Assembly: GCF_014836765.1 (NCBI RefSeq)
Contig: NZ_JACSQG010000002.1
Coordinates: 434,001 to 498,000 of the forward strand
Direction of reading: 5' to 3'
DNA length: 64,000 bases
Origin: Serpens gallinarum
GTDB taxonomy: Bacteria > Pseudomonadota > Gammaproteobacteria > Pseudomonadales > Pseudomonadaceae
Part shown: positions 1 through 64,000 of the stretch, one piece after another
Position numbering within the stretch: the first letter of the stretch is position 1
Layout: each line of letters opens with the position of its first letter
The notes under the pieces: model-generated
Seen by the model: only the letters and a program-made list of their open reading frames with translations
Database searches by the model: none
Told to the model about the DNA's origin: nothing
Made by a program: the position numbers and the translations under genes

Positions 1-134
1 GTGAGATGCTAGGATACTCAACCGAATTCACAGCGGCCACGTCTGTCGGCCCCGCTCCCGAAAAAGCCGGTATCGAGCGTGTTCGATGCCGGCGCGGTGC
101 AGTGGCGTGGCGCCCCCTTGAGATATTCGTTCCC

Positions 135-1421
135 ATGTTTGGTTCCAACGACGACAAGAAGCCGCCGGTCGAGTCCGGTGAAAAGAAAGGCCTGTTTGGC
201 TGGTTGCGCAAGAAGCCCAAGGAAGATGCGCAGACCGAACAGCCCAGCCCGACTGAGACGGCTGCCGAGCCGCTTATCGAGCCCGTAGCGCCGGCTGACG
301 TGCCTGACGAGGTTGTGCTCGTTCCCCCGGTTGTAGAGGTGTCGCCTGAGGCCGCGCCCGCTGAGGCCGCAGTAGTAGAAGTGCCGGTTAGCGAACCCGA
401 TCCAGAACCGGAGTCCGAGCCGAAGCCAGAACTCGGCCCGGAGCCGGAGAACGAAGCGCCGCCGGCTGCCGCGCACAAAGTCGAGGAAAAAGCCGGTTTC
501 TTCGCTCGGCTCAAGCAGGGCCTGGCCAAGACCAGCGCCAGCCTGGGCGAAGGTATGGCCAGCCTGTTCCTCGGCAAGAAGGCCATCGACGATGATCTGC
601 TCGACGAGCTGGAGACCCGTCTGCTAATGGCCGACGTGGGCGTCGAGGCCACCACTGCCATTGTGCAGAATCTGACCAAGCGTGTGGCGCGCAAGGAGTT
701 GGCCGACAGTGGCGCGCTGTATACCGCATTGCAGGATGAGCTCACCGCGCTGCTCGAACCTGCCCAGCAGCCGTTGGCAATCAGCGCAGCCCAACAGCCA
801 TTCGTAATCCTGGTGGTGGGCGTCAATGGCGTGGGCAAGACCACCACCATTGGCAAGCTGGCCAAGAAACTGCAACTGCAAGGTAAAAAGGTCATGCTCG
901 CCGCCGGGGATACCTTCCGTGCCGCCGCCGTGGAGCAACTGCAGGTCTGGGGCGAGCGCAACAATATCGCGGTGGTTGCCCAGCACACCGGCGCCGACTC
1001 GGCCTCGGTGATCTTCGATGCAGTGCAGGCCGCCAAGGCGCGCGGCGTCGATGTGCTGATCGCCGATACCGCCGGGCGCCTGCACAACAAAGACAACCTG
1101 ATGGAAGAATTGAAAAAGGTGCGCCGAGTCATTGGCAAGCTGGATGAGACAGCGCCCCATGAAGTGTTGCTGGTGCTCGATGCCGGCACAGGGCAGAACG
1201 CGATCAATCAGACCAAACAGTTCAATCAGGCGGTGGAGCTCACCGGTTTGGCCCTGACCAAGCTGGATGGTACGGCCAAAGGCGGGGTGATTTTTGCTTT
1301 GGCCAAGCAGTTCGGCCTGCCGATCCGCTACATCGGGGTGGGTGAAGGCATCGACGACCTGCGGGATTTCGAAGCCAAGTCGTTTGTGCGTGCCCTGTTC
1401 TCCGAGAAGGAGCGCGGATGA
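135..1421 (+). CDS. ftsY: Signal recognition particle receptor FtsY
   Basis: SRP receptor GTPase that docks ribosome-SRP complexes at the inner membrane for co-translational insertion. The protein is 428 aa from the ATG at 135. It has a long acidic, Pro/Glu-rich N-terminal A domain (about residues 1-150) typical of proteobacterial FtsY, then the NG domain with GVNGVGKTT (P-loop, near residue 230), DTFRAAA, DTAGR and TKLDGTAKGG. The frame is open upstream to an ATG at 6, but that adds 43 residues with no family resemblance, and MFGSNDDKK is the usual Pseudomonas start. It overlaps ftsE by 4 bases (ATGA), so the two are translationally coupled. Confidence 0.97.
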   Translation: MFGSNDDKKPPVESGEKKGLFGWLRKKPKEDAQTEQPSPTETAAEPLIEPVAPADVPDEVVLVPPVVEVSPEAAPAEAAVVEVPVSEPDPEPESEPKPELGPEPENEAPPAAAHKVEEKAGFFARLKQGLAKTSASLGEGMASLFLGKKAIDDDLLDELETRLLMADVGVEATTAIVQNLTKRVARKELADSGALYTALQDELTALLEPAQQPLAISAAQQPFVILVVGVNGVGKTTTIGKLAKKLQLQGKKVMLAAGDTFRAAAVEQLQVWGERNNIAVVAQHTGADSASVIFDAVQAAKARGVDVLIADTAGRLHNKDNLMEELKKVRRVIGKLDETAPHEVLLVLDAGTGQNAINQTKQFNQAVELTGLALTKLDGTAKGGVIFALAKQFGLPIRYIGVGEGIDDLRDFEAKSFVRALFSEKERG

Positions 1422-2086
1422 TTCAATTCGAGCAGGTCGGTAAACGCTACGCCAACGGTCACGTCGGTTTGCACGAGTTGTCGTTCCACGTGCGCACCGG
1501 CGAATTCGTGTTCATCACCGGGCATTCGGGGGCGGGCAAAAGTACTTTGCTGCGCCTGTTGCTGGCCATGGAACGCCCGACCAGCGGCAAGCTGTTGCTG
1601 GCCGGCCAGGACCTGTCAGGTATTACCACTGCACAGATCCCTTTCTTGCGCCGGCAGATCGGTGTGGTGTTCCAGAACCACCAGTTACTGTTCGATCGCA
1701 CGGTGTTCGACAACGTTGCCCTGCCGCTGCAGATTCTCGGCCTGGACAAGGTGGAAATTGCTCGCCGCGTGCGTGCCGCGCTGGAGCAGGTCAGCCTGCA
1801 GGACAAGATTCGGCAGTATCCTGGCGATCTGTCCACCGGTCAGCAGCAGCGTGTCGGCATTGCTCGCGCGGTAGTGCATCAACCGGCCTTGCTGCTTGCC
1901 GACGAACCCACCGGCAACCTCGACCCGCGCCTGGCTGCGGAAATCATGGGTGTGTTCGAGGATATCAATCGCCACGGCACCACGGTGCTGATTGCCAGTC
2001 ACGACCTGGCGCTGATCGCCCGCATGCGCCAACGCATGATCACGCTGCAGCGTGGTCGTCTGATTGGCGATGGAGAGGCCGCATGA
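1418..2086 (+). CDS. ftsE: Cell division ATP-binding protein FtsE
   Basis: Cytoplasmic ATPase of the FtsEX complex, which couples ATP hydrolysis at the divisome to activation of periplasmic peptidoglycan hydrolases. It is 222 aa, the normal size. Visible are Walker A GHSGAGKST (about residues 36-44), the ABC signature written as LSTGQQQR, and Walker B LLLADEPTG followed by the H-loop in ASHDLAL. It overlaps ftsY upstream and ftsX downstream by 4 bases each, so ftsYEX is one tightly coupled operon. Confidence 0.97.
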   Translation: MIQFEQVGKRYANGHVGLHELSFHVRTGEFVFITGHSGAGKSTLLRLLLAMERPTSGKLLLAGQDLSGITTAQIPFLRRQIGVVFQNHQLLFDRTVFDNVALPLQILGLDKVEIARRVRAALEQVSLQDKIRQYPGDLSTGQQQRVGIARAVVHQPALLLADEPTGNLDPRLAAEIMGVFEDINRHGTTVLIASHDLALIARMRQRMITLQRGRLIGDGEAA

Positions 2087-3111
2087 GCAAGGCTCGCACC
2101 CCATCGTCCAAATCGACCGGGCGTGGCGCGACTCGTCTGCCGGATGCCCCGCCCAAGGCGCGGCGTAGCAAAAAGGCCGAAGGGCCTGATGTGCGCAGCC
2201 ACTTGCGCGCCTGGCTGGAAAGTCACCGCGCCAGCTTGTTCGACAGTGTGCGCCGTTTGCTGCGCCAGCCCATCGGGTCTTTTTTTACCTGCCTGGTCAT
2301 GGCCATTGCATTGTGCCTGCCCATGGGGCTGGCCCTTCTGCTGGACAGCGTCGAGCGCTTGAGCGGTACCTGGCAGCATGCCGCGCAGATCTCCGTCTAT
2401 TTGAAGATGGATGTCAGCGATGATGAAGGACTTGCGTTACGTGACGATATCGCGACCATGCCCAATGTGGCCGAGGCCGAATGGATCAGTCGTGAGCAGG
2501 CGTTGGAGGAATTCCAGGCACTGTCCGGGCTGGCCAGGGCGATTGAGGATCTGCCTGTCAATCCGCTGCCTGGCAGCGTGGTGGTGACTCCCGCGGCCGT
2601 CGATAAGACGCAGCTGGAGTCCTTGCGCTTGGGTCTGGCGGACTTGCCCGGTGTCGAGTTGGCGCAGCTCGATCTTCTTTGGGTCGAACGTCTGGGAGCG
2701 ATTCTGGAGCTGGGCAACCGTTTTGTGTTCGGTCTGACACTGCTGTTGGTGATGACACTTTTGTTGGTGATCGGTAACACGATTCGACTGCACATCGAAA
2801 GCCGTCGTACCGAGATTGAAGTGATTAAACTGGTGGGCGGAACTGATGGGTATGTGCGTCGGCCGTTCCTTTACATGGGCGCGCTGTATGGCATCTGCGC
2901 CGGTGTGCTTGCCTGGCTGGTTCTGGCGTTCGGCCTGGCCTGGCTGAATACAGCCGTACTTCGCCTGGCAGGCTTGTATGGCAGTGATTTCGCCCTGACT
3001 GGCGTGCCACTGGCCGATGGGCTGTCCTTGCTGCTGGGTGCGCTATTACTAGGCTACATCGGCGCCTGGCTGGCCGTGGCCCGACACCTCAGTGAGCTGG
3101 CTCCCAAGTAG
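2083..3111 (+). CDS. ftsX: Cell division protein FtsX
   Basis: Integral membrane partner of FtsE (342 aa). A basic cytoplasmic N-terminal tail of about 65 residues precedes the first membrane segment (FFTCLVMAIALCLPMGLALLL). A periplasmic loop of about 120 residues follows; in the family this loop contacts EnvC-type amidase activators. Three further hydrophobic segments lie in the C-terminal half, giving the usual four-TM FtsX topology. The gene ends 114 bases before rpoH, which has its own likely promoter. Confidence 0.96.
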   Translation: MSKARTPSSKSTGRGATRLPDAPPKARRSKKAEGPDVRSHLRAWLESHRASLFDSVRRLLRQPIGSFFTCLVMAIALCLPMGLALLLDSVERLSGTWQHAAQISVYLKMDVSDDEGLALRDDIATMPNVAEAEWISREQALEEFQALSGLARAIEDLPVNPLPGSVVVTPAAVDKTQLESLRLGLADLPGVELAQLDLLWVERLGAILELGNRFVFGLTLLLVMTLLLVIGNTIRLHIESRRTEIEVIKLVGGTDGYVRRPFLYMGALYGICAGVLAWLVLAFGLAWLNTAVLRLAGLYGSDFALTGVPLADGLSLLLGALLLGYIGAWLAVARHLSELAPK

Positions 3112-3166
3112 TAACTAACTGTTTATAAAGGGCTTTCTGGTGATGTAAGGGAACTTTTCCAGACAA

Positions 3167-3195
3167 TTCACTGTCACACCGCACGGTGCTACACT
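3167..3195 (+). promoter_or_regulatory. Probable sigma-70 promoter of rpoH
   Basis: A TTCACT at 3167-3172 and TACACT at 3190-3195 are separated by 17 bases and sit about 30 bases before the rpoH start codon, whose ribosome site is GGAGGG. This is inferred from hexamer match and spacing only; other rpoH promoters may overlap. Confidence 0.4.
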
Positions 3196-3225
3196 GCATC
3201 CCGTCATAGTTATCGGAGGGCACGC

Positions 3226-4080
3226 ATGTCCACATCTCTGCAACCTGTTTATGCTCTGGCTCCTGGCGCGAACCTGGAGGCCTACGTGCACTCGGTAAAC
3301 AGCATTCCCCTGCTGACGCCGGAACAGGAGCGTGATCTGGCCAATCGCCTCTTCTATCACCAGGACCTGGACGCCGCCCGGCAAATGGTTCTGGCTCATC
3401 TGCGTTTCGTTGTGCATGTCGCCAAAAGCTACGCCGGTTATGGCCTGGCCCAGGGCGATCTGATTCAGGAAGGCAACGTTGGCCTGATGAAGGCCGTCAA
3501 GCGTTTCAACCCGGAAATGGGCGTGCGCCTGGTGTCCTTTGCCGTGCACTGGATCAGGGCTGAAATCCACGAATTTATCTTGCGCAACTGGCGGATCGTC
3601 AAGGTTGCGACCACCAAGGCGCAGCGCAAGCTGTTCTTCAATCTGCGCAGCCAGAAAAAGCGTCTGGCCTGGCTCAATAATGATGAAGTGAATGGCGTCG
3701 CCGAGAGCCTGGGGGTCGCACCCCACGAAGTACGTGAAATGGAAAGTCGTCTGACAGGCCATGATATGGCCTTCGATCCGGCGGCTGATGCCGATGACGA
3801 CAGCGCCTACCAGTCTCCAGCGCACTATCTGGAAGATCACCGTTACGACCCAGCCCGTCAATTGGAAGATGCTGACTGGAGCGACAGCTCTACCGCCAGC
3901 CTGCATGAGGCCTTGCAGGGACTCGATGAGCGCAGTCGCGACATCCTTTATCAGCGCTGGCTGGCCGAAGAAAAGGCCACCTTGCATGAGTTGGCGGCTA
4001 AATATCAGGTGTCGGCGGAGCGAATCCGTCAACTTGAAAAAAACGCCATGAACAAGCTCAAGGGTTTTATTCAGGCGTAA
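3226..4080 (+). CDS. rpoH: RNA polymerase heat-shock sigma factor RpoH (sigma-32)
   Basis: Directs RNA polymerase to heat-shock promoters. It is 284 aa with a short N-terminal region 1.2, region 2 ([17 protein letters not shown], then [24 protein letters not shown]) and the RpoH-box motif QRKLFFNLR that separates sigma-32 from RpoD and RpoS and is the site of DnaK/FtsH control. Region 4.2 ends in an HTH ([23 protein letters not shown]). It lies directly downstream of ftsYEX, as in Pseudomonas and enterics. A likely target, hslVU, lies in the same window at 58.7-60.6 kb. Confidence 0.98.
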
Positions 4081-4084
4081 CTCC

Positions 4085-4112
4085 AAAAAACCGCGCGTTG
4101 CGCGGTTTTTTT
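4085..4112 (+). terminator. Rho-independent terminator after rpoH
   Basis: CCGCGC-GTT-GCGCGG forms a 6-bp GC stem at 4091-4105, followed by seven T residues and preceded by an A run. It starts five bases after the rpoH stop codon. Confidence 0.9.
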
Positions 4113-4222
4113 ATGGGTCAGGTATAATTGGCTGGAGCTGAAAGTTGTCGGTTTTCTGGCGCCAGTAAGCTATCGCCTTCTCTGGCCGGAACGTGGGATT
4201 GCCAGCATAATGATGGCTTTCG

Positions 4223-5560
4223 GTGTATGACCTGGAAATCGTCTTGCTTAATACTGCTGCTTATCGTCTAAGCCATTTCCTTTCTTCAATAATGCTAATC
4301 CTTGCTGGCGTGGTGCTGACATCGCAGCAGGGGTTCGCCTCTATTACCTGGCTGCACAGTTTCTTCTCAACGCTGTTCGAGGTGTTGCCTATCCTGCTGC
4401 TGGGGCTGGGTGGCCTTCTGTGCCTGTTTTATGGTCGTACACGGCAAGCAGCGCTCCTGATCGTCGTGTACCTGAGCCATTACATCCTTGCCAACGAAGC
4501 CGATTATTTCCGGACTCATGGTGTGGTGCGCGAGTCCACGGCATTGACCTTTCACATGTGCAGCTTGTTATTGCCCCTGCTGTACGGGGTTTACGCTGCC
4601 TGGTCCGAGCGCGCGCAATTGGTGCAGGATCTGGTAGCTCGAAGCGCGGTTCTGATCGCGGTTACAGGCGTCGCGGTAGCCATGGCCCGTCGGTATCCAG
4701 ATGACGTCCTGCAATGGCTGGTGGCGATCCGCGTGGAGCAGTTGCAAGGGCCGTTGACCCAGGCATTGATCCAGTTCTCTTACGCTGCGTTCGCGTTGAC
4801 CTTCCTGGTGCTGCTGATCCAATACCTGCGCCATCCTCGGGTTTTGCATGCGTCCCAACTGGTTGCCGTGCTGGGCTTGTACTGGATGTTGCTCAATACC
4901 TTCATGCTGCCCGAGGCGTTGGTGGTGATGAGCAGCATGGTGATGCTGGCGCTGATCGTTGCGGTGGCTCAGGAGGCTTATCAGATGGCCTTCCTCGACG
5001 AGCTGACCGGTCTGCCTGGACGGCGGGCGTTGAATGAGCGCATGGCTCGTCTGGGCCGCAACTATGTGATTGCCATGACTGATGTCGATCATTTCAAGAA
5101 GTTCAACGATACCTATGGCCATGATGTAGGCGATCAGGTGCTGCGTATGGTCGCCAGCCAGTTGCGCAAGGTCAGTGGCGGCGGTACCGCGTATCGCTAT
5201 GGGGGGGAAGAATTTACCGTCCTGTACCCTGGTAAAAGCATCAGTGAGTGCCTTCCCCATCTGGAAGCGCTGCGCCGTAATATCGAGGAATACCGCATGC
5301 GCCTGCGTGACAAGCAGAGCCGGCCCGAAGATGCCAAGCGAGGCCGCAACCAGCGCGGCCAGAGCAAAAGCCAGCATGTCTCGGTGGCCATCAGTATCGG
5401 CGTGGCCGAGCGCAGTGATGAGCACCGTGATCCGCAGGAGGTGATCAAGGCTGCCGACCAGGCCCTGTACAAGGCCAAGGAGGCGGGAAGAAACCGCGTC
5501 GTGGCCTATGGGCAGAAAGCCGTGCCGGCTACCCGGCGCAAGGCTGTGGCCACCCGTTAA
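4223..5560 (+). CDS. Membrane-anchored diguanylate cyclase (GGDEF)
   Basis: Likely makes cyclic-di-GMP. The first 250 or so residues contain seven to eight hydrophobic segments with no recognised named sensor fold. The C-terminal GGDEF domain starts at LDELTGLPGRRALNERM and carries an intact GGEEF signature (near residue 328), so catalysis is plausible. The inhibitory I-site RxxD is not present five residues upstream (RKVS instead). A basic, Gln/Arg-rich insertion (about residues 360-385) interrupts the domain before the conserved SIGVA strand. The start is uncertain: the GTG at 4223 gives the longest frame, and an ATG at 4292 is in frame; neither has a strong ribosome site. Confidence 0.88.
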   Translation: MYDLEIVLLNTAAYRLSHFLSSIMLILAGVVLTSQQGFASITWLHSFFSTLFEVLPILLLGLGGLLCLFYGRTRQAALLIVVYLSHYILANEADYFRTHGVVRESTALTFHMCSLLLPLLYGVYAAWSERAQLVQDLVARSAVLIAVTGVAVAMARRYPDDVLQWLVAIRVEQLQGPLTQALIQFSYAAFALTFLVLLIQYLRHPRVLHASQLVAVLGLYWMLLNTFMLPEALVVMSSMVMLALIVAVAQEAYQMAFLDELTGLPGRRALNERMARLGRNYVIAMTDVDHFKKFNDTYGHDVGDQVLRMVASQLRKVSGGGTAYRYGGEEFTVLYPGKSISECLPHLEALRRNIEEYRMRLRDKQSRPEDAKRGRNQRGQSKSQHVSVAISIGVAERSDEHRDPQEVIKAADQALYKAKEAGRNRVVAYGQKAVPATRRKAVATR

Positions 5561-5681
5561 GGTTGTGACTGGTGCTGACTTTAAGGTCACGATATGACGC
5601 TATGTGTCCTGCAAGTTGTTCGGCTAGACTGGTTTTTTTCGCTTCCGGCCGTTCCGGCAACCGTCTATCCGCGAGGTTTAC

Positions 5682-7460
5682 ATGGCTGATTACCAAGCGC
5701 CCCTGCGCGACATGCATTTCGTGCTCAATGAAGTCTTCGACGTGGCCTCGCTTTGGGCCCAGCTCCCCGGTCTGGCCGACGTCGTGGATGCCGATACCGC
5801 TGCCGCCATCCTGGAAGAGGCCGGCAAGGTCACCGCTGGCAGCATCGCTCCGCTGAATCGCAGTGGTGACGAGGAAGGCTGTTCCTGGCATCAAGGCGCA
5901 GTGCAGACCCCAGCCGGCTTTATCGAGGCGTACCAGACCTATGCCCAAGGGGGCTGGGTGGGTGTAGGCGGCTCGCCGGAGTACGGCGGCATGGGCATGC
6001 CCAAGGTGATCGGCGCGCAAGTCGAGGAAATGGTCAATTCGGCCAACCTGTCCTTTGGCCTGTACCCAATGCTGACCGCCGGCGCCTGTCTGTCGCTGCT
6101 CAACCATGCCAGCGAAGAACTCAAGCAACAGTACTTGCCGAACATGTACGCCGGCGTCTGGGCGGGCTCGATGTGCCTGACCGAACCCCACGCGGGCAGT
6201 GATCTGGGCATCATCCGCACCAAGGCCGAACCTCAGTCCGACGGCAGCTACAAGGTATCCGGCACCAAGATCTTCATTACCGGTGGCGAGCACGACCTGA
6301 CCGAGAACATCATCCACCTGGTATTGGCCAAGCTGCCGGATGCCCCGGCTGGTCCCAAGGGAATCTCGCTGTTCCTGGTGCCCAAGGTGATGGTCAATGC
6401 GGATGGCAGCCTGGGCGAGAGGAACTCGCTGGGGTGCGGTTCCATCGAGCACAAGATGGGCATCAAGGCCTCGGCCACCTGCGTGATGAACTTCGACGGC
6501 GCCACGGGTTATTTGATCGGTGAGGTCAATAAAGGCCTCAACGCGATGTTCACCATGATGAACTACGAGCGGCTGGGTGTTGGAATCCAGGGCTTGGCGC
6601 TGGGTGAGCGCTCCTACCAGAGTGCGGTGGAATATGCCCGCGAACGCATCCAGAGTCGTGCGCCCACAGGCCCTGTGGCCAAGGACAAGGCGGCCGACCC
6701 GATCATCGTGCATCCGGATGTGCGGCGCATGCTGCTGACCATGAAAGCGCTGAACGAAGGTGGTCGTGCGTTCTCCAGCTACGTCGCCATGCAACTGGAT
6801 ACCGCCAAATACAGCGAAGACGCGACCGTCGCCAAGCGCGCTGATGAGCTGGTTGCGTTGCTGACCCCGGTGGCCAAGGCGTTCCTCACCGACATGGCAT
6901 TGGAAACCACCGTGCATGGCCAGCAGATCTTCGGTGGGCATGGCTTCATCCGCGAGTGGGGCCAGGAGCAGCTCGTGCGCGATTGCCGTATCACGCAAAT
7001 CTACGAAGGCACCAACGGCATTCAGGCGCTGGACCTGATCGGCCGCAAGGTGATCGGCAATGGCGGCTCCTACTACCGCCACTTCGCTGACGAGATCCAG
7101 GCATTCATCGCCAGCGCCGACGCTTCTCTGGGTGAGTTCACCGCGCCGCTCAGGGCGGCCGTTGCCAACCTTGATGAACTGACCGCCTGGGTGATGGACA
7201 AGGCCCAGGGCAATCCGAATGAAATCGGTGCGGCCTCGGTGGAATATCTGCAGGTATTTGGCTACACCGCCTACGCCTACATGTGGGCGCTGATGGCCCG
7301 CGCCGCGCTGGACAAGGAGCATCAGGACGACTTCTACGCCAGTAAGCTGGGCACTGCACGCTTCTACTTTGCCCGGTTATTGCCGCGTATTCACTCGTTG
7401 AGCGCCTCGGTCAAAGCCGGTAGCGCTTCGTTGTTCCTGCTCGACGCCGCGCAGTTCTAA
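5682..7460 (+). CDS. Acyl-CoA dehydrogenase (FadE-like, about 590 aa type)
   Basis: FAD-dependent alpha,beta-dehydrogenation of acyl-CoA, first step of beta-oxidation. At 592 aa it belongs to the long clade that includes the Pseudomonas FadE1/FadE2-type and DmdC-like enzymes. Visible are CLTEPHAGSDLG (FAD/substrate loop), the middle beta domain with KIFITGGEHD, and the C-terminal helical domain with QIFGGHGFIREWGQEQLVRD and IYEGTNGIQ, whose Glu is the usual catalytic base. GAGG lies five bases before the ATG. Chain-length preference cannot be read from sequence. It is monocistronic, with a strong terminator shared with the convergent endonuclease gene. Confidence 0.92.
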   Translation: MADYQAPLRDMHFVLNEVFDVASLWAQLPGLADVVDADTAAAILEEAGKVTAGSIAPLNRSGDEEGCSWHQGAVQTPAGFIEAYQTYAQGGWVGVGGSPEYGGMGMPKVIGAQVEEMVNSANLSFGLYPMLTAGACLSLLNHASEELKQQYLPNMYAGVWAGSMCLTEPHAGSDLGIIRTKAEPQSDGSYKVSGTKIFITGGEHDLTENIIHLVLAKLPDAPAGPKGISLFLVPKVMVNADGSLGERNSLGCGSIEHKMGIKASATCVMNFDGATGYLIGEVNKGLNAMFTMMNYERLGVGIQGLALGERSYQSAVEYARERIQSRAPTGPVAKDKAADPIIVHPDVRRMLLTMKALNEGGRAFSSYVAMQLDTAKYSEDATVAKRADELVALLTPVAKAFLTDMALETTVHGQQIFGGHGFIREWGQEQLVRDCRITQIYEGTNGIQALDLIGRKVIGNGGSYYRHFADEIQAFIASADASLGEFTAPLRAAVANLDELTAWVMDKAQGNPNEIGAASVEYLQVFGYTAYAYMWALMARAALDKEHQDDFYASKLGTARFYFARLLPRIHSLSASVKAGSASLFLLDAAQF

Positions 7461-7470
7461 GCGTGACGAA

Positions 7471-7507
7471 AACCAACAAGCCCCGCGTATGCGGGGCTTG
7501 TTGGTTT
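7471..7507. terminator. Bidirectional terminator between the acyl-CoA dehydrogenase and endonuclease genes
   Basis: A perfect 16-bp stem (AACCAACAAGCCCCGC with its complement) closes over a GTAT loop and lies between the stop codons of two convergent genes. It ends in TTTG on the plus strand. Confidence 0.88.
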
Positions 7508-7522
7508 GAGAGGGCTGGAACG

Positions 7523-8176
7523 TTACGGAATTCCCAGGCGCTCTACCGCATCGGGATCGTCGATAAACAGATTGCGAGTCCCCTGCAGGCTGGCAATACG
7601 GTCGTTACGGATGCGCTCCATGGCATCCACCGGATCGAGTCGGTGCCAACGCTGGAACATCTCTAGTGGTCCGGGTAGCGGCAGTTTATATTCATGATGC
7701 ATGTAGAGAATTGCCCGTGCGGCATTACCCTTGGCATGGTCCGCAGGTTCGAAGGCCTTGAAATCTGTCTTTAGTTCGCAGTCGCCCACGCCTATTCGCT
7801 TGGCTTGCGCCTCGTCTATTTCGGTGAACTGAGCGTTCTGGAGTTCTTCTTCAATCTCCTTCTGAGAGGGATAGAGATTGTGCAGGTCACCGACCATGTA
7901 CAAGTACTTAGGGGTTTTAATCGCGCATTGGTTAGTGGTGGCGCAGCGCAGCGACCGGCGGATTTGCCGGACACTGTAGACGGCACTGGCAACCAGATTC
8001 GTATCCATGCCGTTGAACGAGGCAGCGCAATACAGGGTATCGCCGCCGCTGGTGTAGAGCTCAGACCAGAAAGCCCGTTCGGCCTCTTCGCTCCCAACAT
8101 AGTGAGTTTGTCCATCGGCTAGAGCCGTGGAGGCGGCTGTGAACAGCGCAAGAAAACCTATGGCAATGCTATGCAT
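7523..8176 (-). CDS. Secreted endonuclease I family protein
   Basis: A 217-aa exported protein of the endonuclease I (EndA/NucM) family, expected to cut DNA or RNA in the periplasm or outside the cell. The signal peptide is MHSIAIGFLALFTAASTALA, so I chose the start at 8176; the frame stays open 26 codons further upstream without a signal peptide. Family landmarks are TLYC, GDLHNLYP, KGNAARAILYMHHEY and the C-terminal NDRIASLQGTRNLFIDDP. The EHVxP-type motif, which supplies the general-base His and a metal-binding Glu in Vvn/EndA, is not visible where expected (after RQIRRSLRC). Activity is therefore uncertain. The gene diverges from rsmY. Confidence 0.82.
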   Translation of the reverse strand: MHSIAIGFLALFTAASTALADGQTHYVGSEEAERAFWSELYTSGGDTLYCAASFNGMDTNLVASAVYSVRQIRRSLRCATTNQCAIKTPKYLYMVGDLHNLYPSQKEIEEELQNAQFTEIDEAQAKRIGVGDCELKTDFKAFEPADHAKGNAARAILYMHHEYKLPLPGPLEMFQRWHRLDPVDAMERIRNDRIASLQGTRNLFIDDPDAVERLGIP

Positions 8177-8284
8177 GATTCGACCCTTGGACCGCCGTGT
8201 CGGAGTCTGTAATTGTGGTGATCTATGACGTCTCGATTCTTGCAATAGTGGCAAATGAACACAAGGCCGAAGGCGGACGACGGT

Positions 8285-8302
8285 TGTAAGCGTAGGCTTA
8301 CA
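8285..8302 (+). promoter_or_regulatory. GacA box (upstream activating sequence) of rsmY
   Basis: TGTAAGCGTAGGCTTACA is a perfect TGTAAG-N6-CTTACA palindrome, the known binding site of the response regulator GacA upstream of rsmX/rsmY/rsmZ. Its centre is about 65 bases upstream of the inferred rsmY transcription start (near 8359). A TAATCT hexamer at 8347-8352 could be the -10; no good -35 is seen, as expected for an activator-dependent promoter. Confidence 0.88.
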
Positions 8303-8358
8303 CTGCGTGCTGATAAATGGCGCTATCTCCTTGTTGAGCTTGTGGTTAATCTAGCTCG

Positions 8359-8482
8359 CAAGGATGAAGCGCAGGAAGCGCATAAAACGAAAAGGACTTA
8401 TCGGATACTGCCAGGCTGGCGGGTCGATCAGGGATGTCAGGATTCAGTCTGCAAGCCCCACTTCGGTGGGGTTTTCTTTTTT
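8359..8482 (+). ncRNA. rsmY: Gac/Rsm regulatory small RNA RsmY
   Basis: A small RNA of about 120 nt that titrates RsmA/RsmE (CsrA family) proteins and so relieves translational repression of secretion and biofilm genes. Evidence: a perfect GacA box upstream; six GGA motifs (starting at 8362, 8374, 8394, 8403, 8432 and 8440); one displayed in the loop of the hairpin GCGC-AGGAA-GCGC (8369-8381), which resembles the 5' part of known RsmY; and a strong terminator at the 3' end. No convincing protein is encoded here. The start at 8359 is inferred from the -10 position and could be off by a few bases. The flanking genes are an endonuclease I homologue and an antiporter. Confidence 0.88.
8456..8482 (+). 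terminator. Rho-independent terminator of rsmY
   Basis: CCCCAC-TTCG-GTGGGG forms a 6-bp stem with a UUCG tetraloop at 8456-8471, followed by TTTTCTTTTTT. Confidence 0.92.
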
Positions 8483-8734
8483 GGCTTGGAAAAATAAGCC
8501 AGCCCGGCGAAACCGCCTGCGTATAGCGTTTGGATCGAAAGCCCCTGCGGCGTGCTTGCTGCATCTGTCACGCTATGCGTACCGCCTTGGGCAAATGCTC
8601 ATGCTGTGCCCAGCCCTTGGGCGCAATTTTATCGATGAGTTTCCCTCAAGCGGATCGCATGTCTCGCCGCAGTGTCAGAATAGCGCCTGGCTCACCGTGG
8701 CCATCCATGCTTTTTATTCTGGAGCTTCGTTGCG

Positions 8735-10003
8735 ATGCTCGATCTTGTAGCAGCCTTTATCGGTCTCACCACACTGCTGACGTATGTGAACTACCGCTTC
8801 ATCGGGCTTCCGCCTGCTATCGGTGTCATGCTCACCGCCTTGCTGCTCTCTGTTGCTATACACGGTTTGGCCTTGCTGGGCTATCCGCTGCTGGAGCTGG
8901 AGATGCAGCAGATCATACGCGAGATTGATTTCTCTCAAGTGCTAATGACTTGGTTCCTGCCGGCACTGCTATTTGCCGGCGCCCTGCACGTCAATCTCGA
9001 CGATCTCAAAAGCCACAAGTGGTCGATCGGGTTTTTGGCCACCCTTGGCGTGCTGTTTTCCACGCTGGTGAGTGCGACGCTGGCCTACTACACCTTCACC
9101 CTGTTCGGCTGGCACCTCGATTTCCTCTACTGCCTATTGTTCGGAGCGTTGATTTCACCCACCGACCCGATTGCAGTGATGGGCATTCTCAAGACCAGCG
9201 GCGCGCCCAAGCCGCTACAGACCACCATTATCGGTGAATCGCTGTTCAATGACGGCACGGCGGTCGTGCTGTTCAGCATCATTCTAGGCGTGCTGATGAT
9301 CGGCGAAACGCCCACCGTGGGCGAAGTGTCCTGGCTATTTGTCAAGGAAGCCATTGGTGGCATCCTCTTCGGCCTGCTGCTTGGCTATGTGGTGTACATG
9401 CTGATCCGCACGGTCGAGCAGTATCAAGTTGTGGTCATGCTGACCCTGGCCCTGGTATTTGCAGGTGCCGCGTTGGCTGCCCGTCTGCACGTGTCGGCAC
9501 CGATCGTGATGGTGGTGGCCGGCCTGATCATCGGCAACCAGGGCCGCAAGCAGGCCATGTCCGAAGAGTCGCGCCGCTATGTGGATGGCTTCTGGGAGCT
9601 CATCGATGAAATTCTCAATGCCTTGCTGTTTGCCCTGATTGGCCTGGAGCTGCTGTTGCTGCCGATGTCCTGGCTGCATGTGGCCGCGGCCTTGCTGCTG
9701 GGTGGCGCGGTGCTGTTGGCTCGCTATCTGACCGTGGCCCCCGGCATTTTCCTGATACGTCGCAAACGTAACGGCGATGAAACCATTCCGTCCGGGACCA
9801 TTCGCATCCTGGTATGGGGCGGTTTGCGCGGCGGTGTGTCCGTGGCCTTGGCCCTGGCATTGCCACTGGGACCGGAGCGCGATCTGCTGCTGACGCTGAC
9901 CTACATCGTGGTACTGGTCTCGGTCCTGGTGCAGGGGCTGTCCATCGGCCCGCTGGTCAGAAAGATGTTTGGTAGAAGTACTGCTTCGGCAAACCCCCAC
10001 TGA
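8735..10003 (+). CDS. CPA1-family sodium/proton antiporter
   Basis: A 422-aa inner-membrane monovalent cation:proton antiporter of the NhaP/CPA1 type. It has about 12 hydrophobic segments. The diagnostic motifs are SPTDPIAVMGILK and GESLFNDGTAVVLF, which holds the Asn-Asp ion-binding pair of CPA1 exchangers, and later VWGGLRGGVSVALALALP. No long cytoplasmic C-terminal tail (TrkA-C or cNMP domain) is present, so it is a compact NhaP-like form. The ion preference (Na, K or Li) cannot be told from sequence. It stands alone, about 250 bases downstream of rsmY. Confidence 0.9.
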   Translation: MLDLVAAFIGLTTLLTYVNYRFIGLPPAIGVMLTALLLSVAIHGLALLGYPLLELEMQQIIREIDFSQVLMTWFLPALLFAGALHVNLDDLKSHKWSIGFLATLGVLFSTLVSATLAYYTFTLFGWHLDFLYCLLFGALISPTDPIAVMGILKTSGAPKPLQTTIIGESLFNDGTAVVLFSIILGVLMIGETPTVGEVSWLFVKEAIGGILFGLLLGYVVYMLIRTVEQYQVVVMLTLALVFAGAALAARLHVSAPIVMVVAGLIIGNQGRKQAMSEESRRYVDGFWELIDEILNALLFALIGLELLLLPMSWLHVAAALLLGGAVLLARYLTVAPGIFLIRRKRNGDETIPSGTIRILVWGGLRGGVSVALALALPLGPERDLLLTLTYIVVLVSVLVQGLSIGPLVRKMFGRSTASANPH

Positions 10004-10362
10004 GCAATACCAAGGCCGCGCGATTGCATGTCGCATGCCGTGCGTGGCCTCGCTTCGCCAGGGAGGATGCTGTGGAAACGGTGGTTTCGCTTCCACAGGG
10101 CTTCCTCTACCAGAATGCGCTTCCGGCCACCGGGGGTGACATTGCCCTGTGGCTTCTGCGATAGTTAGCCCGCTAAGCGCATCCGCTGGCCCTGTCGCAG
10201 GCTCAAAAAGCATTTGCGACGCCCCGACGCCTTGTGCGTTCCCTTCTTTCGCGTCTACCCGGCGCGCCCTGGACGACCTATCCGGTCGTGGTTGGATCCG
10301 TCGATCAGCAGATCGGCCGTTCGCATTCATATAACGATAACGATCCCATTAGGACGCTCCCC
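10004..10362. other. 359-bp non-coding stretch before dctP
   Basis: I find no supportable gene here. It holds a 7-bp inverted repeat TGTGGAA/TTCCACA (10071-10097) and a weaker GTCGCA/TGCGAC pair (10194-10220), either of which could be a regulator site for the TRAP operon. I looked for a sigma-54 -24/-12 element, as expected for DctBD-controlled dctP, and did not see a convincing one. AGGA lies eight bases before the dctP ATG. Confidence 0.5.
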
Positions 10363-11361
10363 ATGAAACTGAGCCGTTGCTTTACAGCGCTGGCCGCTGC
10401 TGCCGCACTGACTACTGCATTTACCGTGCAAGCCCGCGAATATTCCGTATCCACTGTGCTCTCAGATGCGTTCCCCTGGGGCCAGGCTGCCACCAAGTGG
10501 GCCGAACTGGTCAAGGAACGCTCGGAAGGACGTATTACCTTGCGCGTTTATGACAACGCGCAGTTGGTCGCCGGCGACCAAACCAAGGAGTTCTCTGCCA
10601 TGCGTTCCGGGCTGATCGACATGGCCGTCGGTTCGACCATCAACTGGTCGCCGCAGGTTCCGGAACTCAACCTGTTTTCCCTGCCATTTCTGATGGCCGA
10701 CAACGCTGATATCGATGCCATCACCCAGGGCGAAGCCGGCCAGATGGTCTTCAAGGCCATCGAAAAACGTGGCGTGGTCCCACTGGCCTGGGGCGAGAAC
10801 GGCTTCCGCGAGTTGTCCAACTCCAAGCAGCCCATTCGCACGCCGAATGATCTGAAGGGCATGAAGATCCGCGTGGTCGGCTCGCCTTTGTTTCAAGATA
10901 CCTTCAGCACGCTGGGCGCCAACCCCACGCAAATGAGCTGGGCTGATGCCAAGCCGGCGCTCACCACCGGTGCGGTGGATGGCCAGGAAAACCCGTTGTC
11001 GGTCTTCGACGTGTCGCGCATCGACCAGGTCGACCAGAAGTACCTGACCCTGTGGCACTACATGGCCGATCCGCTGATTTTCGCGGTCAGCCCGAACGTA
11101 TGGAAAGGCTTCTCGGCTGAAGACCAGGCGCTGCTCAAACAGGCTGCCTACGATGCCGGTCGGTGGGAAATCGAATCCTCTCGCGCCGCCGAGGCGCAGC
11201 GCTTGGCCAGCATCCGTTCGCGTGGCGTTGAGGTCACCGAGCTGAGTGCCGACGAGCGCCAGGCCTTCATCGATGCCACTGCACCGCTGTATCAGAAATG
11301 GGAAAAACGTATCGGTGTCGAGCTGCTCAAGGCCGCTCGCAACGCTGCCGCTGCCCAGTAA
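10363..11361 (+). CDS. dctP: TRAP transporter periplasmic solute-binding protein DctP
   Basis: Captures a carboxylate substrate in the periplasm and delivers it to the DctQM permease. The protein is 332 aa with a clear signal peptide (MKLSRCFTALAAAAALTTAFTVQA, cleaved before REYS), which fixes the start at 10363. TRAP-binding landmarks include VVGSPLFQDTFSTLGANPTQMSW, with the Arg just before it (KIRVVG) that bonds the substrate carboxylate, and AVDGQENPLSVF. Family and operon suggest C4-dicarboxylates (succinate, fumarate, malate); the exact substrate is inferred. Confidence 0.92.
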   Translation: MKLSRCFTALAAAAALTTAFTVQAREYSVSTVLSDAFPWGQAATKWAELVKERSEGRITLRVYDNAQLVAGDQTKEFSAMRSGLIDMAVGSTINWSPQVPELNLFSLPFLMADNADIDAITQGEAGQMVFKAIEKRGVVPLAWGENGFRELSNSKQPIRTPNDLKGMKIRVVGSPLFQDTFSTLGANPTQMSWADAKPALTTGAVDGQENPLSVFDVSRIDQVDQKYLTLWHYMADPLIFAVSPNVWKGFSAEDQALLKQAAYDAGRWEIESSRAAEAQRLASIRSRGVEVTELSADERQAFIDATAPLYQKWEKRIGVELLKAARNAAAAQ

Positions 11362-11369
11362 GAGCTGTC

Positions 11370-11419
11370 GCCGGGGCGTGCCCCGGCGTGTTGTCTGAAC
11401 CGGCGCGTTCGCGCCGGTT
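11370..11419 (+). terminator. Tandem intercistronic hairpins between dctP and dctQ
   Basis: Two GC-rich hairpins sit back to back: GCCGGGGC/GCCCCGGC (11370-11387) and AACCGGCGC/GCGCCGGTT (11398-11419). Only the second is followed by a short, distant T stretch. They probably act as 3' mRNA stabilisers or partial terminators that keep the binding protein in excess over the permease. Confidence 0.6.
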
Positions 11420-11432
11420 ATCGAGGTTTTAT

Positions 11433-11909
11433 ATGAGTCATCGACCGGACGCCAGAATCGAGCGCTGGCTGGCTGCTTTCGCGTTGACGGTAATCTGCCT
11501 GATCAGCCTGGCCAACGTGGTGGTGCGCTATGCCAGCGACGCGTCCTTCGCGTTTACCGAAGAAATTTCAATTTTTCTGCTTGTGGTGCTGACGTTTGCT
11601 GGCGCCGCCGTGGCCATGCGCCGCAACGGGCATATTCGCATCGCACTGATCGAGGACAAGCTGCCACGCCTGCGCAAGCCGCTGATTGTTTTCCAATGGC
11701 TGTGCGGCATGGCCGTGCTGGGCCTGGTGGTTTGGTATGGCGGTGTATTCGCCTGGCAGGAATATCAATGGGAGTCCGAATCCCCGGGCCTGGGCTTGCC
11801 CAACTGGTGGTATGTGGTCTGGCTGCCGGTCCTGGCTGTCGCTGTGGCCTGGCGCCTGTGCCAGATGACCCTTGACCGTTTGCGCGGGAGAATGTCCGAT
11901 GAGCCCTGA
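11433..11909 (+). CDS. dctQ: TRAP transporter small permease DctQ
   Basis: Small membrane subunit (158 aa, four hydrophobic segments) of the tripartite ATP-independent periplasmic transporter. Typical features are FTEEISIFLLVVLTFAGAAVAMRRNGHIRI and the late WWYVVWLPV segment. I chose ATG 11433 (MSHRPDARIERWL); the frame is open further upstream across the hairpins, but that part has no membrane-protein character. It overlaps dctM by 11 bases. Confidence 0.92.
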   Translation: MSHRPDARIERWLAAFALTVICLISLANVVVRYASDASFAFTEEISIFLLVVLTFAGAAVAMRRNGHIRIALIEDKLPRLRKPLIVFQWLCGMAVLGLVVWYGGVFAWQEYQWESESPGLGLPNWWYVVWLPVLAVAVAWRLCQMTLDRLRGRMSDEP

Positions 11910-13197
11910 TGTCTGGATGATGCTTGGCTTCATCGCCTTCCTGGCACTCGGCGTGCCAGTGGCTTTTTCCCTTGGTTTAGCCGGTGCCGTGGGCATCCTG
12001 GCCGGATTGTCACCGGACATGCTGGCGACCTTGGGCACCAATACTTACAACGGTGTGGCCAAGTACCCGCTGATCGCCATTCCGCTGTTTATCCTCACCG
12101 GCTTGATTTTCGAAAAATCCGGCGTGGCATTGCGGTTGGTGCGTTTCGCCCAGGCGATGATCGGCCGACGACATGGCGGCCTGGCCATGGTGGCCGTGCT
12201 GGTATGCCTGATCATGAGCGGGATGAGCGGCTCCGGCCCGGCGGACGCCGCGGCGGTGGCCATGGTGATGCTGCCGAGCATGACCAAGGCCGGCTATCCC
12301 AAACCGTTTTCGGTCACATTGATCGCCGCCTCGGCGTCTACGGCCATCCTGATCCCGCCGTCGATTGCCCTGATTCTGTATTCCATCGTGGTGCCCGGTG
12401 TCGATTTGCGTGCGCTATTCGCCGCCGGACTGTTCCCCGGCCTGCTTGCCGGTCTGGTGCTGTTGTTGCCCGCCTGGTGGCTCTCCCGTCGTAATGGCTG
12501 GGAGCCGCCGAACGATGAGCCGCGTCCGCCAGTCTGGGCGAGTTTCAAAGAAGCCTTGCCGGCGCTGTTCGCGCCGATTTTGATCCTGGGTGGCTTGCGC
12601 AGCGGCCTGTTTACCCCCACCGAAGCGGCAGTGGCGGCGGTGACCTATGGCGTGATTATCGGTCTGTTCGTCACCCGCGAGCTGAAACTCAAGCAGCTGT
12701 GGGAGTTGTGCGGCGAGGCGGCGGTGATTTCCGCCGTGGTCATGCTGATCATCGCCCTGGCGGGCATTTTCGCCTGGTCCGGCACCTTGCTCGGCACATT
12801 CCGTCACATGGCCGAATGGCTGATCTCGTTGTCGGATAATGGTGCGGTGTTACTGCTGTTGGTGATGATCGCCGTGCTACTGGCCGGCATGCTGCTGGAT
12901 GCCATCTCGATCTACATGATCCTGATGCCGGTGCTGATCCCGGTCATGCAGCATTTTGGCTGGAACCCGGTGTGGTTTGGGATTTTGCTGGCAATGAACA
13001 TTGCCATCGGCCAGTTCACCCCACCGGTGGCGGTCAACTTGCTGGTGACCACCGAGGTGGCTCGGATTCGCCTGGAGCAGACTGTCGGCTGGGCGTTGCT
13101 GTTCGTGGTGACCATGGGGCTGGCGCTGTTGGCCGTGGCAGTGTTCCCGGAAATAGCCCTGTGGCTACCGCGCACCCTGGGGTATTCGATCGAATAG
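11899..13197 (+). CDS. dctM: TRAP transporter large permease DctM
   Basis: Main transport subunit, driven by an ion gradient (432 aa, about 12 hydrophobic segments). DctM signatures are MSGSGPADAAAVAMVMLPSM, ILIPPSIALILYSI, TPTEAAVAAVTYG and the C-terminal GQFTPPVAVNLLV. The start at 11899 (MSPDVWMM) overlaps the dctQ stop by 11 bases, so translation is coupled. The operon ends at a strong terminator. Confidence 0.94.
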   Translation: MSPDVWMMLGFIAFLALGVPVAFSLGLAGAVGILAGLSPDMLATLGTNTYNGVAKYPLIAIPLFILTGLIFEKSGVALRLVRFAQAMIGRRHGGLAMVAVLVCLIMSGMSGSGPADAAAVAMVMLPSMTKAGYPKPFSVTLIAASASTAILIPPSIALILYSIVVPGVDLRALFAAGLFPGLLAGLVLLLPAWWLSRRNGWEPPNDEPRPPVWASFKEALPALFAPILILGGLRSGLFTPTEAAVAAVTYGVIIGLFVTRELKLKQLWELCGEAAVISAVVMLIIALAGIFAWSGTLLGTFRHMAEWLISLSDNGAVLLLLVMIAVLLAGMLLDAISIYMILMPVLIPVMQHFGWNPVWFGILLAMNIAIGQFTPPVAVNLLVTTEVARIRLEQTVGWALLFVVTMGLALLAVAVFPEIALWLPRTLGYSIE

Positions 13198-13206
13198 TGT
13201 TACCTA

Positions 13207-13240
13207 AACGGAGCGGGCGAGGTTCGCCCGCTCCGTTCTT
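13207..13240. terminator. Terminator between dctM and the convergent GNAT gene
   Basis: A perfect 14-bp stem (AACGGAGCGGGCGA and its complement) with a GGT loop, followed by CTT, lies between two convergent stop codons and can serve both. Confidence 0.88.
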
Positions 13241-13250
13241 GCGGCGTTAC

Positions 13251-13958
13251 TCACGCCTTGCGGGCCCCCCAGCCATCGGCACAGGGCGTGGTGTCATACA
13301 GCGTAAAGCCATGGTGTTTGCAGGCCGGACTGCGCCAATGCAAATAACGGCCGAAAACCCGCACCAGATAGATCGAACCGAAGATCTGGTAGCCAAGCCG
13401 GGCACAGGATTTCAGCGAGTCGAAGTTGGTCGATTCCACGTAAGAGATCATCCCCGTCAAACCCTCCTTCATATAACTCTGCAACGCCAGGTTCATGCCG
13501 ATGGCGTGCAGGCGCTGGCCTCGATAGGCAGGGTGGGTCAGCCCCTTGTACATGTAGACGTAATCCTGGTTGAAACTCAGTACCAGATCTGGCGGATCGA
13601 TACGGGTCGGCCGACACGAATACCAACCATAGGCCGCCAGTTTTTCACCCTCCAGAATCGCATAGCAGCGATCCCCCTTGGCCAGGGCTTCAGACAAAAA
13701 GCTGTTGTCCAGTTCGTTCTGTGGATCGCGGGCGTAGTGGCGCAACTGGGCCTCATCGAGAAAGCCGGCGGTGTAGCGGGACGGGCACTTCAGGTAGTCA
13801 GGGTCTACATCGCACAAGCGCATGCCGCGCAGAATCTTGAAGAGAGTGAGCTTTCTGGCGCATTTGACCAGAAGCAGGTGACTGGCCTGACTGAAGCCGC
13901 GCTGTTCCAATTTGCGACGGAGTCGGGCGATATAACTATGCTGTAGCAGGCTGCTCAT
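13251..13958 (-). CDS. GNAT-like acetyltransferase-fold protein
   Basis: A 235-aa soluble protein. Residues 85-205 look like a GNAT fold: CYAILEGEKLAAYGWYS strands, YVYMYKGLTHPAYRGQRLHAIGMNLAL as the acetyl-CoA loop (an R/Q-x-x-G-x-G/A-like PAYRGQRLHAIG), and ESTNFDSLKSCARLGYQIFGSIYLV as the usual C-terminal region. The N-terminal 80 residues are basic and unassigned. Acceptor substrate unknown. It is monocistronic and convergent with dctM. Confidence 0.65.
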   Translation of the reverse strand: MSSLLQHSYIARLRRKLEQRGFSQASHLLLVKCARKLTLFKILRGMRLCDVDPDYLKCPSRYTAGFLDEAQLRHYARDPQNELDNSFLSEALAKGDRCYAILEGEKLAAYGWYSCRPTRIDPPDLVLSFNQDYVYMYKGLTHPAYRGQRLHAIGMNLALQSYMKEGLTGMISYVESTNFDSLKSCARLGYQIFGSIYLVRVFGRYLHWRSPACKHHGFTLYDTTPCADGWGARKA

Positions 13959-14206
13959 AATGGCCTCGCGGGTGCTTTGTGAAAGAAAGCACGACCCAGA
14001 AGCTGAGGACTACAGACTCATCAGCGCATCGTCCTTGAGTCGCTCCCTGGCCTGACGCGAATGCTCGCCAGTGCCTGTGAACATTAGTCGATTTGGGATA
14101 GCCAGGCTGAATCTCGCTACTGCCGTGATGGCACGGAACCCGGCCTAGCCAACCGAGTCGGTATTGTGACCCGCGTTCTGGCAAAAAATTGCCTGGAGAG
14201 TTATCT

Positions 14207-14365
14207 ATGGACCTGCTTCGCATTTTGATCGCCATTTTGCTGCCGCCTTTGGGCGTGTTCCTACAGGTCGGTTTTGCTGGCGCATTCTGGCTGAATATTC
14301 TGCTGACTCTGCTTGGCTATCTGCCTGGCATCATCCACGCCGTGTGGATCATCGCGCGCCGCTGA
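14207..14365 (+). CDS. Small membrane protein of the Pmp3/YqaE (UPF0057) family
   Basis: A 52-aa protein beginning MDLLRILIAILLPPLGVFLQ, with two hydrophobic helices and the family patterns LPPLGVFLQVG and FWLNILLTLLGYLPGIIHAVWII. Pmp3-type proteins affect membrane potential and are often stress-induced; the role here is inferred. GGAGAG lies seven bases before the ATG. It lies 48 bases upstream of the hybrid kinase gene and on the same strand. Confidence 0.85.
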   Translation: MDLLRILIAILLPPLGVFLQVGFAGAFWLNILLTLLGYLPGIIHAVWIIARR

Positions 14366-14413
14366 GCCGGTAGCCCTGCGTATACGCACCTCATAAACGG
14401 TCAGGGAAGCCTC

Positions 14414-17400
14414 ATGTCCAAGAAATCCTCGCCTCGCGATGAGCTTCATTTTCGCCGTCTCCTGGCGCGCAACCTGGCTTTGCCGCTGGGGCTGGGATTC
14501 GTCAGTTCGGCCTTTTTCGTGGCGGTGATCTACTACCTGCTCAGCGTTTATCAATGGGGCGATCGGGTCGAGCGGGGTATTGCCCAAGGGCACGAGGCAC
14601 TGCGCCTGGTGATCGACATGGAAACCGGTATGCGTGGGTTTCTATTGACCAATGACGAGCGTTTTCTCGAGCCGTTCCGCGAAGCCGGCAAGCGCTACCG
14701 TGACAACATGACCAGCCTGCGGGTGCTGTTCAAGGACACCCCGCTGCAAATGCGTCGCCTGGAGCGCATCGAACAGAACCATCAGCGTTGGCTGGCGTTC
14801 GCGGAACGGATGTTCGCGCTCTACCAGAACAACGATCCGGGCTACATGAGCGAACTGCAGCGCCTGGAAGGCAAGGCACTGACCGATGAAATTCGCCAGC
14901 AGTTCGCCGAGCTGCTGGCTCATGAGCGCCAGCTGCGCATGACGCGCAGCACCCAGGCCGAGCGGGTCAGTGTGTTGGGCGTCAGCGGTTTCATTCTGGT
15001 GATCCTGTTGCTCAGCGCGCTGATCGCCTGGCTGGGACGCAGGGAATTGCTGCGTCTTGCCACGACCTATCGGGAGGCATTGCAGGTGCAGGCGGACCAT
15101 TCCGAGCAGTTGCGCCAGCAAGCCTGGCTGCGCGGCGGGCGGGTGCAATTGGGCGAGGCGTTGATCGGCCAAAACAGCTTCACTGAACTGGGTACCCAGG
15201 CGCTGGCGTTTTTTGCCCGTTATCTGGACATGGCGGTCGGTGCGCTTTATGTGCACCGCGGCGGGCGCTTGCAGCGCGTCGCGACCTACGCTTTCGATGC
15301 CGCTCAGGCCGATGGGCGGGCCAGCCTGCGCCTTGGCGAGGGGTTGGTCGGCGAAGTGGCGCGTGAACGCCGCATGCGCCTGCTGGAGAATTTGCCCGAT
15401 GACTACCTGCAGGTCAGTTCGGCCATTGGCCAGGGGCGCTTGCGCACCGCGCTCATCGTACCGCTGGAGGACAATCGCGAGCTCCATGGTGTGCTGGAAC
15501 TGGGCTTCCTGCGTTCGCTGCGTGAGCGAGACCAGGAACTGCTGGGGGTATTGAGCGGCGTGCTGGGCTCGGCCTTGGCTGCCATGGATTATCGGCAACG
15601 ACTGCAAGAGGCGTTGGCCGGTAGCCAGCGCCTTAATGAAGAGTTGCACCATCGCCAGGAAGAACTGCGCGCCAGTAATCAGGAGCTTGAAGAGCACGCC
15701 CGCGCGCTCAAGGAATCCCAAGCCAGCCTGGAAGCGCAACAGGCTGAGCTGGAACAGAGCAACGAGCAGCTGGCGGAACAGGCGCAGATGCTCGAACGCA
15801 ATCGTGATCAGTTGAATGTGCGCAATCATGATCTGCAGCAGGCCCAATGCCTGCTCGAGGCACGCGCCGAAGAGCTGCAGCGTGCCAGCCGGTATAAGTC
15901 GGAGTTTCTCGCCAACATGTCCCACGAACTGCGCACGCCGCTGAACAGTTCGCTGATTCTTGCCAAGCTACTGTCCGATAACCCACAGGGCAACCTTACG
16001 GCCGAGCAGGTGAAATACGCGGATTCGATTCACGCGGCCGGCAAGGATCTGCTGTTGCTGATCAACGATATTCTCGACCTGTCCAAGGTCGAGGCCGGAA
16101 AACTGGACCTGCGCCTGGAACCTGTCAACCTGGCGCGTTTGGCGGAGACGCTGTGCGGGTTGTTCGCACCGCTGGCCGAGCAAAAGGGTTTGCAGTTCGA
16201 GGTGCGCTGCGCGAGTGATTTGCCCATCAGCGTGACCACTGACGGTCAGCGTCTGGAGCAGGTGCTCAAGAACCTGCTGTCGAATGCCTGCAAGTTCACC
16301 GAGCAGGGCAAAGTGCTCTTGTCCATCGAGCGAGACGGCGATCAGCACCTGCGCTTTGCCGTGACCGATACCGGCCCGGGTATCGAGGCATCACAGCAGC
16401 TGCTGATTTTCGAGGCCTTTCGTCAGGGTGAGGGGCCACGGCCCCAGGGCGGCACGGGGCTGGGTTTGTCGATCTCACGAGAGCTGGCGCGCCTGCTGCA
16501 AGGGGAGTTGAGCCTGGTCAGCGAGCCGGGGCACGGAAGCTGTTTCACGTTGCGCCTGCCCTTGGTACGCCAAAGTGTGACGCTACCTGAGCCGCAGGCT
16601 GGAGGTGACTCCCTACGCACCGTCGCGCCCCAGTTGCCGTGGCTGCCGGCCAGCGTTTTCCCGGATGACCGCCAGCAGCCGCGGGGTCGGGAGCGGTGCG
16701 TTCTGGTGATCGAGGACGAGCCGCTGTTCGCGCAGATTCTGTATGAGTTGGCCCATGAGCTTAACTATCGCTGCCTGGTGGCCCAGGGCGCCGCTGAGGG
16801 CCAGGCGATGGCGCGCACCTACCGCCCCGATGCGATCCTCTTGGACATGCGCTTGCCTGACCGACCTGGGTTGAGCGTTCTGGAGCGGCTCAAGCACGAT
16901 CCGCTGACCCGGCATATCCCGGTGCATGTCGTCTCGGTCGAGGACCGCAAGGAAGTGGCCGAGCAGATGGGGGCGGTCGGCTATGCGCAAAAGCCGGTGA
17001 GTCGCGAGGAACTGAAAGCCGTCTTTGCCCGCCTGGAAGCGCGCATGGCGCAGCAGGTCAAGCGTGTGCTGCTGGTCGAGCACGACGCAGTACAGCGTGA
17101 CAGCGTGATTCGCCTGATCGCGGATGACGACATTGAAATCCACGCCGTCGCCCGCGGCGAAGAAGCCTTGCAACGGCTGCGCGAGCAGTCCTTCGATTGC
17201 ATGATCGTCGATCTCGACATGCCGGATATCGACGGCGGAGAATTGCTGGCGCGCATGGCTGGCGAGGAGCTGTACTCGTTCCCGCCGGTGATTGTCTACA
17301 CCGGTCGCGAGCTGAGTCACGACGAAGAAGCCCAGCTGCTGCGCTACTCGCGTTCGATCATCATTAAGGGGGCACGCTCGCCGGAACGGCTGCTCGACGA

Positions 17401-17875
17401 GGTCACGCTGTTCTTGCACAAGGTCGAGGCGGATATGCCGGCCGAGCGGCAGAAGATCCTCAGGCAGGTGCGCAACCGCGACAAGGCGTTCGAGGGCCGC
17501 ACCATCCTGGTGGCGGACGACGATGTGCGCAACATCTTCGCGCTGACCAGCGCACTGGAACACAAAGGTGCCACAGTGCAGATCGCCCGCAACGGGCGCG
17601 AGGCGGTGGACAAAGTTACCGCGGACACGGGCATCGACCTGGTGCTGATGGACATCATGATGCCGGAAATGGATGGCTACGAAGCCACGGCACAGATTCG
17701 ACGCGATCCGCGCTTTGCCCGCCTACCGATCATCGTGGTGACGGCCAAGGCGATGAAAAATGACCAGGAGCGCTGCCTGCAGGCCGGCGCCAACGATTAC
17801 CTGGCCAAACCCATTGATCTCGACCGGCTGTTTTCGCTGATCCGTGTCTGGCTGCCTCGGGTCGAGGCAGGTTGA
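14414..17875 (+). CDS. Hybrid sensor histidine kinase: CHASE3-GAF-HisKA-HATPase-REC-REC-REC
   Basis: An 1153-aa membrane sensor kinase. The first TM (about 25-45) is followed by a periplasmic CHASE3 domain with the diagnostic DMETGMRGFLLTND, then a second TM (about 193-210). A GAF domain spans about 245-385 and a long coiled coil about 395-495. The HisKA phospho-accepting His is His504 in SHELRTPLN. The HATPase has NLLSNACKF, DTGPGIE and GGTGLGLSIS. Three receiver domains follow, with Asp in ILLDMRLPD, IVDLDMPD and LMDIMMPEMDG. This architecture (GAF plus triple REC) recurs with cheR/cheB genes in Pseudomonas. The signal is unknown. It is first in an operon with cheR and a receiver-kinase. 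Confidence 0.93.
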   Translation: MSKKSSPRDELHFRRLLARNLALPLGLGFVSSAFFVAVIYYLLSVYQWGDRVERGIAQGHEALRLVIDMETGMRGFLLTNDERFLEPFREAGKRYRDNMTSLRVLFKDTPLQMRRLERIEQNHQRWLAFAERMFALYQNNDPGYMSELQRLEGKALTDEIRQQFAELLAHERQLRMTRSTQAERVSVLGVSGFILVILLLSALIAWLGRRELLRLATTYREALQVQADHSEQLRQQAWLRGGRVQLGEALIGQNSFTELGTQALAFFARYLDMAVGALYVHRGGRLQRVATYAFDAAQADGRASLRLGEGLVGEVARERRMRLLENLPDDYLQVSSAIGQGRLRTALIVPLEDNRELHGVLELGFLRSLRERDQELLGVLSGVLGSALAAMDYRQRLQEALAGSQRLNEELHHRQEELRASNQELEEHARALKESQASLEAQQAELEQSNEQLAEQAQMLERNRDQLNVRNHDLQQAQCLLEARAEELQRASRYKSEFLANMSHELRTPLNSSLILAKLLSDNPQGNLTAEQVKYADSIHAAGKDLLLLINDILDLSKVEAGKLDLRLEPVNLARLAETLCGLFAPLAEQKGLQFEVRCASDLPISVTTDGQRLEQVLKNLLSNACKFTEQGKVLLSIERDGDQHLRFAVTDTGPGIEASQQLLIFEAFRQGEGPRPQGGTGLGLSISRELARLLQGELSLVSEPGHGSCFTLRLPLVRQSVTLPEPQAGGDSLRTVAPQLPWLPASVFPDDRQQPRGRERCVLVIEDEPLFAQILYELAHELNYRCLVAQGAAEGQAMARTYRPDAILLDMRLPDRPGLSVLERLKHDPLTRHIPVHVVSVEDRKEVAEQMGAVGYAQKPVSREELKAVFARLEARMAQQVKRVLLVEHDAVQRDSVIRLIADDDIEIHAVARGEEALQRLREQSFDCMIVDLDMPDIDGGELLARMAGEELYSFPPVIVYTGRELSHDEEAQLLRYSRSIIIKGARSPERLLDEVTLFLHKVEADMPAERQKILRQVRNRDKAFEGRTILVADDDVRNIFALTSALEHKGATVQIARNGREAVDKVTADTGIDLVLMDIMMPEMDGYEATAQIRRDPRFARLPIIVVTAKAMKNDQERCLQAGANDYLAKPIDLDRLFSLIRVWLPRVEAG

Positions 17876-17876
17876 G

Positions 17877-18695
17877 GTGAGTGGGCAAGGCCTGGACATC
17901 GAACTCGAACTGCTGATCGAAGCCATCTATCACCGCTACAGCTACGACTTTCGCGACTATGCGCGCGCCACGCTGATGCGCCGCGTGCAGCAGGCGTTGG
18001 TACCTCTCGGGTGTGGGGGAATCTCCGAACTGCAGGGGCGCATCCTGCACAGCGCGCAGGCGTTCATGGCGTTGCTGCAATACCTCACCGTACCCGTCAG
18101 CGGGATGTTTCGTGATCCGGCCTATTTTCGTGCTTTGCGCGAACATGTGGTGCCCCTGTTGTGCACCTACCCCTCGTTGAGAATCTGGGTCGCGGGGTGC
18201 AGTACCGGCGAGGAAGTTTATTCATTGGCCATCCTCCTGGACGAAGAAGGGCTGCTGACGCGCAGTCTGGTCTATGCCACCGACATCAATCCGCGCGCCC
18301 TGAGCAAGGCTCGGCGAGGCGTTTACCCTCTGGACAGCATGCGCCAGTGGACCGAGAACTATCAGCAATCTGGTGGGCTCGGGAGTTTTGCGGACTACTA
18401 CACGGCGGCCTACGGTGCGGCGCTGATCGACAAAGGGCTGCGCGAACGGGTGATCTACGCGGATCACAGCCTGGCCACGGATAGCGTATTCGCAGAGACT
18501 CAGCTGATTTCCTGCCGCAATGTGCTGATTTACTTCAATCGTCCGCTACAGGATCGGGCGATTGGGCTGTTTCATGAATCCCTGGGCCACCGTGGCTTCC
18601 TGGGCCTGGGCAGTCGGGAAAGCCTGGACTTCAGTCCCCACGGCCATTGCTTCGAAACGGTGGCGCGGCCCGAGCGCGTGTTCCGTAAGCGATAA
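17877..18695 (+). CDS. CheR-type protein-glutamate methyltransferase
   Basis: SAM-dependent methyltransferase of the CheR family (272 aa). The N-terminal helical domain (ELLIEAIYHRYSYDFRDYARATLMRRV) and the SAM domain (LRIWVAGCSTGEEVYSLAI, YATDINPRALSKARRGVYP, LISCRNVLIYFN) are complete. I chose GTG 17877 because GAGG lies a suitable distance upstream; GTG 17844 would overlap the kinase by more and is also possible. It sits between two kinases with no chemoreceptor and no cheB. Its target may be a kinase rather than an MCP; that is inference. Confidence 0.88.
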   Translation: MSGQGLDIELELLIEAIYHRYSYDFRDYARATLMRRVQQALVPLGCGGISELQGRILHSAQAFMALLQYLTVPVSGMFRDPAYFRALREHVVPLLCTYPSLRIWVAGCSTGEEVYSLAILLDEEGLLTRSLVYATDINPRALSKARRGVYPLDSMRQWTENYQQSGGLGSFADYYTAAYGAALIDKGLRERVIYADHSLATDSVFAETQLISCRNVLIYFNRPLQDRAIGLFHESLGHRGFLGLGSRESLDFSPHGHCFETVARPERVFRKR

Positions 18696-18785
18696 GGAAC
18701 GAGTGAAAGTGCTGTGCTGCGCTACGGTTAACGTAACCCGGTCGCCCCTATCTGGGGATGCGCGCCATTATTTGAGAGGCTGACT

Positions 18786-20003
18786 ATGCTGCGACATATT
18801 GGGCCTGCCAAGGTGCTGATCGTTGACGATATGCCAGAGAACCTCTTGGCTCTCGAAGCCTTGCTAAGCAGCGAGGTGTGTGAGGTGATCAGCGCGCGCT
18901 CCGCCGAGCAAGCGCTGGAGTGTTTGCTGATACATGAGTTCGCCCTGGCCATTCTTGATGTACAGATGCCTGGCATGGACGGCTTTCAATTGGCCGAGAT
19001 CATGCGTGGCATCGAACGCACCCGATATATCCCCATTGTCTTTGTCAGCGCCGCCGGGCTGGAGGCCAACTACGCCTTCCAGGGCTATGAAAGTGGTGCG
19101 GTGGATTTTCTGCATAAACCTCTCGATGTTCTGGCAGTGCGCAGTAAGGTAAAGGTCTTCGTGGAGGTGTTTCGCCAACGCAAGGCATTGCACGTCCAAT
19201 TGGCCGAGCTGCAGAAGAGCCGTCACGAGCAGGAGTTGCTGCTCGACGAGCTTCGCCAGACACAACGCGAGCTGCAGCAAGCGGTGCGCATGCGTGATGA
19301 CTTTCTGTCGCTGGTCTCCCATGAGTTGAAGACACCGCTCAATACGCTGATCCTGGAAACACAGTTGCGCCGCATGCACCTGCAGCGTGAAAACCAGATT
19401 GCCTTCAGTCCTTCGCAGCTCCTGACCATGGTGGAGAAGGACGAGCATCAGATTCGCAACCTGATTCGCCTGATCGACGACATGCTGGATGTCAGTTGCA
19501 TCCGCACCGGCAAACTGTCGATCCGCGCGCAGCCCTGCGACCTGGCGGAGTTGACCCGCAAGGTGCTCGACGCATTCCGCCCGCAATTGCGCCAGGCAGG
19601 CAATGAACTGCAGTGTGCTATCCAGGGGCCGGCACGCGGTTGCTGGGATGCGTTTCGCCTCGAGCAGGTGCTTGCCAACCTGCTGACCAATGCCATTCGT
19701 TACGGGCAGGGCAAGACTATCGAGGTGCGTGTCGAGCCCGGTGCCGAGACGGTACTGCTGCAGGTGCGCGATCAGGGGCCGGGCGTGGCCGCTGAGGACC
19801 GAGAGCGGATCTTCCGACAGTTCGAGCGGGGCAGTGATGGCGAAACCGTTGGCGGACTCGGCCTGGGGCTGTTTATCACAGAGCAGATCGTCAGTGCTCA
19901 CGGCGGACGGATCTGGGTTCAGGGTGAGCCGGGTGAGGGGGCCTTGTTCTGTGTTGAACTGCCCTATCAGACGCTCACCGAGGGAGCCGGGCCGGCGGTG
20001 TAA
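18786..20003 (+). CDS. Response regulator-histidine kinase fusion (REC-HisKA-HATPase)
   Basis: A 405-aa soluble protein. The N-terminal receiver (KVLIVDDMPENLLALEALL, phospho-acceptor Asp in AILDVQMPGMDG, Lys in LHKPLD) is joined by a coiled coil (about 135-170) to HisKA (LSLVSHELKTPLNTL) and HATPase (NLLTNAIRYGQGK, DQGPGVA, GGLGLGLFI). It lies 90 bases after the cheR stop on the same strand. With its own receiver upstream of the kinase core, it could take phosphate from the hybrid kinase and relay or gate kinase activity. No output domain is present, so the final target lies elsewhere. Confidence 0.92.
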   Translation: MLRHIGPAKVLIVDDMPENLLALEALLSSEVCEVISARSAEQALECLLIHEFALAILDVQMPGMDGFQLAEIMRGIERTRYIPIVFVSAAGLEANYAFQGYESGAVDFLHKPLDVLAVRSKVKVFVEVFRQRKALHVQLAELQKSRHEQELLLDELRQTQRELQQAVRMRDDFLSLVSHELKTPLNTLILETQLRRMHLQRENQIAFSPSQLLTMVEKDEHQIRNLIRLIDDMLDVSCIRTGKLSIRAQPCDLAELTRKVLDAFRPQLRQAGNELQCAIQGPARGCWDAFRLEQVLANLLTNAIRYGQGKTIEVRVEPGAETVLLQVRDQGPGVAAEDRERIFRQFERGSDGETVGGLGLGLFITEQIVSAHGGRIWVQGEPGEGALFCVELPYQTLTEGAGPAV

Positions 20004-20010
20004 TCGCCGT

Positions 20011-20403
20011 TTACTTCGGACGGTAGGCGCAGTAACCGGGACGCGGACCGATTTTCGGGTGGTTGCGGCAGGTGTCCGGGCGCAGTGCATAGACGGTACA
20101 GCGACGGGTTTTGCCGTCCAGGTACAGGCAGTCGTCGTTGGACATCTGCGCCAGGGTGAAGACGCCGTGCTTCTGGTTGAAGTGCTGCACGATGCCGTCT
20201 TTCATCAGCCGCTTGGCAATCTGTTTGGGCGGCTCTTGTGCTTCGAATGCATCCACCACCCCGAGACGGATCAGATCCTGGATGCGCACTTCCACTGGCA
20301 GGGTGCAGCAGCTGGCGTGACAGCCGTTGCACAGGCCGCTGTGGTACTTGGCCCAGGTGTCCAGGCGGTCGAGTTCGGCGGCAGCGATCAGGGTGGGTTT
20401 CAT
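20011..20403 (-). CDS. YkgJ-family cysteine-cluster protein
   Basis: A 130-aa protein with the eight-Cys pattern of the YkgJ (zinc- or iron-chelating) family: CNGCHASCC near residue 25, then CLYL, CTVYALRPDTCRNHP and CAYRP. These proteins are thought to bind Zn or an Fe-S cluster; function is unknown. It ends eight bases from the stop of the convergent receiver-kinase gene. Confidence 0.82.
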   Translation of the reverse strand: MKPTLIAAAELDRLDTWAKYHSGLCNGCHASCCTLPVEVRIQDLIRLGVVDAFEAQEPPKQIAKRLMKDGIVQHFNQKHGVFTLAQMSNDDCLYLDGKTRRCTVYALRPDTCRNHPKIGPRPGYCAYRPK

Positions 20404-20495
20404 GGAGGGATATGCAGCAAGAGGCCCGCAGGATGCGGAGAGGGCGCAGATTTTAAGGGGCGATTGCGGGCGCGGAATAGTTTTTTTGTAGGCAG

Positions 20496-20530
20496 AACAA
20501 AACAGCCCCGCATGGCGGGGCTGTTTTGTT
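20496..20530 (-). terminator. Terminator after fba
   Basis: A near-perfect hairpin (AACAAAACAGCCCCGC with GCGGGGCTGTTTTGTT, ATG loop region at 20512-20514) begins 13 bases after the fba stop. On the minus strand it ends in TTTTGTT. It terminates the tktA-epd-pgk-fba run. Confidence 0.88.
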
Positions 20531-20543
20531 AAAGCAGCAAGGC

Positions 20544-21608
20544 TCAGTTCACCTTGGCATCCAACTCGCCGCGGGCATACCGCTGGAACATGGCCTCCAG
20601 GGAGATCGGCTTGATCTTCGAGGCGTTGCCGGCGGTACCGAAGGCTTCGTAGCGGGCGATGCAGATGTCACGCATTGCAGTGACGGTCGCGGCGAAGAAC
20701 TTGCGCGGGTCGAACTCGCTCGGTTGCTGGGCCATCATGCGGCGCATGGCGCCGGTGGAAGCCAGGCGCAGGTCGGTGTCGATGTTGACCTTGCGCACGC
20801 CGTGCTTGATGCCTTCGACGATTTCCTCGACCGGCACGCCGTAGGTTTCCTTGATGTCACCACCAAACTCGTTGATGACCTTCAGCCACTCCTGCGGCAC
20901 GCTGGACGAACCGTGCATCACCAGGTGGGTGTTGGGGATGCGCTTGTGGATTTCCTTGATGCGGTCGATGGCCAGGATGTCACCGGTCGGCGGCTTGGTG
21001 AACTTGTAGGCGCCGTGGCTGGTGCCGATGGCGATGGCCAGGGCATCGACCTGGGTGCGCTTGACGAAGTCCGCGGCCTCTTCCGGGTCGGTCAGCATCT
21101 GGCTGTGGTCAAGAATGCCTTCGGCGCCGATGCCGTCTTCTTCACCGGCAGTGCCAGTTTCCAGGCTGCCCAGGCAACCCAGTTCGCCTTCCACCGACAC
21201 GCCACAGGCGTGGGCCATGGCCACGGTCTGCTGGGTCACGCGCACGTTGTACTCGTAGTCGGACGGGGTCTTGCCGTCTTCCATGAGCGAGCCGTCCATC
21301 ATCACCGAGCTGAAGCCCAGCTGGATCGAGCGCTGGCAGACGTCAGGGCTGGTGCCGTGGTCCTGGTGCATGCACACCGGGATGTGCGGAAATTCTTCGA
21401 TCGCGGCGAGGATCAGGTGGCGCAGGAAGGGCGCGCCCGCGTATTTGCGCGCACCGGCAGAAGCCTGGACGATGACCGGCGAATCGGTCTTGTCGGCCGC
21501 TTCCATGATGGCGCGCATCTGTTCGAGGTTGTTGACGTTGAATGCCGGAACGCCGTAGCCGAATTCGGCGGCGTGGTCCAGCATCTGGCGCATGCTGATA
21601 AGTGCCAT
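20544..21608 (-). CDS. fba: Class II fructose-bisphosphate aldolase
   Basis: Zn-dependent cleavage and condensation of fructose-1,6-bisphosphate (354 aa, the Calvin-type subclass). Metal ligands and signatures are visible: [68 protein letters not shown] and [13 protein letters not shown]. The start at 21608 ([15 protein letters not shown]) matches the family. Pseudomonas lacks phosphofructokinase, so this enzyme mainly runs in the gluconeogenic or cyclic direction. It is the last gene of the tktA-epd-pgk-fba cluster. Confidence 0.97.
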
Positions 21609-21675
21609 CTGTGTAGCTCCCAGTAGGGGTCGTTGATCGGTGCACAGCCTGCCGCAGTGACAGGCTGGGTTCAAG

Positions 21676-21773
21676 ACTTGTAAGCAGCGGCAAGCTGCAA
21701 GCCCTAAGCAGCGCGGTGTTGCTCTTGCTCTTACTTGCCGCTTGAGGCTTGCCGCTTGTGGCTGCTTTTAGGC
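21676..21773. repeat. Imperfect inverted repeat, dispersed Pseudomonas-type element (copy 1)
   Basis: The fba-pgk gap contains GCAGCGGCAAGCTGCAAG on one side and CTTGCCGCTTGTGGCTGC on the other, with an additional GAGGCTTGCCGCTTG unit. Related GCTTGCCGC/GGAGGCT words recur at 24.0 and 58.6 kb. This is the gcttgaagcttg-type intergenic repeat common in Pseudomonas genomes. It may act as a 3' mRNA stem. Confidence 0.6.
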
Positions 21774-22925
21774 GCGCTGCTCCAGCACTTCTACGGCCGG
21801 CAGTACCTTGCCTTCGACGAATTCAAGGAAGGCGCCGCCCCCTGTGGAAATGTAGGTGATCTGGTCAGCCACGCCGTACTTGTCGATCGCCGCCAGGGTA
21901 TCGCCCCCGCCGGCGATAGAGAACGCCGGGCTGGCAGCGATGGCCTGGGCCAACACTTGGGTGCCGTTGGCGAACTGGTCGAACTCGAACACGCCAACCG
22001 GACCGTTCCACAGAATGGTCTGCGAGGCCTTGAGCATTTCGGCGAACTGGCGGGCGGTCTGCGGGCCGATGTCGAGGATCATGTCGTCCTCGGCCACGTC
22101 GCCGATGGCTTTGACGGTGGCCTCGGCATTTTCAGCAAAGGCCTTGGCAACCACCACGTCCACCGGCAGCGGCACGCTGACCTTGGCGGCGATGGCCTTG
22201 GCAGTGTCGACCAGGTCGGCCTCATACAGCGACTTGCCAACCGGGTAACCGGCGGCGGCGAGGAAGGTGTTGGCGATGCCGCCGCCAACAATCAGCGAGT
22301 CGCAGATGTCGGCCAGCGAGGTCAGCACATCGAGCTTGGTGGACACCTTGGAGCCGGCGACGATGGCCACCATCGGGCGGGCCGGCTTGTCCAGCGCCTT
22401 GCCCAGCGCGTCCAGTTCGGCGGCCAGCAGCGGGCCGGCGCAGGCGACCTTGGCGAACTTGGCCACGCCGTGGGTCGAGCCTTGGGCGCGGTGCGCGGTG
22501 CCGAAGGCATCCATCACGAACACGTCGCACAGGGCGGCGTATTGCTGGGCGAGTTCATCGGTGTTCTTCTTTTCACCGTTGTTGAAGCGCACGTTTTCCA
22601 ACAGCACCAATTGACCGGCTGCTACCTCAACGCCGTTCAGGTAATCCTTGATCAGCGGTACGTCACGGCCGAGCGCCTTGCTCAGGTAGTCGGCCACCGG
22701 CTTGAGACTGTTCTCTTCGCTGAACACGCCTTCCTCGGGACGGCCCAGGTGCGAGCAGACCAGCACGGCGGCGCCTTTTTCCAGGGCCAGCTTGATAGTC
22801 GGCAGGGCGGCGAGGATGCGGGCATCGCTGGTGACCACGCCGTCCTTCACCGGCACGTTGAGGTCTTCGCGAATCAGTACGCGCTTACCCTGAAGGTCGA
22901 GGTCGGTCATTTTCAAGACGGTCAT
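21768..22925 (-). CDS. pgk: Phosphoglycerate kinase
   Basis: Interconverts 1,3-bisphosphoglycerate and 3-phosphoglycerate with ATP/ADP. It is 385 aa. Seen are [15 protein letters not shown] (N-terminal substrate signature), [55 protein letters not shown] and [13 protein letters not shown] (nucleotide site). The start at 22925 gives [11 protein letters not shown], as in relatives; MTDLDL at 22910 is an alternative. Only three bases separate it from the epd stop. Confidence 0.97.
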
Positions 22926-22928
22926 GGA

Positions 22929-23984
22929 TCAGTCCTTTAACGGGGTGGTGTCAGTGACGCGCAGGAAGTGTTCCGCGACGTCGAGCATGCGGTTGGCAAA
23001 GCCCCATTCGTTGTCGAACCAGGCCAGCAGGTTGACCAGGCGTGGCCCGGAGACGCGGGTCTGGCTGCCATCGACAATCGCCGAGTGCGGGTCATGGTTG
23101 AAGTCGCAGCTGGCGTGGGGCAGTTCGGTGTAATCGAGCAGACCCTTGAGCGGGCCTGTTTCGGCGGCGCTGCGCAGCACGCGGTTGATCTCGTCGGCGC
23201 TGGTGTCGCGGGCGGTCTGCAAGGTGATGTCCAGGCAGGACACGTTGACCGTCGGCACCCGAATGGCCTTGGCCTGAACGCGCCCGGCCAGTTCCGGCAG
23301 CAGGCGTTCGATGCCGCGCGCCAGCCCCGTGGACACCGGGATGACCGACTGGAAGGCCGAGCGCGTGCGGCGTAAATCGTTGTGGTGGTAGGCGTCGATC
23401 ACCGGCTGGTCGTTCATCGCCGAGTGGATCGTGGTGATCGACACATACTCCAGGCCAATCGCCTCGTGCAGCACCTTGAGCAGCGGCACGCCGCAATTGG
23501 TGGTGCAAGAGGCGTTCGACACCAGGCGTTCACGCCCGGTCAGACGGGTGTGGTTGATGCCATACACCAGGGTGGCGTCGACATCCGCCTCGCTGGCCAT
23601 GGGCTGGGAAAACAGCACCCGTGGCGCGCCGGCGTCGAGGAAACGCTGGCCGTCGGCACGGGTGTGGTAGACGCCGGAGCATTCGAGCACCAGGTCGATG
23701 CCCAAACCTTGCCAGTCGATGGCTTCCGGGGTGTCCTGGCGCAACACCTGCACGCAGGTGCCGTTCAAGTGCAGGCAATCGCCGTCGACCCGCACTTCAC
23801 CTGGAAAACGCCCATGGGTGGAGTCGAAGCGGGTCAGGTATTCGATGCTGGCCTGATCGGCCAGGTCGTTGAGCGCGATGATGTCCAGATTGCCCTGGCC
23901 ACGCTCATACAAGGCGCGCAGCACGCAACGGCCGATGCGGCCGTAACCGTTGAGGGCAACTTTGTAGGGACGATTCTGGGGCAT
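22929..23984 (-). CDS. epd: Erythrose-4-phosphate dehydrogenase (GAPDH family)
   Basis: NAD-dependent oxidation of erythrose-4-phosphate to 4-phosphoerythronate, feeding pyridoxal phosphate synthesis. It is 351 aa with Rossmann NGYGRIGR (about residues 12-19) and the catalytic SNASCTTNC. Placement between tktA and pgk is the usual position of epd; true GAPDH in Pseudomonas is elsewhere. The call as Epd rather than GAPDH rests mainly on this context plus the LYERGQGNLDIIALND-type N-terminus. Confidence 0.88.
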   Translation of the reverse strand: MPQNRPYKVALNGYGRIGRCVLRALYERGQGNLDIIALNDLADQASIEYLTRFDSTHGRFPGEVRVDGDCLHLNGTCVQVLRQDTPEAIDWQGLGIDLVLECSGVYHTRADGQRFLDAGAPRVLFSQPMASEADVDATLVYGINHTRLTGRERLVSNASCTTNCGVPLLKVLHEAIGLEYVSITTIHSAMNDQPVIDAYHHNDLRRTRSAFQSVIPVSTGLARGIERLLPELAGRVQAKAIRVPTVNVSCLDITLQTARDTSADEINRVLRSAAETGPLKGLLDYTELPHASCDFNHDPHSAIVDGSQTRVSGPRLVNLLAWFDNEWGFANRMLDVAEHFLRVTDTTPLKD

Positions 23985-24007
23985 TTGGGCCTGCCTGGTT
24001 ACACGCC

Positions 24008-24090
24008 GCTTGAAGGCCGAAGGCTGGAGGCTGGACGAAAAAGCAGCTCAGTGCCGCCTGCCGTCCATCCTCCAGCCTATCGCCTTCAGC
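24008..24090. repeat. Long imperfect inverted repeat between epd and tktA (dispersed repeat copy 2)
   Basis: Two arms of about 30 bases face each other. The left (24008-24037) reads GCTTGAAGGC..GGCTGGAGG.TGGACG and the right (24062-24090) is its near complement, with a 24-base loop. On RNA from tktA it would form a large stem-loop directly after the tktA stop, which could end or stabilise the message. Confidence 0.7.
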
Positions 24091-24095
24091 GTCTT

Positions 24096-26093
24096 TCAGT
24101 CTTCGAGAAGTTCTTCAGCAGTGCTGAGTACGTTGTCGATGGTGAAGCCGAACATCTCGAACAGCTGATCGGCCGGAGCCGATTCACCGAAGGTGCTCAT
24201 GCCGATGATGCGGCCTTCCAGGCCGACGTACTTGTACCAGAAGTCGGTGTGCGCGGCTTCGATGGCAATGCGCGCGGAAACTTCCACCGGCAGTACGGCC
24301 TGCTTGTAGGTGGCGTCCTGGGCGTCGAACACAGTGGTCGACGGCATGGACACCACGCGCACCTGGCGACCCTGTGCGCTGAGCTTCTCCCAGGCCTGTA
24401 CGGCCAGGCCGACTTCCGAGCCGGTGGCGATGAGGATCAGTTCCGGCTCGCCGGCGCAGTCCTTCAGCACATAACCACCGCGGGCGATGTCGGCCAGCTG
24501 CTGGTCGTTGCGCGCCTGATGGTTGAGGTTCTGACGGCTGAAGACCAAAGCGCTCGGACCATCGTTACGCTCGATGGCGTATTTCCAGGCGACCGCGGAT
24601 TCCACCGCGTCGGCCGGACGCCAGCAATCCAGGTTCGGCGTGCCGCGCAGGCTGGCCAGCTGCTCGATGGGCTGGTGGGTCGGGCCGTCTTCGCCCAGGC
24701 CGATGGAGTCGTGGGTGAACACGTAGAGCACGCGCTTTTTCATCAGTGCCGACATGCGCACCGCGTTGCGCGCATATTCCATGAAGATCAGGAAGGTCGC
24801 GCCGTAGGGAATGAACCCGCCATGCAGCGCCACGCCGTTCATGATTGCGCTCATGCCGAATTCGCGTACGCCGTAGTGCACGTAGTTGCCAGAGGCGTCA
24901 CCGTCCACCAGGGACTTGCAGCCCTTCCAGATCGTCAGGTTAGAGCCGGCCAGGTCAGCCGAGCCACCGAGGAATTCCGGTAGCAGTGGGCCGAAGGCGT
25001 TCAGGGTGTTCTGGCTGGCCTTGCGGCTGGCAATGGTTTCGCCCTTGGCGGCCACGTCCTTGATGTAGGCGGCGGCCTGCTCGGCAAAGTTGGCCGGCAG
25101 TTCGCCGGCCATGCGCCGGGTGAACTCGGCGGCCAGTTCCGGGAACTCGGCGGCGTAGGCGGCGAAGCGCTGGTTCCACTCGTTTTCGCGGGCGACGCCG
25201 GCTTGCTTGGCGTCCCACTCGGCGTAGATCTCGGTGGGGATTTCGAAGGGCGCGTGGTTCCAGTTCAGCGCGGCGCGGGTGGCGGCGATTTCGTCGTGGC
25301 CCAGCGGTGCGCCGTGGCTCACTTCCTTGCCGGCCTTGTTGGGCGAACCGAAGCCAATGGTGGTCTTGCAGCAGATCAGCGTCGGGCGATCGCTCTTGCG
25401 CGCGGTTTCGATGGCCAGGGTGATTTCGTCGGCATCGTGGCCGTCGACGTTGCGGATCACCTGCCAGCCGTAGGACTCGAAGCGGCGCGGGGTGTCGTCG
25501 GTGAACCAGCCTTCGACCTCGCCATCGATGGAAATACCGTTGTCGTCCCAGAACGCGGTCAGTTTGCCCAGGCCCAGGGTGCCGGCCAGCGAGCAGACTT
25601 CATGGCTGATGCCTTCCATCAGGCAGCCGTCACCGAGGAACACATAGGTGTGGTGATCGACAATGTTATGGCCGGGGCGGTTGAACTGCGCGGCCAGCAC
25701 TTGTTCGGCGAGGGCGAAACCCACGGCATTGGCGATGCCCTGGCCGAGCGGGCCGGTGGTGGTCTCGACGCCGGCGGTGTAGCCGTATTCCGGGTGACCG
25801 GGGGTACGGCTGTGCAGCTGGCGGAAATTTTTCAGGTCCTCGATGCCCAGGTCATAGCCGGTCAGGTGCAGCAAGGAATAGATCAGCATCGAGCCGTGAC
25901 CATTGGACAGCACGAAGCGGTCGCGGTCCGCCCATTGCGGGTTCACCGGGTTGTGCTTGAGGTAATCGCGCCACAGCACTTCGGCGATATCCGCCATGCC
26001 CATGGGGGCACCCGGGTGGCCGCTGTTGGCTTTTTGCACAGCATCCATGCTGAGGGCACGAATGGCATTGGCTCGCTCACGACGGCTGGGCAT
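24096..26093 (-). CDS. tktA: Transketolase
   Basis: Thiamine-diphosphate enzyme of the pentose phosphate pathway, moving two-carbon units between sugar phosphates (665 aa). Features are the N-terminal [13 protein letters not shown], the ThDP motif [29 protein letters not shown] (GDG...N), and the pyrimidine domain [24 protein letters not shown] placed the start at 26093 ([18 protein letters not shown]); upstream in-frame residues show no similarity. First gene of tktA-epd-pgk-fba. Confidence 0.97.
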
Positions 26094-26433
26094 CGCTAAT
26101 CTCCTGCGGGGGCTGTTCTGAATCGAAGGGGGCGGAAAAGTCGGGCATTTTCGCCCACGACGGGGGGGAGGGCAATCGGAGAAGACGTATGGGGCTGGAA
26201 GTTTGGGCATAAACGCGTGTAGACGTTGAAAAACCCGGTAGATGAGGCAGGCGCATAGTGTTTTCGAGGCGAAAGGGGAGCCCGGTGGTCTGCACGCCAG
26301 GACCGAGCTCCAGCCCACGATCGAACTCAAGCAAGGCGCAGGATGGTCGATACAACAAAAGGAATTGCGACAGTGGCAGGACAAGAAAAAACGCCCCGCG
26401 CGTCCGCTCCTTTAAGCTGCGGGGATTTTTTCG
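26094..26433. other. 340-bp divergent spacer between tktA and the chemoreceptor gene
   Basis: No gene is supported. It must hold the tktA promoter (minus strand) and the chemoreceptor promoter (plus strand), but I cannot pick either with confidence. The only strong structure is the terminator-shaped hairpin at its right end, next to the chemoreceptor start. Confidence 0.5.
26386..26431 (+). promoter_or_regulatory. Terminator-shaped hairpin abutting the chemoreceptor start codon
   Basis: An A run, CCCCGC (26394-26399), a 19-base loop, GCGGGG (26419-26424) and ATTTTTT lead directly to the ATG at 26434. The GGGGA that would serve as ribosome site is inside the stem. It may be a terminator of an upstream plus-strand RNA, an attenuator, or a structure that masks translation. 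Confidence 0.5.
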
Positions 26434-28347
26434 ATGAACACATGGTTCGGCAATATCAGCGTCAATCTCAAACTTGGACTCGGCTTCGGCCTGGTGCTGG
26501 CAATTACGCTTATCCTGGCGATGATCGGCTGGAACAGCCTGAGCAGGATGGACGTGAGCAGTCAGCACACAACCGGCATCAGCGAGTTGAACGTGGCAGC
26601 AGGCCGGCTGCAGATCAGTCGTCTCGAATACATGCGCACCAGCGGCGAAGCAGCCGAAGGCAAACGTGCGCAGGCCGAGCTCGAGCGGTTGGAGCAGATC
26701 TACCAGCTCGGGCTGCGAGAGCTGCAGGGTGAAAGCCTGCAACTGTTGAAGGAAATAGGCCCCTCTATCGCGAGCTACCGCGAGGCTCTGGACAGCATGC
26801 GTGCTGCCTATGACCTGACCTTGAAGGCGCGACGCGACATGATAAGCGACGGCAACGATGTTGTTAGCCGAATCAACAGTGTGCGCAGCAAGATTCAGAG
26901 CATGCAGTCGGACGAGCAAGACGCTCTGTTCCGGGCCTTCACCTCGTTTAATGACGCCATGCTGACCACCCGCTATGCCGTGCGTGGCTACATGATGCTG
27001 GCTTCGGAAGCGCGTGAGCGTGAGCTGACCGAGCAGATGAAAGCCACCGAAGTGGAGCTTTCCAAGATCGAGGCCACGCTGTCCCGTTATTTTGCGTACG
27101 AACTGGTGCAACTGAAGTCGGCCATGGGGCGTTACTTCGGCTCGCTGGACGTCTACAAAACCAATAACTCCGAAGTGGGCGGAATTGGCGTCGACATGAC
27201 CCGGTATGTCGATGACATGCTGCGTCAGAGTGCACAGTTGAACGCCCTGCAGCAGACCTTGCGTGACGACGACAGCGCGCGGGCGCGCACCCTGCAAGTT
27301 GGCAGCGCATTACTCGCGCTGTTGCTGGGCGTCATTGCCTCGGTGGTGATCACCCGCCAGATCACGGGGCCGATTCAGCACGCTCTGAATGACGTTCAGC
27401 GCATTGCCGCCGGTGACCTCTCCGAGCAGAAAGTCGTCACGCGCACCGATGAGATGGGCAAGTTGCAGCAGGGTATCCAGCAGATGGGCAGCACCCTGCG
27501 CGAGCTGATTGGTGGCATTCGCGATGGCGTGACGCAAATTTCCAGCGCTGCGGAAGAACTGTCGGCCGTAACCGAACAGACCAGTGTGGGTGTGCGTACG
27601 CAGAAGGTCGAAACGGATCAAGTCGCCACCGCGATGCAGGAAATGTCGGCCACTGTGCAGGAAGTCGCGCGCAACGCCGAGCATGCCTCGCAAGCCGCCT
27701 CGACGGCCGACGATCAGGCCGCCCAGGGTGACAAGGTGGTCACTGAAGCGATTGCTCAGATCGAACGTCTGGCAAGCGAAGTCAATCGTTCCAGCGAGGC
27801 GATGGTCAGTCTGCAGCAAGAAAGCCACAAGATTGGCAGCGTCATGGACGTCATCAAGGCGGTGGCTGAGCAGACCAACCTGCTGGCACTCAACGCCGCA
27901 ATCGAAGCGGCCCGCGCCGGGGAAGCCGGCCGTGGTTTCGCGGTGGTAGCCGACGAGGTTCGTGGCCTGGCGCAACGCACCCAGAAGTCCACGGAAGAAA
28001 TTGAAGAGCTGGTGGCCGGGTTGCAGAGCGGAACGCACCGTGTGGCGAGCAGCCTGCAGAGCAGTTGCAACCTCACCGAAAGCACCGTGGCGCTGGCGCG
28101 TAATGCAGGCGTCGCGCTGCACAATATCACTGGCAGCGTGTCGAATATCGAAGCGATGAATCAGCAGATCGCCGCGGCCTCCGAACAGCAAAGCGCGGTT
28201 GCCGAAGAAATCAGCCGCAGCCTGGTGAGCGTGCGCGATATTGCGGATCAAGCCGCTGCAGGCAGTGAGCAGACCGCTGCCTCGAGCCTTGAGCTGGCCC
28301 GTCTGGGTAACCAGTTGCAGACACTGGTGAGCCGTTTCCGGCTGTAA
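26434..28347 (+). CDS. Methyl-accepting chemotaxis protein with helical periplasmic sensor
   Basis: A transmembrane chemoreceptor (637 aa). TM1 is about residues 13-33, the periplasmic region about 34-285, and TM2 about 288-308. The periplasmic part is long and all-helical in character (about 250 residues), the size expected of a HBM (helical bimodular) or double four-helix sensor such as McpS; this is inferred from size and composition. HAMP follows ([25 protein letters not shown]), then the signalling domain with the invariant hairpin [19 protein letters not shown] and [18 protein letters not shown]. No C-terminal CheR-binding pentapeptide is seen. Ligand unknown. Confidence 0.92.
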
Positions 28348-28360
28348 GCAGAGCGGATGT

Positions 28361-28387
28361 GAGATGGGCCCAGAACGGGCCCATCTC
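28361..28387. terminator. Hairpin between the chemoreceptor gene and the sulfur cluster
   Basis: A perfect 11-bp stem (GAGATGGGCCC and complement) closes an AGAAC loop between convergent genes. No long T run follows on either strand, so termination is likely but less certain. Confidence 0.75.
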
Positions 28388-28395
28388 GTTATGGC

Positions 28396-28563
28396 TTAAC
28401 GTCCCGAGCAGTGTCCGCCCGAGGCCGCCTGGCCACTGCCATAGGCGAAGGGCGCGGGTTCCACGCGATTGCCGGCAGTTGAGCGGGTGTCGGCAACGAC
28501 CAGGCCCAGCATCACCAGCCAGAACAATGTGGTGCCGGTCAGGAAGGCTTTTTTACTGTCCAT
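28396..28563 (-). CDS. Small single-membrane-helix protein of the sulfur-transport cluster
   Basis: A 55-aa reading frame starting MDSKKAFLTGTTLFWLVMLG. One N-terminal hydrophobic helix or uncleaved signal (about residues 8-25) is followed by a short polar tail ending GGHCSGR with a single Cys. It begins nine bases after the YeeE/YedE stop, and an AAGGAG lies eight bases before its ATG, so it is probably co-transcribed and translated. I do not recognise a family. The Cys near the C-terminus, facing the periplasm if the helix is an anchor, is suggestive in a sulfane-sulfur context. Confidence 0.65.
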   Translation of the reverse strand: MDSKKAFLTGTTLFWLVMLGLVVADTRSTAGNRVEPAPFAYGSGQAASGGHCSGR

Positions 28564-28572
28564 ATCCACTCC

Positions 28573-29703
28573 TTAATTGGCGAGGCGAGTGCGCAGGCGC
28601 ACGCCGAGGATTGAGCCGGCAAAGGCTAGGGCGAACCACACCCAGCCATGCACGCTGGCCGAGGCAATGCCGCCGAGGTAAGCGCCAACGTTACAGCCGA
28701 ACGCCATGCGCGAGGCGTAGCCCATCACCAGGCCGGCGATGCAGGCGGCAATCAGGCGACGGTTGGAGGGCATGCGAATGTTCGGCGTGCCGTTCCAGCG
28801 CGAGGCGGCGATGGCGCCGTAAATCAGGCCGATGTTGGTCACCGAGGTGATGTCGGCCAGCAGCGGTTCGGCCAGACGCGTGGCATGCGGCGCGACGCCC
28901 CAGAACGGATCGCCGACTGGGCTCCAACCCAGTGCCGAGGCGATTTTCGCGCCCCACACGCCCACCCCGTAGACAATGCCCCAGGGCTGGCCGGCGATCA
29001 GCATATGCAGCAGGTACAGCCCGGCCAGCAGCAGCGCGCCCAGCCACCAGCGACGGGCCCAGCCGGAACCGCTGTTGACCGCGGCAGCGCCGACGGACTG
29101 AGCGGCAAACGCCGGCTGTGCGTTTTTTGCTGCGCGCCCAACCCACAGTGCGACCAGTCCACAGCCCGCCACGGTAATGGCGACGGCTGTCGGCCAGCCG
29201 AATTGCAGCAGATCGATGGCCGGCAGTCCGCCCAGGGCGATCCACGCCGGTTGATGAGAGGCGCCGACGAAGCTGCCAATCATGAACGTCGGCAACACGG
29301 CGAAAGACAACGGCGCGCCGGCGCCGGCCTTGTACAAGGTGCCGGAGCCGCAGCCGTCGGCCAGTTGCATGGCCGCGCCGAACAGGAAGGCGCCCAGGAT
29401 CAGGCTGATGGTCAGCGGCGCCACGGCGCCGACCAGTTCGCCGCCACTGGTGGCGATCAGCGGCAGGGTCAGGACAGCTGCCAGCGACAACAGCAGCATC
29501 TGGCCCCAGATGCCCTGGGGATTGCGCGTTTCGATAAAGTCGCGCCAGCCGGTGGTGAAGCCGAAGCGGGCGAACTGCAGCACGGCGCCAAAGCCAATGC
29601 CGAGCAGGGTCAGCAGGCCCTGGCGCACGCCAGTGGCGTAAGCCACGGCAAAGGCGCCGGCCAGGCCACCGACAATTAACAGTAGACGGTTAAGGTTAAG
29701 CAT
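28573..29703 (-). CDS. YeeE/YedE (TsuA-like) sulfur-compound transporter
   Basis: An inner-membrane protein (376 aa, about nine to ten hydrophobic segments) of the YeeE/YedE family, whose characterised member TsuA takes up thiosulfate. Conserved Cys-bearing motifs are present: LADGCGSGTLYKAGAGA in the first half and MAFGCNVGAYLGGIASASVHGW near the C-terminus. This is the long, fused-repeat form. It lies 15 bases downstream of a periplasmic rhodanese gene and just upstream of a small peptide gene, so the three likely form an operon for thiosulfate or sulfane-sulfur uptake. Substrate is inferred. Confidence 0.87.
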   Translation of the reverse strand: MLNLNRLLLIVGGLAGAFAVAYATGVRQGLLTLLGIGFGAVLQFARFGFTTGWRDFIETRNPQGIWGQMLLLSLAAVLTLPLIATSGGELVGAVAPLTISLILGAFLFGAAMQLADGCGSGTLYKAGAGAPLSFAVLPTFMIGSFVGASHQPAWIALGGLPAIDLLQFGWPTAVAITVAGCGLVALWVGRAAKNAQPAFAAQSVGAAAVNSGSGWARRWWLGALLLAGLYLLHMLIAGQPWGIVYGVGVWGAKIASALGWSPVGDPFWGVAPHATRLAEPLLADITSVTNIGLIYGAIAASRWNGTPNIRMPSNRRLIAACIAGLVMGYASRMAFGCNVGAYLGGIASASVHGWVWFALAFAGSILGVRLRTRLAN

Positions 29704-29718
29704 CAGGAGTTCTCTGTC

Positions 29719-30705
29719 TTACTTGTTGAGCGCGTGCTTGAGGTCTTGCAGCAATGCCTCGACCCGCGATGGCTGGTTCTCCATCGGCAGTTCGCTGCGG
29801 CTCCAGTCCACCATCGAGTCCGGATACATCTTCACTGCCGTGTTGCCGGCGATTTCCGACATCACGAACCAGTTGGTGGCGGCCCAGTGGCCGGTGTTGC
29901 AGAAGGAGACTGCCGGGCCTTCGGCGGCGCCGGCTTGCGCGACCAGCGCTTTGAGTTCGTCGACCGGCTTCAGTGTGGTGCCGCCTTCCGGAAAGAACTG
30001 CGCGTTGTTGAACGAGTGCGCGCCGGGCAGGGTGCCATAGCGGGCGGCGGTGGCCGGTTTTACGTCACCGTTGAAGAACGCCGGCGGCCGCGAGTCGATC
30101 AGGCGTGGCGCGCTGCCGGTCTGGATGGCGGCGGCCAACTCGTCGCGGGTCACGATCTGGTCCTTGTCGTACTGGTAGACGAACTGGCTGGGCAGCACCA
30201 GCGGTGTTTCGGTGGTCAGCTCACCGCCGGCGGCATGCCAGGCACGCGTGCCGCCATCGACAATCGACAGGCGAGTCAGGCCGCCGACCTTCAGTGTCCA
30301 GTAGACCCGTGCCGCGGCGCCGAAATCAGTGTGGTCCGTGCCGCCATGCACGACGATCACGTGGCTGTCCTGGTGGATGCCGGCTTTTTGCAACACGGCG
30401 GTCAGGGCTGATGCCTGGGGTAACTGACCGGGATTGTCAGCCGGACCACGGTACTGACCGTACGGTGTGTTGATGGCGCCGGGGATATGCCCGCCGGCAT
30501 AAGCCTGCGGTGCGCGGATATCGAGGATGCGCACATGGGCTTGGCCAATCAGCGGTTGCAGTTCGCCTGCAGAAAGCAGCGGTGCGGGTGTGCTCAGTGG
30601 TGCGCTGACGTTCGCGGTGGCGGGCGATTCTTCGGCTTGGGCCGGAAGGGTCAAGAGCAAGCACGCGCTGACGAAGGCCAGCGAGATGAAGCGATGATTC
30701 GACAT
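29719..30705 (-). CDS. Periplasmic tandem-domain rhodanese (sulfurtransferase)
   Basis: A 328-aa exported sulfurtransferase. The signal peptide (MSNHRFISLAFVSACLLLTLPAQA) sets the start at 30705. There are two rhodanese domains: the first (about 45-165; RILDIRAPQAYAGGHIPGAIN) has no Cys in its active-site loop (VHGGTDHTDFG), while the second (about 180-310) carries the catalytic loop FCNTGHWAATN with Cys. One inactive plus one active domain is the usual TST layout. It heads the minus-strand sulfur operon with the YeeE/YedE transporter, so it may handle thiosulfate or persulfide in the periplasm. Confidence 0.88.
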   Translation of the reverse strand: MSNHRFISLAFVSACLLLTLPAQAEESPATANVSAPLSTPAPLLSAGELQPLIGQAHVRILDIRAPQAYAGGHIPGAINTPYGQYRGPADNPGQLPQASALTAVLQKAGIHQDSHVIVVHGGTDHTDFGAAARVYWTLKVGGLTRLSIVDGGTRAWHAAGGELTTETPLVLPSQFVYQYDKDQIVTRDELAAAIQTGSAPRLIDSRPPAFFNGDVKPATAARYGTLPGAHSFNNAQFFPEGGTTLKPVDELKALVAQAGAAEGPAVSFCNTGHWAATNWFVMSEIAGNTAVKMYPDSMVDWSRSELPMENQPSRVEALLQDLKHALNK

Positions 30706-30892
30706 GATGCAAATTCCACAGATCAAAGCCGCCGCAGATCACGCCGCACAGGCGAGTCCGCAGAGGCGGTGGCTGGTCAAGGGTGCGCAGGATACGGCAA
30801 AGCCCGACCCATGGATAAATAAACAAGAGACGCTTGCTTATAACCAAAGAGGGCAGCAGCGGGTTCGTGGCGCAGCCGAAGGCCGTAGGTTA

Positions 30893-30920
30893 ACCAATAT
30901 CAAAGTTTTTTGATATTGGT
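30893..30920. promoter_or_regulatory. Perfect 28-bp palindromic operator upstream of the ArsR-methyltransferase/metK operon
   Basis: ACCAATATCAAA and TTTGATATTGGT are exact 12-base complements separated by four bases (GTTT). The site ends 40 bases before the ATG of the ArsR-type regulator gene. ArsR-family dimers bind such palindromes, so this is the likely autoregulatory operator. The regulator's SahR-like architecture suggests S-adenosylhomocysteine as the cue. Confidence 0.75.
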
Positions 30921-30960
30921 CATTGATGCGCAAAATGTGAGCGTCTAGACTGCGCACCCT

Positions 30961-31980
30961 ATGAACCTGCCCGAACTTCAGCTCCCTGCCGACCACGACC
31001 AGCTCGCCGCTCTCTGCAAGGCTGGCGGTGATCCGTTGCGTCTGAATGTGTTGCGCGCGCTGGCCAACGATTCGTTTGGCGTGCTGGAACTGGCACAGAT
31101 CTTTGCCATCGGCCAGTCGGGTATGAGCCATCATTTGAAGGTGCTAGCTCAGGCGCGACTGGTGACCACGCGCCGCGAGGGTAACGCGGTGTTTTACCGC
31201 CGCAGCCTGGCGCAGGCCGAGGTGCTGGGTGGCGCTTTGCACAGCGCCTTGCTGGCCGAAGTCGACCGCCTCACGCTGCCCGCCGACGTTCTGGCGCGAA
31301 TTGCCGCCGTGCATGCCCAGCGCAGTGCCGCAAGTCAGGATTTTTTTGCCCGCATGGCCGGCAGTTTTGCCGCGCGGCAGGACCTGATCGCCAGCCTGCC
31401 ACAGTACCGCGACAGCCTGCTCAGCCTGCTGGATACGCTGGGGTTTGCCCCCACGGCCACAGCGCTGGAAGTCGGCCCGGGCGAAGGCGCCTTCCTGCCC
31501 GAGCTGGCGCGCCGTTTCGCCCAGGTCACGGCATTGGACAATAGCCCGGAAATGCTTGAGCTGGCACGGCGTCATTGCGAGCAGGCCGGTTTGACTAACG
31601 TCAACTTGCAATTGGCCGATGCGCTGGATGACCCGGGCACGCAGGCCGATTGCGTTGTGCTGAACATGGTGCTGCACCACTTCGCCGCCCCAGCCGAGGC
31701 CATGCAGCGGCTGGCGGGGTGGGTCAAGACGGGCGGAAGTCTGCTGATCAGCGAGTTGTGCAGTCACGATCAGAGCTGGACCCGAGAAGCCTGTGGCGAT
31801 CTCTGGCTGGGCTTTGACCAGGATGATTTGGCCCGTTGGGCCATCGCCGCGGGGCTTGTGCCCGGCGAGAGTCTTTACATTGGTTTTAAAAACGGCTTTC
31901 AGATTCAGCTGCGGCATTTCGCCAGGCCGGATTCACGAAGCACCCTCACTGACCGGTCAGAACAGGACACCGATAGATGA
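30961..31980 (+). CDS. ArsR-family regulator fused to a SAM-dependent methyltransferase domain (SahR-like)
   Basis: A 339-aa fusion. Residues 10-95 form an ArsR winged HTH ([52 protein letters not shown], in pieces) without the metal-binding CxC of arsenic sensors. Residues 150-320 form a class I methyltransferase ([39 protein letters not shown]). SahR, the SAH-responsive regulator of the methyl cycle, has this architecture in several proteobacteria, and the gene overlaps metK by four bases. The methyltransferase fold is probably the ligand sensor. Naming it SahR is inference from architecture and context. Confidence 0.85.
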
Positions 31981-33167
31981 GCGAATACTCGATTTTTACC
32001 TCCGAATCCGTCTCTGAAGGCCATCCGGACAAGATTGCCGACCAGATTTCCGATGCCGTGCTCGACGCCATCATCGAACAGGACAAACTCGCCCGCGTGG
32101 CGGTGGAAACGCTGGTCAAGACTGGCGTCGCCATCGTCGCCGGCGAAGTGACCACCAGCGCCTGGGTCGACCTGGAAGAGATCGCCCGCAAGGTGATCTG
32201 CGACATTGGCTACACCAGTTCGGACGTCGGCTTCGACGGCGCCACCTGCGGCATCGTCAATATCATTGGCAAGCAGTCCCCGGACATCAACCAGGGCGTC
32301 GACCGCGCCAAGCCGGAAGACCAGGGCGCCGGCGACCAGGGCCTGATGTTCGGCTACGCCAGCAACGAAACCGATGTACTGATGCCGGCACCGATTGTCT
32401 TCTCCCACCGTCTGGTCGAACGCCAGGCCGAAGCGCGCAAGTCCGGCCTGCTGCCGTGGCTGCGTCCGGACGCCAAGAGCCAGGTCACCTGCCGCTACGA
32501 AGACGGCAAGGTTGTGGGCATCGATGCGGTGGTGCTGTCCACCCAGCACAGCCCGGACATCAGCCAGGCCGACCTGAAAGAAGCGGTGATGGAGCTGATC
32601 GTCAAGCACACCCTGCCGGCCGAACTGCTGCACAAGGACACCCAGTACCACATCAACCCGACCGGCAAGTTCGTCATCGGCGGCCCGGTGGGGGACTGCG
32701 GCCTGACCGGCCGCAAGATCATCGTCGACTCCTACGGCGGCATGGCCCGCCACGGCGGCGGCGCCTTCTCCGGCAAGGACCCGTCCAAGGTTGACCGCTC
32801 GGCCGCCTACGCCGGCCGCTACGTGGCCAAGAACATCGTCGCCGCCGGCCTTGCCGAGCGCTGCGAAATCCAGGTGTCCTACGCCATCGGCGTGGCCCAG
32901 CCGACCTCGATCTCGCTGAACACCTTCGGCACCAACAAGGTCCCGGAAGCCACCATCGTCAACCTGGTGCGCGAAGTGTTCGACCTGCGTCCGTACGCCA
33001 TCACCCGCATGCTCGACCTGCTACACCCGATGTACCAGGCCACCGCTGCTTACGGCCACTTTGGCCGTATCCCCGAGCAGAAGACCGTGGGTGACGATTC
33101 CTTCACCACCTTCAGCTGGGAGCAGACTGACAAGGCTGCCGATCTGCGCGCGGCGGCCGGTTTGTAA
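31977..33167 (+). CDS. metK: S-adenosylmethionine synthase
   Basis: Makes SAM from ATP and methionine (396 aa). Family motifs are present: [47 protein letters not shown] (signature), [21 protein letters not shown] and the P-loop-like [20 protein letters not shown]. The start overlaps the upstream regulator stop (ATGA). Linkage to a SAH-type regulator fits control of the methyl cycle. Confidence 0.98.
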
Positions 33168-33187
33168 GTCTTCCGCTGCGGTAAATG

Positions 33188-33224
33188 AAAACCCCGCTTG
33201 GCGTTGGCCGGGCGGGGTTTTTTG
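33188..33224 (+). terminator. Terminator after metK
   Basis: AAACCCCGC and GCGGGGTTT flank a short GC-containing loop and are followed by TTTTGTTG, about 20 bases after the metK stop. To its right the base composition drops sharply. Confidence 0.88.
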
Positions 33225-33355
33225 TTGCCTAGTTAAACCCGGTTTGACAGTAAGGGGCATCTGGAGATAAATACAGCAAACTTCTTATCGTGCGCTTGGC
33301 TTTCAAATGTCGAAATATTGCATTATTTTAATGTCGCAATTGACGGGCTCATTTC

Positions 33356-34210
33356 ATGAGATTATATCTTCTGCTTTTATTCTTTGTGATTGGGGGTTGC
33401 TCGAGCAAGGTGCTTTTTAAAAGTTATGGTTCCGATATTTCGCCCAGAGTGAAATGCATACTTTCCTCTTCTAAGTATTCCGATGAAAGAATCTCATTGG
33501 CTGAGCATCATCATCTGGCTGTAACAGAAAGGATTGAGGAGTGTCAGATCTCACTGGGGCGCAGATATGAGAACGGCTTTGGGGTTGAGGCAGATTACGA
33601 ATTGGCAAGGTTCTATTATAGTCTAAGTCCTTCTGGATTCAGATATCTGGCGTCAATGGCAGAGAATGGAATTGGCCAGACTGTTGATTATCTGGAAGCA
33701 GAGAGGTTATACAGAGAAAGCGTGAGCGCTGGAGTGCCTTGTTCCCCTGTAAATTTAGCCATGTTTCTGGAAAGAAGGAAATCTTCTAATGTTTCCGAAA
33801 TTTCCTCGCTCTATTTGGATGCTTTGTACAGTTGTCGGGGTGCATGGACAGCTCTCTGGCGGTTATACGAAAGCGGAGTTCCATTATCCGATGTGCAAAT
33901 CCTTCGGTATCAGGGTTTTTGGCTAGAAAAATGGCAGGCTTCTGTTGGTGTCAGGCTTCGCAGAAGTAAATATATTCAAGAGGAAGTTGGAAAGCTCTCT
34001 GATGCAACGGTGTTGAAGCTTGGCTTTAGCTTCAAGCGAGGGCGGCAAGTTCCAGAGATATCAATCGTTCAAAGTAGCGGGTATGAATATATTGATAATG
34101 TCTTGCTTGGTTTTTTTGAAAGAAGCACTTACGAGGGGATTATACTTAAAGACTCTGATGATGCCTTCAGCTTTACTTTACCTCTTTTGATCTCTTCGAG
34201 TCAGCGTTAA
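33356..34210 (+). CDS. AT-rich predicted lipoprotein with Sel1-like and TonB-C-like regions
   Basis: A 284-aa protein of unknown function. The N-terminus MRLYLLLLFFVIGGCSSK is a lipoprotein signal with the lipobox VIGGC (Cys15). Residues about 60-150 hold Sel1-like helical repeats (LGRRYENGFGVEADYELARFYY; MAENGIGQTVDYLEAERLYRES). Residues about 195-280 resemble a TonB C-terminal fold: VLKLGFSFKRGRQVPEISIVQSSG, then YIDNVLLGFF. Base composition (by eye roughly 42% GC, with AT-ending codons such as TTA, ATA and AGA) contrasts with both neighbours and suggests recent transfer. No transposase or tRNA lies beside it. Confidence 0.75.
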   Translation: MRLYLLLLFFVIGGCSSKVLFKSYGSDISPRVKCILSSSKYSDERISLAEHHHLAVTERIEECQISLGRRYENGFGVEADYELARFYYSLSPSGFRYLASMAENGIGQTVDYLEAERLYRESVSAGVPCSPVNLAMFLERRKSSNVSEISSLYLDALYSCRGAWTALWRLYESGVPLSDVQILRYQGFWLEKWQASVGVRLRRSKYIQEEVGKLSDATVLKLGFSFKRGRQVPEISIVQSSGYEYIDNVLLGFFERSTYEGIILKDSDDAFSFTLPLLISSSQR

Positions 34211-34362
34211 ACCGCAAAAGACGAATTTAAAGCTCACTTGGCCAATCCTGCTCTTTGTTCGGCTCGCAGGGCGGGTCGCCCAGCCTCACTAGCTTGGCCG
34301 GCAGTTGTTCCCGTTCGCCTGCGGGTCCATGCTCAACCCAAGTGGTTCGCGAGGTGAGCAGC

Positions 34363-36261
34363 GTGGACGAGGCCGGCAACGAGGCAGCAGCGCCAGCGCA
34401 GCAGGCATCCGGCTTTGGCCTGCTGGTGGCGGCCACTGGCGTGGTCTATGGCGATATCGGCACCAGCCCGCTGTACACCCTCAAGGAAGTGTTTTCCGGG
34501 CACTACGGTGTGAGTGTCGATCACGCCGGCGTGTTGGGGATTCTGTCGCTGATCTGCTGGTCGCTGCTCTGGGTGGTGTCGGTGAAATACGTGCTCTTCG
34601 TGCTGCGTGCCGACAATCAGGGCGAGGGTGGGGCGATGGCGTTATTGGCCCTGGCTCAGCGTGCGGCGCGCCCCTATGCATGGCTGAGTACGGCGCTGGG
34701 GGCGGTGGGTTTGTGCGGTGCGGCGCTGTTCTATGGCGACAGCATGATTACCCCGGCGATATCCGTGATGTCAGCCATCGAGGGTGTGGAGATCGCCTTC
34801 GAGGGGGTGGGGCACTGGGTGATTCCGCTGGCGCTAGTGGTGCTGGTGGGGCTGTTTCTGCTGCAGAAACACGGAACTGCCCATCTCGGTATGCTGTTCG
34901 GCCCGGTGATGGTGGGCTGGTTTGTGGTGCTGGGGATTCTGGGGTTGCACGGCATTGCTCGGCAGCCGGTGGTGTTGCAGGCGCTGAATCCGTATTGGGC
35001 CGTACATTTTTTTGCGATTCATCCTGGTGTCGGGCTGACGGTGCTGGGCGCCGTGGTGCTGGCGCTGACCGGTGCCGAGGCGTTGTATGCCGACCTTGGG
35101 CACTTTGGGCGTCGGCCGATCGCCAGAGCATGGTTTTTCCTGGTATTGCCGGCGTTGCTGCTCAACTACTTTGGTCAAGGCGCTTTGCTGCTGGATACGC
35201 CTGAAGCCGCACGCAATCCCTTCTACCTGCTGGCCCCGGCCTGGGCCTTGCTGCCGTTGATTGGCCTGGCCACGCTGGCAACTATCATCGCCTCGCAGGC
35301 GGTCATCTCCGGTGCCTTCTCATTGACCCGCCAGGCAATCCAGCTGGGCTATGTACCGCGGATGCTGATTCAGCACACCTCGGAACACATGGAAGGGCAG
35401 ATTTACATCGCGGTGGTGAATCGGGTGCTGCTCGTGGGTGTGGTCCTGCTGGTGCTCGGCTTCGGCAGTTCCAGTGCGCTGGCCTCGGCGTACGGCGTTG
35501 CGGTAACCGGCACCATGCTGTGCACCAGCCTGCTGGTGGCGGTGGTGATGCTGATGCAGTGGAAGTTACCGTGGTGGCAGGCTCTGCCGTTGCTGCTCGG
35601 GTTCCTGATTGTCGACAGCCTGTTCTTTCTCGCCTGCCTGCCCAAGGTTCTGGAGGGCGGTGCCTTTCCGTTGCTGGTCGGGATCGTGTTGTTCGCCTTG
35701 ATGACCACGTGGAAGCGTGGCCGGCAGACCCTGTATCGGCGTCTGGGCGAGTTGGCCTTGCCGCTGCCGATTTTCATCGAAAGCCTGCTGAGCCAGCCGC
35801 CCCCGCGTGTGCGGGGCACCGCAGTGTTTCTTGCCGCGCACCCGGAGTCTGTGCCGCCGGCCTTGTTGCACAACCTGCAGCACAACCAGGTGCTGCATGA
35901 GCGGGTCGTGCTGCTGACCGTGCTGACGCTCGATTGCCCCCGAGTAGCGCCGCACGAGCGGGCTCAAGTGGAAACCTCGGGGCAGGGGTTTTATCGCGTG
36001 CTGTTGTCGTTCGGCTTCATGGACAAACCCGATGTGCCCGCGGCGCTGCGACAGCTGAGCCTGGATGGCAAACCGTTCGAGCCATTGCGCACGACTTATT
36101 TCCTCAGTCGCGAAACGCTGATCCCCGGGCCACGACCAGAGATGGCGCGATGGCGTACACAGCTGTTCGCCTTCTTGCAGCGCAACGCCAACAGCAGCCT
36201 GCATTACTTCCAGTTGCCGGCCAACCGGGTGGTGGAGCTGGGCAGCCAGGTGCAGTTATGA
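34363..36261 (+). CDS. kup: Low-affinity potassium transporter Kup
   Basis: Inner-membrane potassium uptake (KUP/HAK/KT family, proton symport). Twelve hydrophobic segments occupy the first 430 or so residues, followed by a soluble C-terminal tail. The N-terminal signature [21 protein letters not shown] is present, as are [18 protein letters not shown] and [14 protein letters not shown] chose GTG 34363 because GAGGTGAG lies five bases upstream and the resulting 632 aa is the normal size; the frame is open to 34255. Confidence 0.94.
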
Positions 36262-36292
36262 ACGGGCAAAGGCGAACGTGCAAAGAGGCGCG

Positions 36293-36703
36293 TTATGCCG
36301 ACAGCAGTTGCCGGGCCAAGGGAAGCACCTGTTCGCGGGTAAGCTCGGCGAGGGTTAGGCGTTCGGCTTCGGCGAAGCTGACCCATCGCGCTTCGGCGAT
36401 TTCGGCATTGGCCTGTAGTGGCTGGTCGAGCTGCAAAGCGAAGAGTTCGGCAACTACCTGGCAACCCGGTTCATTGGCGGCCGCGGCACTGAAGTTACCT
36501 AGGTAAACGGCCTGCTGGTCCATCAGGTCGATACCCAGCTCTTCATTCAGTTCTCGGCGCAAGGCGTCGATGGGCCGTTCGTCAGCTTCCAGCTTGCCAC
36601 CGGCCTGCATGAAATACGGCGTATCGGCCTTACGCACCAGCAACATCTCGCGTTGGGTGTTGTAGATGAGGGCTGCGGCAATGTGAATGTAGGGTGAGGT
36701 CAC
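36293..36703 (-). CDS. Nudix hydrolase
   Basis: A 136-aa Nudix pyrophosphohydrolase with an intact box: the stretch GGKLEADE..REL.EELGI matches G-x5-E-x7-R-E-U-x-E-E-x-G-U. The start is GTG 36703, preceded by AAGGA at seven bases; a much longer open frame upstream is the shadow of the radical-SAM gene. It diverges from the LexA-boxed radical-SAM gene, and the box lies about 50 bases upstream of this start, so it could share SOS control. Substrate (for instance an oxidised nucleotide) is unknown. Confidence 0.88.
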   Translation of the reverse strand: MTSPYIHIAAALIYNTQREMLLVRKADTPYFMQAGGKLEADERPIDALRRELNEELGIDLMDQQAVYLGNFSAAAANEPGCQVVAELFALQLDQPLQANAEIAEARWVSFAEAERLTLAELTREQVLPLARQLLSA

Positions 36704-36752
36704 GCAAGTTTCCTTGTGGTGGGGGCTGGCAAGGTGAGCGTAGCTCCGTATA

Positions 36753-36768
36753 CTGGGTTTATATACAG
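36753..36768. promoter_or_regulatory. LexA (SOS) box
   Basis: CTGGGTTTATATACAG fits CTG-N10-CAG. Its right half TATATACAG is identical to the gammaproteobacterial consensus, and the left half keeps CTG but has GGT where TAT is usual. It ends 20 bases before the GTG of the radical-SAM gene, where it would overlap the promoter, and lies 49 bases from the Nudix start on the other strand. Confidence 0.8.
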
Positions 36769-36788
36769 TATTCGCGGAGAGCGCCACC

Positions 36789-38003
36789 GTGCAACTCATC
36801 GACAAGCTGAGCATTCTCGCCGATGCGGCCAAGTACGACGTGTCGTGCGCCAGCAGCGGCGCACCGCAGCGCAGCTCCAAGGGCAAGGCGGGGGTGGGCT
36901 CTACTGGCGGAATGGGCATCTGCCACAGCTTTACGCCGGACGGTCGCTGCGTGTCGCTGCTGAAGATCCTGCTCACCAATTTTTGCCTGTACGACTGCCA
37001 ATACTGCGTAAACCGCCGCTCCAGCGACGTACCCCGTGCGCGCTTCACGCCCGAGGAAGTGGTGATGCTGACTTTGGACCTGTACCGGCGCAACTGCATC
37101 AGTGGACTGTTCCTGAGCTCCGGCATCATTCGCTCCGCGGATTACACCATGGAGCAATTGGTGCAGGTGGCACGCCTGCTACGCGAAGAGCACGAATTTC
37201 GCGGCTACATCCACCTCAAGACCATTCCGGATGCTGATCCGGCGCTGATCGAGCAGGCCGGTCGCTATGCCGACCGCTTGAGCGTGAATATCGAACTGCC
37301 CAGCGACGCCAGCCTGATTCGCCTGGCGCCGGAAAAGACCGTTGGCGGGATTCAGCGGACCATGGGTGCCATCCGCTACCAGCAGCAGGCCGTCGAAGGC
37401 GAGGCCAGGGCACCGAAGTTCGCCCCTGCCGGGCAGAGCACGCAGATGATTGTCGGCGTTGACGACAGCGACGATCACAGCATCTTGCGCAAGTCGCAGA
37501 CCCTGTACCGGCAGTTCCGCCTCAAGCGCGTGTATTACTCGGCGTTCAGTCCCATCCCCCACAGCCCGTCCACGGTGCCGTTGGCGGCGCCGCCGCTGCT
37601 GCGTGAGCACCGTTTGTATCAGGCGGATTTCCTCATGCGCGGCTATGGCTTTCGTGCCGAGGAACTGCTCGACAAGCCCGGTAACCTGGCGCTGGATATC
37701 GACCCAAAACTCGCCTGGGCGCTGGAGCACCGCGAGCAATTTCCGGTGGATGTAAACCGCGCAGAACCCGCGCTGATTGCACGGGTGCCGGGCATCGGCG
37801 TGCTGACCGCGCAACGCATCGAGCAACTGCGCAAGCAGCGAAAAATTCGTTATGACGACTTACGCCGGCTGCGCTGTGCCCTGGACAAGGCCAATCCGTT
37901 CATCGTCACCGCTGACTACCGCCCCCGGCAGGACAGCAGTGAATCCCTGCGACTGCGTCAGCAGCAGGCCGAGCGACCGGTCCAGCAAATGGCGCTCTGG
38001 TGA
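36789..38003 (+). CDS. Putative DNA modification/repair radical SAM protein
   Basis: A 404-aa radical-SAM protein of the family annotated as putative DNA modification/repair (TIGR03916-like). The [4Fe-4S] motif is CLYDCQYC (CX3CX2C, near residue 76). Extra Cys residues lie upstream (DVSCASSG, GICHSF, DGRCVSLL). The C-terminal part has a helix-hairpin-helix DNA-binding element (ARVPGIGVLTAQRIEQL). A LexA box directly in front supports a damage-induced role. The GTG at 36789 is the likely start. It runs into its partner gene through a TGATG overlap. The chemistry and lesion are unknown. Confidence 0.87.
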   Translation: MQLIDKLSILADAAKYDVSCASSGAPQRSSKGKAGVGSTGGMGICHSFTPDGRCVSLLKILLTNFCLYDCQYCVNRRSSDVPRARFTPEEVVMLTLDLYRRNCISGLFLSSGIIRSADYTMEQLVQVARLLREEHEFRGYIHLKTIPDADPALIEQAGRYADRLSVNIELPSDASLIRLAPEKTVGGIQRTMGAIRYQQQAVEGEARAPKFAPAGQSTQMIVGVDDSDDHSILRKSQTLYRQFRLKRVYYSAFSPIPHSPSTVPLAAPPLLREHRLYQADFLMRGYGFRAEELLDKPGNLALDIDPKLAWALEHREQFPVDVNRAEPALIARVPGIGVLTAQRIEQLRKQRKIRYDDLRRLRCALDKANPFIVTADYRPRQDSSESLRLRQQQAERPVQQMALW

Positions 38004-38830
38004 TGCGCTGCGTACGGATTGACGGCGGGTTCGCCGACTGGCGCGACAAGGCCCGCACGTTGCTGCACGACGGCGTGCCGCCGGATTACGTGAGCTGGCG
38101 CGATGAGCTGATGCCGGCCGATCTGTTCGCGGAAGAGACCTTGGCGCGTTATGCACCCGGCGCGCGGGTCACGGTGCCGCGTAAGGTACTCGACATGCTC
38201 GAGCGGGCTGCACGCTTTCGGATGCCGGAGCGTTGGGCGTTGCTCTATCGGATTCTCTGGCGGGTGGCCCAGGGTGACGCAGCGGCTGCGTTGCCAGGCG
38301 ATCTCGACGGCAGTGAGCTGCATCAGCGACTCAAAGCGGTGGGCCGGGAAATCCATCAGTTGCATGCGTTCGTGCGTTTCGCTCCGTTGAAGGGCGAGGG
38401 TCTGCCGGACTACGTGGCCTGGTATGAGCCCGAACATGAGGTGCTGGAGGTGGCCTGCGAGCATTTCGCCGAGCGGCTGGGGCAGCACAGTTGGCTGATA
38501 GCGACGCCGCGCGATGGGGTGTTGTTCAACGGCGACCGCTTCGATTACCGCCGCGAGGCACCCGAGGAATGGCAGCGACTGGCGCGCACCCCCGATCCGG
38601 AAGGCGAGCGTTTGTGGATGGCCTACTACCGCAGCACCTTCAACCCGGCGCGGGTCAATCCACAGGCGCTGCGCCAGCATTTGCCGCAGCGCCTGTGGCA
38701 GCAATTGCCGGAAGGCCGGCTGATTCCGGGCCTGTTGGTGCGGGCGCGTACCGGTGCGCAACGTGACGGTCAGGCCGAGGACGTGAAGGCTTGGGCCGGC
38801 AAGCGCATCCCCATACGCGACTCGAGGTAA
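38003..38830 (+). CDS. Partner protein of the radical-SAM DNA-repair pair (TIGR03915-like)
   Basis: A 275-aa protein that recurs next to the radical-SAM gene and is annotated as a putative DNA metabolism/repair protein; in some bacteria it is fused to a uracil-DNA-glycosylase-like domain, which is absent here. I see [13 protein letters not shown] and [13 protein letters not shown] in the centre and [16 protein letters not shown] near the C-terminus. No nuclease or ligase motif is recognised. The ATG at 38003 overlaps the upstream TGA by one base; a GTG at 38000 is also in frame. Confidence 0.83.
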
Positions 38831-38912
38831 GAAAAGCCGTTCGCTGGTGGGCGCTCGGCAGGCAACACAGGCTAAAATGCACTTCTTTCCTATCGCCCTT
38901 CGGAGCCCGTCC

Positions 38913-39926
38913 ATGTCCAGCATCACCCTGAGTCGCTACCTGATCGAGCAGACTCGCAACTTCAACACCCCGGCAGACCTGCGTTTCCTGATCGAGGTGG
39001 TGGCGCGTGCCTGCCGGCAGATCAGCCACGAGGTGTCGCTGGGCGCGTTGGGCGGCGTGTTGGGCAGCATGGGTACCGAGAACGTACAGGGCGAGGTGCA
39101 GAAGAAACTCGACGTGCTGTCCAACGACATCCTGCTCGAAGCCAACGAGTGGGGCGGCCACCTGGCCGGCATGGCGTCGGAGGAAATGGAAGAGGCCTAC
39201 CAGATTCCTGGCCGTTACCCGAAAGGTGCGTACCTGCTGGTATTCGACCCGCTGGACGGCTCCTCCAACATCGATGTGAACGTGTCCGTGGGCACCATCT
39301 TCTCCGTGCTGCGTTGCGCAGACAATCTGCGCGGCAAGGGCGACCTCTCCGAAGAAGCCTTCCTGCAGAAGGGCACCGAGCAGGTGTGCGCCGGTTACGC
39401 CATCTACGGCCCGCAGACCATGCTGGTGCTGACCCTGGGCAACGGCGTCAAGGGCTTTACCCTCGACCCGCACATGGGCAACTGGGTGCTGACCCACGAC
39501 AACATCCGCGTACCCGAGCAGACCGCCGAGTTCGCCATCAACATGTCCAACCAGCGCCACTGGGAAGCGCCGGTGCAGCGCTATGTCAGCGAACTGCTGG
39601 AGGGCAAGGAAGGTCCGCTGGGCAAGAACTACAACATGCGCTGGGTCGCCGCGATGGTGGCCGATGTGCACCGTATCCTCACCCGTGGCGGTGTGTTCAT
39701 GTACCCGCGCGATGCCCGCGAACCGGAAAAGCCCGGAAAGCTGCGCCTGATGTACGAGGCCAATCCGATGTCGATGATCATCGAACAGGCTGGCGGTGCA
39801 TCCACTGATGGTCATCAGCGCATCCTGGATATCCAGCCGGACTCCCTGCACCAGCGTGTGGCGGTATTCCTCGGTTCCAAGGAAGAAGTCGAGCGCATCA
39901 CCCAGTACCATCAGACTGAGTCATGA
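38913..39926 (+). CDS. fbp: Class 1 fructose-1,6-bisphosphatase
   Basis: Gluconeogenic phosphatase (337 aa). Metal and substrate motifs are visible: [41 protein letters not shown] (the D-P-L-D-G-S core) and [32 protein letters not shown]. The start at 38913 ([13 protein letters not shown]) agrees with the family. A TAAAAT at 38873-38878 may be its -10. It overlaps the DUF924 gene by four bases. Confidence 0.97.
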
Positions 39927-40525
39927 ACGCGACCTGGCAACCGTTGCTCGACTGGTGGTTTGGCGCTGATGCGCCCGCCGGCGAGCTGGCGGCGCGGCAG
40001 AACGGGTTGTGGTTCGGTTACCGGGCCGAGCAGGATGCCGAGGCGCGTACGCGCTTCGGTGACCTGACCGAGCAAGCGCTGAATGGCTATCTGGGCGACT
40101 GGGCCAGCAATCCGGAAGGTTGGCTGGCCCTGTTGTTGTTGCTCGACCAGTTGCCCCGCATGATCCATCGCGGCACGCCGCGCGCCTTCGCGGGCGATGC
40201 CCGTGCCCTGGCCTTGCTGGAGCGGGGTATAGAGCAGGGTTGGGACCGTCGTCTGTCGGCCATTCAGCGGGTGTTCTGCTACATGGTGTTCGAGCATGCC
40301 GAAGACTTGCAGCATCAGGAGCGTGCGGTACAGGCTTTCGCGGTTCTGCTGGCCGAGCAGGATGAGGCGGACAGCCCAGCGTTCATCAGCTTCCTGGAGT
40401 ATGCCAAGGCGCATCATCGGGTAATCGCCCGCTTCGGGCGCTTTCCTCACCGTAATGCCATTCTCGGGCGTGTCAGCACAATTGACGAATTGAGCTTCCT
40501 GGCAGAGCCCGGCTCAAGCTTTTGA
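39923..40525 (+). CDS. DUF924 family protein
   Basis: A 200-aa soluble helical protein of the DUF924 (TPR-like) family, function unknown. Family landmarks are [59 protein letters not shown] and the C-terminal [14 protein letters not shown]. It overlaps fbp by four bases (ATGA), so the two are co-translated; whether this is functional is not known. Confidence 0.9.
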
Positions 40526-40565
40526 GCACCGGCGATGCCAGGCTAGCGGCAAGCAGTCGATAAGA

Positions 40566-41747
40566 TCAGGCGATTACCCGGGCATCCCGCCAGGCGGCAA
40601 TCTGTTCGATCGAATAACCCAGCTCGGTCAGTACCTGATCGGTATGCGCACCGACGCTGACGCCGATATGCCGTGGCGTATCCAGACCTGCCGAGAAACG
40701 GATCGGGCAGGCGATCTGCCGTTGCGGTTCGGCGCTGTCGCGCGGCACATCGGTGACCACACCGCGTGCCTGGAGCTGCGGATGCTCAACCGCCTCGGCT
40801 AGACTCAGCACCGGTTCGACGCAGGCATCCAGCGCAGCGAAACGCTCGCACCAGTCGGCGAAGTCGCGTTTATCAAATTCGTTTTGGATCTCGCGCTTGA
40901 GCGCCTGCTGATCTTCCGGTCGCAGGGACAGCCCACGGGCAGCCAGTTCGGGACGGCCGAGGGCCGCGCAAAACTGCTGCATGAATTGCGGTTCCAGGCT
41001 GCCCACCGAGAACCAGCGGCCGTCGCGGCTCTGGTAGTAGTCATAGAAGCTCCCGCCGTTGAGCGGCTGATTCTCCATCGCCGGCTCCACGCCGCAGGCC
41101 AGGTAGCCGGCACCGGCCATGGCATGCAGGCTAAAGGCACAGTCGGTCATGCTGATATCGACCTGCTGGCCCTGGCCTGTCACTTGACGCTGCACCACGG
41201 CGGCCAGCAGGCCGATCACTCCGTGCAGCGAACCGCCGGCAATGTCGGCGGCCTGAATGCCCAGCGGCAACGGCCCGCTGTCGCGCCGCCCGGTGTAACT
41301 GGCTAGGCCGGCCAGGGCCAGGTAGTTGATGTCATGACCGGCGCGATCCTTGTAGGGACCGGTTTGGCCGTAGCCGGTGATCGACACATAAATCAGCCGA
41401 GGGTTGATCGCCTTGAGTGCCTCGTAGCCCACGCCGAGCTTGTCCATCACCCCCGGACGGAACTGCTCGAGCACGATGTCGTAGTCCTGCACCAGCTGCT
41501 TGACCAGTTGCACCGCCTCGGGCTTCTTCAGGTCTAGGGCTATGCCGCGCTTGTTGCGGTTGAGGTAGGCATGGCTGGCCGACACGCCCTGATCATGCGG
41601 TGGCAGCACGCGTACCAGATCCATGCGCGAAGGCGACTCCACGCGCAACACGTCGGCACCCATGTCGGCCAGCAGCAGCGAAGCGAACGGCCCGGGCAAC
41701 AGGGTGGAGAAATCCAGAATTTTCAGGGACGACAACGGACCGGACAT
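40566..41747 (-). CDS. CaiB/BaiF family CoA-transferase
   Basis: A class III CoA-transferase (393 aa), moving CoA between carboxylic acids or acting as an acyl-CoA racemase. N-terminal SSLKILDFSTLLPGPFASLLLADMGADVLRVE is diagnostic. The central QVDISMTDCAFSLHAMAG follows the expected GHDINYLALAGL(A) element, whose Asp (in RAGHDINYLA) is the probable nucleophile. I set the start at 41747 (MSGPLSSLK) since upstream residues are not family-like. The substrate cannot be told. It diverges from pip. Confidence 0.88.
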   Translation of the reverse strand: MSGPLSSLKILDFSTLLPGPFASLLLADMGADVLRVESPSRMDLVRVLPPHDQGVSASHAYLNRNKRGIALDLKKPEAVQLVKQLVQDYDIVLEQFRPGVMDKLGVGYEALKAINPRLIYVSITGYGQTGPYKDRAGHDINYLALAGLASYTGRRDSGPLPLGIQAADIAGGSLHGVIGLLAAVVQRQVTGQGQQVDISMTDCAFSLHAMAGAGYLACGVEPAMENQPLNGGSFYDYYQSRDGRWFSVGSLEPQFMQQFCAALGRPELAARGLSLRPEDQQALKREIQNEFDKRDFADWCERFAALDACVEPVLSLAEAVEHPQLQARGVVTDVPRDSAEPQRQIACPIRFSAGLDTPRHIGVSVGAHTDQVLTELGYSIEQIAAWRDARVIA

Positions 41748-41987
41748 GGCGGCTCCTTGGGCAATGACTGCCACGCAGGTTAGGCCAGCGCGGCAAGTTG
41801 CCTCAATGACACAGGCGTTCAGCATGCATTGACCAAATCGCGCGGCATGATCGCGGGCTTCCAGCGAGGGGACATTACGAGCTCTCGCAACCGCTCGCGT
41901 CATGCGCAGGGAATTTCCCCGCTATGATGCCGAGAATGTCCCTGAAACGCCGCGTCAACATGCACCGTACAGTGCTGGGAGCACGTC

Positions 41988-42953
41988 ATGCAGCCTCTAT
42001 ATCCGGAAATAAAACCTTACGCCGTCCATACCCTGGCGGTCGATCACATCCATACCTTGCATATCGACGAAAGCGGCACGCCCGACGGCCTGCCGGTCGT
42101 GTTCGTACACGGCGGCCCTGGCGCCGGTTGCGATGCGCAGTCGCGCAGTTATTTCGACCCGAACCTGTATCGCATCATCACCTTTGATCAGCGTGGCTGC
42201 GGGCGCTCGACGCCCTTCGCCAGCCTGGAGAACAACACCACCTGGCATCTGGTCGATGACATGGAGCGCATTCGTGAGCACCTGGGTATCGACAAGTGGC
42301 TGCTGTTTGGCGGCTCCTGGGGCTCCACCCTGTCACTGGCCTATGCGCAGCGTCATCCCGAGCGCGTCCATGGCCTGGTATTGCGCGGCATCTTTCTCTG
42401 CCGTCCGCAGGAGTTTCATTGGTTCTACCAGGAAGGCGCCAGTCGGCTGTTCCCGGACTACTGGCAGGATTACCTGGCGCCGATTCCGCCCGCCGAGCGC
42501 GGCGAGCTGATGCAGGCCTTCTACAAGCGCCTGACCGGCGAAGACCAGATTGCCCAGATGCAGGCCGCCAAGGCGTGGTCGTGCTGGGAAGGGCGCACCG
42601 CAACCTTGCGGCCGAACCCGGAAGTGGTTGAGCGCTTCAACGAGCGGGCGCTGTCGATCGCCCGTATAGAGTGTCATTTCTTCATCAACAACGCCTTCCT
42701 TGAGCCGGATCAGCTGCTGCGCGACATGCACAAGATTGCCCATTTGCCGGGCATCATCGTGCACGGTCGCTACGACGTGATCTGCCCGTTGGACAATGCC
42801 TGGGCGCTGCACCAGGTATGGCCGAACAGTGAACTGCAGATCATTCGCGAGGCGGGCCATTCGGCAGGCGAGCGTGGCATCGTCGACGCGCTGGTGCGCG
42901 CCACGGACCAGATGGCCCGCCGCCTGCGCAAACTCCCCAAGGGTGAAGCATGA
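41988..42953 (+). CDS. pip: Proline iminopeptidase
   Basis: Alpha/beta-hydrolase that releases N-terminal proline from peptides (321 aa). The nucleophile elbow is [14 protein letters not shown], the oxyanion loop [12 protein letters not shown], and the product-site [20 protein letters not shown] matches Pip proteins. The acid and His come late ([18 protein letters not shown]). It overlaps dtd by four bases. Confidence 0.95.
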
Positions 42954-43387
42954 AGGCCTTGATTCAGCGTGTACGCGGCGCACGTGTCGAGGTCGGCGGA
43001 GAGATTGTCGGTGCCATCGACCAGGGGTTGCTGGCGCTGGTCGGCATCGAACCGCAGGACACCCCGGCGAGCGTCGCCAAGCTGCTCAAAAAACTGCTGA
43101 ATTACCGGGTGTTCAGCGATGCCGAGGGGAAAATGAACCTGTCCCTCACGGATGTCGAGGGTGGCCTCCTGCTGGTCTCGCAATTCACCCTGGCGGCGGA
43201 TACGAAAAGCGGTCTGCGGCCGAGCTTCTCCACGGCGGCAGCGCCTGCACTGGGTGAGCAACTATTTGATCACCTGGTTACGCTGGCGCGCGCCCAGCAC
43301 CCGCAGGTCGCCACCGGCCGCTTCGGTGCCGACATGCAGGTGCACCTGGTCAATGACGGGCCGGTGACGTTCCTGTTGGAAAGCTGA
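42950..43387 (+). CDS. dtd: D-aminoacyl-tRNA deacylase
   Basis: Cytoplasmic proofreading enzyme that strips D-amino acids from tRNA (145 aa). Both catalytic-cleft motifs are intact: SQFTLAAD and the C-terminal [11 protein letters not shown] (the cross-dimer Gly-cisPro). The ATGA overlap with pip indicates one operon, as in other Pseudomonas. Confidence 0.96.
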
Positions 43388-43393
43388 AACCGG

Positions 43394-43984
43394 TCAGTTA
43401 GCGGCGAGTGCCTCAGCGATAAAGTCCAGCCGGTCCTGGCCAAAGTACAGCTGATCGCCGACAAAGAAGCTCGGCGCGCCGAATACGCCGCGCTTGACCG
43501 CCTCTTCGGTGCTGGTCTTCAGACGTTCCTTGACCTCGTCACTGCCGATTAGGTGTTGAAACTCCTCGCTCGACAGCCCGGCTGCTTCCAGGACCTCGGC
43601 AACCACTTCGGGCTTGCCGAGGTCCTTCTGATGGACCCAGATGCCTTCGAACATGGCTGTCATGTAGCGATCGAATTGCTCGCTGCCGAGATAACCAATC
43701 GCACCGCGCATCAGCTGCAGGGTATTGATGGGGAAGTGCGGATTGAAATTCATCGGCACCCCATAGCGTTTGGCGAAGCGCGCAAGATCTAGCAGCAAGT
43801 GGCGGCCTTTGGCCGGCACGGCCAGCGGGGGCGTGTTGCCGGTGGCCTTGAAGATGCCACCCAGCAGGATGGGTCGCCAGACGATCTCGGCATCGGTGTC
43901 AGCGGCGATGCGCGGCAATTGGGTCCAGGCCAGGTAAGAGGCTGGGCTGCCGAAATCAAACAGGAATTCCACGGTTCTGCTCAT
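43394..43984 (-). CDS. 2-hydroxychromene-2-carboxylate isomerase family protein (DsbA/GST-kappa fold)
   Basis: A 196-aa thioredoxin-like protein of the HCCA isomerase/GST-kappa family. The N-terminal FLFDFGSPASYLAW carries the Ser that activates glutathione in this family. IVWRPILLGGIFKATGNTPP and the C-terminal GVFGAPSFFVGDQLYFGQDRLDF are also diagnostic. No naphthalene pathway is nearby, so the original isomerase role is unlikely; a glutathione-linked isomerase or reductase is possible. It lies 26 bases downstream of the SDR gene and is probably co-transcribed. Confidence 0.88.
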   Translation of the reverse strand: MSRTVEFLFDFGSPASYLAWTQLPRIAADTDAEIVWRPILLGGIFKATGNTPPLAVPAKGRHLLLDLARFAKRYGVPMNFNPHFPINTLQLMRGAIGYLGSEQFDRYMTAMFEGIWVHQKDLGKPEVVAEVLEAAGLSSEEFQHLIGSDEVKERLKTSTEEAVKRGVFGAPSFFVGDQLYFGQDRLDFIAEALAAN

Positions 43985-44010
43985 CTTGTTTTCCTTATGG
44001 GTGAGAGAAA

Positions 44011-44739
44011 TCAGAAGGTTTCCGTCCAGGGTCGCAAATCCAGCTCATGCACCCAGCAGTCGCGGGGCTGGCAATGGATCTGCCAGTAGGTCTCGGCGAT
44101 GTGCGCGGGGTTGAGGATGCCGTCCTGTGTCTTGCGTTGATACAGCTCTGGGAAGTTATCGCGAATAAACGCGGTATCGATGGCGCCGTCGATGATCGGG
44201 TGGGCGACATGGATGCCCTGTGGTCCGAGCTCACGGGCCATGCTCTGTGCCAAGGCTCGCAGGGCGAACTTGGCGCTGGCGAAGGCGGAAAAATTTGCCC
44301 GGCCGCGCAGCGAGGCGGTGGCGCCCGTGAAAATGATCGTGCCACGACCGCGCGGCAGCATGGCCTTTGCCGCTTCGCGCCCGGTGAGAAAACCCGCCAG
44401 GGCCGCCATTTCCCACACTTTGCGGTAAACCCGTTCGCTGGTCTCCGTAATGGAAAACTGCACATTGGCACCGATGTTGAAGATCACCGCGTCCAGCGGG
44501 CCAATCTCGCGCTCGATGTGCGTGAACAGTTCGATAACCTGGTCTTCGACCCGCGCATCGCAGCCGAACGCGTACGCCGTACCACCCTCGGCTTCGATGT
44601 CCGCAACCAGCGGCGCCAGTTTGCTCGCGTGGCGGCGGGCCACACAGGCGACATAGCCTTCGCGGGCGAAACGTTTGGCGATGGCGCCGCCGGTAGCGTC
44701 ACCGGCGCCCATTACCAGTATGGCCTTGCCTTCGGTCAT
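44011..44739 (-). CDS. Short-chain dehydrogenase-like protein lacking the catalytic Tyr
   Basis: A 242-aa Rossmann SDR with a cofactor motif VMGAGDATGGAIAKRF and NIGANVQ (the usual NNAG position). The YxxxK motif is written FASAK: Lys is kept but Tyr is Phe, and the catalytic Ser region reads FTGATAS. A conventional SDR redox mechanism is therefore doubtful. The sequence resembles a recurrent SDR subgroup with the FTGATA..FA.AK pattern, so it may be a conserved variant rather than a decayed gene. It diverges from the HxlR regulator and precedes the HCCA isomerase-like gene. Confidence 0.85.
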   Translation of the reverse strand: MTEGKAILVMGAGDATGGAIAKRFAREGYVACVARRHASKLAPLVADIEAEGGTAYAFGCDARVEDQVIELFTHIEREIGPLDAVIFNIGANVQFSITETSERVYRKVWEMAALAGFLTGREAAKAMLPRGRGTIIFTGATASLRGRANFSAFASAKFALRALAQSMARELGPQGIHVAHPIIDGAIDTAFIRDNFPELYQRKTQDGILNPAHIAETYWQIHCQPRDCWVHELDLRPWTETF

Positions 44740-44763
44740 TGCGGCTCTCCTTTAGTTCTTATT

Positions 44764-44800
44764 TGGAACCCAGCCTGATACTCGGTTCCATTTCAGAACC
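44764..44800. promoter_or_regulatory. Candidate operator between the SDR and hxlR genes
   Basis: TGGAACC (44764-44770) and GGTTCCA (44784-44790) form a 7-bp inverted repeat with centres 20 bases apart, and a third GAACC follows at 44796-44800. The spacing puts both half-sites on one DNA face. A divergent HxlR gene next to it is the natural candidate to bind. Confidence 0.5.
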
Positions 44801-44842
44801 TGTCAAGTTATGGTGAGCCATCGTTGTGGAGGATGATTGACA

Positions 44843-45337
44843 ATGCGCTGGGAAGAACTCGATCAGCAGCCCTGTTCTTTGGCGCGCACGCTCTCGGTGG
44901 TTGGGGATCGCTGGACCCTGCTGGTGCTGCGCGAGTCGTTTTTGGGCATCCGTCGTTTCGATGAGTTCGAAGAACGCCTCGGCGTGACTCGCCATGTGCT
45001 GGCGAATCGCTTGAAGAAGCTGACCGAAGCTGGAGTGTTGAACAAGGTCGCCTATCAGCAGCGGCCGCTCCGCCAGGAGTATCGGTTGACGGCGAAGGGT
45101 CGCGATCTTTATCCCGCTGTGTTAGCTCTGGTGAATTGGGGAGACCGTTACATGGGCGGCGCTGAAGGTGCGCCGATTCGCCACCTGCATAGGACCTGCG
45201 GTCATCCTATGCAGGGCGTGCTGGTCTGTTCGGAGTGCGGCGAGCCGGTGGCGGCGCGTGATGTGGTGCTCGAAGAGGCGCCAGCGTTCAAGGGGCAGTT
45301 GCTGCCCGCGCACTGGCAGACCGAAGAAACGTCGTGA
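44843..45337 (+). CDS. HxlR-family transcriptional regulator
   Basis: A 164-aa winged-helix regulator. The HxlR core is CSLARTLSVVGDRWTLLVLRESFLGIRRFDEFEERLGVTRHVLANRLKKLTEAGVL (in pieces, about residues 10-65). The C-terminal tail carries a ribbon-like set CGHPMQGVLVCSECGE with three Cys and one His that might bind zinc. GGAGGATG is seven bases before the ATG at 44843, which decides the start. Its divergent neighbours, the SDR and the isomerase-like gene, are likely targets; the inducer is unknown. Confidence 0.9.
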   Translation: MRWEELDQQPCSLARTLSVVGDRWTLLVLRESFLGIRRFDEFEERLGVTRHVLANRLKKLTEAGVLNKVAYQQRPLRQEYRLTAKGRDLYPAVLALVNWGDRYMGGAEGAPIRHLHRTCGHPMQGVLVCSECGEPVAARDVVLEEAPAFKGQLLPAHWQTEETS

Positions 45338-45340
45338 GGG

Positions 45341-46054
45341 CTAGAACAGGCGCGCCAGCAACGCCGTGACGGCAGTTTCCACCCGCATGATGCGCTCGCC
45401 CAGTTGCACCGGCTGCAAGCCGGCCTCGGCAAGTTTGTCCACTTCGTAAGGTATCCAGCCACCCTCTGGGCCGATGGCCAAGGTCACAGGCTGATTGAGA
45501 GGCAATCCGCGCGGGCAGGTTGGGTAGTCGCCTGGGTGGCCGACCAGGCCGAGCGTACCCGCTGCAAGAGCCGGCAGGCGGTCCTCGACGAAGGGCTTGA
45601 AACGTTTCTCGATGATTACGTCCGGCAGCACCGTATCGCGGGCTTGCTCCAGGCCCAGGATCAGCTGTTCGCGAATCGCCGTCGGTTCAAGGAAGGGCGT
45701 CTGCCAGAAGCTCTTTTCCACGCGGTAGCTGTTGAGCAGAATCAGGCGCGGTACACCCAGGGTGGCCACGGTTTGCAGCACACGCTTGAGCATTTTCGGG
45801 CGCGGGAGTGCGAGCAGCAGGGTCAGCGGCAGCTTGGGCGGTGGCGGCTGGTCGAAGCACACCTGTAGCTCGGCTTCCTGATTCTCCAGACGCAAAATTC
45901 GACCCTGGCCCATCAGGCCGCCCACGCGGCCAACGCGCAGGCTATCGCCAGCGTCGGCGCGGTGCACTTCATGGAGATGGGTCAGGCGCCGATCGCGCAG
46001 GATGGCGCGGTCGGCGCCAATGAAGTCGGCGTCGTCGAGCAGCAGCAGGTTCAC
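45341..46054 (-). CDS. rsmE: 16S rRNA (uracil-1498-N3)-methyltransferase RsmE
   Basis: SPOUT-fold methyltransferase acting on 16S rRNA U1498 (237 aa). It has the N-terminal PUA-like part ([24 protein letters not shown]) and the trefoil-knot C-terminus [30 protein letters not shown]-like [10 protein letters not shown] and [16 protein letters not shown]. The start overlaps the tatC stop by four bases. Last gene of the minus-strand run; its end nearly abuts hxlR. Confidence 0.95.
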
Positions 46055-46851
46055 GGGCGGGGTGCGGGCGGCTTGTCGGCGGTCTCTCCGTTGTGTTCTT
46101 CGACTTCCTCGGCTTCGGCCGTCTGGCGCTTGACCATGGCGCCGAAGAATACGCCGACTTCAAACAGCATCCACATCGGCACGGCCAGCAAGACTTGCGA
46201 GAACACATCCGGCGGAGTGAGGAACATGCCGACGATGAAGCAGCCGACGATCACGTAGGGGCGGCTCTTGCGCAGGGTTCCTACATCGACGATGCCGACC
46301 CAGATCAGCAGGAAGGTGGCGATGGGAATCTCGAAGGCCACGCCAAAGGCGAAGAACAGCGTGAGCACGAAATCCAGGTATTGGCCGATGTCGGTCATCA
46401 TCGCCACGCCTTCGGGCGTCACGCTGGCGAAGAAGCCGAACATGATTGGAAACACCACGAAGTAGGCGAAGGCCATGCCGGCATAGAACAGCAGGATGCT
46501 GGACACTAGCAGGGGGACGGCGATGCGTTTCTCCTGCTTGTACAGGCCCGGCGCGATGAACCCCCAGATCTGTTGCAGCACAATCGGCATGCCGAGAAAC
46601 AGCGACACCACCAGGGTCAGCTTGAACGGCGTGAGGAACGGTGAGGCCACCCCGGTGGCGATCATCGTGGCGCCTGCCGGCAGGTAGGCGCGCAGCGGAG
46701 CCGCCACCAAAGCGTAGATGTCCTGAGCGAAGTAGAACAGAGCCGCGAAGATCAGGAGGATGGCAATCACACAGCGCAGCAGGCGCGTGCGCAACTCGGT
46801 CAGGTGCGAGACCAGCGGCATTTCCTGGTCTTCGGGGGCGCGGGTGCTCAT
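46051..46851 (-). CDS. tatC: Twin-arginine translocase subunit TatC
   Basis: Receptor subunit for twin-arginine signal peptides (266 aa, six membrane segments). N-terminal [17 protein letters not shown] holds the conserved LxELRxR signal-peptide site; [18 protein letters not shown] and [13 protein letters not shown] are also family signatures. The C-terminal 25 residues are charged and Pro-rich. Overlaps tatB by four bases. Confidence 0.97.
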
Positions 46852-47240
46852 GGTTGTTGCGGTTTATCCTGGTGGCTGGTCGAGGCCGGCGGCTCGCTGA
46901 TGGGCGCGACGGTAGGTGAAGGTTCGGCATCCGGGAGGATGCTGGGCGATGCAACCTGATCCGGTGTGGGGCTGGCCGGTTTGTCGGTCTGCGGCGCCAG
47001 GCCCAGGCTCTGCTTCATCTCGCGTTCAAGATCGAGGATGCGCTCGTTGTGCAGTTGTCGGCGGATTTCATCGGCACCGATTTCACGTTCCACTTCGTTC
47101 TTGATGTTGTTGAAGCTGCGCTTGAGCCGCCCGATCCATAGGCCTGCCTTGCGCGCGGCGTCGGGCAAACGCTCCGGGCCGAGCACAATCAAGGCAACCA
47201 GGGCGACCAGCAGCAGTTCGCTAAAGCCTACGTCAAACAT
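46848..47240 (-). CDS. tatB: Twin-arginine translocase subunit TatB
   Basis: A 130-aa Tat[27 protein letters not shown] is the characteristic N-terminal helix with the FSE and GPERLP signatures. An amphipathic helix ([27 protein letters not shown]) and a Pro/Ser-rich tail follow. It acts with TatC in substrate binding. Confidence 0.96.
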
Positions 47241-47274
47241 GATTGAGCCTTATGGACGTGTGCGGGACGCAAGC

Positions 47275-47511
47275 TCAGTCTTTCTTGACCGGGTCTTCGA
47301 CCTTGCGCGCTTCGCCGTTGATGGTTTGCCCCTTTTGCTCTTCTACCGTGGGCGTAGGCTTGTCATCGTCAGCGCCAACCGACTTGCGAAAGCCCTTGAT
47401 CGCATCGCCAAGATCGGAACCCAGGCCCTTGAGGCGCTTGGTGCCGAACAGCATGACGACGATGAGCAGGATGATGAGCAGTTGCCAGATGCTGATGCCG
47501 CCGAGTCCCAT
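47275..47511 (-). CDS. tatA: Twin-arginine translocase subunit TatA
   Basis: A 78-aa pore-forming Tat subunit: [44 protein letters not shown] (in parts) is the classic short TM helix, FGTKRL hinge and amphipathic helix. Order tatA-tatB-tatC is standard, and the operon follows hisIE. Confidence 0.97.
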
Positions 47512-47535
47512 GATGTGTCTCCGGGAAAGTGAATG

Positions 47536-47868
47536 TCAGGATTGCGAACGCGCGGCTTTTTCCGCGTGTCCGGAGAGGCCGAAACGCCGGTCCAGTTCGT
47601 CCAAGACGGCCTGTGGATGCTGGCCTAGTGCGGCGAGCATGACCAGACTGTGGAACCACAGGTCGGCAGTTTCGTAGATCAGGTCGTTGCAGTCGCCGCT
47701 GATGGCTGCGTCCTTGGCCGCAAGGATGGTTTCCACCGATTCCTCGCCAACCTTTTCGAGGATCTTGTTCAGCCCCTTATGATACAGGCTGGCCACATAA
47801 GAAGAATCAGGTGCGGCATTCTTGCGCGTTTCGAGTATGTCGGCCAGACGGTCGAGGGTGTCACTCAT
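47536..47868 (-). CDS. hisE: Phosphoribosyl-ATP pyrophosphatase
   Basis: Second step of histidine biosynthesis (110 aa): all-alpha MazG-like fold with [18 protein letters not shown] and [21 protein letters not shown] (metal-binding EExxE and ExxD). Separate from hisI, as in Pseudomonas, and overlapping it by eight bases. Confidence 0.96.
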
Positions 47869-48262
47869 GAGTATGGCCCTTGTGATAGATGGCGTCGGGA
47901 CTCTTCAATTGCAGGTCGACAGTCTCCCACGCACCGTCGCGGTAAACGCGGTAGAAACAGCTTTCCCGTCCGGTATGACAGGCGATGCCGCCCCGTTGCT
48001 CGACCTGCAGAATGACGACGTCGGCGTCGCAATCCAGGCGAATTTCATGCAGCGTCTGGACATGCCCGGATTCTTCGCCTTTGCGCCAGAGCTTGCCGCG
48101 CGAGCGTGACCAATAGATGGCGCGTTGTTCGCTGACCGTCAGCTGTAGAGCTTCACGGTTCATCCAGGCCATCATCAGGACGCGACCTGTCTTGTGATCC
48201 TGGGCGATGGCCGGCACTAGGCCGTCCTCGTTCCAGTTGATTTCATCCAGCCAGTCGTTCAT
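47861..48262 (-). CDS. hisI: Phosphoribosyl-AMP cyclohydrolase
   Basis: Third step of histidine biosynthesis (133 aa), Zn/Mg-dependent opening of the purine ring. Seen: [45 protein letters not shown] (metal ligands) and [12 protein letters not shown] (Zn Cys residues). The hisI-hisE pair sits between ubiB and tatA. Confidence 0.96.
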
Positions 48263-48346
48263 TGCCTATCCGTTTACTACAAGGAGCTGTCAGGCAGCCC
48301 AAACAACAATCAGGTGAACAAGTGTGCCAGTCGGGCCAGTCGCTGG

Positions 48347-49957
48347 CTATCGACGAATGACGAGATATAACCCGGTGGTTGCCAATAGCCAGACCGGCCA
48401 AGCTTCCGGTGCGTTCAGTGCTTGGCTGCCCATGGCCAACACCGCGCCCCCCACCAGGAGAGCGGACCCGAGCAGGCGTAGAGCCCAGCCGTCGCGGCGG
48501 CGTTGCCAGGGTTCCGGGGCATCGGCCAGATGCGGACGTGACATGCGTTCGAGCAGATCACGGGTCATGGTGGCCAGGTGCGGCAACTGTTCCAGTTGTG
48601 ATTTGGCCTGCAGCGCCAAGGTCTTGGGGCTCATGCGCTCGCGCATCCAGCGTTCCAGGAACGGTTTGGCGGTGCTCCACAGGTCGAGGTCCGGGTACAG
48701 CTGGCGCCCCAGACCTTCGATGTTGAGCAGGGTTTTTTGTAGCAGGACCAGCTGCGGCTGGATTTCCATGTTGAAACGGCGCGCGGTCTGGAACAGGCGC
48801 AGCAGCAGTTGGCCGAAAGAGATGTCCTTGAGCGGTTTCTCGAAGATCGGTTCGCACACCGTGCGGATCGCCGCTTCGAATTCGTTGACCTTGGTGTGCG
48901 CCGGCACCCAGCCGGAGTCGATGTGCAGCTGTGCCACCTTGCGGTAATCGCGCTTGAAGAAGGCCACCAGGTTGCGTGCCAGGTAATCCTGGTCTTCGGG
49001 GGTGAGGCTGCCGACGATGCCGCAGTCGATGGCGATGTAGCTGGGGTTCCACGGCTGCTGGACATTGACGAAGATATTGCCGGGGTGCATGTCGGCATGG
49101 AAGAAGCTGTCGCGGAACACCTGGGTAAAGAAGATCTCCACCCCCCGTTCGGCGAGCAGTTTCATGTCGGTGCGTTGTTCGCGCAGGGCGACCAGATCGG
49201 TGACGGGTACACCGTAGATGCGCTCCATGACCAGCACCTTGGGACGGCAGTAGTCCCAGTGGATCTGCGGCACATGGATCAGCGGCGAGTCGGCGAAGTT
49301 GCGCTTGAGCTGGCTGGCATTGGCCGCCTCGCGCAGCAGGTCGAGTTCGTCGTAGATGACCTTTTCATAATCGCTGACCACCTCGACCGGGTGCAGGCGG
49401 CGCGCTTCCCTGGAGACCCGTTCGGCCAGCCGTGCGAGCAGGAACAGCCAGGCCAGATCCTGGGCGATGATCGGCTTCAGGCCGGGGCGGATTACCTTGA
49501 CCACTACCTCTTCGCCGCTGTGCAGTTTGGCACTGTGCACTTGCGCGACAGAGGCGGACGCCAGGGGCTGTTGTTCGAAGCGGGCAAACAAGACGGCAAG
49601 GGAGGCGCCGAGCTGGCTTTCGATCAGCGCTACGGCCTGCTCGGCAGGGAACGGCGGCACCCGATCCTGAAGCAGCGCCAGCTCGTCGGCAATGTCTTCA
49701 GGCAGCAGGTCGCGACGGGTGGAAAGGATCTGGCCGAACTTGATGAACACCGGCCCCAGGTGTTCCAGCGCCAGTCGCAGGCGAGCGCCTCGCGACGCGT
49801 GCACCTGGCGGCGCGGCAACCAGCGCCAGGGCAGCACATAGCCGGTCGAGCGCAGCCACCAGGGCAGCGGCAGTTCGTAGACCAGATCGTCCAGCCGGTA
49901 CCGGATCACTACGAAGAGGATGCGCAGCAGGCGGCGCAGGGCGGCGAACAGCTTCAT
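48347..49957 (-). CDS. ubiB: Ubiquinone biosynthesis accessory kinase-like ATPase UbiB
   Basis: Atypical kinase-like ATPase (ABC1/ADCK family) needed for coenzyme Q synthesis (536 aa). The invariant KxGQ motif appears in [16 protein letters not shown]; the Ala-rich nucleotide loop is [12 protein letters not shown]; the catalytic region is [11 protein letters not shown] with the metal site CGIVG. Two C-terminal membrane segments anchor it. Overlaps ubiJ by four bases. Confidence 0.97.
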
Positions 49958-50571
49958 GGGGCAGTTTTGCGTCCTTGGATCAGGCGGTCGATGCGCGCAT
50001 CGAGGCGGTCGAGCGTAAGTTTGAGGTGGTCAAGTTCGTCAAAACGTGCTTCGGCTTCCTGCGCACCCACCAGGCTGCGGGCTTCCTCAGCCAGGTAATC
50101 GGCCAGATCCAAACGCAGGCTGCCCAGGCTTTGCCCGGCCCAGCCGGCCAGGCTGCGCAATTGGTTGCCCAAAAGGTGACCGAGCACCGGGCCGAGCCAT
50201 TCGCCCAACTGGTATTCCCAGTCCAATTCCAGATCCTGCAGGATGCCGGCGAGGTCGATCAACGCAGCGCTGTCGCCGTCCAGATCGACGTGCGGGCCGT
50301 GCAGTACCGCAACCTTGTCGTGGCTCAAGCCTAGACGCAGCAACTCACTGGCGGGTGCACGCAGCCGACAGTCGACGGGAGCGTCCCAGTGCTGGGCCAG
50401 GCGCAGCCCTTCGCCGTCGGGTAATACAAACAGCCGCAGGGCCGGCGACTGGCAGTCGATTTCGATGACTTTGCCGGACAGCCGCGCCAGGCGCGAGCCG
50501 GCGGTGGCATCTAAGGCCAGGACGCGGTTGAGCCCGCGTTCGATCCCAGCCAGCACCACGTGCAGCAGCAT
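49954..50571 (-). CDS. ubiJ: Ubiquinone biosynthesis accessory factor UbiJ
   Basis: A 205-aa lipid-binding scaffold of the Ubi metabolon with an N-terminal SCP2-like fold (about residues 15-115) and a C-terminal helical coil ending [12 protein letters not shown]. Position between ubiE and ubiB is diagnostic. Stop and start of ubiE/ubiJ overlap by one base. Confidence 0.93.
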
Positions 50572-51341
50572 CAGGGTTTGATACCGCGGTGCAGCGCGAC
50601 AATGCCGCCGGTCATGTTGTGATAGGTGACCCGCTCAAAGCCGGCCTCGACCATCATGCCCTTGAGGGTTTCCTGATCCGGGTGCATGCGGATCGACTCT
50701 GCCAGATAGCGGTAACTTTCCGAATCGTTGGTGATCAGCTTGCCGAACAGCGGCAGAGCGGTGAACGAGTAGGCGTCATAAGCCTTGGAAAACAGCGCGT
50801 TGGTCGGCTTGGAGAATTCTAGGATCAACAGGCGGCCACCCGGTTTGAGCACCCGCAGCATGGACGCGATGGCGTTTTCCTTGTGGGTGACGTTGCGCAG
50901 ACCGAAGGCAATAGTGATGACGTCGAAGTGGTTGTCAGGGAAAGGCAGTTTTTCGGCATCGGCTTGAACGAAGCGCACATTGCCAGCCACGCCCTTGTCG
51001 AGCAGCTTGTCGCGGCCGACCTTGAGCATCGAAGCATTGATGTCAGCCAGCACCACTTCGCCGGTGGGGCCAACGATGCGCGAGAACTGGCGGGTCAGGT
51101 CGCCGGTGCCGCCCGCGATATCGAGAATGCGGTTGCCGGGGCGCGCGCCAGACAGCTCGATGGTGAAGCGTTTCCACAAACGGTGAACGCCGCCGGACAT
51201 CAGGTCGTTCATCAGGTCGTATTTGGCAGCCACGGAATGGAAAACCTCGGCCACCTTCTGCGCCTTCTGGCTTTCCGGCACGCTTTTGTAGCCGAAATGA
51301 GTGGTGGGTTCGGCCTCGGGGCCTTTGCGTGGATCGGTCAT
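50571..51341 (-). CDS. ubiE: Ubiquinone/menaquinone C-methyltransferase UbiE
   Basis: SAM-dependent C-methylation of the benzoquinol ring (256 aa). Motifs are [34 protein letters not shown] (motif I), [10 protein letters not shown], and the post-motif [17 protein letters not shown]. First gene of ubiE-ubiJ-ubiB, divergent from the PHA-system gene. Confidence 0.97.
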
Positions 51342-51473
51342 GGCACTGTCACCGGCTGAAAAGTGGCGGTCATTCTACCCCTTGACGAAGGTGGCGACCA
51401 TGGATGCGATCAGGTCGGCGACACGCCGAATGAGGTATATTCGCGCGTTTTTCGCGCCGTACAGGAATCCGTG

Positions 51474-51749
51474 ATGGCCAAAATCCGTGTTGAACGCGCC
51501 CACCAACTTGATCGTCAGGCATTGCGCAATAAAGCCGAGCAACTGGCCGAGAGCCTGTCGCGTGATTATCAATTGAGCTGCCGCTGGCAGGGCGATGTGC
51601 TGCAAGTGCAGCGCAGTGGCGTAAAGGGCTCGATTGCCCTGGATGACCAGCGCGTGCGCGTGGAATTGCATCTGGGGTTGCTGTTGTCGCCACTGAGCGG
51701 GCGCCTGCAGAGTGAAATCGAAGCGGCGCTGGACAAGGCGCTGGTCTGA
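51474..51749 (+). CDS. Polyhydroxyalkanoic acid system family protein
   Basis: A 91-aa protein of the PHA granule-region family found beside class II PHA clusters. The pattern is MAKIRVERAHQLDRQALRNK, then SCRWQGDVLQVQRSGVKGSI and a late LGLLLSPLSGRLQSEIE. Role unknown, presumed linked to PHA granules by context. I chose ATG 51474; the frame is open upstream into the ubiE promoter region. It lies just before phaI on the same strand. Confidence 0.85.
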   Translation: MAKIRVERAHQLDRQALRNKAEQLAESLSRDYQLSCRWQGDVLQVQRSGVKGSIALDDQRVRVELHLGLLLSPLSGRLQSEIEAALDKALV

Positions 51750-51866
51750 TCGTGTTGAGCCGCAGACGATTTTCGTCATTAGGCTGTGGTTTCTAATTTG
51801 CCTCGCTACCTTGTTGATGAGCCCGCTGGTACAGGGCGATCCCTTCCGATTAGTGAGAGGTGCATC

Positions 51867-52265
51867 ATGGACAAGGCAGCGTTGAAAAAAACCGACACCA
51901 GTCCGTCGCCGGTTGCGACTGTGGTCAAGCGTTCCGCCCGCCAGCTGTGGCTGGCCTATCTGGGAGCCTATGCGCGCCTGGGGCGTAGCGGCCTGGCTTA
52001 TTTCAAGGACTTGGTCGAGCACGGCGAAGAAGCGGAAAACAAAGGCAAGCAGTTGCTCGACGAGCAACTCGACGCCGCCAGTGGCCAATTGAAAACGGTC
52101 AAAAGCAAAGTGGGTGCTCGGCTGGAGAAGGTGGAGCAGCGTGTCGGCACCCGTGTGGGCCGGGTGCTCAAGCGGGCTGGCGTGCCGACCCGTGGCGAAG
52201 TGGAGGACTTGTCGAGCAAGCTTGACGGGCTCAGCGAACTGCTGATCCGTACCGCTAAACCGTAA
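51867..52265 (+). CDS. phaI: Phasin PhaI
   Basis: Small granule-associated phasin (132 aa): basic N-terminus, amphipathic VVKRSARQLWLAYLGAYARLGRSGLAYFKDLVEHGE that binds the granule surface, and a coiled-coil-like C-terminal half. GTGAGAGG is upstream of the ATG at 51867. Co-directional with phaF, 14 bases apart; both are probably repressed or activated through PhaD. Confidence 0.93.
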   Translation: MDKAALKKTDTSPSPVATVVKRSARQLWLAYLGAYARLGRSGLAYFKDLVEHGEEAENKGKQLLDEQLDAASGQLKTVKSKVGARLEKVEQRVGTRVGRVLKRAGVPTRGEVEDLSSKLDGLSELLIRTAKP

Positions 52266-52279
52266 CAGGAGGTCGCGTC

Positions 52280-52939
52280 ATGGCTGGCATACGCAAGAAG
52301 GAAGGCACTTGGAGCGAGGACGTCGAAAAATACTCGCGGCAGATCTGGCTGGCAGGCCTGGGCGCTTATGCGAAGATCGGCGAAGATGGCAGCGCCCTGT
52401 TTGACGCCTTGGTTCGGGATGGCGAGCAGGCCGAGCAGCGGGTGCGCAGCGAAGTCGAGTCAGTGAAGAATGGCGCGCTTAGCCGGGTTGCCGAGGCGCG
52501 TGACAAGGCGTTGGGCAAGTGGAGCGCCTTGGAAGATGCGTTCGACAAACGCCTGAGTGGCGCCATTGCCCGCTTGGGCGTTCCGAGCCGGCTCGAATTG
52601 AAAGCGCTGAGCAGCCAAGTTGAAGTGTTGAGCCGGCAACTCGAGCAGATGAACGCACGGGCACTGCCTGAGCCCGTCAGCGACGTGGATGAAGCGCCCA
52701 TTCGCCGGCGCCCTGAAACCCGCACGCCGGCAGCCAAAGCAAAGGCTGCTGCAGCCCCAGAAACTGCGCAGCTGCCAGTAACTACAGCGAAGCCAAAGAC
52801 GCGCAAGGCACCTGCCAAGCCCAAACCAGCGAAGCAGGCCAAGCCAGTCGAGCAACCCGAGCAGACGGTGCAGTCCGCATCGGCCGCACCGACTGTAGAG
52901 ACCGCGCCCAGCGAACAGAGCGTCAATCAAGCGGAATGA
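52280..52939 (+). CDS. phaF: Phasin/nucleoid-binding protein PhaF
   Basis: PHA granule segregation protein (219 aa). The N-terminal phasin domain (YSRQIWLAGLGAYAKIGEDG) is followed by a leucine-zipper-like stretch (LKALSSQVEVLSRQLEQM) and a histone-H1-like tail rich in AKPK/KPAK repeats (about residues 140-200) that binds DNA. Thus granules are tethered to the nucleoid. GGAGG lies nine bases before the ATG; it ends at a strong terminator. Confidence 0.94.
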   Translation: MAGIRKKEGTWSEDVEKYSRQIWLAGLGAYAKIGEDGSALFDALVRDGEQAEQRVRSEVESVKNGALSRVAEARDKALGKWSALEDAFDKRLSGAIARLGVPSRLELKALSSQVEVLSRQLEQMNARALPEPVSDVDEAPIRRRPETRTPAAKAKAAAAPETAQLPVTTAKPKTRKAPAKPKPAKQAKPVEQPEQTVQSASAAPTVETAPSEQSVNQAE

Positions 52940-52943
52940 GGTC

Positions 52944-52975
52944 ACAGCCCAGCTTCGGCTGGGCTGTTTGTTTTT
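52944..52975 (+). terminator. Terminator after phaF
   Basis: ACAGCCCAGC-TTCG-GCTGGGCTGT (10-bp stem, UUCG loop, 52944-52967) is followed by TTGTTTTT. It starts five bases after the phaF stop. Confidence 0.92.
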
Positions 52976-53016
52976 CGGATTCACCGCACGGCAGGCCAGC
53001 GGTCAGCCAGGCCGGA

Positions 53017-53634
53017 TCAGCCGGTTCGATAGCGCTGGGCCAGGTCCGCCGTGTCCCGTTGTGATTCCTCCGACAGGTGAGGTGTCACCAGCATCATCAC
53101 CTGATAGATAACCTGCTCGATCCCGCCTTGCTGGCCGAGAATACGCTGATAGTCGAGGGCAAACAGCAGCGTCAGGGTGATCTGCTCGACCAGCTGTGCC
53201 AATACCGGTGGCTCACCCCGCAGTCTGGCCTGCCCCTGCAGTTGGCCCAGCACGGTGGCTAGGCAGTGCTTGAGCTGCTTGAGCCAGGCGCGCACGCCGC
53301 GTGCCAGGGCCGGCATGCGTACCGCCAGGTTGGCCAGGTCCTGGAACAGGAAGCGGTAGTCGGCCAACCGTTCCACGATGAGCTCCAGGAACAGCCAGTA
53401 ATCTTCGATATCCAGCTGTGCCTGGGCGGGGGGCGGTTCCAGTAACGGCGCCAGGTCGTTGCGAAAGCGTTCGAAAAGCGCGAGGACCAGCGCCTCTTTG
53501 CCGCGAAAGTGGTAGTACAGGTTGCCTGGGCTGATGCCCAGTTCGGTGGCCACTTCCAGCGTCGAGACATTCGGTTCGCCACGGGTATTGAAGCAATGCA
53601 GGGCGCAGTCGAGGATGCGGTCGCGGGTTTTCAT
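53017..53634 (-). CDS. phaD: TetR-family regulator PhaD
   Basis: A 205-aa TetR-type regulator of the PHA genes. N-terminal HTH: RDRILDCALHCFNTRGEPNVSTLEVATELGISPGNLYYHFRGKEAL (in pieces). In P. putida PhaD activates the phaC1 and phaI promoters; control here is inferred by homology. Start at 53634 (MKTRDRIL). It lies eight bases from the phaC2 stop, last of the phaC1ZC2D run. Confidence 0.93.
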   Translation of the reverse strand: MKTRDRILDCALHCFNTRGEPNVSTLEVATELGISPGNLYYHFRGKEALVLALFERFRNDLAPLLEPPPAQAQLDIEDYWLFLELIVERLADYRFLFQDLANLAVRMPALARGVRAWLKQLKHCLATVLGQLQGQARLRGEPPVLAQLVEQITLTLLFALDYQRILGQQGGIEQVIYQVMMLVTPHLSEESQRDTADLAQRYRTG

Positions 53635-53642
53635 CGGTGGGC

Positions 53643-55328
53643 TCACTCGTCGACCACATAGCGCCCGGGTGCTGCATCCAGTTCCGGATAGCGCTCGCTG
53701 CCCAGCACGGTACGCGCTGCCTGCAAGGGACCGGAGCGGGCCTGGATCCAGCTCAGCCATTCTGGCCACCAACTGCCAGGCCGCTGTTCGGCTTGCGCAA
53801 ACCAGGAGCGCGGATCGCTTTCCTCACAGTCGGATTCCTGGAAGTGCGCTTTGGGGTTGCTATCCGGCGGGTTGATGATGCTCTGCACATGTCCGCTGTT
53901 GGCGAGAACGAAACGGCGCTTGCCGCCGAGCAGCAAGGCCGAGCGATAGACTGCTTCCCATGGCGTGATGTGATCGGTGATGCCGCCCACGCTGAAGCTG
54001 TCGACATCGACCTTGCTCAGGTCCAGTGGCGTGCCGCAGATTTCCAGTGCTCCGGGGCGGGCCAGCGGGTTATGTTTGAACAGATCGATCAGTTCGCCAT
54101 GCAGAGCCGCTGGCAGGCGCGTGTTGTCATTGTTCCAATGCAGGATGTCGAAGGCCGGTGGTAGGCGACCCAGCAGGTAATTATTGATCCAGTAAGTCCA
54201 GATCAACTCATTGGGACGCATCCAGGAAAATATCCGCGTCATTTCCCGACCATCCAACACGCCGCGTTGGTAAGAGCGACGCTTCGCGGCCTCCAGGGTT
54301 TCTTCGTCCAAGAACAACAGCGGCTGGGATTCGATGCGACTGTCCAGCAGGCTGACCAGGTAACTGGCGCTGGCCACGTGCTGCAGTTTTCGCCGGGCTT
54401 GCAGGTGACCTTGCAAGGCCGCGCTGGTCAGGCCGCCGGCGCACGCCCCAAGCAGGCCGACTTGGCCCGCCCCGCCAATGGCTCGGCACGCATCAAAAGC
54501 CTGGCGCAGTGCTTGCACATAACTGGAAAGCCCCCACTCACGGTGCCGGCTATCAGGGTTGCGCCAACTGACCATGAAGACTTGCAAGCCATTGGCCAGG
54601 CAATACTGGACAAAGCTCTTCTGTGGGCTGAGGTCGAAAATATAAAACTTGTTGATCTGCGGCGGCACGATCATCACCGGCACAGCATGCTGCTCGGCGG
54701 TTTGCGGTCGGTACTGAATCAGCTCAAGCAGTTCATTGCGATACACCACGGCGCCTGGAGTGGTGGCCAGGTTCTCGCCCAGGCGAAATGCGGTAGGGTC
54801 GACTTGCCTGGGCAGCAATTGGTTGTGGCGCAGGTCATTCAGCAGCTGAGTAGCGCCGCGCAGCACACTCTGGCCGCCCGTATCAAAACACTCCTTGATG
54901 GCCAGGGGATTGAGCAATGTATTAGAGGGCGCCAGGGCATTGCTCAGTTGCAGGCACAGAAAGCGTGCACGGGCACGATCATCAGCGGACAGCGCGCTTT
55001 GCTCGACCCATTCCAGCAACTGCGCCTGAGACGCCAAATAGCTCTGCAGGCCGCGTCGATAGAGGGGGTTCCTTTGCCAGGTGGGGTCCATGAATCGTGG
55101 GTCGTCGCTGTTAACCTGATGAGGTGTTGCCCCCAGCAACAGGATGCGGCCCAGTTGCCGGCCCAGGCGCAGCCCATGCCGGACGTTGTGCAGGGGATGC
55201 CGGATGCTTTGGCTGACCAGCGTGCGTACGGTGGAAAAAAGATCGCGACCATGCAGGCCGACGATGGCATTTTGCGCGTGGATATATGTCGGGGCGGGTT
55301 GCGTGGCCACCTCGGTAAGTTCTTGCAT
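53643..55328 (-). CDS. phaC2: Class II poly(3-hydroxyalkanoate) synthase PhaC2
   Basis: Polymerises medium-chain 3-hydroxyacyl-CoA (561 aa). The lipase-like box is GACAGG with catalytic Cys296; the Asp is in GITDHITPW and the His in NSGHVQSIINPP. Start: ATG 55328 has AAGGAG at eight bases; a TTG two codons upstream is in frame. It is about 50% identical by eye to PhaC1, consistent with duplication around phaZ. Confidence 0.96.
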   Translation of the reverse strand: MQELTEVATQPAPTYIHAQNAIVGLHGRDLFSTVRTLVSQSIRHPLHNVRHGLRLGRQLGRILLLGATPHQVNSDDPRFMDPTWQRNPLYRRGLQSYLASQAQLLEWVEQSALSADDRARARFLCLQLSNALAPSNTLLNPLAIKECFDTGGQSVLRGATQLLNDLRHNQLLPRQVDPTAFRLGENLATTPGAVVYRNELLELIQYRPQTAEQHAVPVMIVPPQINKFYIFDLSPQKSFVQYCLANGLQVFMVSWRNPDSRHREWGLSSYVQALRQAFDACRAIGGAGQVGLLGACAGGLTSAALQGHLQARRKLQHVASASYLVSLLDSRIESQPLLFLDEETLEAAKRRSYQRGVLDGREMTRIFSWMRPNELIWTYWINNYLLGRLPPAFDILHWNNDNTRLPAALHGELIDLFKHNPLARPGALEICGTPLDLSKVDVDSFSVGGITDHITPWEAVYRSALLLGGKRRFVLANSGHVQSIINPPDSNPKAHFQESDCEESDPRSWFAQAEQRPGSWWPEWLSWIQARSGPLQAARTVLGSERYPELDAAPGRYVVDE

Positions 55329-55357
55329 GCTCAACGCTCCTTGTTGAATTCGTACGG

Positions 55358-56200
55358 TCAGACGGCCTGGGGGTGCATAACCGCGCGTTGGGGCTCTTCT
55401 TCCAGAAAGCCCATGATGATCGGGGCCACCACAGCGGCGCGGGTGATTAAAAACAAATGACCATCGTCGATCACATGCAACACGGCATTGGGGATGCGCC
55501 AGGCCAGCAAGCGCATGTTGACCAGGGGAATAATGGGATCATCGTCCCCAGCCAGCACGAGGGTTGGCTGGCGGATGCGATGCAGCCAGTGCGCGCTGGT
55601 CCAGCCGAGCCCGGCGAACATCTGCCAGTAATAACCCAGCTTGCCGCCGGAGCGGATCTTGCTGGCATGGGACATAGCCAGTTCAGGGTCGCGCCGGAAG
55701 GCACCGCCATAAATATCCGCCGCGATGTGCACGGTATAGGACGGCTGCAGGTAACGCCGTGGACTTGCCATGCGCCACAGCACCTTGGGCTTGCCGGGAA
55801 TCATCAGGGCACCGGCTGACGTAGCAGCCAGAACCAGTTTCTTGCAGCGTTCCGGGTAGTCGTAGGCGAACTGCTGGGCTAGAGCGCCACCCCAGGAAAC
55901 GCCAATGACGTTGACCTGTCCGTAATCGAGATAGTCGAGCATCCGCGCGATCAGCTTGGCCAGACCGCGAAAACGGTAGGGCAGCGTCGGTGTGGAGGAG
56001 CCACCAACGCCGGGCACATCGAAGGCAATGACCTCCAGTTCGGGGTTGAGTGCCTTGACAAAGGGCAGCACCAACTCAAGGTTGGCGCCGATGCCATTGC
56101 AGATCAGTAACGGCGGCACGTCCAGGTTGCCTGGACGCACTGCGGTGCGCAGGAGTTGCCCGTCGAGGTTGATGGTGCGGAACACAAACGGCTGCGTCAT
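55358..56200 (-). CDS. phaZ: Intracellular PHA depolymerase PhaZ
   Basis: Alpha/beta-hydrolase that mobilises mcl-PHA (280 aa). The serine elbow is IGVSWGGAL with Ser102 (the position known in P. putida PhaZ), the Asp is in LAGDDDPIIP and the His in DDGHLFL. A cap region spans about 130-190. Start at 56200 (MTQPFVFRTINLDGQ). Placed between the two synthases, as in all class II clusters. Confidence 0.96.
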   Translation of the reverse strand: MTQPFVFRTINLDGQLLRTAVRPGNLDVPPLLICNGIGANLELVLPFVKALNPELEVIAFDVPGVGGSSTPTLPYRFRGLAKLIARMLDYLDYGQVNVIGVSWGGALAQQFAYDYPERCKKLVLAATSAGALMIPGKPKVLWRMASPRRYLQPSYTVHIAADIYGGAFRRDPELAMSHASKIRSGGKLGYYWQMFAGLGWTSAHWLHRIRQPTLVLAGDDDPIIPLVNMRLLAWRIPNAVLHVIDDGHLFLITRAAVVAPIIMGFLEEEPQRAVMHPQAV

Positions 56201-56286
56201 GCGCCTGTCCCTAAACATGTGTTGGGGGGAGCGATGACCTGCACTTGGCGCAGGTCATCGCCGGGTTTCAATGGACGTGTACGATG

Positions 56287-57960
56287 TCAACGCTCGTGAA
56301 CATAGGTGCCAGGCGCTGCCTCTGCCGGTGCATAGGTTTTATTGCCGAGCCGGCGCGGGGCTTTTTTCAACTCGCCGGAGCGTGCCTGTTGCCAGTCGCG
56401 CCAATGCAGCCACCAGCTGTCGCGTTGTTTGCTGGCGGTGGTTTGCCAAGCTTCGGGATTCTCTTCCAATGGGAGTCCATGCAGATAGCTGGCCTTTGGA
56501 TTACCTGGTGGGTTGAGAATGCTTTGCACGTGGCCACTGTTGGACAGCACAAACTCACAGTGTTCGCCAAACAGGCGCGCCGATTTGTAGCAGGCCTGCC
56601 ACGGCGTGATGTGATCGTTGGTGCCGGCAACGCAGAAAATCTCGCTGTCGATTTTTTGCATGTCAATTAGCGTGCCACAGACCTCGAGGGCATTCGGGCG
56701 AGGCAAGGGATTGTTCTGGAACAGTTCGATCATGTCCGCATGCAGCGCGGCGGGCAGGCGGGTGGTGTCGTTGTTCCAATAGAGAATGTCGAACGCCGGT
56801 GGCTCGTTGCCCAGCAGATAGTTATTGACCCAGTAATTCCAGATCAGGTCGTTGGGACGCAGCCAGGCGAAGACTTTGGCCAGTTCGCGCCCTTCCAGTA
56901 CACCCAACTTCTGTGAGCGGCGCTTGGCGGCCAGCAGGGTCTTGTCGTCGATGAACAGCGAATATTGACTGTCGAAGTCGGTGTCCAGCACGCTGACCAT
57001 CAAGGTCAGGGCCTTGACCTTAGCCTCGCCCAGGGCTGCGTAATGCCCCAGTAGCGTGGTGGCGGTGAGGCCGCCGGAGCAGGCACCCAGCATGTTCAGG
57101 TCGGCGCTGCCGGTAATCGCCAGGACGGCATCCACCGCTTCCTTGAGGGCATTGATGTAGTGGTCCAAGCCCCAGTGGCTGTGGCTCTTGGTCGGATTGC
57201 GCCAGCTGACGATGAAGGTTTGCAGGCCGCTGTCCAGACTGAAGCGGGCCAGGCTTTTGTCGGCGCTGAGATCAAAGACGTAGAACTTGTTGATTTGCGG
57301 CGGGACCACCAGCAGAGGGCGCTCATGCACGCTTTCGGTCGTGGGCTGGTAATGGATCAGCTCGAGCAACTCGTTGCGAAAGACCACCGCACCGGGCGTG
57401 GTGGCCAGGTTCTTGCCAACTTCGAAGGCTTCCTTGTTGACCTGGCTGGGCATGCCCCCATTGTTGAGTGCATCGTGGGTCAGGTGGGCCATTCCGTCCA
57501 CCAGGCTCTTGCCGCCCGTTTCGAAGAAACGCTTGAGTGCCGCCGGATTGGCCAGAGTGTTGGTGGGTGACATGGCTTCGGTGAGCAGGCTGATGATGAA
57601 ATGCCCACGGCGGATGTCATGTTCTGGCAAGGCGCTGTTTTCGAGCCAGTCATGCAGCTCGTTGCGCCAGGCCAGATAGATTTGCTGATAGCGACGATAA
57701 AGGGGATTGAGCGCCCAGGCCGGATCAGTGAAGCGGCGGTCATCGGTCGCCGGGCGCAGCGTGGATTGGCCGAGCAGGACATTTTTCAGCTCGACGCTGA
57801 AACGGGCAATGTGGCGGACGCTGTGTAGCGGCTGGCGGATGGTTTGAGCCAGCACAGTGCGGGATGAATTGAAGATGTCTTGGCCACGCAGACCGATCAT
57901 CGGGTGCGGTTTGCAGGCTTGTGAATTAAGGGGTTGCAGGTCTGGTTGCGGACTGCTCAT
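56287..57960 (-). CDS. phaC1: Class II poly(3-hydroxyalkanoate) synthase PhaC1
   Basis: Main mcl-PHA synthase (557 aa from ATG 57960, the usual size is 559). The box is GACSGG with the nucleophile at Cys294; the Asp is in GTNDHITPW and the His in NSGHVQSILNPP. GGAG is six bases before the ATG. First gene of phaC1-phaZ-phaC2-phaD; an 11-bp perfect inverted repeat lies 59 bases upstream. An in-frame ATG at 57972 is an alternative start. Confidence 0.97.
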   Translation of the reverse strand: MSSPQPDLQPLNSQACKPHPMIGLRGQDIFNSSRTVLAQTIRQPLHSVRHIARFSVELKNVLLGQSTLRPATDDRRFTDPAWALNPLYRRYQQIYLAWRNELHDWLENSALPEHDIRRGHFIISLLTEAMSPTNTLANPAALKRFFETGGKSLVDGMAHLTHDALNNGGMPSQVNKEAFEVGKNLATTPGAVVFRNELLELIHYQPTTESVHERPLLVVPPQINKFYVFDLSADKSLARFSLDSGLQTFIVSWRNPTKSHSHWGLDHYINALKEAVDAVLAITGSADLNMLGACSGGLTATTLLGHYAALGEAKVKALTLMVSVLDTDFDSQYSLFIDDKTLLAAKRRSQKLGVLEGRELAKVFAWLRPNDLIWNYWVNNYLLGNEPPAFDILYWNNDTTRLPAALHADMIELFQNNPLPRPNALEVCGTLIDMQKIDSEIFCVAGTNDHITPWQACYKSARLFGEHCEFVLSNSGHVQSILNPPGNPKASYLHGLPLEENPEAWQTTASKQRDSWWLHWRDWQQARSGELKKAPRRLGNKTYAPAEAAPGTYVHER

Positions 57961-58018
57961 GAGAAGCTCCATCTTCTGACAAGAGTGGTCGTGCCAACGC
58001 GAATCTGGCGACGACAGA

Positions 58019-58048
58019 GGTGCCGTCCCGGAAGGGTGGGACGGCACC
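58019..58048. promoter_or_regulatory. Perfect 11-bp inverted repeat upstream of phaC1
   Basis: GGTGCCGTCCC and GGGACGGCACC (exact complements) are separated by eight bases. The inner edge is 59 bases before the phaC1 start. It could be an operator for PhaD or another regulator, or a 5'-leader hairpin. No T run follows on the minus strand, so it is not a classic terminator of the upstream DUF971 gene. Confidence 0.5.
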
Positions 58049-58212
58049 GCGAAAAACAGCCACTGCTATATAGGCGATTCCACGCAGCTTGCCAGTTTTG
58101 AGATGAGCTTTTTCCAATCGTTAGGGCGGTTGCCGCCTACAAAACAGCAGCGGGATGAACGGTGCGCACGCCTACAAGGCAGGCACACCGCGGGAAGGGA
58201 TGTGAAGAAGGC

Positions 58213-58584
58213 TTACAGCATCAGTTTGACGATGGATTCGCTGGGATCACGGGAGCGACCAGCGGCGGTCAGTTGTTGCAGATAGTCGGCCCAAAGCTCC
58301 TCCTGGCGAGTGGCCAGTTGGTACAGGTAATCCCAGCTGTACAGACCACTGTCATGACCGTCGTCGAAGATCAATTTCAGCGCATAGTTGCCGGTCGGCT
58401 CGACACCCGTCAGGCCGACTTGCTGCTTGCCGTACTGCAGCACTGGATTGCCGTGGCCCTGAACTTCGGCCGAGGGTGAATGCACCCGCAGGAATTCGGC
58501 GCTCAGGGTGTAGCACTCGCTGCCGTAATGCAGTTCCAGGGTTTTGGAGGCTTTGTGCAACTTGATGGCGGTAGGGATGTGCAT
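58213..58584 (-). CDS. DUF971 (gamma-butyrobetaine hydroxylase-like N-terminal) protein
   Basis: A 123-aa protein with the fold that forms the N-terminal domain of gamma-butyrobetaine hydroxylase. Family patterns are MHIPTAIKLHKASKTLEL, EFLRVHSPSAEVQGHG, VGLTGVEPTGNYALKLIFDDGHDSGLYSWDYLYQLA. Proposed links to Fe-S or cofactor handling exist but function is unclear. Start 58584 has GGAG at seven bases; 58596 is also possible. Follows hslU on the same strand. Confidence 0.9.
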   Translation of the reverse strand: MHIPTAIKLHKASKTLELHYGSECYTLSAEFLRVHSPSAEVQGHGNPVLQYGKQQVGLTGVEPTGNYALKLIFDDGHDSGLYSWDYLYQLATRQEELWADYLQQLTAAGRSRDPSESIVKLML

Positions 58585-58599
58585 CGGTAGCTCCATGCT

Positions 58600-58674
58600 C
58601 CAGGCTCCGAGCGGCGGGCCCCAAGCCAAGCGCTCTGCTGTCGCTTGCTACTTGAAGCTTGCCGCTGGAGGCTA
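58600..58674. repeat. Dispersed intergenic repeat fragment (copy 3)
   Basis: The spacer between DUF971 and hslU contains CTTGAAGCTTGCCGCTGGAGGCTA and upstream GCGGCGGGC-like words (in pieces), related to the elements at 21.7 and 24.0 kb. Only part of the inverted repeat is preserved. Confidence 0.45.
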
Positions 58675-58676
58675 CG

Positions 58677-60017
58677 TTAAAGGATGTAGCGTGACAGGTC
58701 TTCGTCCTGGGCCAGCTCGCCGAGGTGAGCGTTGACGTAGGCGGCATCGATGCGGATCGGCTGATCGCTGTGCTGAGCCGCCAGGTCGCCTGCGCTGAAC
58801 GACACCTCCTCGAGGAGGCGCTCCAGCAGTGTATGCAGACGCCGGGCGCCGATGTTCTCGGTCTTTTCATTGACCTGCCAGGCGATCTCGGCGATGCGTT
58901 GGATGCCGTCCTGGGCAAACTCGATGTTCAGCCCCTCGGTCTGCAGCAGTGCGCTGTATTGCTCAGTCAGCGAGGCGTGCGGCTCGGTCAGGATACGCTC
59001 GAAGTCCTGTGGCGACAGAGGCTTGAGTTCGACGCGAATGGGCAGACGACCTTGCAGCTCCGGCACCAGATCGCTCGGCCTGGAGAGGTGGAAGGCACCC
59101 GAGGCGATGAACAGGATGTGGTCGGTTTTGACCATGCCCAGCTTGGTATTCACCGTGGAACCTTCGATCAGGGGCAGCAGGTCGCGCTGTACGCCCTCGC
59201 GGGACACGTCGGCGCCACCGGTGTTACCGCGTTTGGCCACCTTGTCGATCTCGTCGATAAAGACGATGCCATGCTGTTCCACCGCTTCCAGGGCGCGCGC
59301 CTTGAGATCCTCTTCATTGACCAGGCGTGCGGCTTCCTCGTCGCGCACCAGTTTCAGCGCTTCCTTGATCTTCAGCTTGCGGCTCTTCTTCTTGCCTTTG
59401 GCCATGCCGGAGAACAGGTTTTGCAGCTGGCTGGTCATCTCTTCCATGCCCGGCGGGGTCATGATCTCGATGCCGGCGGGAATCTCCGCCACTTCAATGT
59501 CGATTTCCTTGTCGTCCAGCTGTCCTTCGCGCAGACGCTTACGGAACAGCTGGCGGGTATTGGAATCGCCGCTGGGAATCGGGTCTTCGTTGAAACCGGC
59601 GCGGGCCGGTGGCAACAAGGCATCGAGAATGCGCTCTTCGGCAGCATCCTCGGCGCGGTGCCGCATCTTCTGCACTTCCTGCTCGCGGAGCATTTTCAGC
59701 GCGGCATCGGCCAGGTCACGAATGATTGACTCGACGTCGCGGCCGACATAGCCAACTTCGGTGAATTTGGTCGCCTCGACCTTGAGGAACGGAGCATTCG
59801 CCAGCTTGGCCAGGCGACGGGCGATTTCAGTCTTGCCGACACCCGTTGGGCCGATCATCAGGATGTTTTTGGGGGTGACCTCCTGGCGAAGGTCGGCGGG
59901 CAACTGCATGCGCCGCCAGCGGTTGCGCAGCGCAATGGCGACGGCGCGCTTCGCCTCGTCCTGGCCGATGATGTGGCGGTTGAGTTCGTGAACGATCTCA
60001 CGGGGCGTCATGGACAT
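58677..60017 (-). CDS. hslU: ATP-dependent protease ATPase subunit HslU (ClpY)
   Basis: AAA+ unfoldase of the HslVU protease (446 aa). Walker A GPTGVGKT is at residues 56-63 and Walker B in [10 protein letters not shown]. The I-domain is the charged stretch about 110-240. The C-terminal sensor-2 region has [15 protein letters not shown] and the tail ends DLSRYIL, which inserts into HslV. Start at 60017 ([12 protein letters not shown]). It lies 29 bases after hslV. Confidence 0.97.
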
Positions 60018-60046
60018 GCTGGGGTACTCCGGAGTGGGCTGGCGGT

Positions 60047-60583
60047 TCAAACCGCGGAGTCCAGCTCTTCAATGGTGAGGTTCTGGTTGGTAAAGACACA
60101 AATGCTGCCGGCGATGTTCAACGCTGTTTCGGCGATTTCGCGGGCGGACAGGTTGGCCTCGGCCTTTTGCAACAGCGCCAGGGCTGCCGCCTGGGCAAAG
60201 CCGCCACCGGAACCCATGGCGATCAGCCCATGTTCGGGTTCGACCACGTCGCCGTTGCCGGTGATGATCAGCGAGGCGTCCTTGTTGGCCACGGCCAGCA
60301 TTGCCTCCAGGCGGCTTAACGTACGGTCGGTGCGCCATTCCTTGGCCAATTCGACCGCCGCGCGCACCAGGTGTCCCTGGTGTTTTTCCAATTGACCCTC
60401 AAAACGCTCAAACAGCGTGAAGGCATCGGCGGTGGCGCCGGCAAAACCGGCCAGCACCTGACCGTGATAGAGATGACGGACCTTCTTGGCATTGCCTTTC
60501 ATCACGGTGTTGCCCAGGGAAACCTGGCCGTCGCCACCCATGACGACTTTGCCGTTGCGGCGGACTGAAACGATGGTGGTCAA
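60047..60583 (-). CDS. hslV: ATP-dependent protease peptidase subunit HslV (ClpQ)
   Basis: Proteasome-beta-like peptidase (178 aa). [22 protein letters not shown] gives the N-terminal nucleophile Thr2 after Met removal, plus [14 protein letters not shown] in the core. Driven by a sigma-32-type promoter; in operon with hslU. Confidence 0.97.
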
Positions 60584-60622
60584 GGCGCGTACTCCTGCAG
60601 ATTGAACCGGGAATAGCAGCCT

Positions 60623-60651
60623 ATATGGGGATGGGGTTGTTGTGCTTCAAG
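60623..60651 (-). promoter_or_regulatory. Sigma-32 heat-shock promoter of hslVU
   Basis: On the minus strand, CTTGAAG (60651-60645) and CCCCATAT (60630-60623) are separated by 14 bases, an excellent match to the RpoH consensus (CTTGAAA-N13/14-CCCCATNT). The predicted start is about 33 bases before the hslV ATG. Confidence 0.82.
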
Positions 60652-60748
60652 CAAAGGTCGCAGGTGCGTAACAAAAACCGACGAGCACACCGTAGAAAAC
60701 ACAGGGGTGGTGTGACGTGCGGCGCTTTTTTTTTGAGCGAGATACGCA

Positions 60749-60779
60749 GCATGTCCGACCTCATCGAGGCCGGACATGC
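60749..60779. terminator. Hairpin downstream of the SPOR-domain gene
   Basis: GCATGTCCG and CGGACATGC form a 9-bp stem, with CCTC/GAGG extending it, 15 bases after the stop of the minus-strand SPOR gene. No T run follows in that direction, so it may be a weak terminator or a stabilising stem. Confidence 0.5.
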
Positions 60780-60793
60780 GCACTGGCGCGAAG

Positions 60794-61474
60794 TTACTGC
60801 ACCTTGCGTTGCTGCGGCAGCAGATTGCTGAAGCCATTGCTGCTCAGCTGTTTTTGCGCGCTGTTCATCTGCTCGCGGCTGTTGAAGGGCCCGACCAGCA
60901 CGCGGTGCCAGGTGCGATCGCCCACCGTGCCGGATTCCAGCCGTGCCACCTGCCCGATCAAGGTCACCTGAGCCCTTACGCTTTCAGCCTGGGCGCGGGT
61001 CTGGAAAGACCCTGCCTGCAGGAAGAATTGGTGGGTGGCAGGCACTGCCGTTGCTACACGCGGAGGCGGTGGTGGAATCTTGCCGCTGAGCGCAGCCAGG
61101 GCGCGCTCGGTGTCGATTTTCGCCGCTTCCTGCGGAGTTACCGGTTTGGCAGCCGGCTTCGGTGCTGGAGCCGGCGGGGTGCGGGGCAGGCTTTCCGGGG
61201 GAACGATGACTTCCGACTCGGGGAGCAGGGTATAGAAGTCATATTTGGGTTTGGCCGGCTGTTGTTCTTTTGCTGGTTTCGCATTCTTGTGTGCCTGCTC
61301 GACCGGGCGCTTGATGCTGTCTTTGCCTGGCTCGAGGCTCATGAGAAACATTACGAAGCCACCGATGACCAAGCCGCACGCCAGCCACACCCACCCCGGT
61401 ACCGGCTTTTGCGCCGGAGCCTGGGGGCGGCTGGCGCCGCGCTTGGGGGCGGGTTTCTTGCGTGCGGCGGCCAT
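60794..61474 (-). CDS. SPOR-domain membrane protein (FtsN-like)
   Basis: A 226-aa bitopic protein: basic N-terminal tail (AARKKPAPKRGASRP), one TM helix (VWLACGLVIGGFVMFLMSL), a Pro/Lys-rich linker, and a C-terminal SPOR domain (about 150-225; FFLQAGSFQTRAQAESVRAQVTLIGQVAR, VLVGPFNSREQMNSAQKQL) that binds denuded peptidoglycan. It is the FtsN-type gene usually found after argS. It begins immediately at the argS stop and likely shares its message. Confidence 0.9.
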   Translation of the reverse strand: MAAARKKPAPKRGASRPQAPAQKPVPGWVWLACGLVIGGFVMFLMSLEPGKDSIKRPVEQAHKNAKPAKEQQPAKPKYDFYTLLPESEVIVPPESLPRTPPAPAPKPAAKPVTPQEAAKIDTERALAALSGKIPPPPPRVATAVPATHQFFLQAGSFQTRAQAESVRAQVTLIGQVARLESGTVGDRTWHRVLVGPFNSREQMNSAQKQLSSNGFSNLLPQQRKVQ

Positions 61475-63214
61475 TTACATGCGCTCCAGAGGTTCCAGGC
61501 CGAGCAGTTGCAGACCCTGCTTGAGGGTGCGGCCGGTCAATGCGGCCAGGCGCAGACGGCTCTGCCGGGTGGCCTCCTCTTCGGCGGAGAGAATCGGGCA
61601 GTGCTCGTAGAAGCTGGAGAACAGCCCGGCCAGATCGTACAGGTAGGCGCACAGTAGGTGCGGCACGCCTTTCTCGCCAACGTTATTCAGCACTTCGCCA
61701 AACTGCGCCAGCTTGGCGGCAAGGGCTTGTTCCTGTTCGGCCACCAGGTCGATCTGGCCGTCCACCTCATCGATGCCCTTGCCCAGTTTGCGGAACACGC
61801 TGGCCACACGGGTGTAGGCATACAGAAGATAAGGCGCCGTGTTGCCTTCGAAGCTGAGCATCTGTTCGAAGTTGAAGCTGTAGTCGCTGGTGCGGTGCTT
61901 GGACAGGTCGGCGTATTTGACCGCGCCAATGCCCACAGCACGGGCAATCTGGCGCAGTTCGGCGTCGTCCAGTTCGGGGTTTTTGCCCTTGACCAGGTCG
62001 TAGGCGCGCTGTTCGGCTTCGTCGAGCAGGTCGATCAGCTTCACCGTGCCGCCGTCGCGAGTCTTGAACGGACGGCCATCGGCGCCGTTCATGGTGCCGA
62101 AGCCCATGTGCTCAAGGCGCATGCCGTCATGCACGAAACCAGCGCGGCGCGCCACCTCGAAGGCCATCTGGAAGTGCAGGGCCTGACGCTGATCAACGAA
62201 ATACAGGGCGCGATCAGCCTTCAGGCTGGCGCTGCGGTAGCGCATGGCGGCCAGGTCCGTGGTGGCATACAGGTAGCCGCCACCGGCTTTCTGCACGATG
62301 ACCGGCAAAGGATTGCCTTCGGCGTTCTGGAACTCGTCGAGGAAGACGCACTGGGCGCCTTGGTCCTCGGTGAGCAGGTCCTTGTCGCGCAGCGCATTGA
62401 CGATGCCCGGCAGCTCGGCGTTATAGGCACTTTCGCCCTTGACGTCGGCAGGGGTCAGTTTGACGTTGAGGCGCTCATAGACCTTTTGGCAGTGCGAGAG
62501 GGAAATTTCGTTGAAGCGCGTCCACAGTCGCAGGCACTCGGGATCTTCGGCCTGCAGCTTGACCACCAGCTCGCGGGCGCGGTCTGCGAAGGCCGGCGAG
62601 TCATCGAAGCGCGTCTTGGCGGCGCGGTAGAACTGTTCAAGATCGGACAGTTCGCTTTCGGCGGCGGCCGGGTTTTCTTCCAGGTAGGCCAACAGCATGC
62701 CGAACTGGGTGCCCCAGTCGCCCACGTGGTTCTGGCGGATCACCTCATCGCCGAGAAACTCCAGTACGCGGCCTACGGCGTCGCCGATGATGGTCGAGCG
62801 CAGGTGGCCGACGTGCATTTCCTTGGCCAGGTTAGGCGAGGACAGGTCAATTACCACCTTTTCGCGAGCGCTGCCCTTGCGTACGCCGAGACGCGCATCG
62901 GCAAGCGCGGCTTCTAGGCGCTGGGCGAGCATGTCGGAATTCTGGAAGAAATTGAGGAAACCCGGGCCGGCGATAGCCACCTTGCTGATGGCCGGGTCGG
63001 CCGGCAGGGCGGCGATCAGTTTTTCCGCCAGCTCGCGTGGCTTCATGCCGGCCGGCTTGGCCAGCATCATGGCGATGTTGCTGGCAAAGTCGCCGTGGCT
63101 CTTGTCCTTGGTGTTCTCCACCTGGATTGCCGGCGTCAGGCCTTCAGGGAGCACGCCGTCTGTCGTGAGGCGGGTGAGGGCTTGCTGGATCAGGTGGCGA
63201 ATGCTGTCTTTCAT
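61475..63214 (-). CDS. argS: Arginyl-tRNA synthetase
   Basis: Class I synthetase charging tRNA-Arg (579 aa). The HIGH motif appears as HVGH in [17 protein letters not shown]; the canonical KMSKS is absent, as usual in ArgRS. The N-terminal Add-1 domain and the C-terminal anticodon domain ending [10 protein letters not shown] are complete. Start at 63214 ([13 protein letters not shown]). The cluster priA-argS-SPOR-hslVU is conserved in Pseudomonas. Confidence 0.97.
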
Positions 63215-63360
63215 CGGTGTGCTCGTCGGCCCCAAGGCTTTGTTCAAAAACCGCACATTATAGAAGCAGCGGTGACTGGCAAGCCACCGGCTGCAGGTAA
63301 TAGTCGACGCGACTTCTTGAATCCGGCGTGGTTGCTCTGTGTGACCAGTACTGGAACAGT

Positions 63361-64000
63361 CTAGAAAAGATCGATGGGATCAATATCCAGCGACCAGCGT
63401 ACCGAGCGGCTGCCAGGTAGCGTTTCAACGTAGGGCAGCCAGGCGTGCAGCAGGCGATGCAGCGGAACCCGCGCGCTGCCTTGTATCAACAGCTGCGCGC
63501 GATAACGCCCGGCTCTCCGTTCCATGGGCGCGGGCACCGGTCCCAGCAGCTCGATGCCTTGCAGACCCAGTTCATCCATGAGTTGTTCGGCCTGCAGGTA
63601 GGCTTGGTCGAGGAAGTCTTCGGCCTGTCCCGGCTTGTGTGCCTCGGCGCGCAAGAGGGCGAGGTGACTGAACGGAGGAAGCCCGGCGGCGCGACGCTCA
63701 CTCAGGGCTTGTTCGGCAAAGGCGAAGTAGCCCTGTTCGGTGAGTTGCACCAGCAGGGGGTGCTCGGCCAAATGCGTCTGGATGATGACCTTGCCGGCTT
63801 CTTCGGCCCGTCCGGCGCGCCCGGCAACCTGCACGATCAATTGGGCCATGCGTTCCGGGGCGCGGAAGTCGGCAGAGAACAGCCCGCCATCGGCATCCAG
63901 AATCGCCACCAGGGTCACCCGCGGGAAGTGGTGCCCCTTGGCAAGCATCTGCGTGCCGACCAAGACACAGGGCTCGCCGCGATTAATGGTGCTGAGCAGT
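63361..64000 (-). CDS. priA: Primosomal protein N' PriA (3' part, runs off the window)
   Basis: C-terminal 212 residues of the replication-restart helicase. Visible are [20 protein letters not shown] (helicase motif V), [32 protein letters not shown] (motif VI) and the conserved C-terminal domain ending [16 protein letters not shown]. The frame is open to the right edge (the residues before MVGT read GEPCVL), so the 5' part with the metal-binding Cys residues lies outside. Confidence 0.96.

Follow-up and report, generated by a model that had tools for sequence, protein, structure and literature searches.

For Bacteroidetes, the predicted SOS network includes an operon of COG1573 and COG4277 in which a uracil-DNA glycosylase is encoded; in the excerpt of that paper available to us (PMC8565304) it is interpreted as uracil-directed base excision, and earlier SOS reports are cited for Verrucomicrobia and Alphaproteobacteria. 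SOS regulation of the radical-SAM/DUF4130 family is therefore not new but already in print as a prediction. COG4277 is, we assume, the radical-SAM family TIGR03916. The Bacteroidetes operon probably comprises the same two families as the pair described here, with an SOS-type box upstream; it differs in that our partner protein is short and lacks a UdgX domain and that our box is of the gammaproteobacterial CTG-N10-CAG type. The initial annotation of this DNA had proposed a candidate uncharacterised SOS repair or modification system, of which the SOS control was strongly supported; the link of the family to SOS had been published (PMC8565304).

The second comparable system is SplB (COG1533), for which the same excerpt of PMC8565304 cites Cirz 2006 among others. 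A gene of family NF033668 is present elsewhere in this genome (G000:C2:84712) and has a LexA box of its own, CTGTATAAAAAAACAG. We take NF033668, the family of PA0069, to be COG1533, and PA0069 to be the radical-SAM gene of the Pseudomonas aeruginosa LexA regulon that had been brought up as a possible orthologue. On family grounds (no match of the radical-SAM protein studied here to NF033668 at E 0.01 or better, whereas another gene of this genome belongs to that family) this orthology was rejected, and the P. aeruginosa gene is most likely not an orthologue. The SplB/PA0069 family is likewise radical-SAM, SOS-boxed and probably a DNA-directed radical enzyme, but it is separate. Action on DNA has, to our knowledge, been established for only a few radical-SAM enzymes.

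The features of the locus are as follows; the window is the whole stretch of DNA that was analysed (64 kb).

36293-36703, minus strand: NUDIX hydrolase gene, divergent neighbour (PF00293, 58.5 bits)
36726-36754, plus strand: sigma-70-type promoter-like site CTGGCA-17-TATACT (9 of 12 consensus matches)
36753-36768, plus strand: LexA-type box CTGGGTTTATATACAG, 16 bp (palindrome, orthologue conservation, matrix score)
36789-38003, plus strand: radical-SAM gene, TIGR03916, 404 aa, GTG start (profile match and predicted model)
36984-37007, plus strand: CX3CX2C [4Fe-4S]/SAM motif, C66, C70 and C73 (alignment, 66 of 66)
37743-37841, plus strand: helix-hairpin-helix, residues 319-351 of the radical-SAM protein (HHH_3, 26.1 bits)
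38003-38830, plus strand: gene of the partner protein (275 aa; TIGR03915 / Pfam DUF4130), a short form that lacks the UdgX domain

The NUDIX gene and the radical-SAM gene have a common intergenic region; the former is a neighbour, connected with the system by position only.

The partner gene indeed begins inside the stop codon of the radical-SAM gene, as first described: in the TGATG at 38001-38005 the TGA (38001-38003) overlaps the ATG (38003-38005). The two genes also travel together. Of 57 relatives, 14 carry the radical-SAM gene, and it is these 14 that carry the partner. Among 299 sampled genomes of the phylum, the radical-SAM protein was absent above cut-off from 246, and the partner was present in all 53 that have it. 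Caulobacter vibrioides, which served as a control genome, was positive for both families. The partner without the radical-SAM protein was seen in three genomes. At 76 of the 80 named loci the partner gene follows the radical-SAM gene, and the remaining four stop at contig ends. Family membership, cluster motif, constant pairing and conserved SOS-type boxes can be read from the sequences themselves, and it is likely that the two proteins would form a complex. An anti-phage defence function was rejected, as PADLOC gave no match for three proteins. A phage origin was also rejected: an Acinetobacter record labelled 'phage' (H16) contains glyS/glyQ and is apparently bacterial DNA under a wrong name, and in PHROGs the first protein had no more than a weak radical-SAM match and the partner none. 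IMG/VR contained one locus, and of eight matches to gut 'Bacteriophage sp.' records the one opened had no annotation.

The family assignments of the initial annotation were confirmed, with 545 bits for the radical-SAM protein against TIGR03916 (rSAM_link_UDG; cut-off 343.5, residues 4-395 of 404) and 182.1 bits for the partner against TIGR03915 (SAM_7_link_chp; cut-off 112.25); the partner also matches PF13566 (DUF4130) with 118 bits (cut-off 27). The radical-SAM protein has a mean column identity of 65% over 66 aligned rows. Its cluster motif is CLYDCQYC (C66, C70, C73), and the extra upstream cysteines that had been pointed out are C20, C45 and C54; all six are invariant in 66 of 66 orthologues. 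The C-terminal helix-hairpin-helix also stood up, with an HHH_3 score slightly below the cut-off of 27 and the hairpin motif in 64 of 66 orthologues; a match of this region to RuvA is weak (E 0.023). The predicted model (mean pLDDT 85.4; below 50 for residues 20-42) finds radical-SAM barrels as its best PDB matches, on top lipoyl synthase 4u0o (Z 18.0). SplB is not among the 50 structural matches listed, which excludes nothing. Lipoyl synthase and HydE resemble the model in the barrel (Z about 18) but differ in sequence, about 11-17% of the structurally aligned residues being identical, and our protein has an additional helix-hairpin-helix.

Lipoyl synthase also has three cysteines ahead of the SAM motif, and the three upstream cysteines here are reminiscent of sulphur-inserting radical-SAM enzymes such as lipoyl synthase and MiaB. 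This likeness, the top structural match and the NCBIfam name of the family, which reads modification/repair, would fit a pair that installs a DNA base modification (of thymine or uracil, for example) under stress, which UdgX-bearing partners would read or remove. SOS-type boxes ahead of the operon, and in Xanthomonadaceae a box common to uvrA and recA, point to damage instead, and PADLOC had no match; we consider a modification system unlikely. That the pair repairs rather than modifies DNA is slightly favoured, and that DNA is the substrate at all is probable.

The uracil-DNA-glycosylase-like domain that had been noted in the partners of relatives can now be specified as UdgX. It is present in 52 of 76 partners, and all 52 have GEQPG as well as a K-x-R-x-H-type loop that contains the crosslinking His; 23 are intact short forms, and another is truncated where its contig ends. 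The fused C-terminal domain thus keeps GEQPG and the loop His of UdgX from M. smegmatis (6ajo/6ail). The window partner differs in that the domain is absent, only DUF4130/TIGR03915 being matched, and TIGR03914 (UdgX) had no match in this genome at E 0.001. Next to the 23 short-form loci no UdgX gene was found. On a quick tree of the radical-SAM proteins the presence of UdgX changes at least eight times, at least six of these forced by starred branches, with gain and loss indistinguishable. The short partners, the changes on the tree and the missing TIGR03914 match led us to reject the glycosylase as an essential part. With UdgX optional and unmatched in this genome, the radical-SAM protein and DUF4130 are the core of the system. 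The identity of UdgX with its crosslinking His, its optional status, this core and the DHH-like model described below are new here.

UdgX binds covalently to C1' of the abasic sugar via H109, according to the part of PMC10359453 available to us. One could therefore imagine that the pair serves the UdgX-DNA crosslink, by resolving it or the abasic site, as a uracil-repair branch for DNA synthesis during the SOS response; fusion in 52 of 76 loci and the uracil-directed reading in the excerpt of PMC8565304 agree with this. In 23 loci with intact short partners and in this genome (search at E 0.001), however, UdgX is missing while the radical-SAM protein and DUF4130 remain, and a uracil or AP-site pathway seems improbable.

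The model of the partner (mean pLDDT 85.1) has as its top structural match a PAP phosphatase (Z 8.7, rmsd 4.5, 180 residues; one predicted model) and matches RecJ with Z 7.7 over 179 residues. We take 49 of the 50 listed entries to be DHH/DHHA1-type proteins. The best E value in Foldseek was only 0.02. Kinship of DUF4130 with RecJ or the DHHA1 of AlaRS was not found at the profile level, with a probability of about 0.1% for shallow profiles of 16 and 13 sequences, and a Pfam scan of 75 DUF4130 members had no match to DHHA1. Only D100, H118, E142, H145, D176, D199 and E237 are D, H or E in at least 80% of 75 aligned rows, and at position 199 of this alignment the window protein has P. A conserved DHH motif and the Asp metal ligands are absent, the string DHH occurring in 7 of 75 rows. 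Apparently, the fold predicted for DUF4130 is close to a degenerate RecJ/Cdc45 (DHH) fold: the likeness to RecJ, Cdc45 and the DHH-DHHA1 phosphoesterases would lie in this prediction, and the difference lies in the DHH motif, the Asp set and the profile similarity.

Such a fold would also suit a mutagenesis or replication-restart factor that works at stalled forks on a protein or on nucleotides, the DNA-binding parts serving only for placement. DUF4130 is predicted to be a mutagenesis-related enzyme in the excerpt of PMC3765255 that we could consult, and the Xanthomonadaceae palindrome is common to dnaB and recA. Six invariant cysteines and the strong conservation of the radical-SAM core speak for catalysis instead, and the frames next to the pair in the window, inspected by eye, showed no polymerase gene, so that we regard this function as quite improbable.

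The 16-bp LexA-type box was located correctly from the start: with a GTG start at 36789 there are exactly 20 bases between its end (36768) and the radical-SAM gene. It sits within the palindrome ATACTG-N10-CAGTAT (36750-36771) and agrees with the form CTGN2TN7CAG, which is listed for P. aeruginosa in the accessible part of PMC9578287. Its left arm is overlapped by the -10 (36749-36754) of the promoter-like site, the only one found by consensus match in 36690-36800 (mean 0.0 in 50 shuffles). The loose pattern (CTGT-N8-ACAG, at most one mismatch) is common, with 24 matches in the window versus 20.3 expected, and a genome-wide search with it gave 16 other sites, only 7 of them ahead of genes judged by reading to be of SOS type. 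A matrix built from 36 distinct orthologue boxes, the own box excluded, gives 23.5 bits on the minus strand, the top score of the 64 kb with both strands allowed; the next independent site has 17.1 bits. The box is asymmetric: its left half departs from the consensus (GG for TA), and in the direction of the radical-SAM gene it scores only 12.3 bits, lower than a site at 33261 (15.3). It matches one of two boxes upstream of lexA (identified by eye) of the same genome at 15 of 16 bases.

The real evidence for the box is its conservation, more than the pattern count in the window. Conservation upstream of orthologues had been set beforehand as the test that could refute SOS control, and a LexA-type box was kept in 13 of 14 orthologues of the same family, the exception being divergent (L014, 54% identity). 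The gamma box precedes 31 of 33 named gamma- and betaproteobacterial loci, Xanthomonadales excluded, and an unrelated alphaproteobacterial LexA box, GTTC-N7-GTTC, precedes 37 of 40 alphaproteobacterial loci. Reciprocal controls gave 1 of 47 and 0 of 40, with shuffle means of 0.82 and 0.12. The box of the own group is absent at L162, L138, L167 and L186, and neither of the two tested boxes was found at two Verrucomicrobia loci (L144, L165) and five Xanthomonadales loci. In Xanthomonadaceae the radical-SAM gene is preceded by a palindrome common to recA, uvrA, dnaB, rmuC and two DNA-helicase families; lexA was found in 77 and the palindrome in 55 of 79 genomes, and at none of 30 lexA loci read was the palindrome seen. 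Orthologue conservation and reciprocal controls strongly support the original reading, and the operon is very likely under SOS control, with LexA binding at the box and induction upon damage to be expected. A box that arose by chance, with the operon outside LexA control in this organism, might be suggested by the common loose pattern, the weak left half and the low score in the direction of the gene. This is extremely improbable given the top both-strand score, the overlap with the only promoter-like site of the region, the single base separating the box from a lexA box and, above all, the conservation in orthologues.

Since the pair lies behind an SOS switch that bacterial groups have built separately, it very probably acts on damaged DNA. 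With some confidence, we favour a LexA-repressed operon whose two genes encode the two subunits of a radical-SAM repair enzyme directed at DNA. As long as the cell is undamaged, LexA would cover the -10 of the promoter; RecA would trigger LexA cleavage, and the overlapping genes would be produced together. TIGR03916 would bind SAM and a [4Fe-4S] cluster inside a barrel of the usual kind, C20, C45 and C54 would probably form a second metal site, and the C-terminal helix-hairpin-helix would grip the DNA. DUF4130, its near-obligatory companion, would probably offer a surface for nucleic-acid binding, RecJ/Cdc45-like in fold but free of the metal ligands, on which the lesion is presented. The damaged nucleotide would then be reversed or altered in situ by the 5'-deoxyadenosyl radical. 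In most relatives read, UdgX is fused to the partner; it may be a detachable add-on that traps uracil or AP sites and that this organism manages without. A lesion-directed radical DNA-repair enzyme is the best reading, from which we infer the chemistry, the direct reversal and the lesion.

It is tempting to speculate, though rather doubtful, that the pair represents a new class of DNA-acting radical-SAM enzymes, in which C20/C45/C54 bind a second iron-sulphur cluster as in sulphur-inserting enzymes, the radical chemistry on damaged DNA is not that of SplB, the guiding subunit is derived from RecJ/Cdc45 minus the nuclease site and UdgX is an exchangeable lesion catcher. As unrelated LexA boxes, each the group's own, stand ahead of the operon, it seems to be a constant element of the damage response. 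That natural systems can do without UdgX reduces the problem to two proteins, and for reconstitution the short form of this locus would be the simplest version.

The radical-SAM gene scores 545 bits against TIGR03916, and its partner scores 182.1 bits against TIGR03915 and 118 bits against DUF4130, all above cut-off. These families, their pairing, the link to uracil-DNA glycosylase (UDG) and the SOS regulation are already in databases or in print. As far as seen, the pair is an example of this known but biochemically uncharacterised kind, in its short form, in which the partner has no UdgX domain. A published test of the reaction of the TIGR03916 protein was not found in the literature covered, which mostly excludes subscription papers. 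The initial annotation had described a LexA-type box ending 20 bases before the radical-SAM gene, a partner starting within the stop codon of that gene (at 38003), and the two families; on re-reading, all of this was accurate. The upstream region is arranged as follows:

36293-36703, minus strand: NUDIX gene, divergent from the radical-SAM gene
36726-36754: promoter-like site CTGGCA-17-TATACT, with a -10 that overlaps the box's left arm
36753-36768: LexA-type box CTGGGTTTATATACAG, between the NUDIX and radical-SAM genes, 20 bases before the radical-SAM start
36789-38003, plus strand: radical-SAM gene (TIGR03916), GTG start, TGA stop

The promoter-like site is the only one of its type in 36690-36800, and 50 shuffles gave none (mean 0.0). 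Such an overlap of -10 element and box is the layout that would be expected under LexA repression.

A loose LexA pattern by itself is no more than chance in the window: with one mismatch allowed, it gave 24 matches versus 20.3 expected. With a scoring matrix built from 36 distinct orthologue boxes, the window's own box left out, and both strands allowed, the box had the top score of the window (23.5 bits, minus-strand reading). In the direction of the radical-SAM gene it reached 12.3 bits, below the 15.3 bits of a site at 33261; the better reading was adopted because LexA boxes are palindromic. This second-best LexA-like site (33261-33276, CTGGAGATAAATACAG; minus strand 17.1 bits, plus strand 15.3 bits) is followed after 79 bases by an ORF with a lipoprotein-like beginning (33356-34210). 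In the whole genome, a LexA pattern with up to three mismatches gave 13 forward and 13 reverse matches at 17 distinct sites; the reversed-pattern control gave 6 and 8. Judged by eye, 7 of the 16 other sites precede recN, imuA-imuB, lexA, recA, dinG, an integron integrase and a PA0069-type radical-SAM gene, one (L021) is near yebC- and ruvA-like frames, and the remaining 8 show no SOS-type gene nearby. lexA has two boxes, and one of them, CTGGGATTATATACAG, is identical to the window box at 15 of 16 bases. The site directly before the integron-integrase-like ORF, again by eye, has three mismatches (L025, G000:C1:1107768-1107783).

Conservation of CTG-N10-CAG upstream of orthologues had been set as the check on the proposed SOS control, and it holds. 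Fifteen of 57 related genomes matched the radical-SAM protein; after exclusion of a 95-residue fragment (G009), the box was directly before the start in 13 of 14, own genome included, and was missing in the most divergent (L014, 54% identity). We then considered named loci, the best 80 of at least 588 confirmed stretches, grouped by organism name. CTG-N10-CAG was present within 110 bp upstream in 31 of 33 gamma- and betaproteobacterial loci outside Xanthomonadales (misses: L162, and L154, where the box overlaps the start as taken), and GTTC-N7-GTTC or its complement in 37 of 40 alphaproteobacterial loci (misses: L138, L167, L186). Neither type was found upstream in five Xanthomonadales and two Verrucomicrobia loci. 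One of the latter (L144, a Verrucomicrobiaceae MAG) has GTTC-N4-GAAC, which we take to be the Verrucomicrobia LexA motif, 14 bases before the start. In the controls on these 80 loci, the gamma/beta box occurred in 1 of 47 loci of other groups and the alpha box in 0 of 40; 400 bp farther upstream the counts were 1/33 and 0/38, within the gene 1 and 0, and in shuffles on average 0.82 (max 3) and 0.12 (max 2). In a phylum sample, either motif was present within 300 bp in 28 of the 30 best-scoring loci. PMC9578287 gives GTTC-N7-GTTC as the SOS box of Caulobacter and CTGN2TN7CAG as that of P. aeruginosa, and the window box fits the latter. Unrelated LexA boxes before the same gene in different groups are strong evidence that the TIGR03916/partner operon is under SOS control; the same argument was applied to splB in PMC3323433.

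In Xanthomonadaceae (the family of G145, a name deduced from the occurrence of this palindrome at Xanthomonas and Pseudoxanthomonas loci; loci read: L207-L244 and L277-L316, for example L211, L226, L208, L313, L238 and L296), the radical-SAM gene is preceded by GTCTCA-N5-TGAGAC, common to recA, uvrA, dnaB, rmuC and two DNA-helicase families. The palindrome occurs in 55 of 79 sampled genomes and its reversed control in none. We read 78 sites, of which more exist, and counted genes beginning at most 420 bases downstream: DECH-box helicase 23, radical-SAM gene 11, mraZ 8, dnaB 5, Lhr-type helicase 5, recA 3, uvrA 2, rmuC 2, cas3 2, cas9 1, csy1 1 and other 15. The set looks like an unknown DNA-damage/CRISPR regulon; a search of the sampled genomes for its regulator found none.

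The radical-SAM gene that the initial annotation placed in the published P. aeruginosa LexA regulon is most likely not the orthologue. The PA0069 family (NF033668) is above cut-off in 26 of 57 related genomes, with a LexA-type box in 24 of 26 loci (misses: L033, L051). The own genome has such a gene at G000:C2:84712 with its own box at G000:C2:84661-84676, and the window protein has no NF033668 match at E 0.01. Two radical-SAM families thus lie behind LexA-type boxes in this genome (36753-36768 and G000:C2:84661-84676; L020, L039), as judged from sequence. PMC8565304 describes SplB (COG1533) as SOS-regulated in several species, with Cirz 2006 among the sources cited, and names apart from it a two-gene COG1573-COG4277 operon with a uracil-DNA glycosylase.

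Radical-SAM and partner genes are present in the same 14 of 57 related genomes. Among 299 genomes of the phylum sample the former is above cut-off in 53 and the latter in 56; every one of the 53 also has the partner, which occurs without the radical-SAM gene in G249, G266 and G336. The partner follows in 76 of the best 80 of at least 588 loci with gaps up to about 500 bases, and in the other four the contig ends 17-294 bases past the radical-SAM gene; in G278 and G290 of the phylum sample the two are about 3 kb apart. The radical-SAM protein is more conserved (mean column identity 65%, 66 rows) than the partner (37%, 75 rows). Relatives of the radical-SAM protein are also encoded in 158 of 72,556 plasmid records (142 called non-mobilizable), most frequently of Phaeobacter, Paracoccus and Azospirillum. 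A record named 'Acinetobacter phage MD-2021a' (L246, CAKLQH020000003.1), in which glyS, glyQ and an acyl-CoA dehydrogenase gene flank the pair, is probably mislabelled bacterial DNA.

The UDG-like domain fused to relatives of the partner, as the initial annotation had it, can be specified as UdgX. TIGR03914 ('UdgX family uracil-DNA binding protein') matches four full-length fused partners at 264-344 bits, with a cut-off of 190, and for L157, the one tested, the nearest relatives of known structure are of the UdgX type, e.g. 6ajo and 6ail. Among the best 80 of at least 588 loci, 76 partners comprise 52 long and 24 short ones, the short set including one truncated where its contig stops; all 52 long ones have GEQPG and a His-ending loop, mostly KRRLH or KRRIH (50 by one pattern, 2 by another). 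In UdgX, H109 of the KRRIH loop bonds covalently to C1' of the abasic sugar, according to PMC10359453. That paper describes what UdgX does in the cell as largely unknown and refers to an activity of UdgX in Bradyrhizobium diazoefficiens. In the present set the Bradyrhizobium loci L143, L157 and L158 encode fused forms. On a quick radical-SAM tree (94 rows: 58 fused, 29 short, 7 unlabelled) the label needs a minimum of 8 changes, and starred branches force at least 6 of these. One UdgX query found no UdgX-coding DNA within 23 intact short loci of the best 80 of at least 588, nor at six short-form relatives' loci, the own locus among them, and TIGR03914 matched nothing in the own genome at E 0.001. 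UdgX is therefore optional by these comparisons, and the core reaction cannot need it.

The radical-SAM model (mean pLDDT 85.4; residues 20-42 of low confidence) is a radical-SAM barrel resembling lipoyl synthase (Z 18.0) and HydE (Z 17.8). The cysteines of the cluster motif and the extra upstream ones (C20, C45, C54), both pointed out earlier, are all six invariant in 66 of 66 rows, and the upstream three likely form a second metal site. For the model of the partner, encoded at 38003-38830 (mean pLDDT 85.1), Foldseek gave no confident match (best E 0.02), with ThiM, DrdV and UvrC chains also among the matches. VIA-align re-examined Foldseek's own candidates, and 49 of the 50 rows listed are what we take to be DHH/DHHA1-type proteins, the exception being 3n2q (Z 4.3). 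The model resembles PAP phosphatase 8a8k (Z 8.7, rmsd 4.5, 180 aligned), RecJ 5f55 (Z 7.7, rmsd 4.2, 179 aligned) and Cdc45-bearing entries (about Z 5-7). The partner family does not conserve the residues with which DHH enzymes bind metal. Comparison with shallow RecJ and AlaRS profiles found no similarity. The DUF4130 model probably represents a degenerate DHH fold, which implies no membership.

In the absence of damage LexA would sit over the promoter; upon DNA damage it would leave, and both proteins would be produced together. The pair would grip DNA via the helix-hairpin-helix and the partner, and the 5'-deoxyadenosyl radical would attack the damaged nucleotide, with additional capture of uracil or AP sites by UdgX in fused forms. 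Because of the regulation, we favour direct reversal of DNA damage over modification as the chemistry of the pair, and the palindrome that the radical-SAM gene shares with recA, uvrA and the other genes in Xanthomonadaceae may hint at its lesion.
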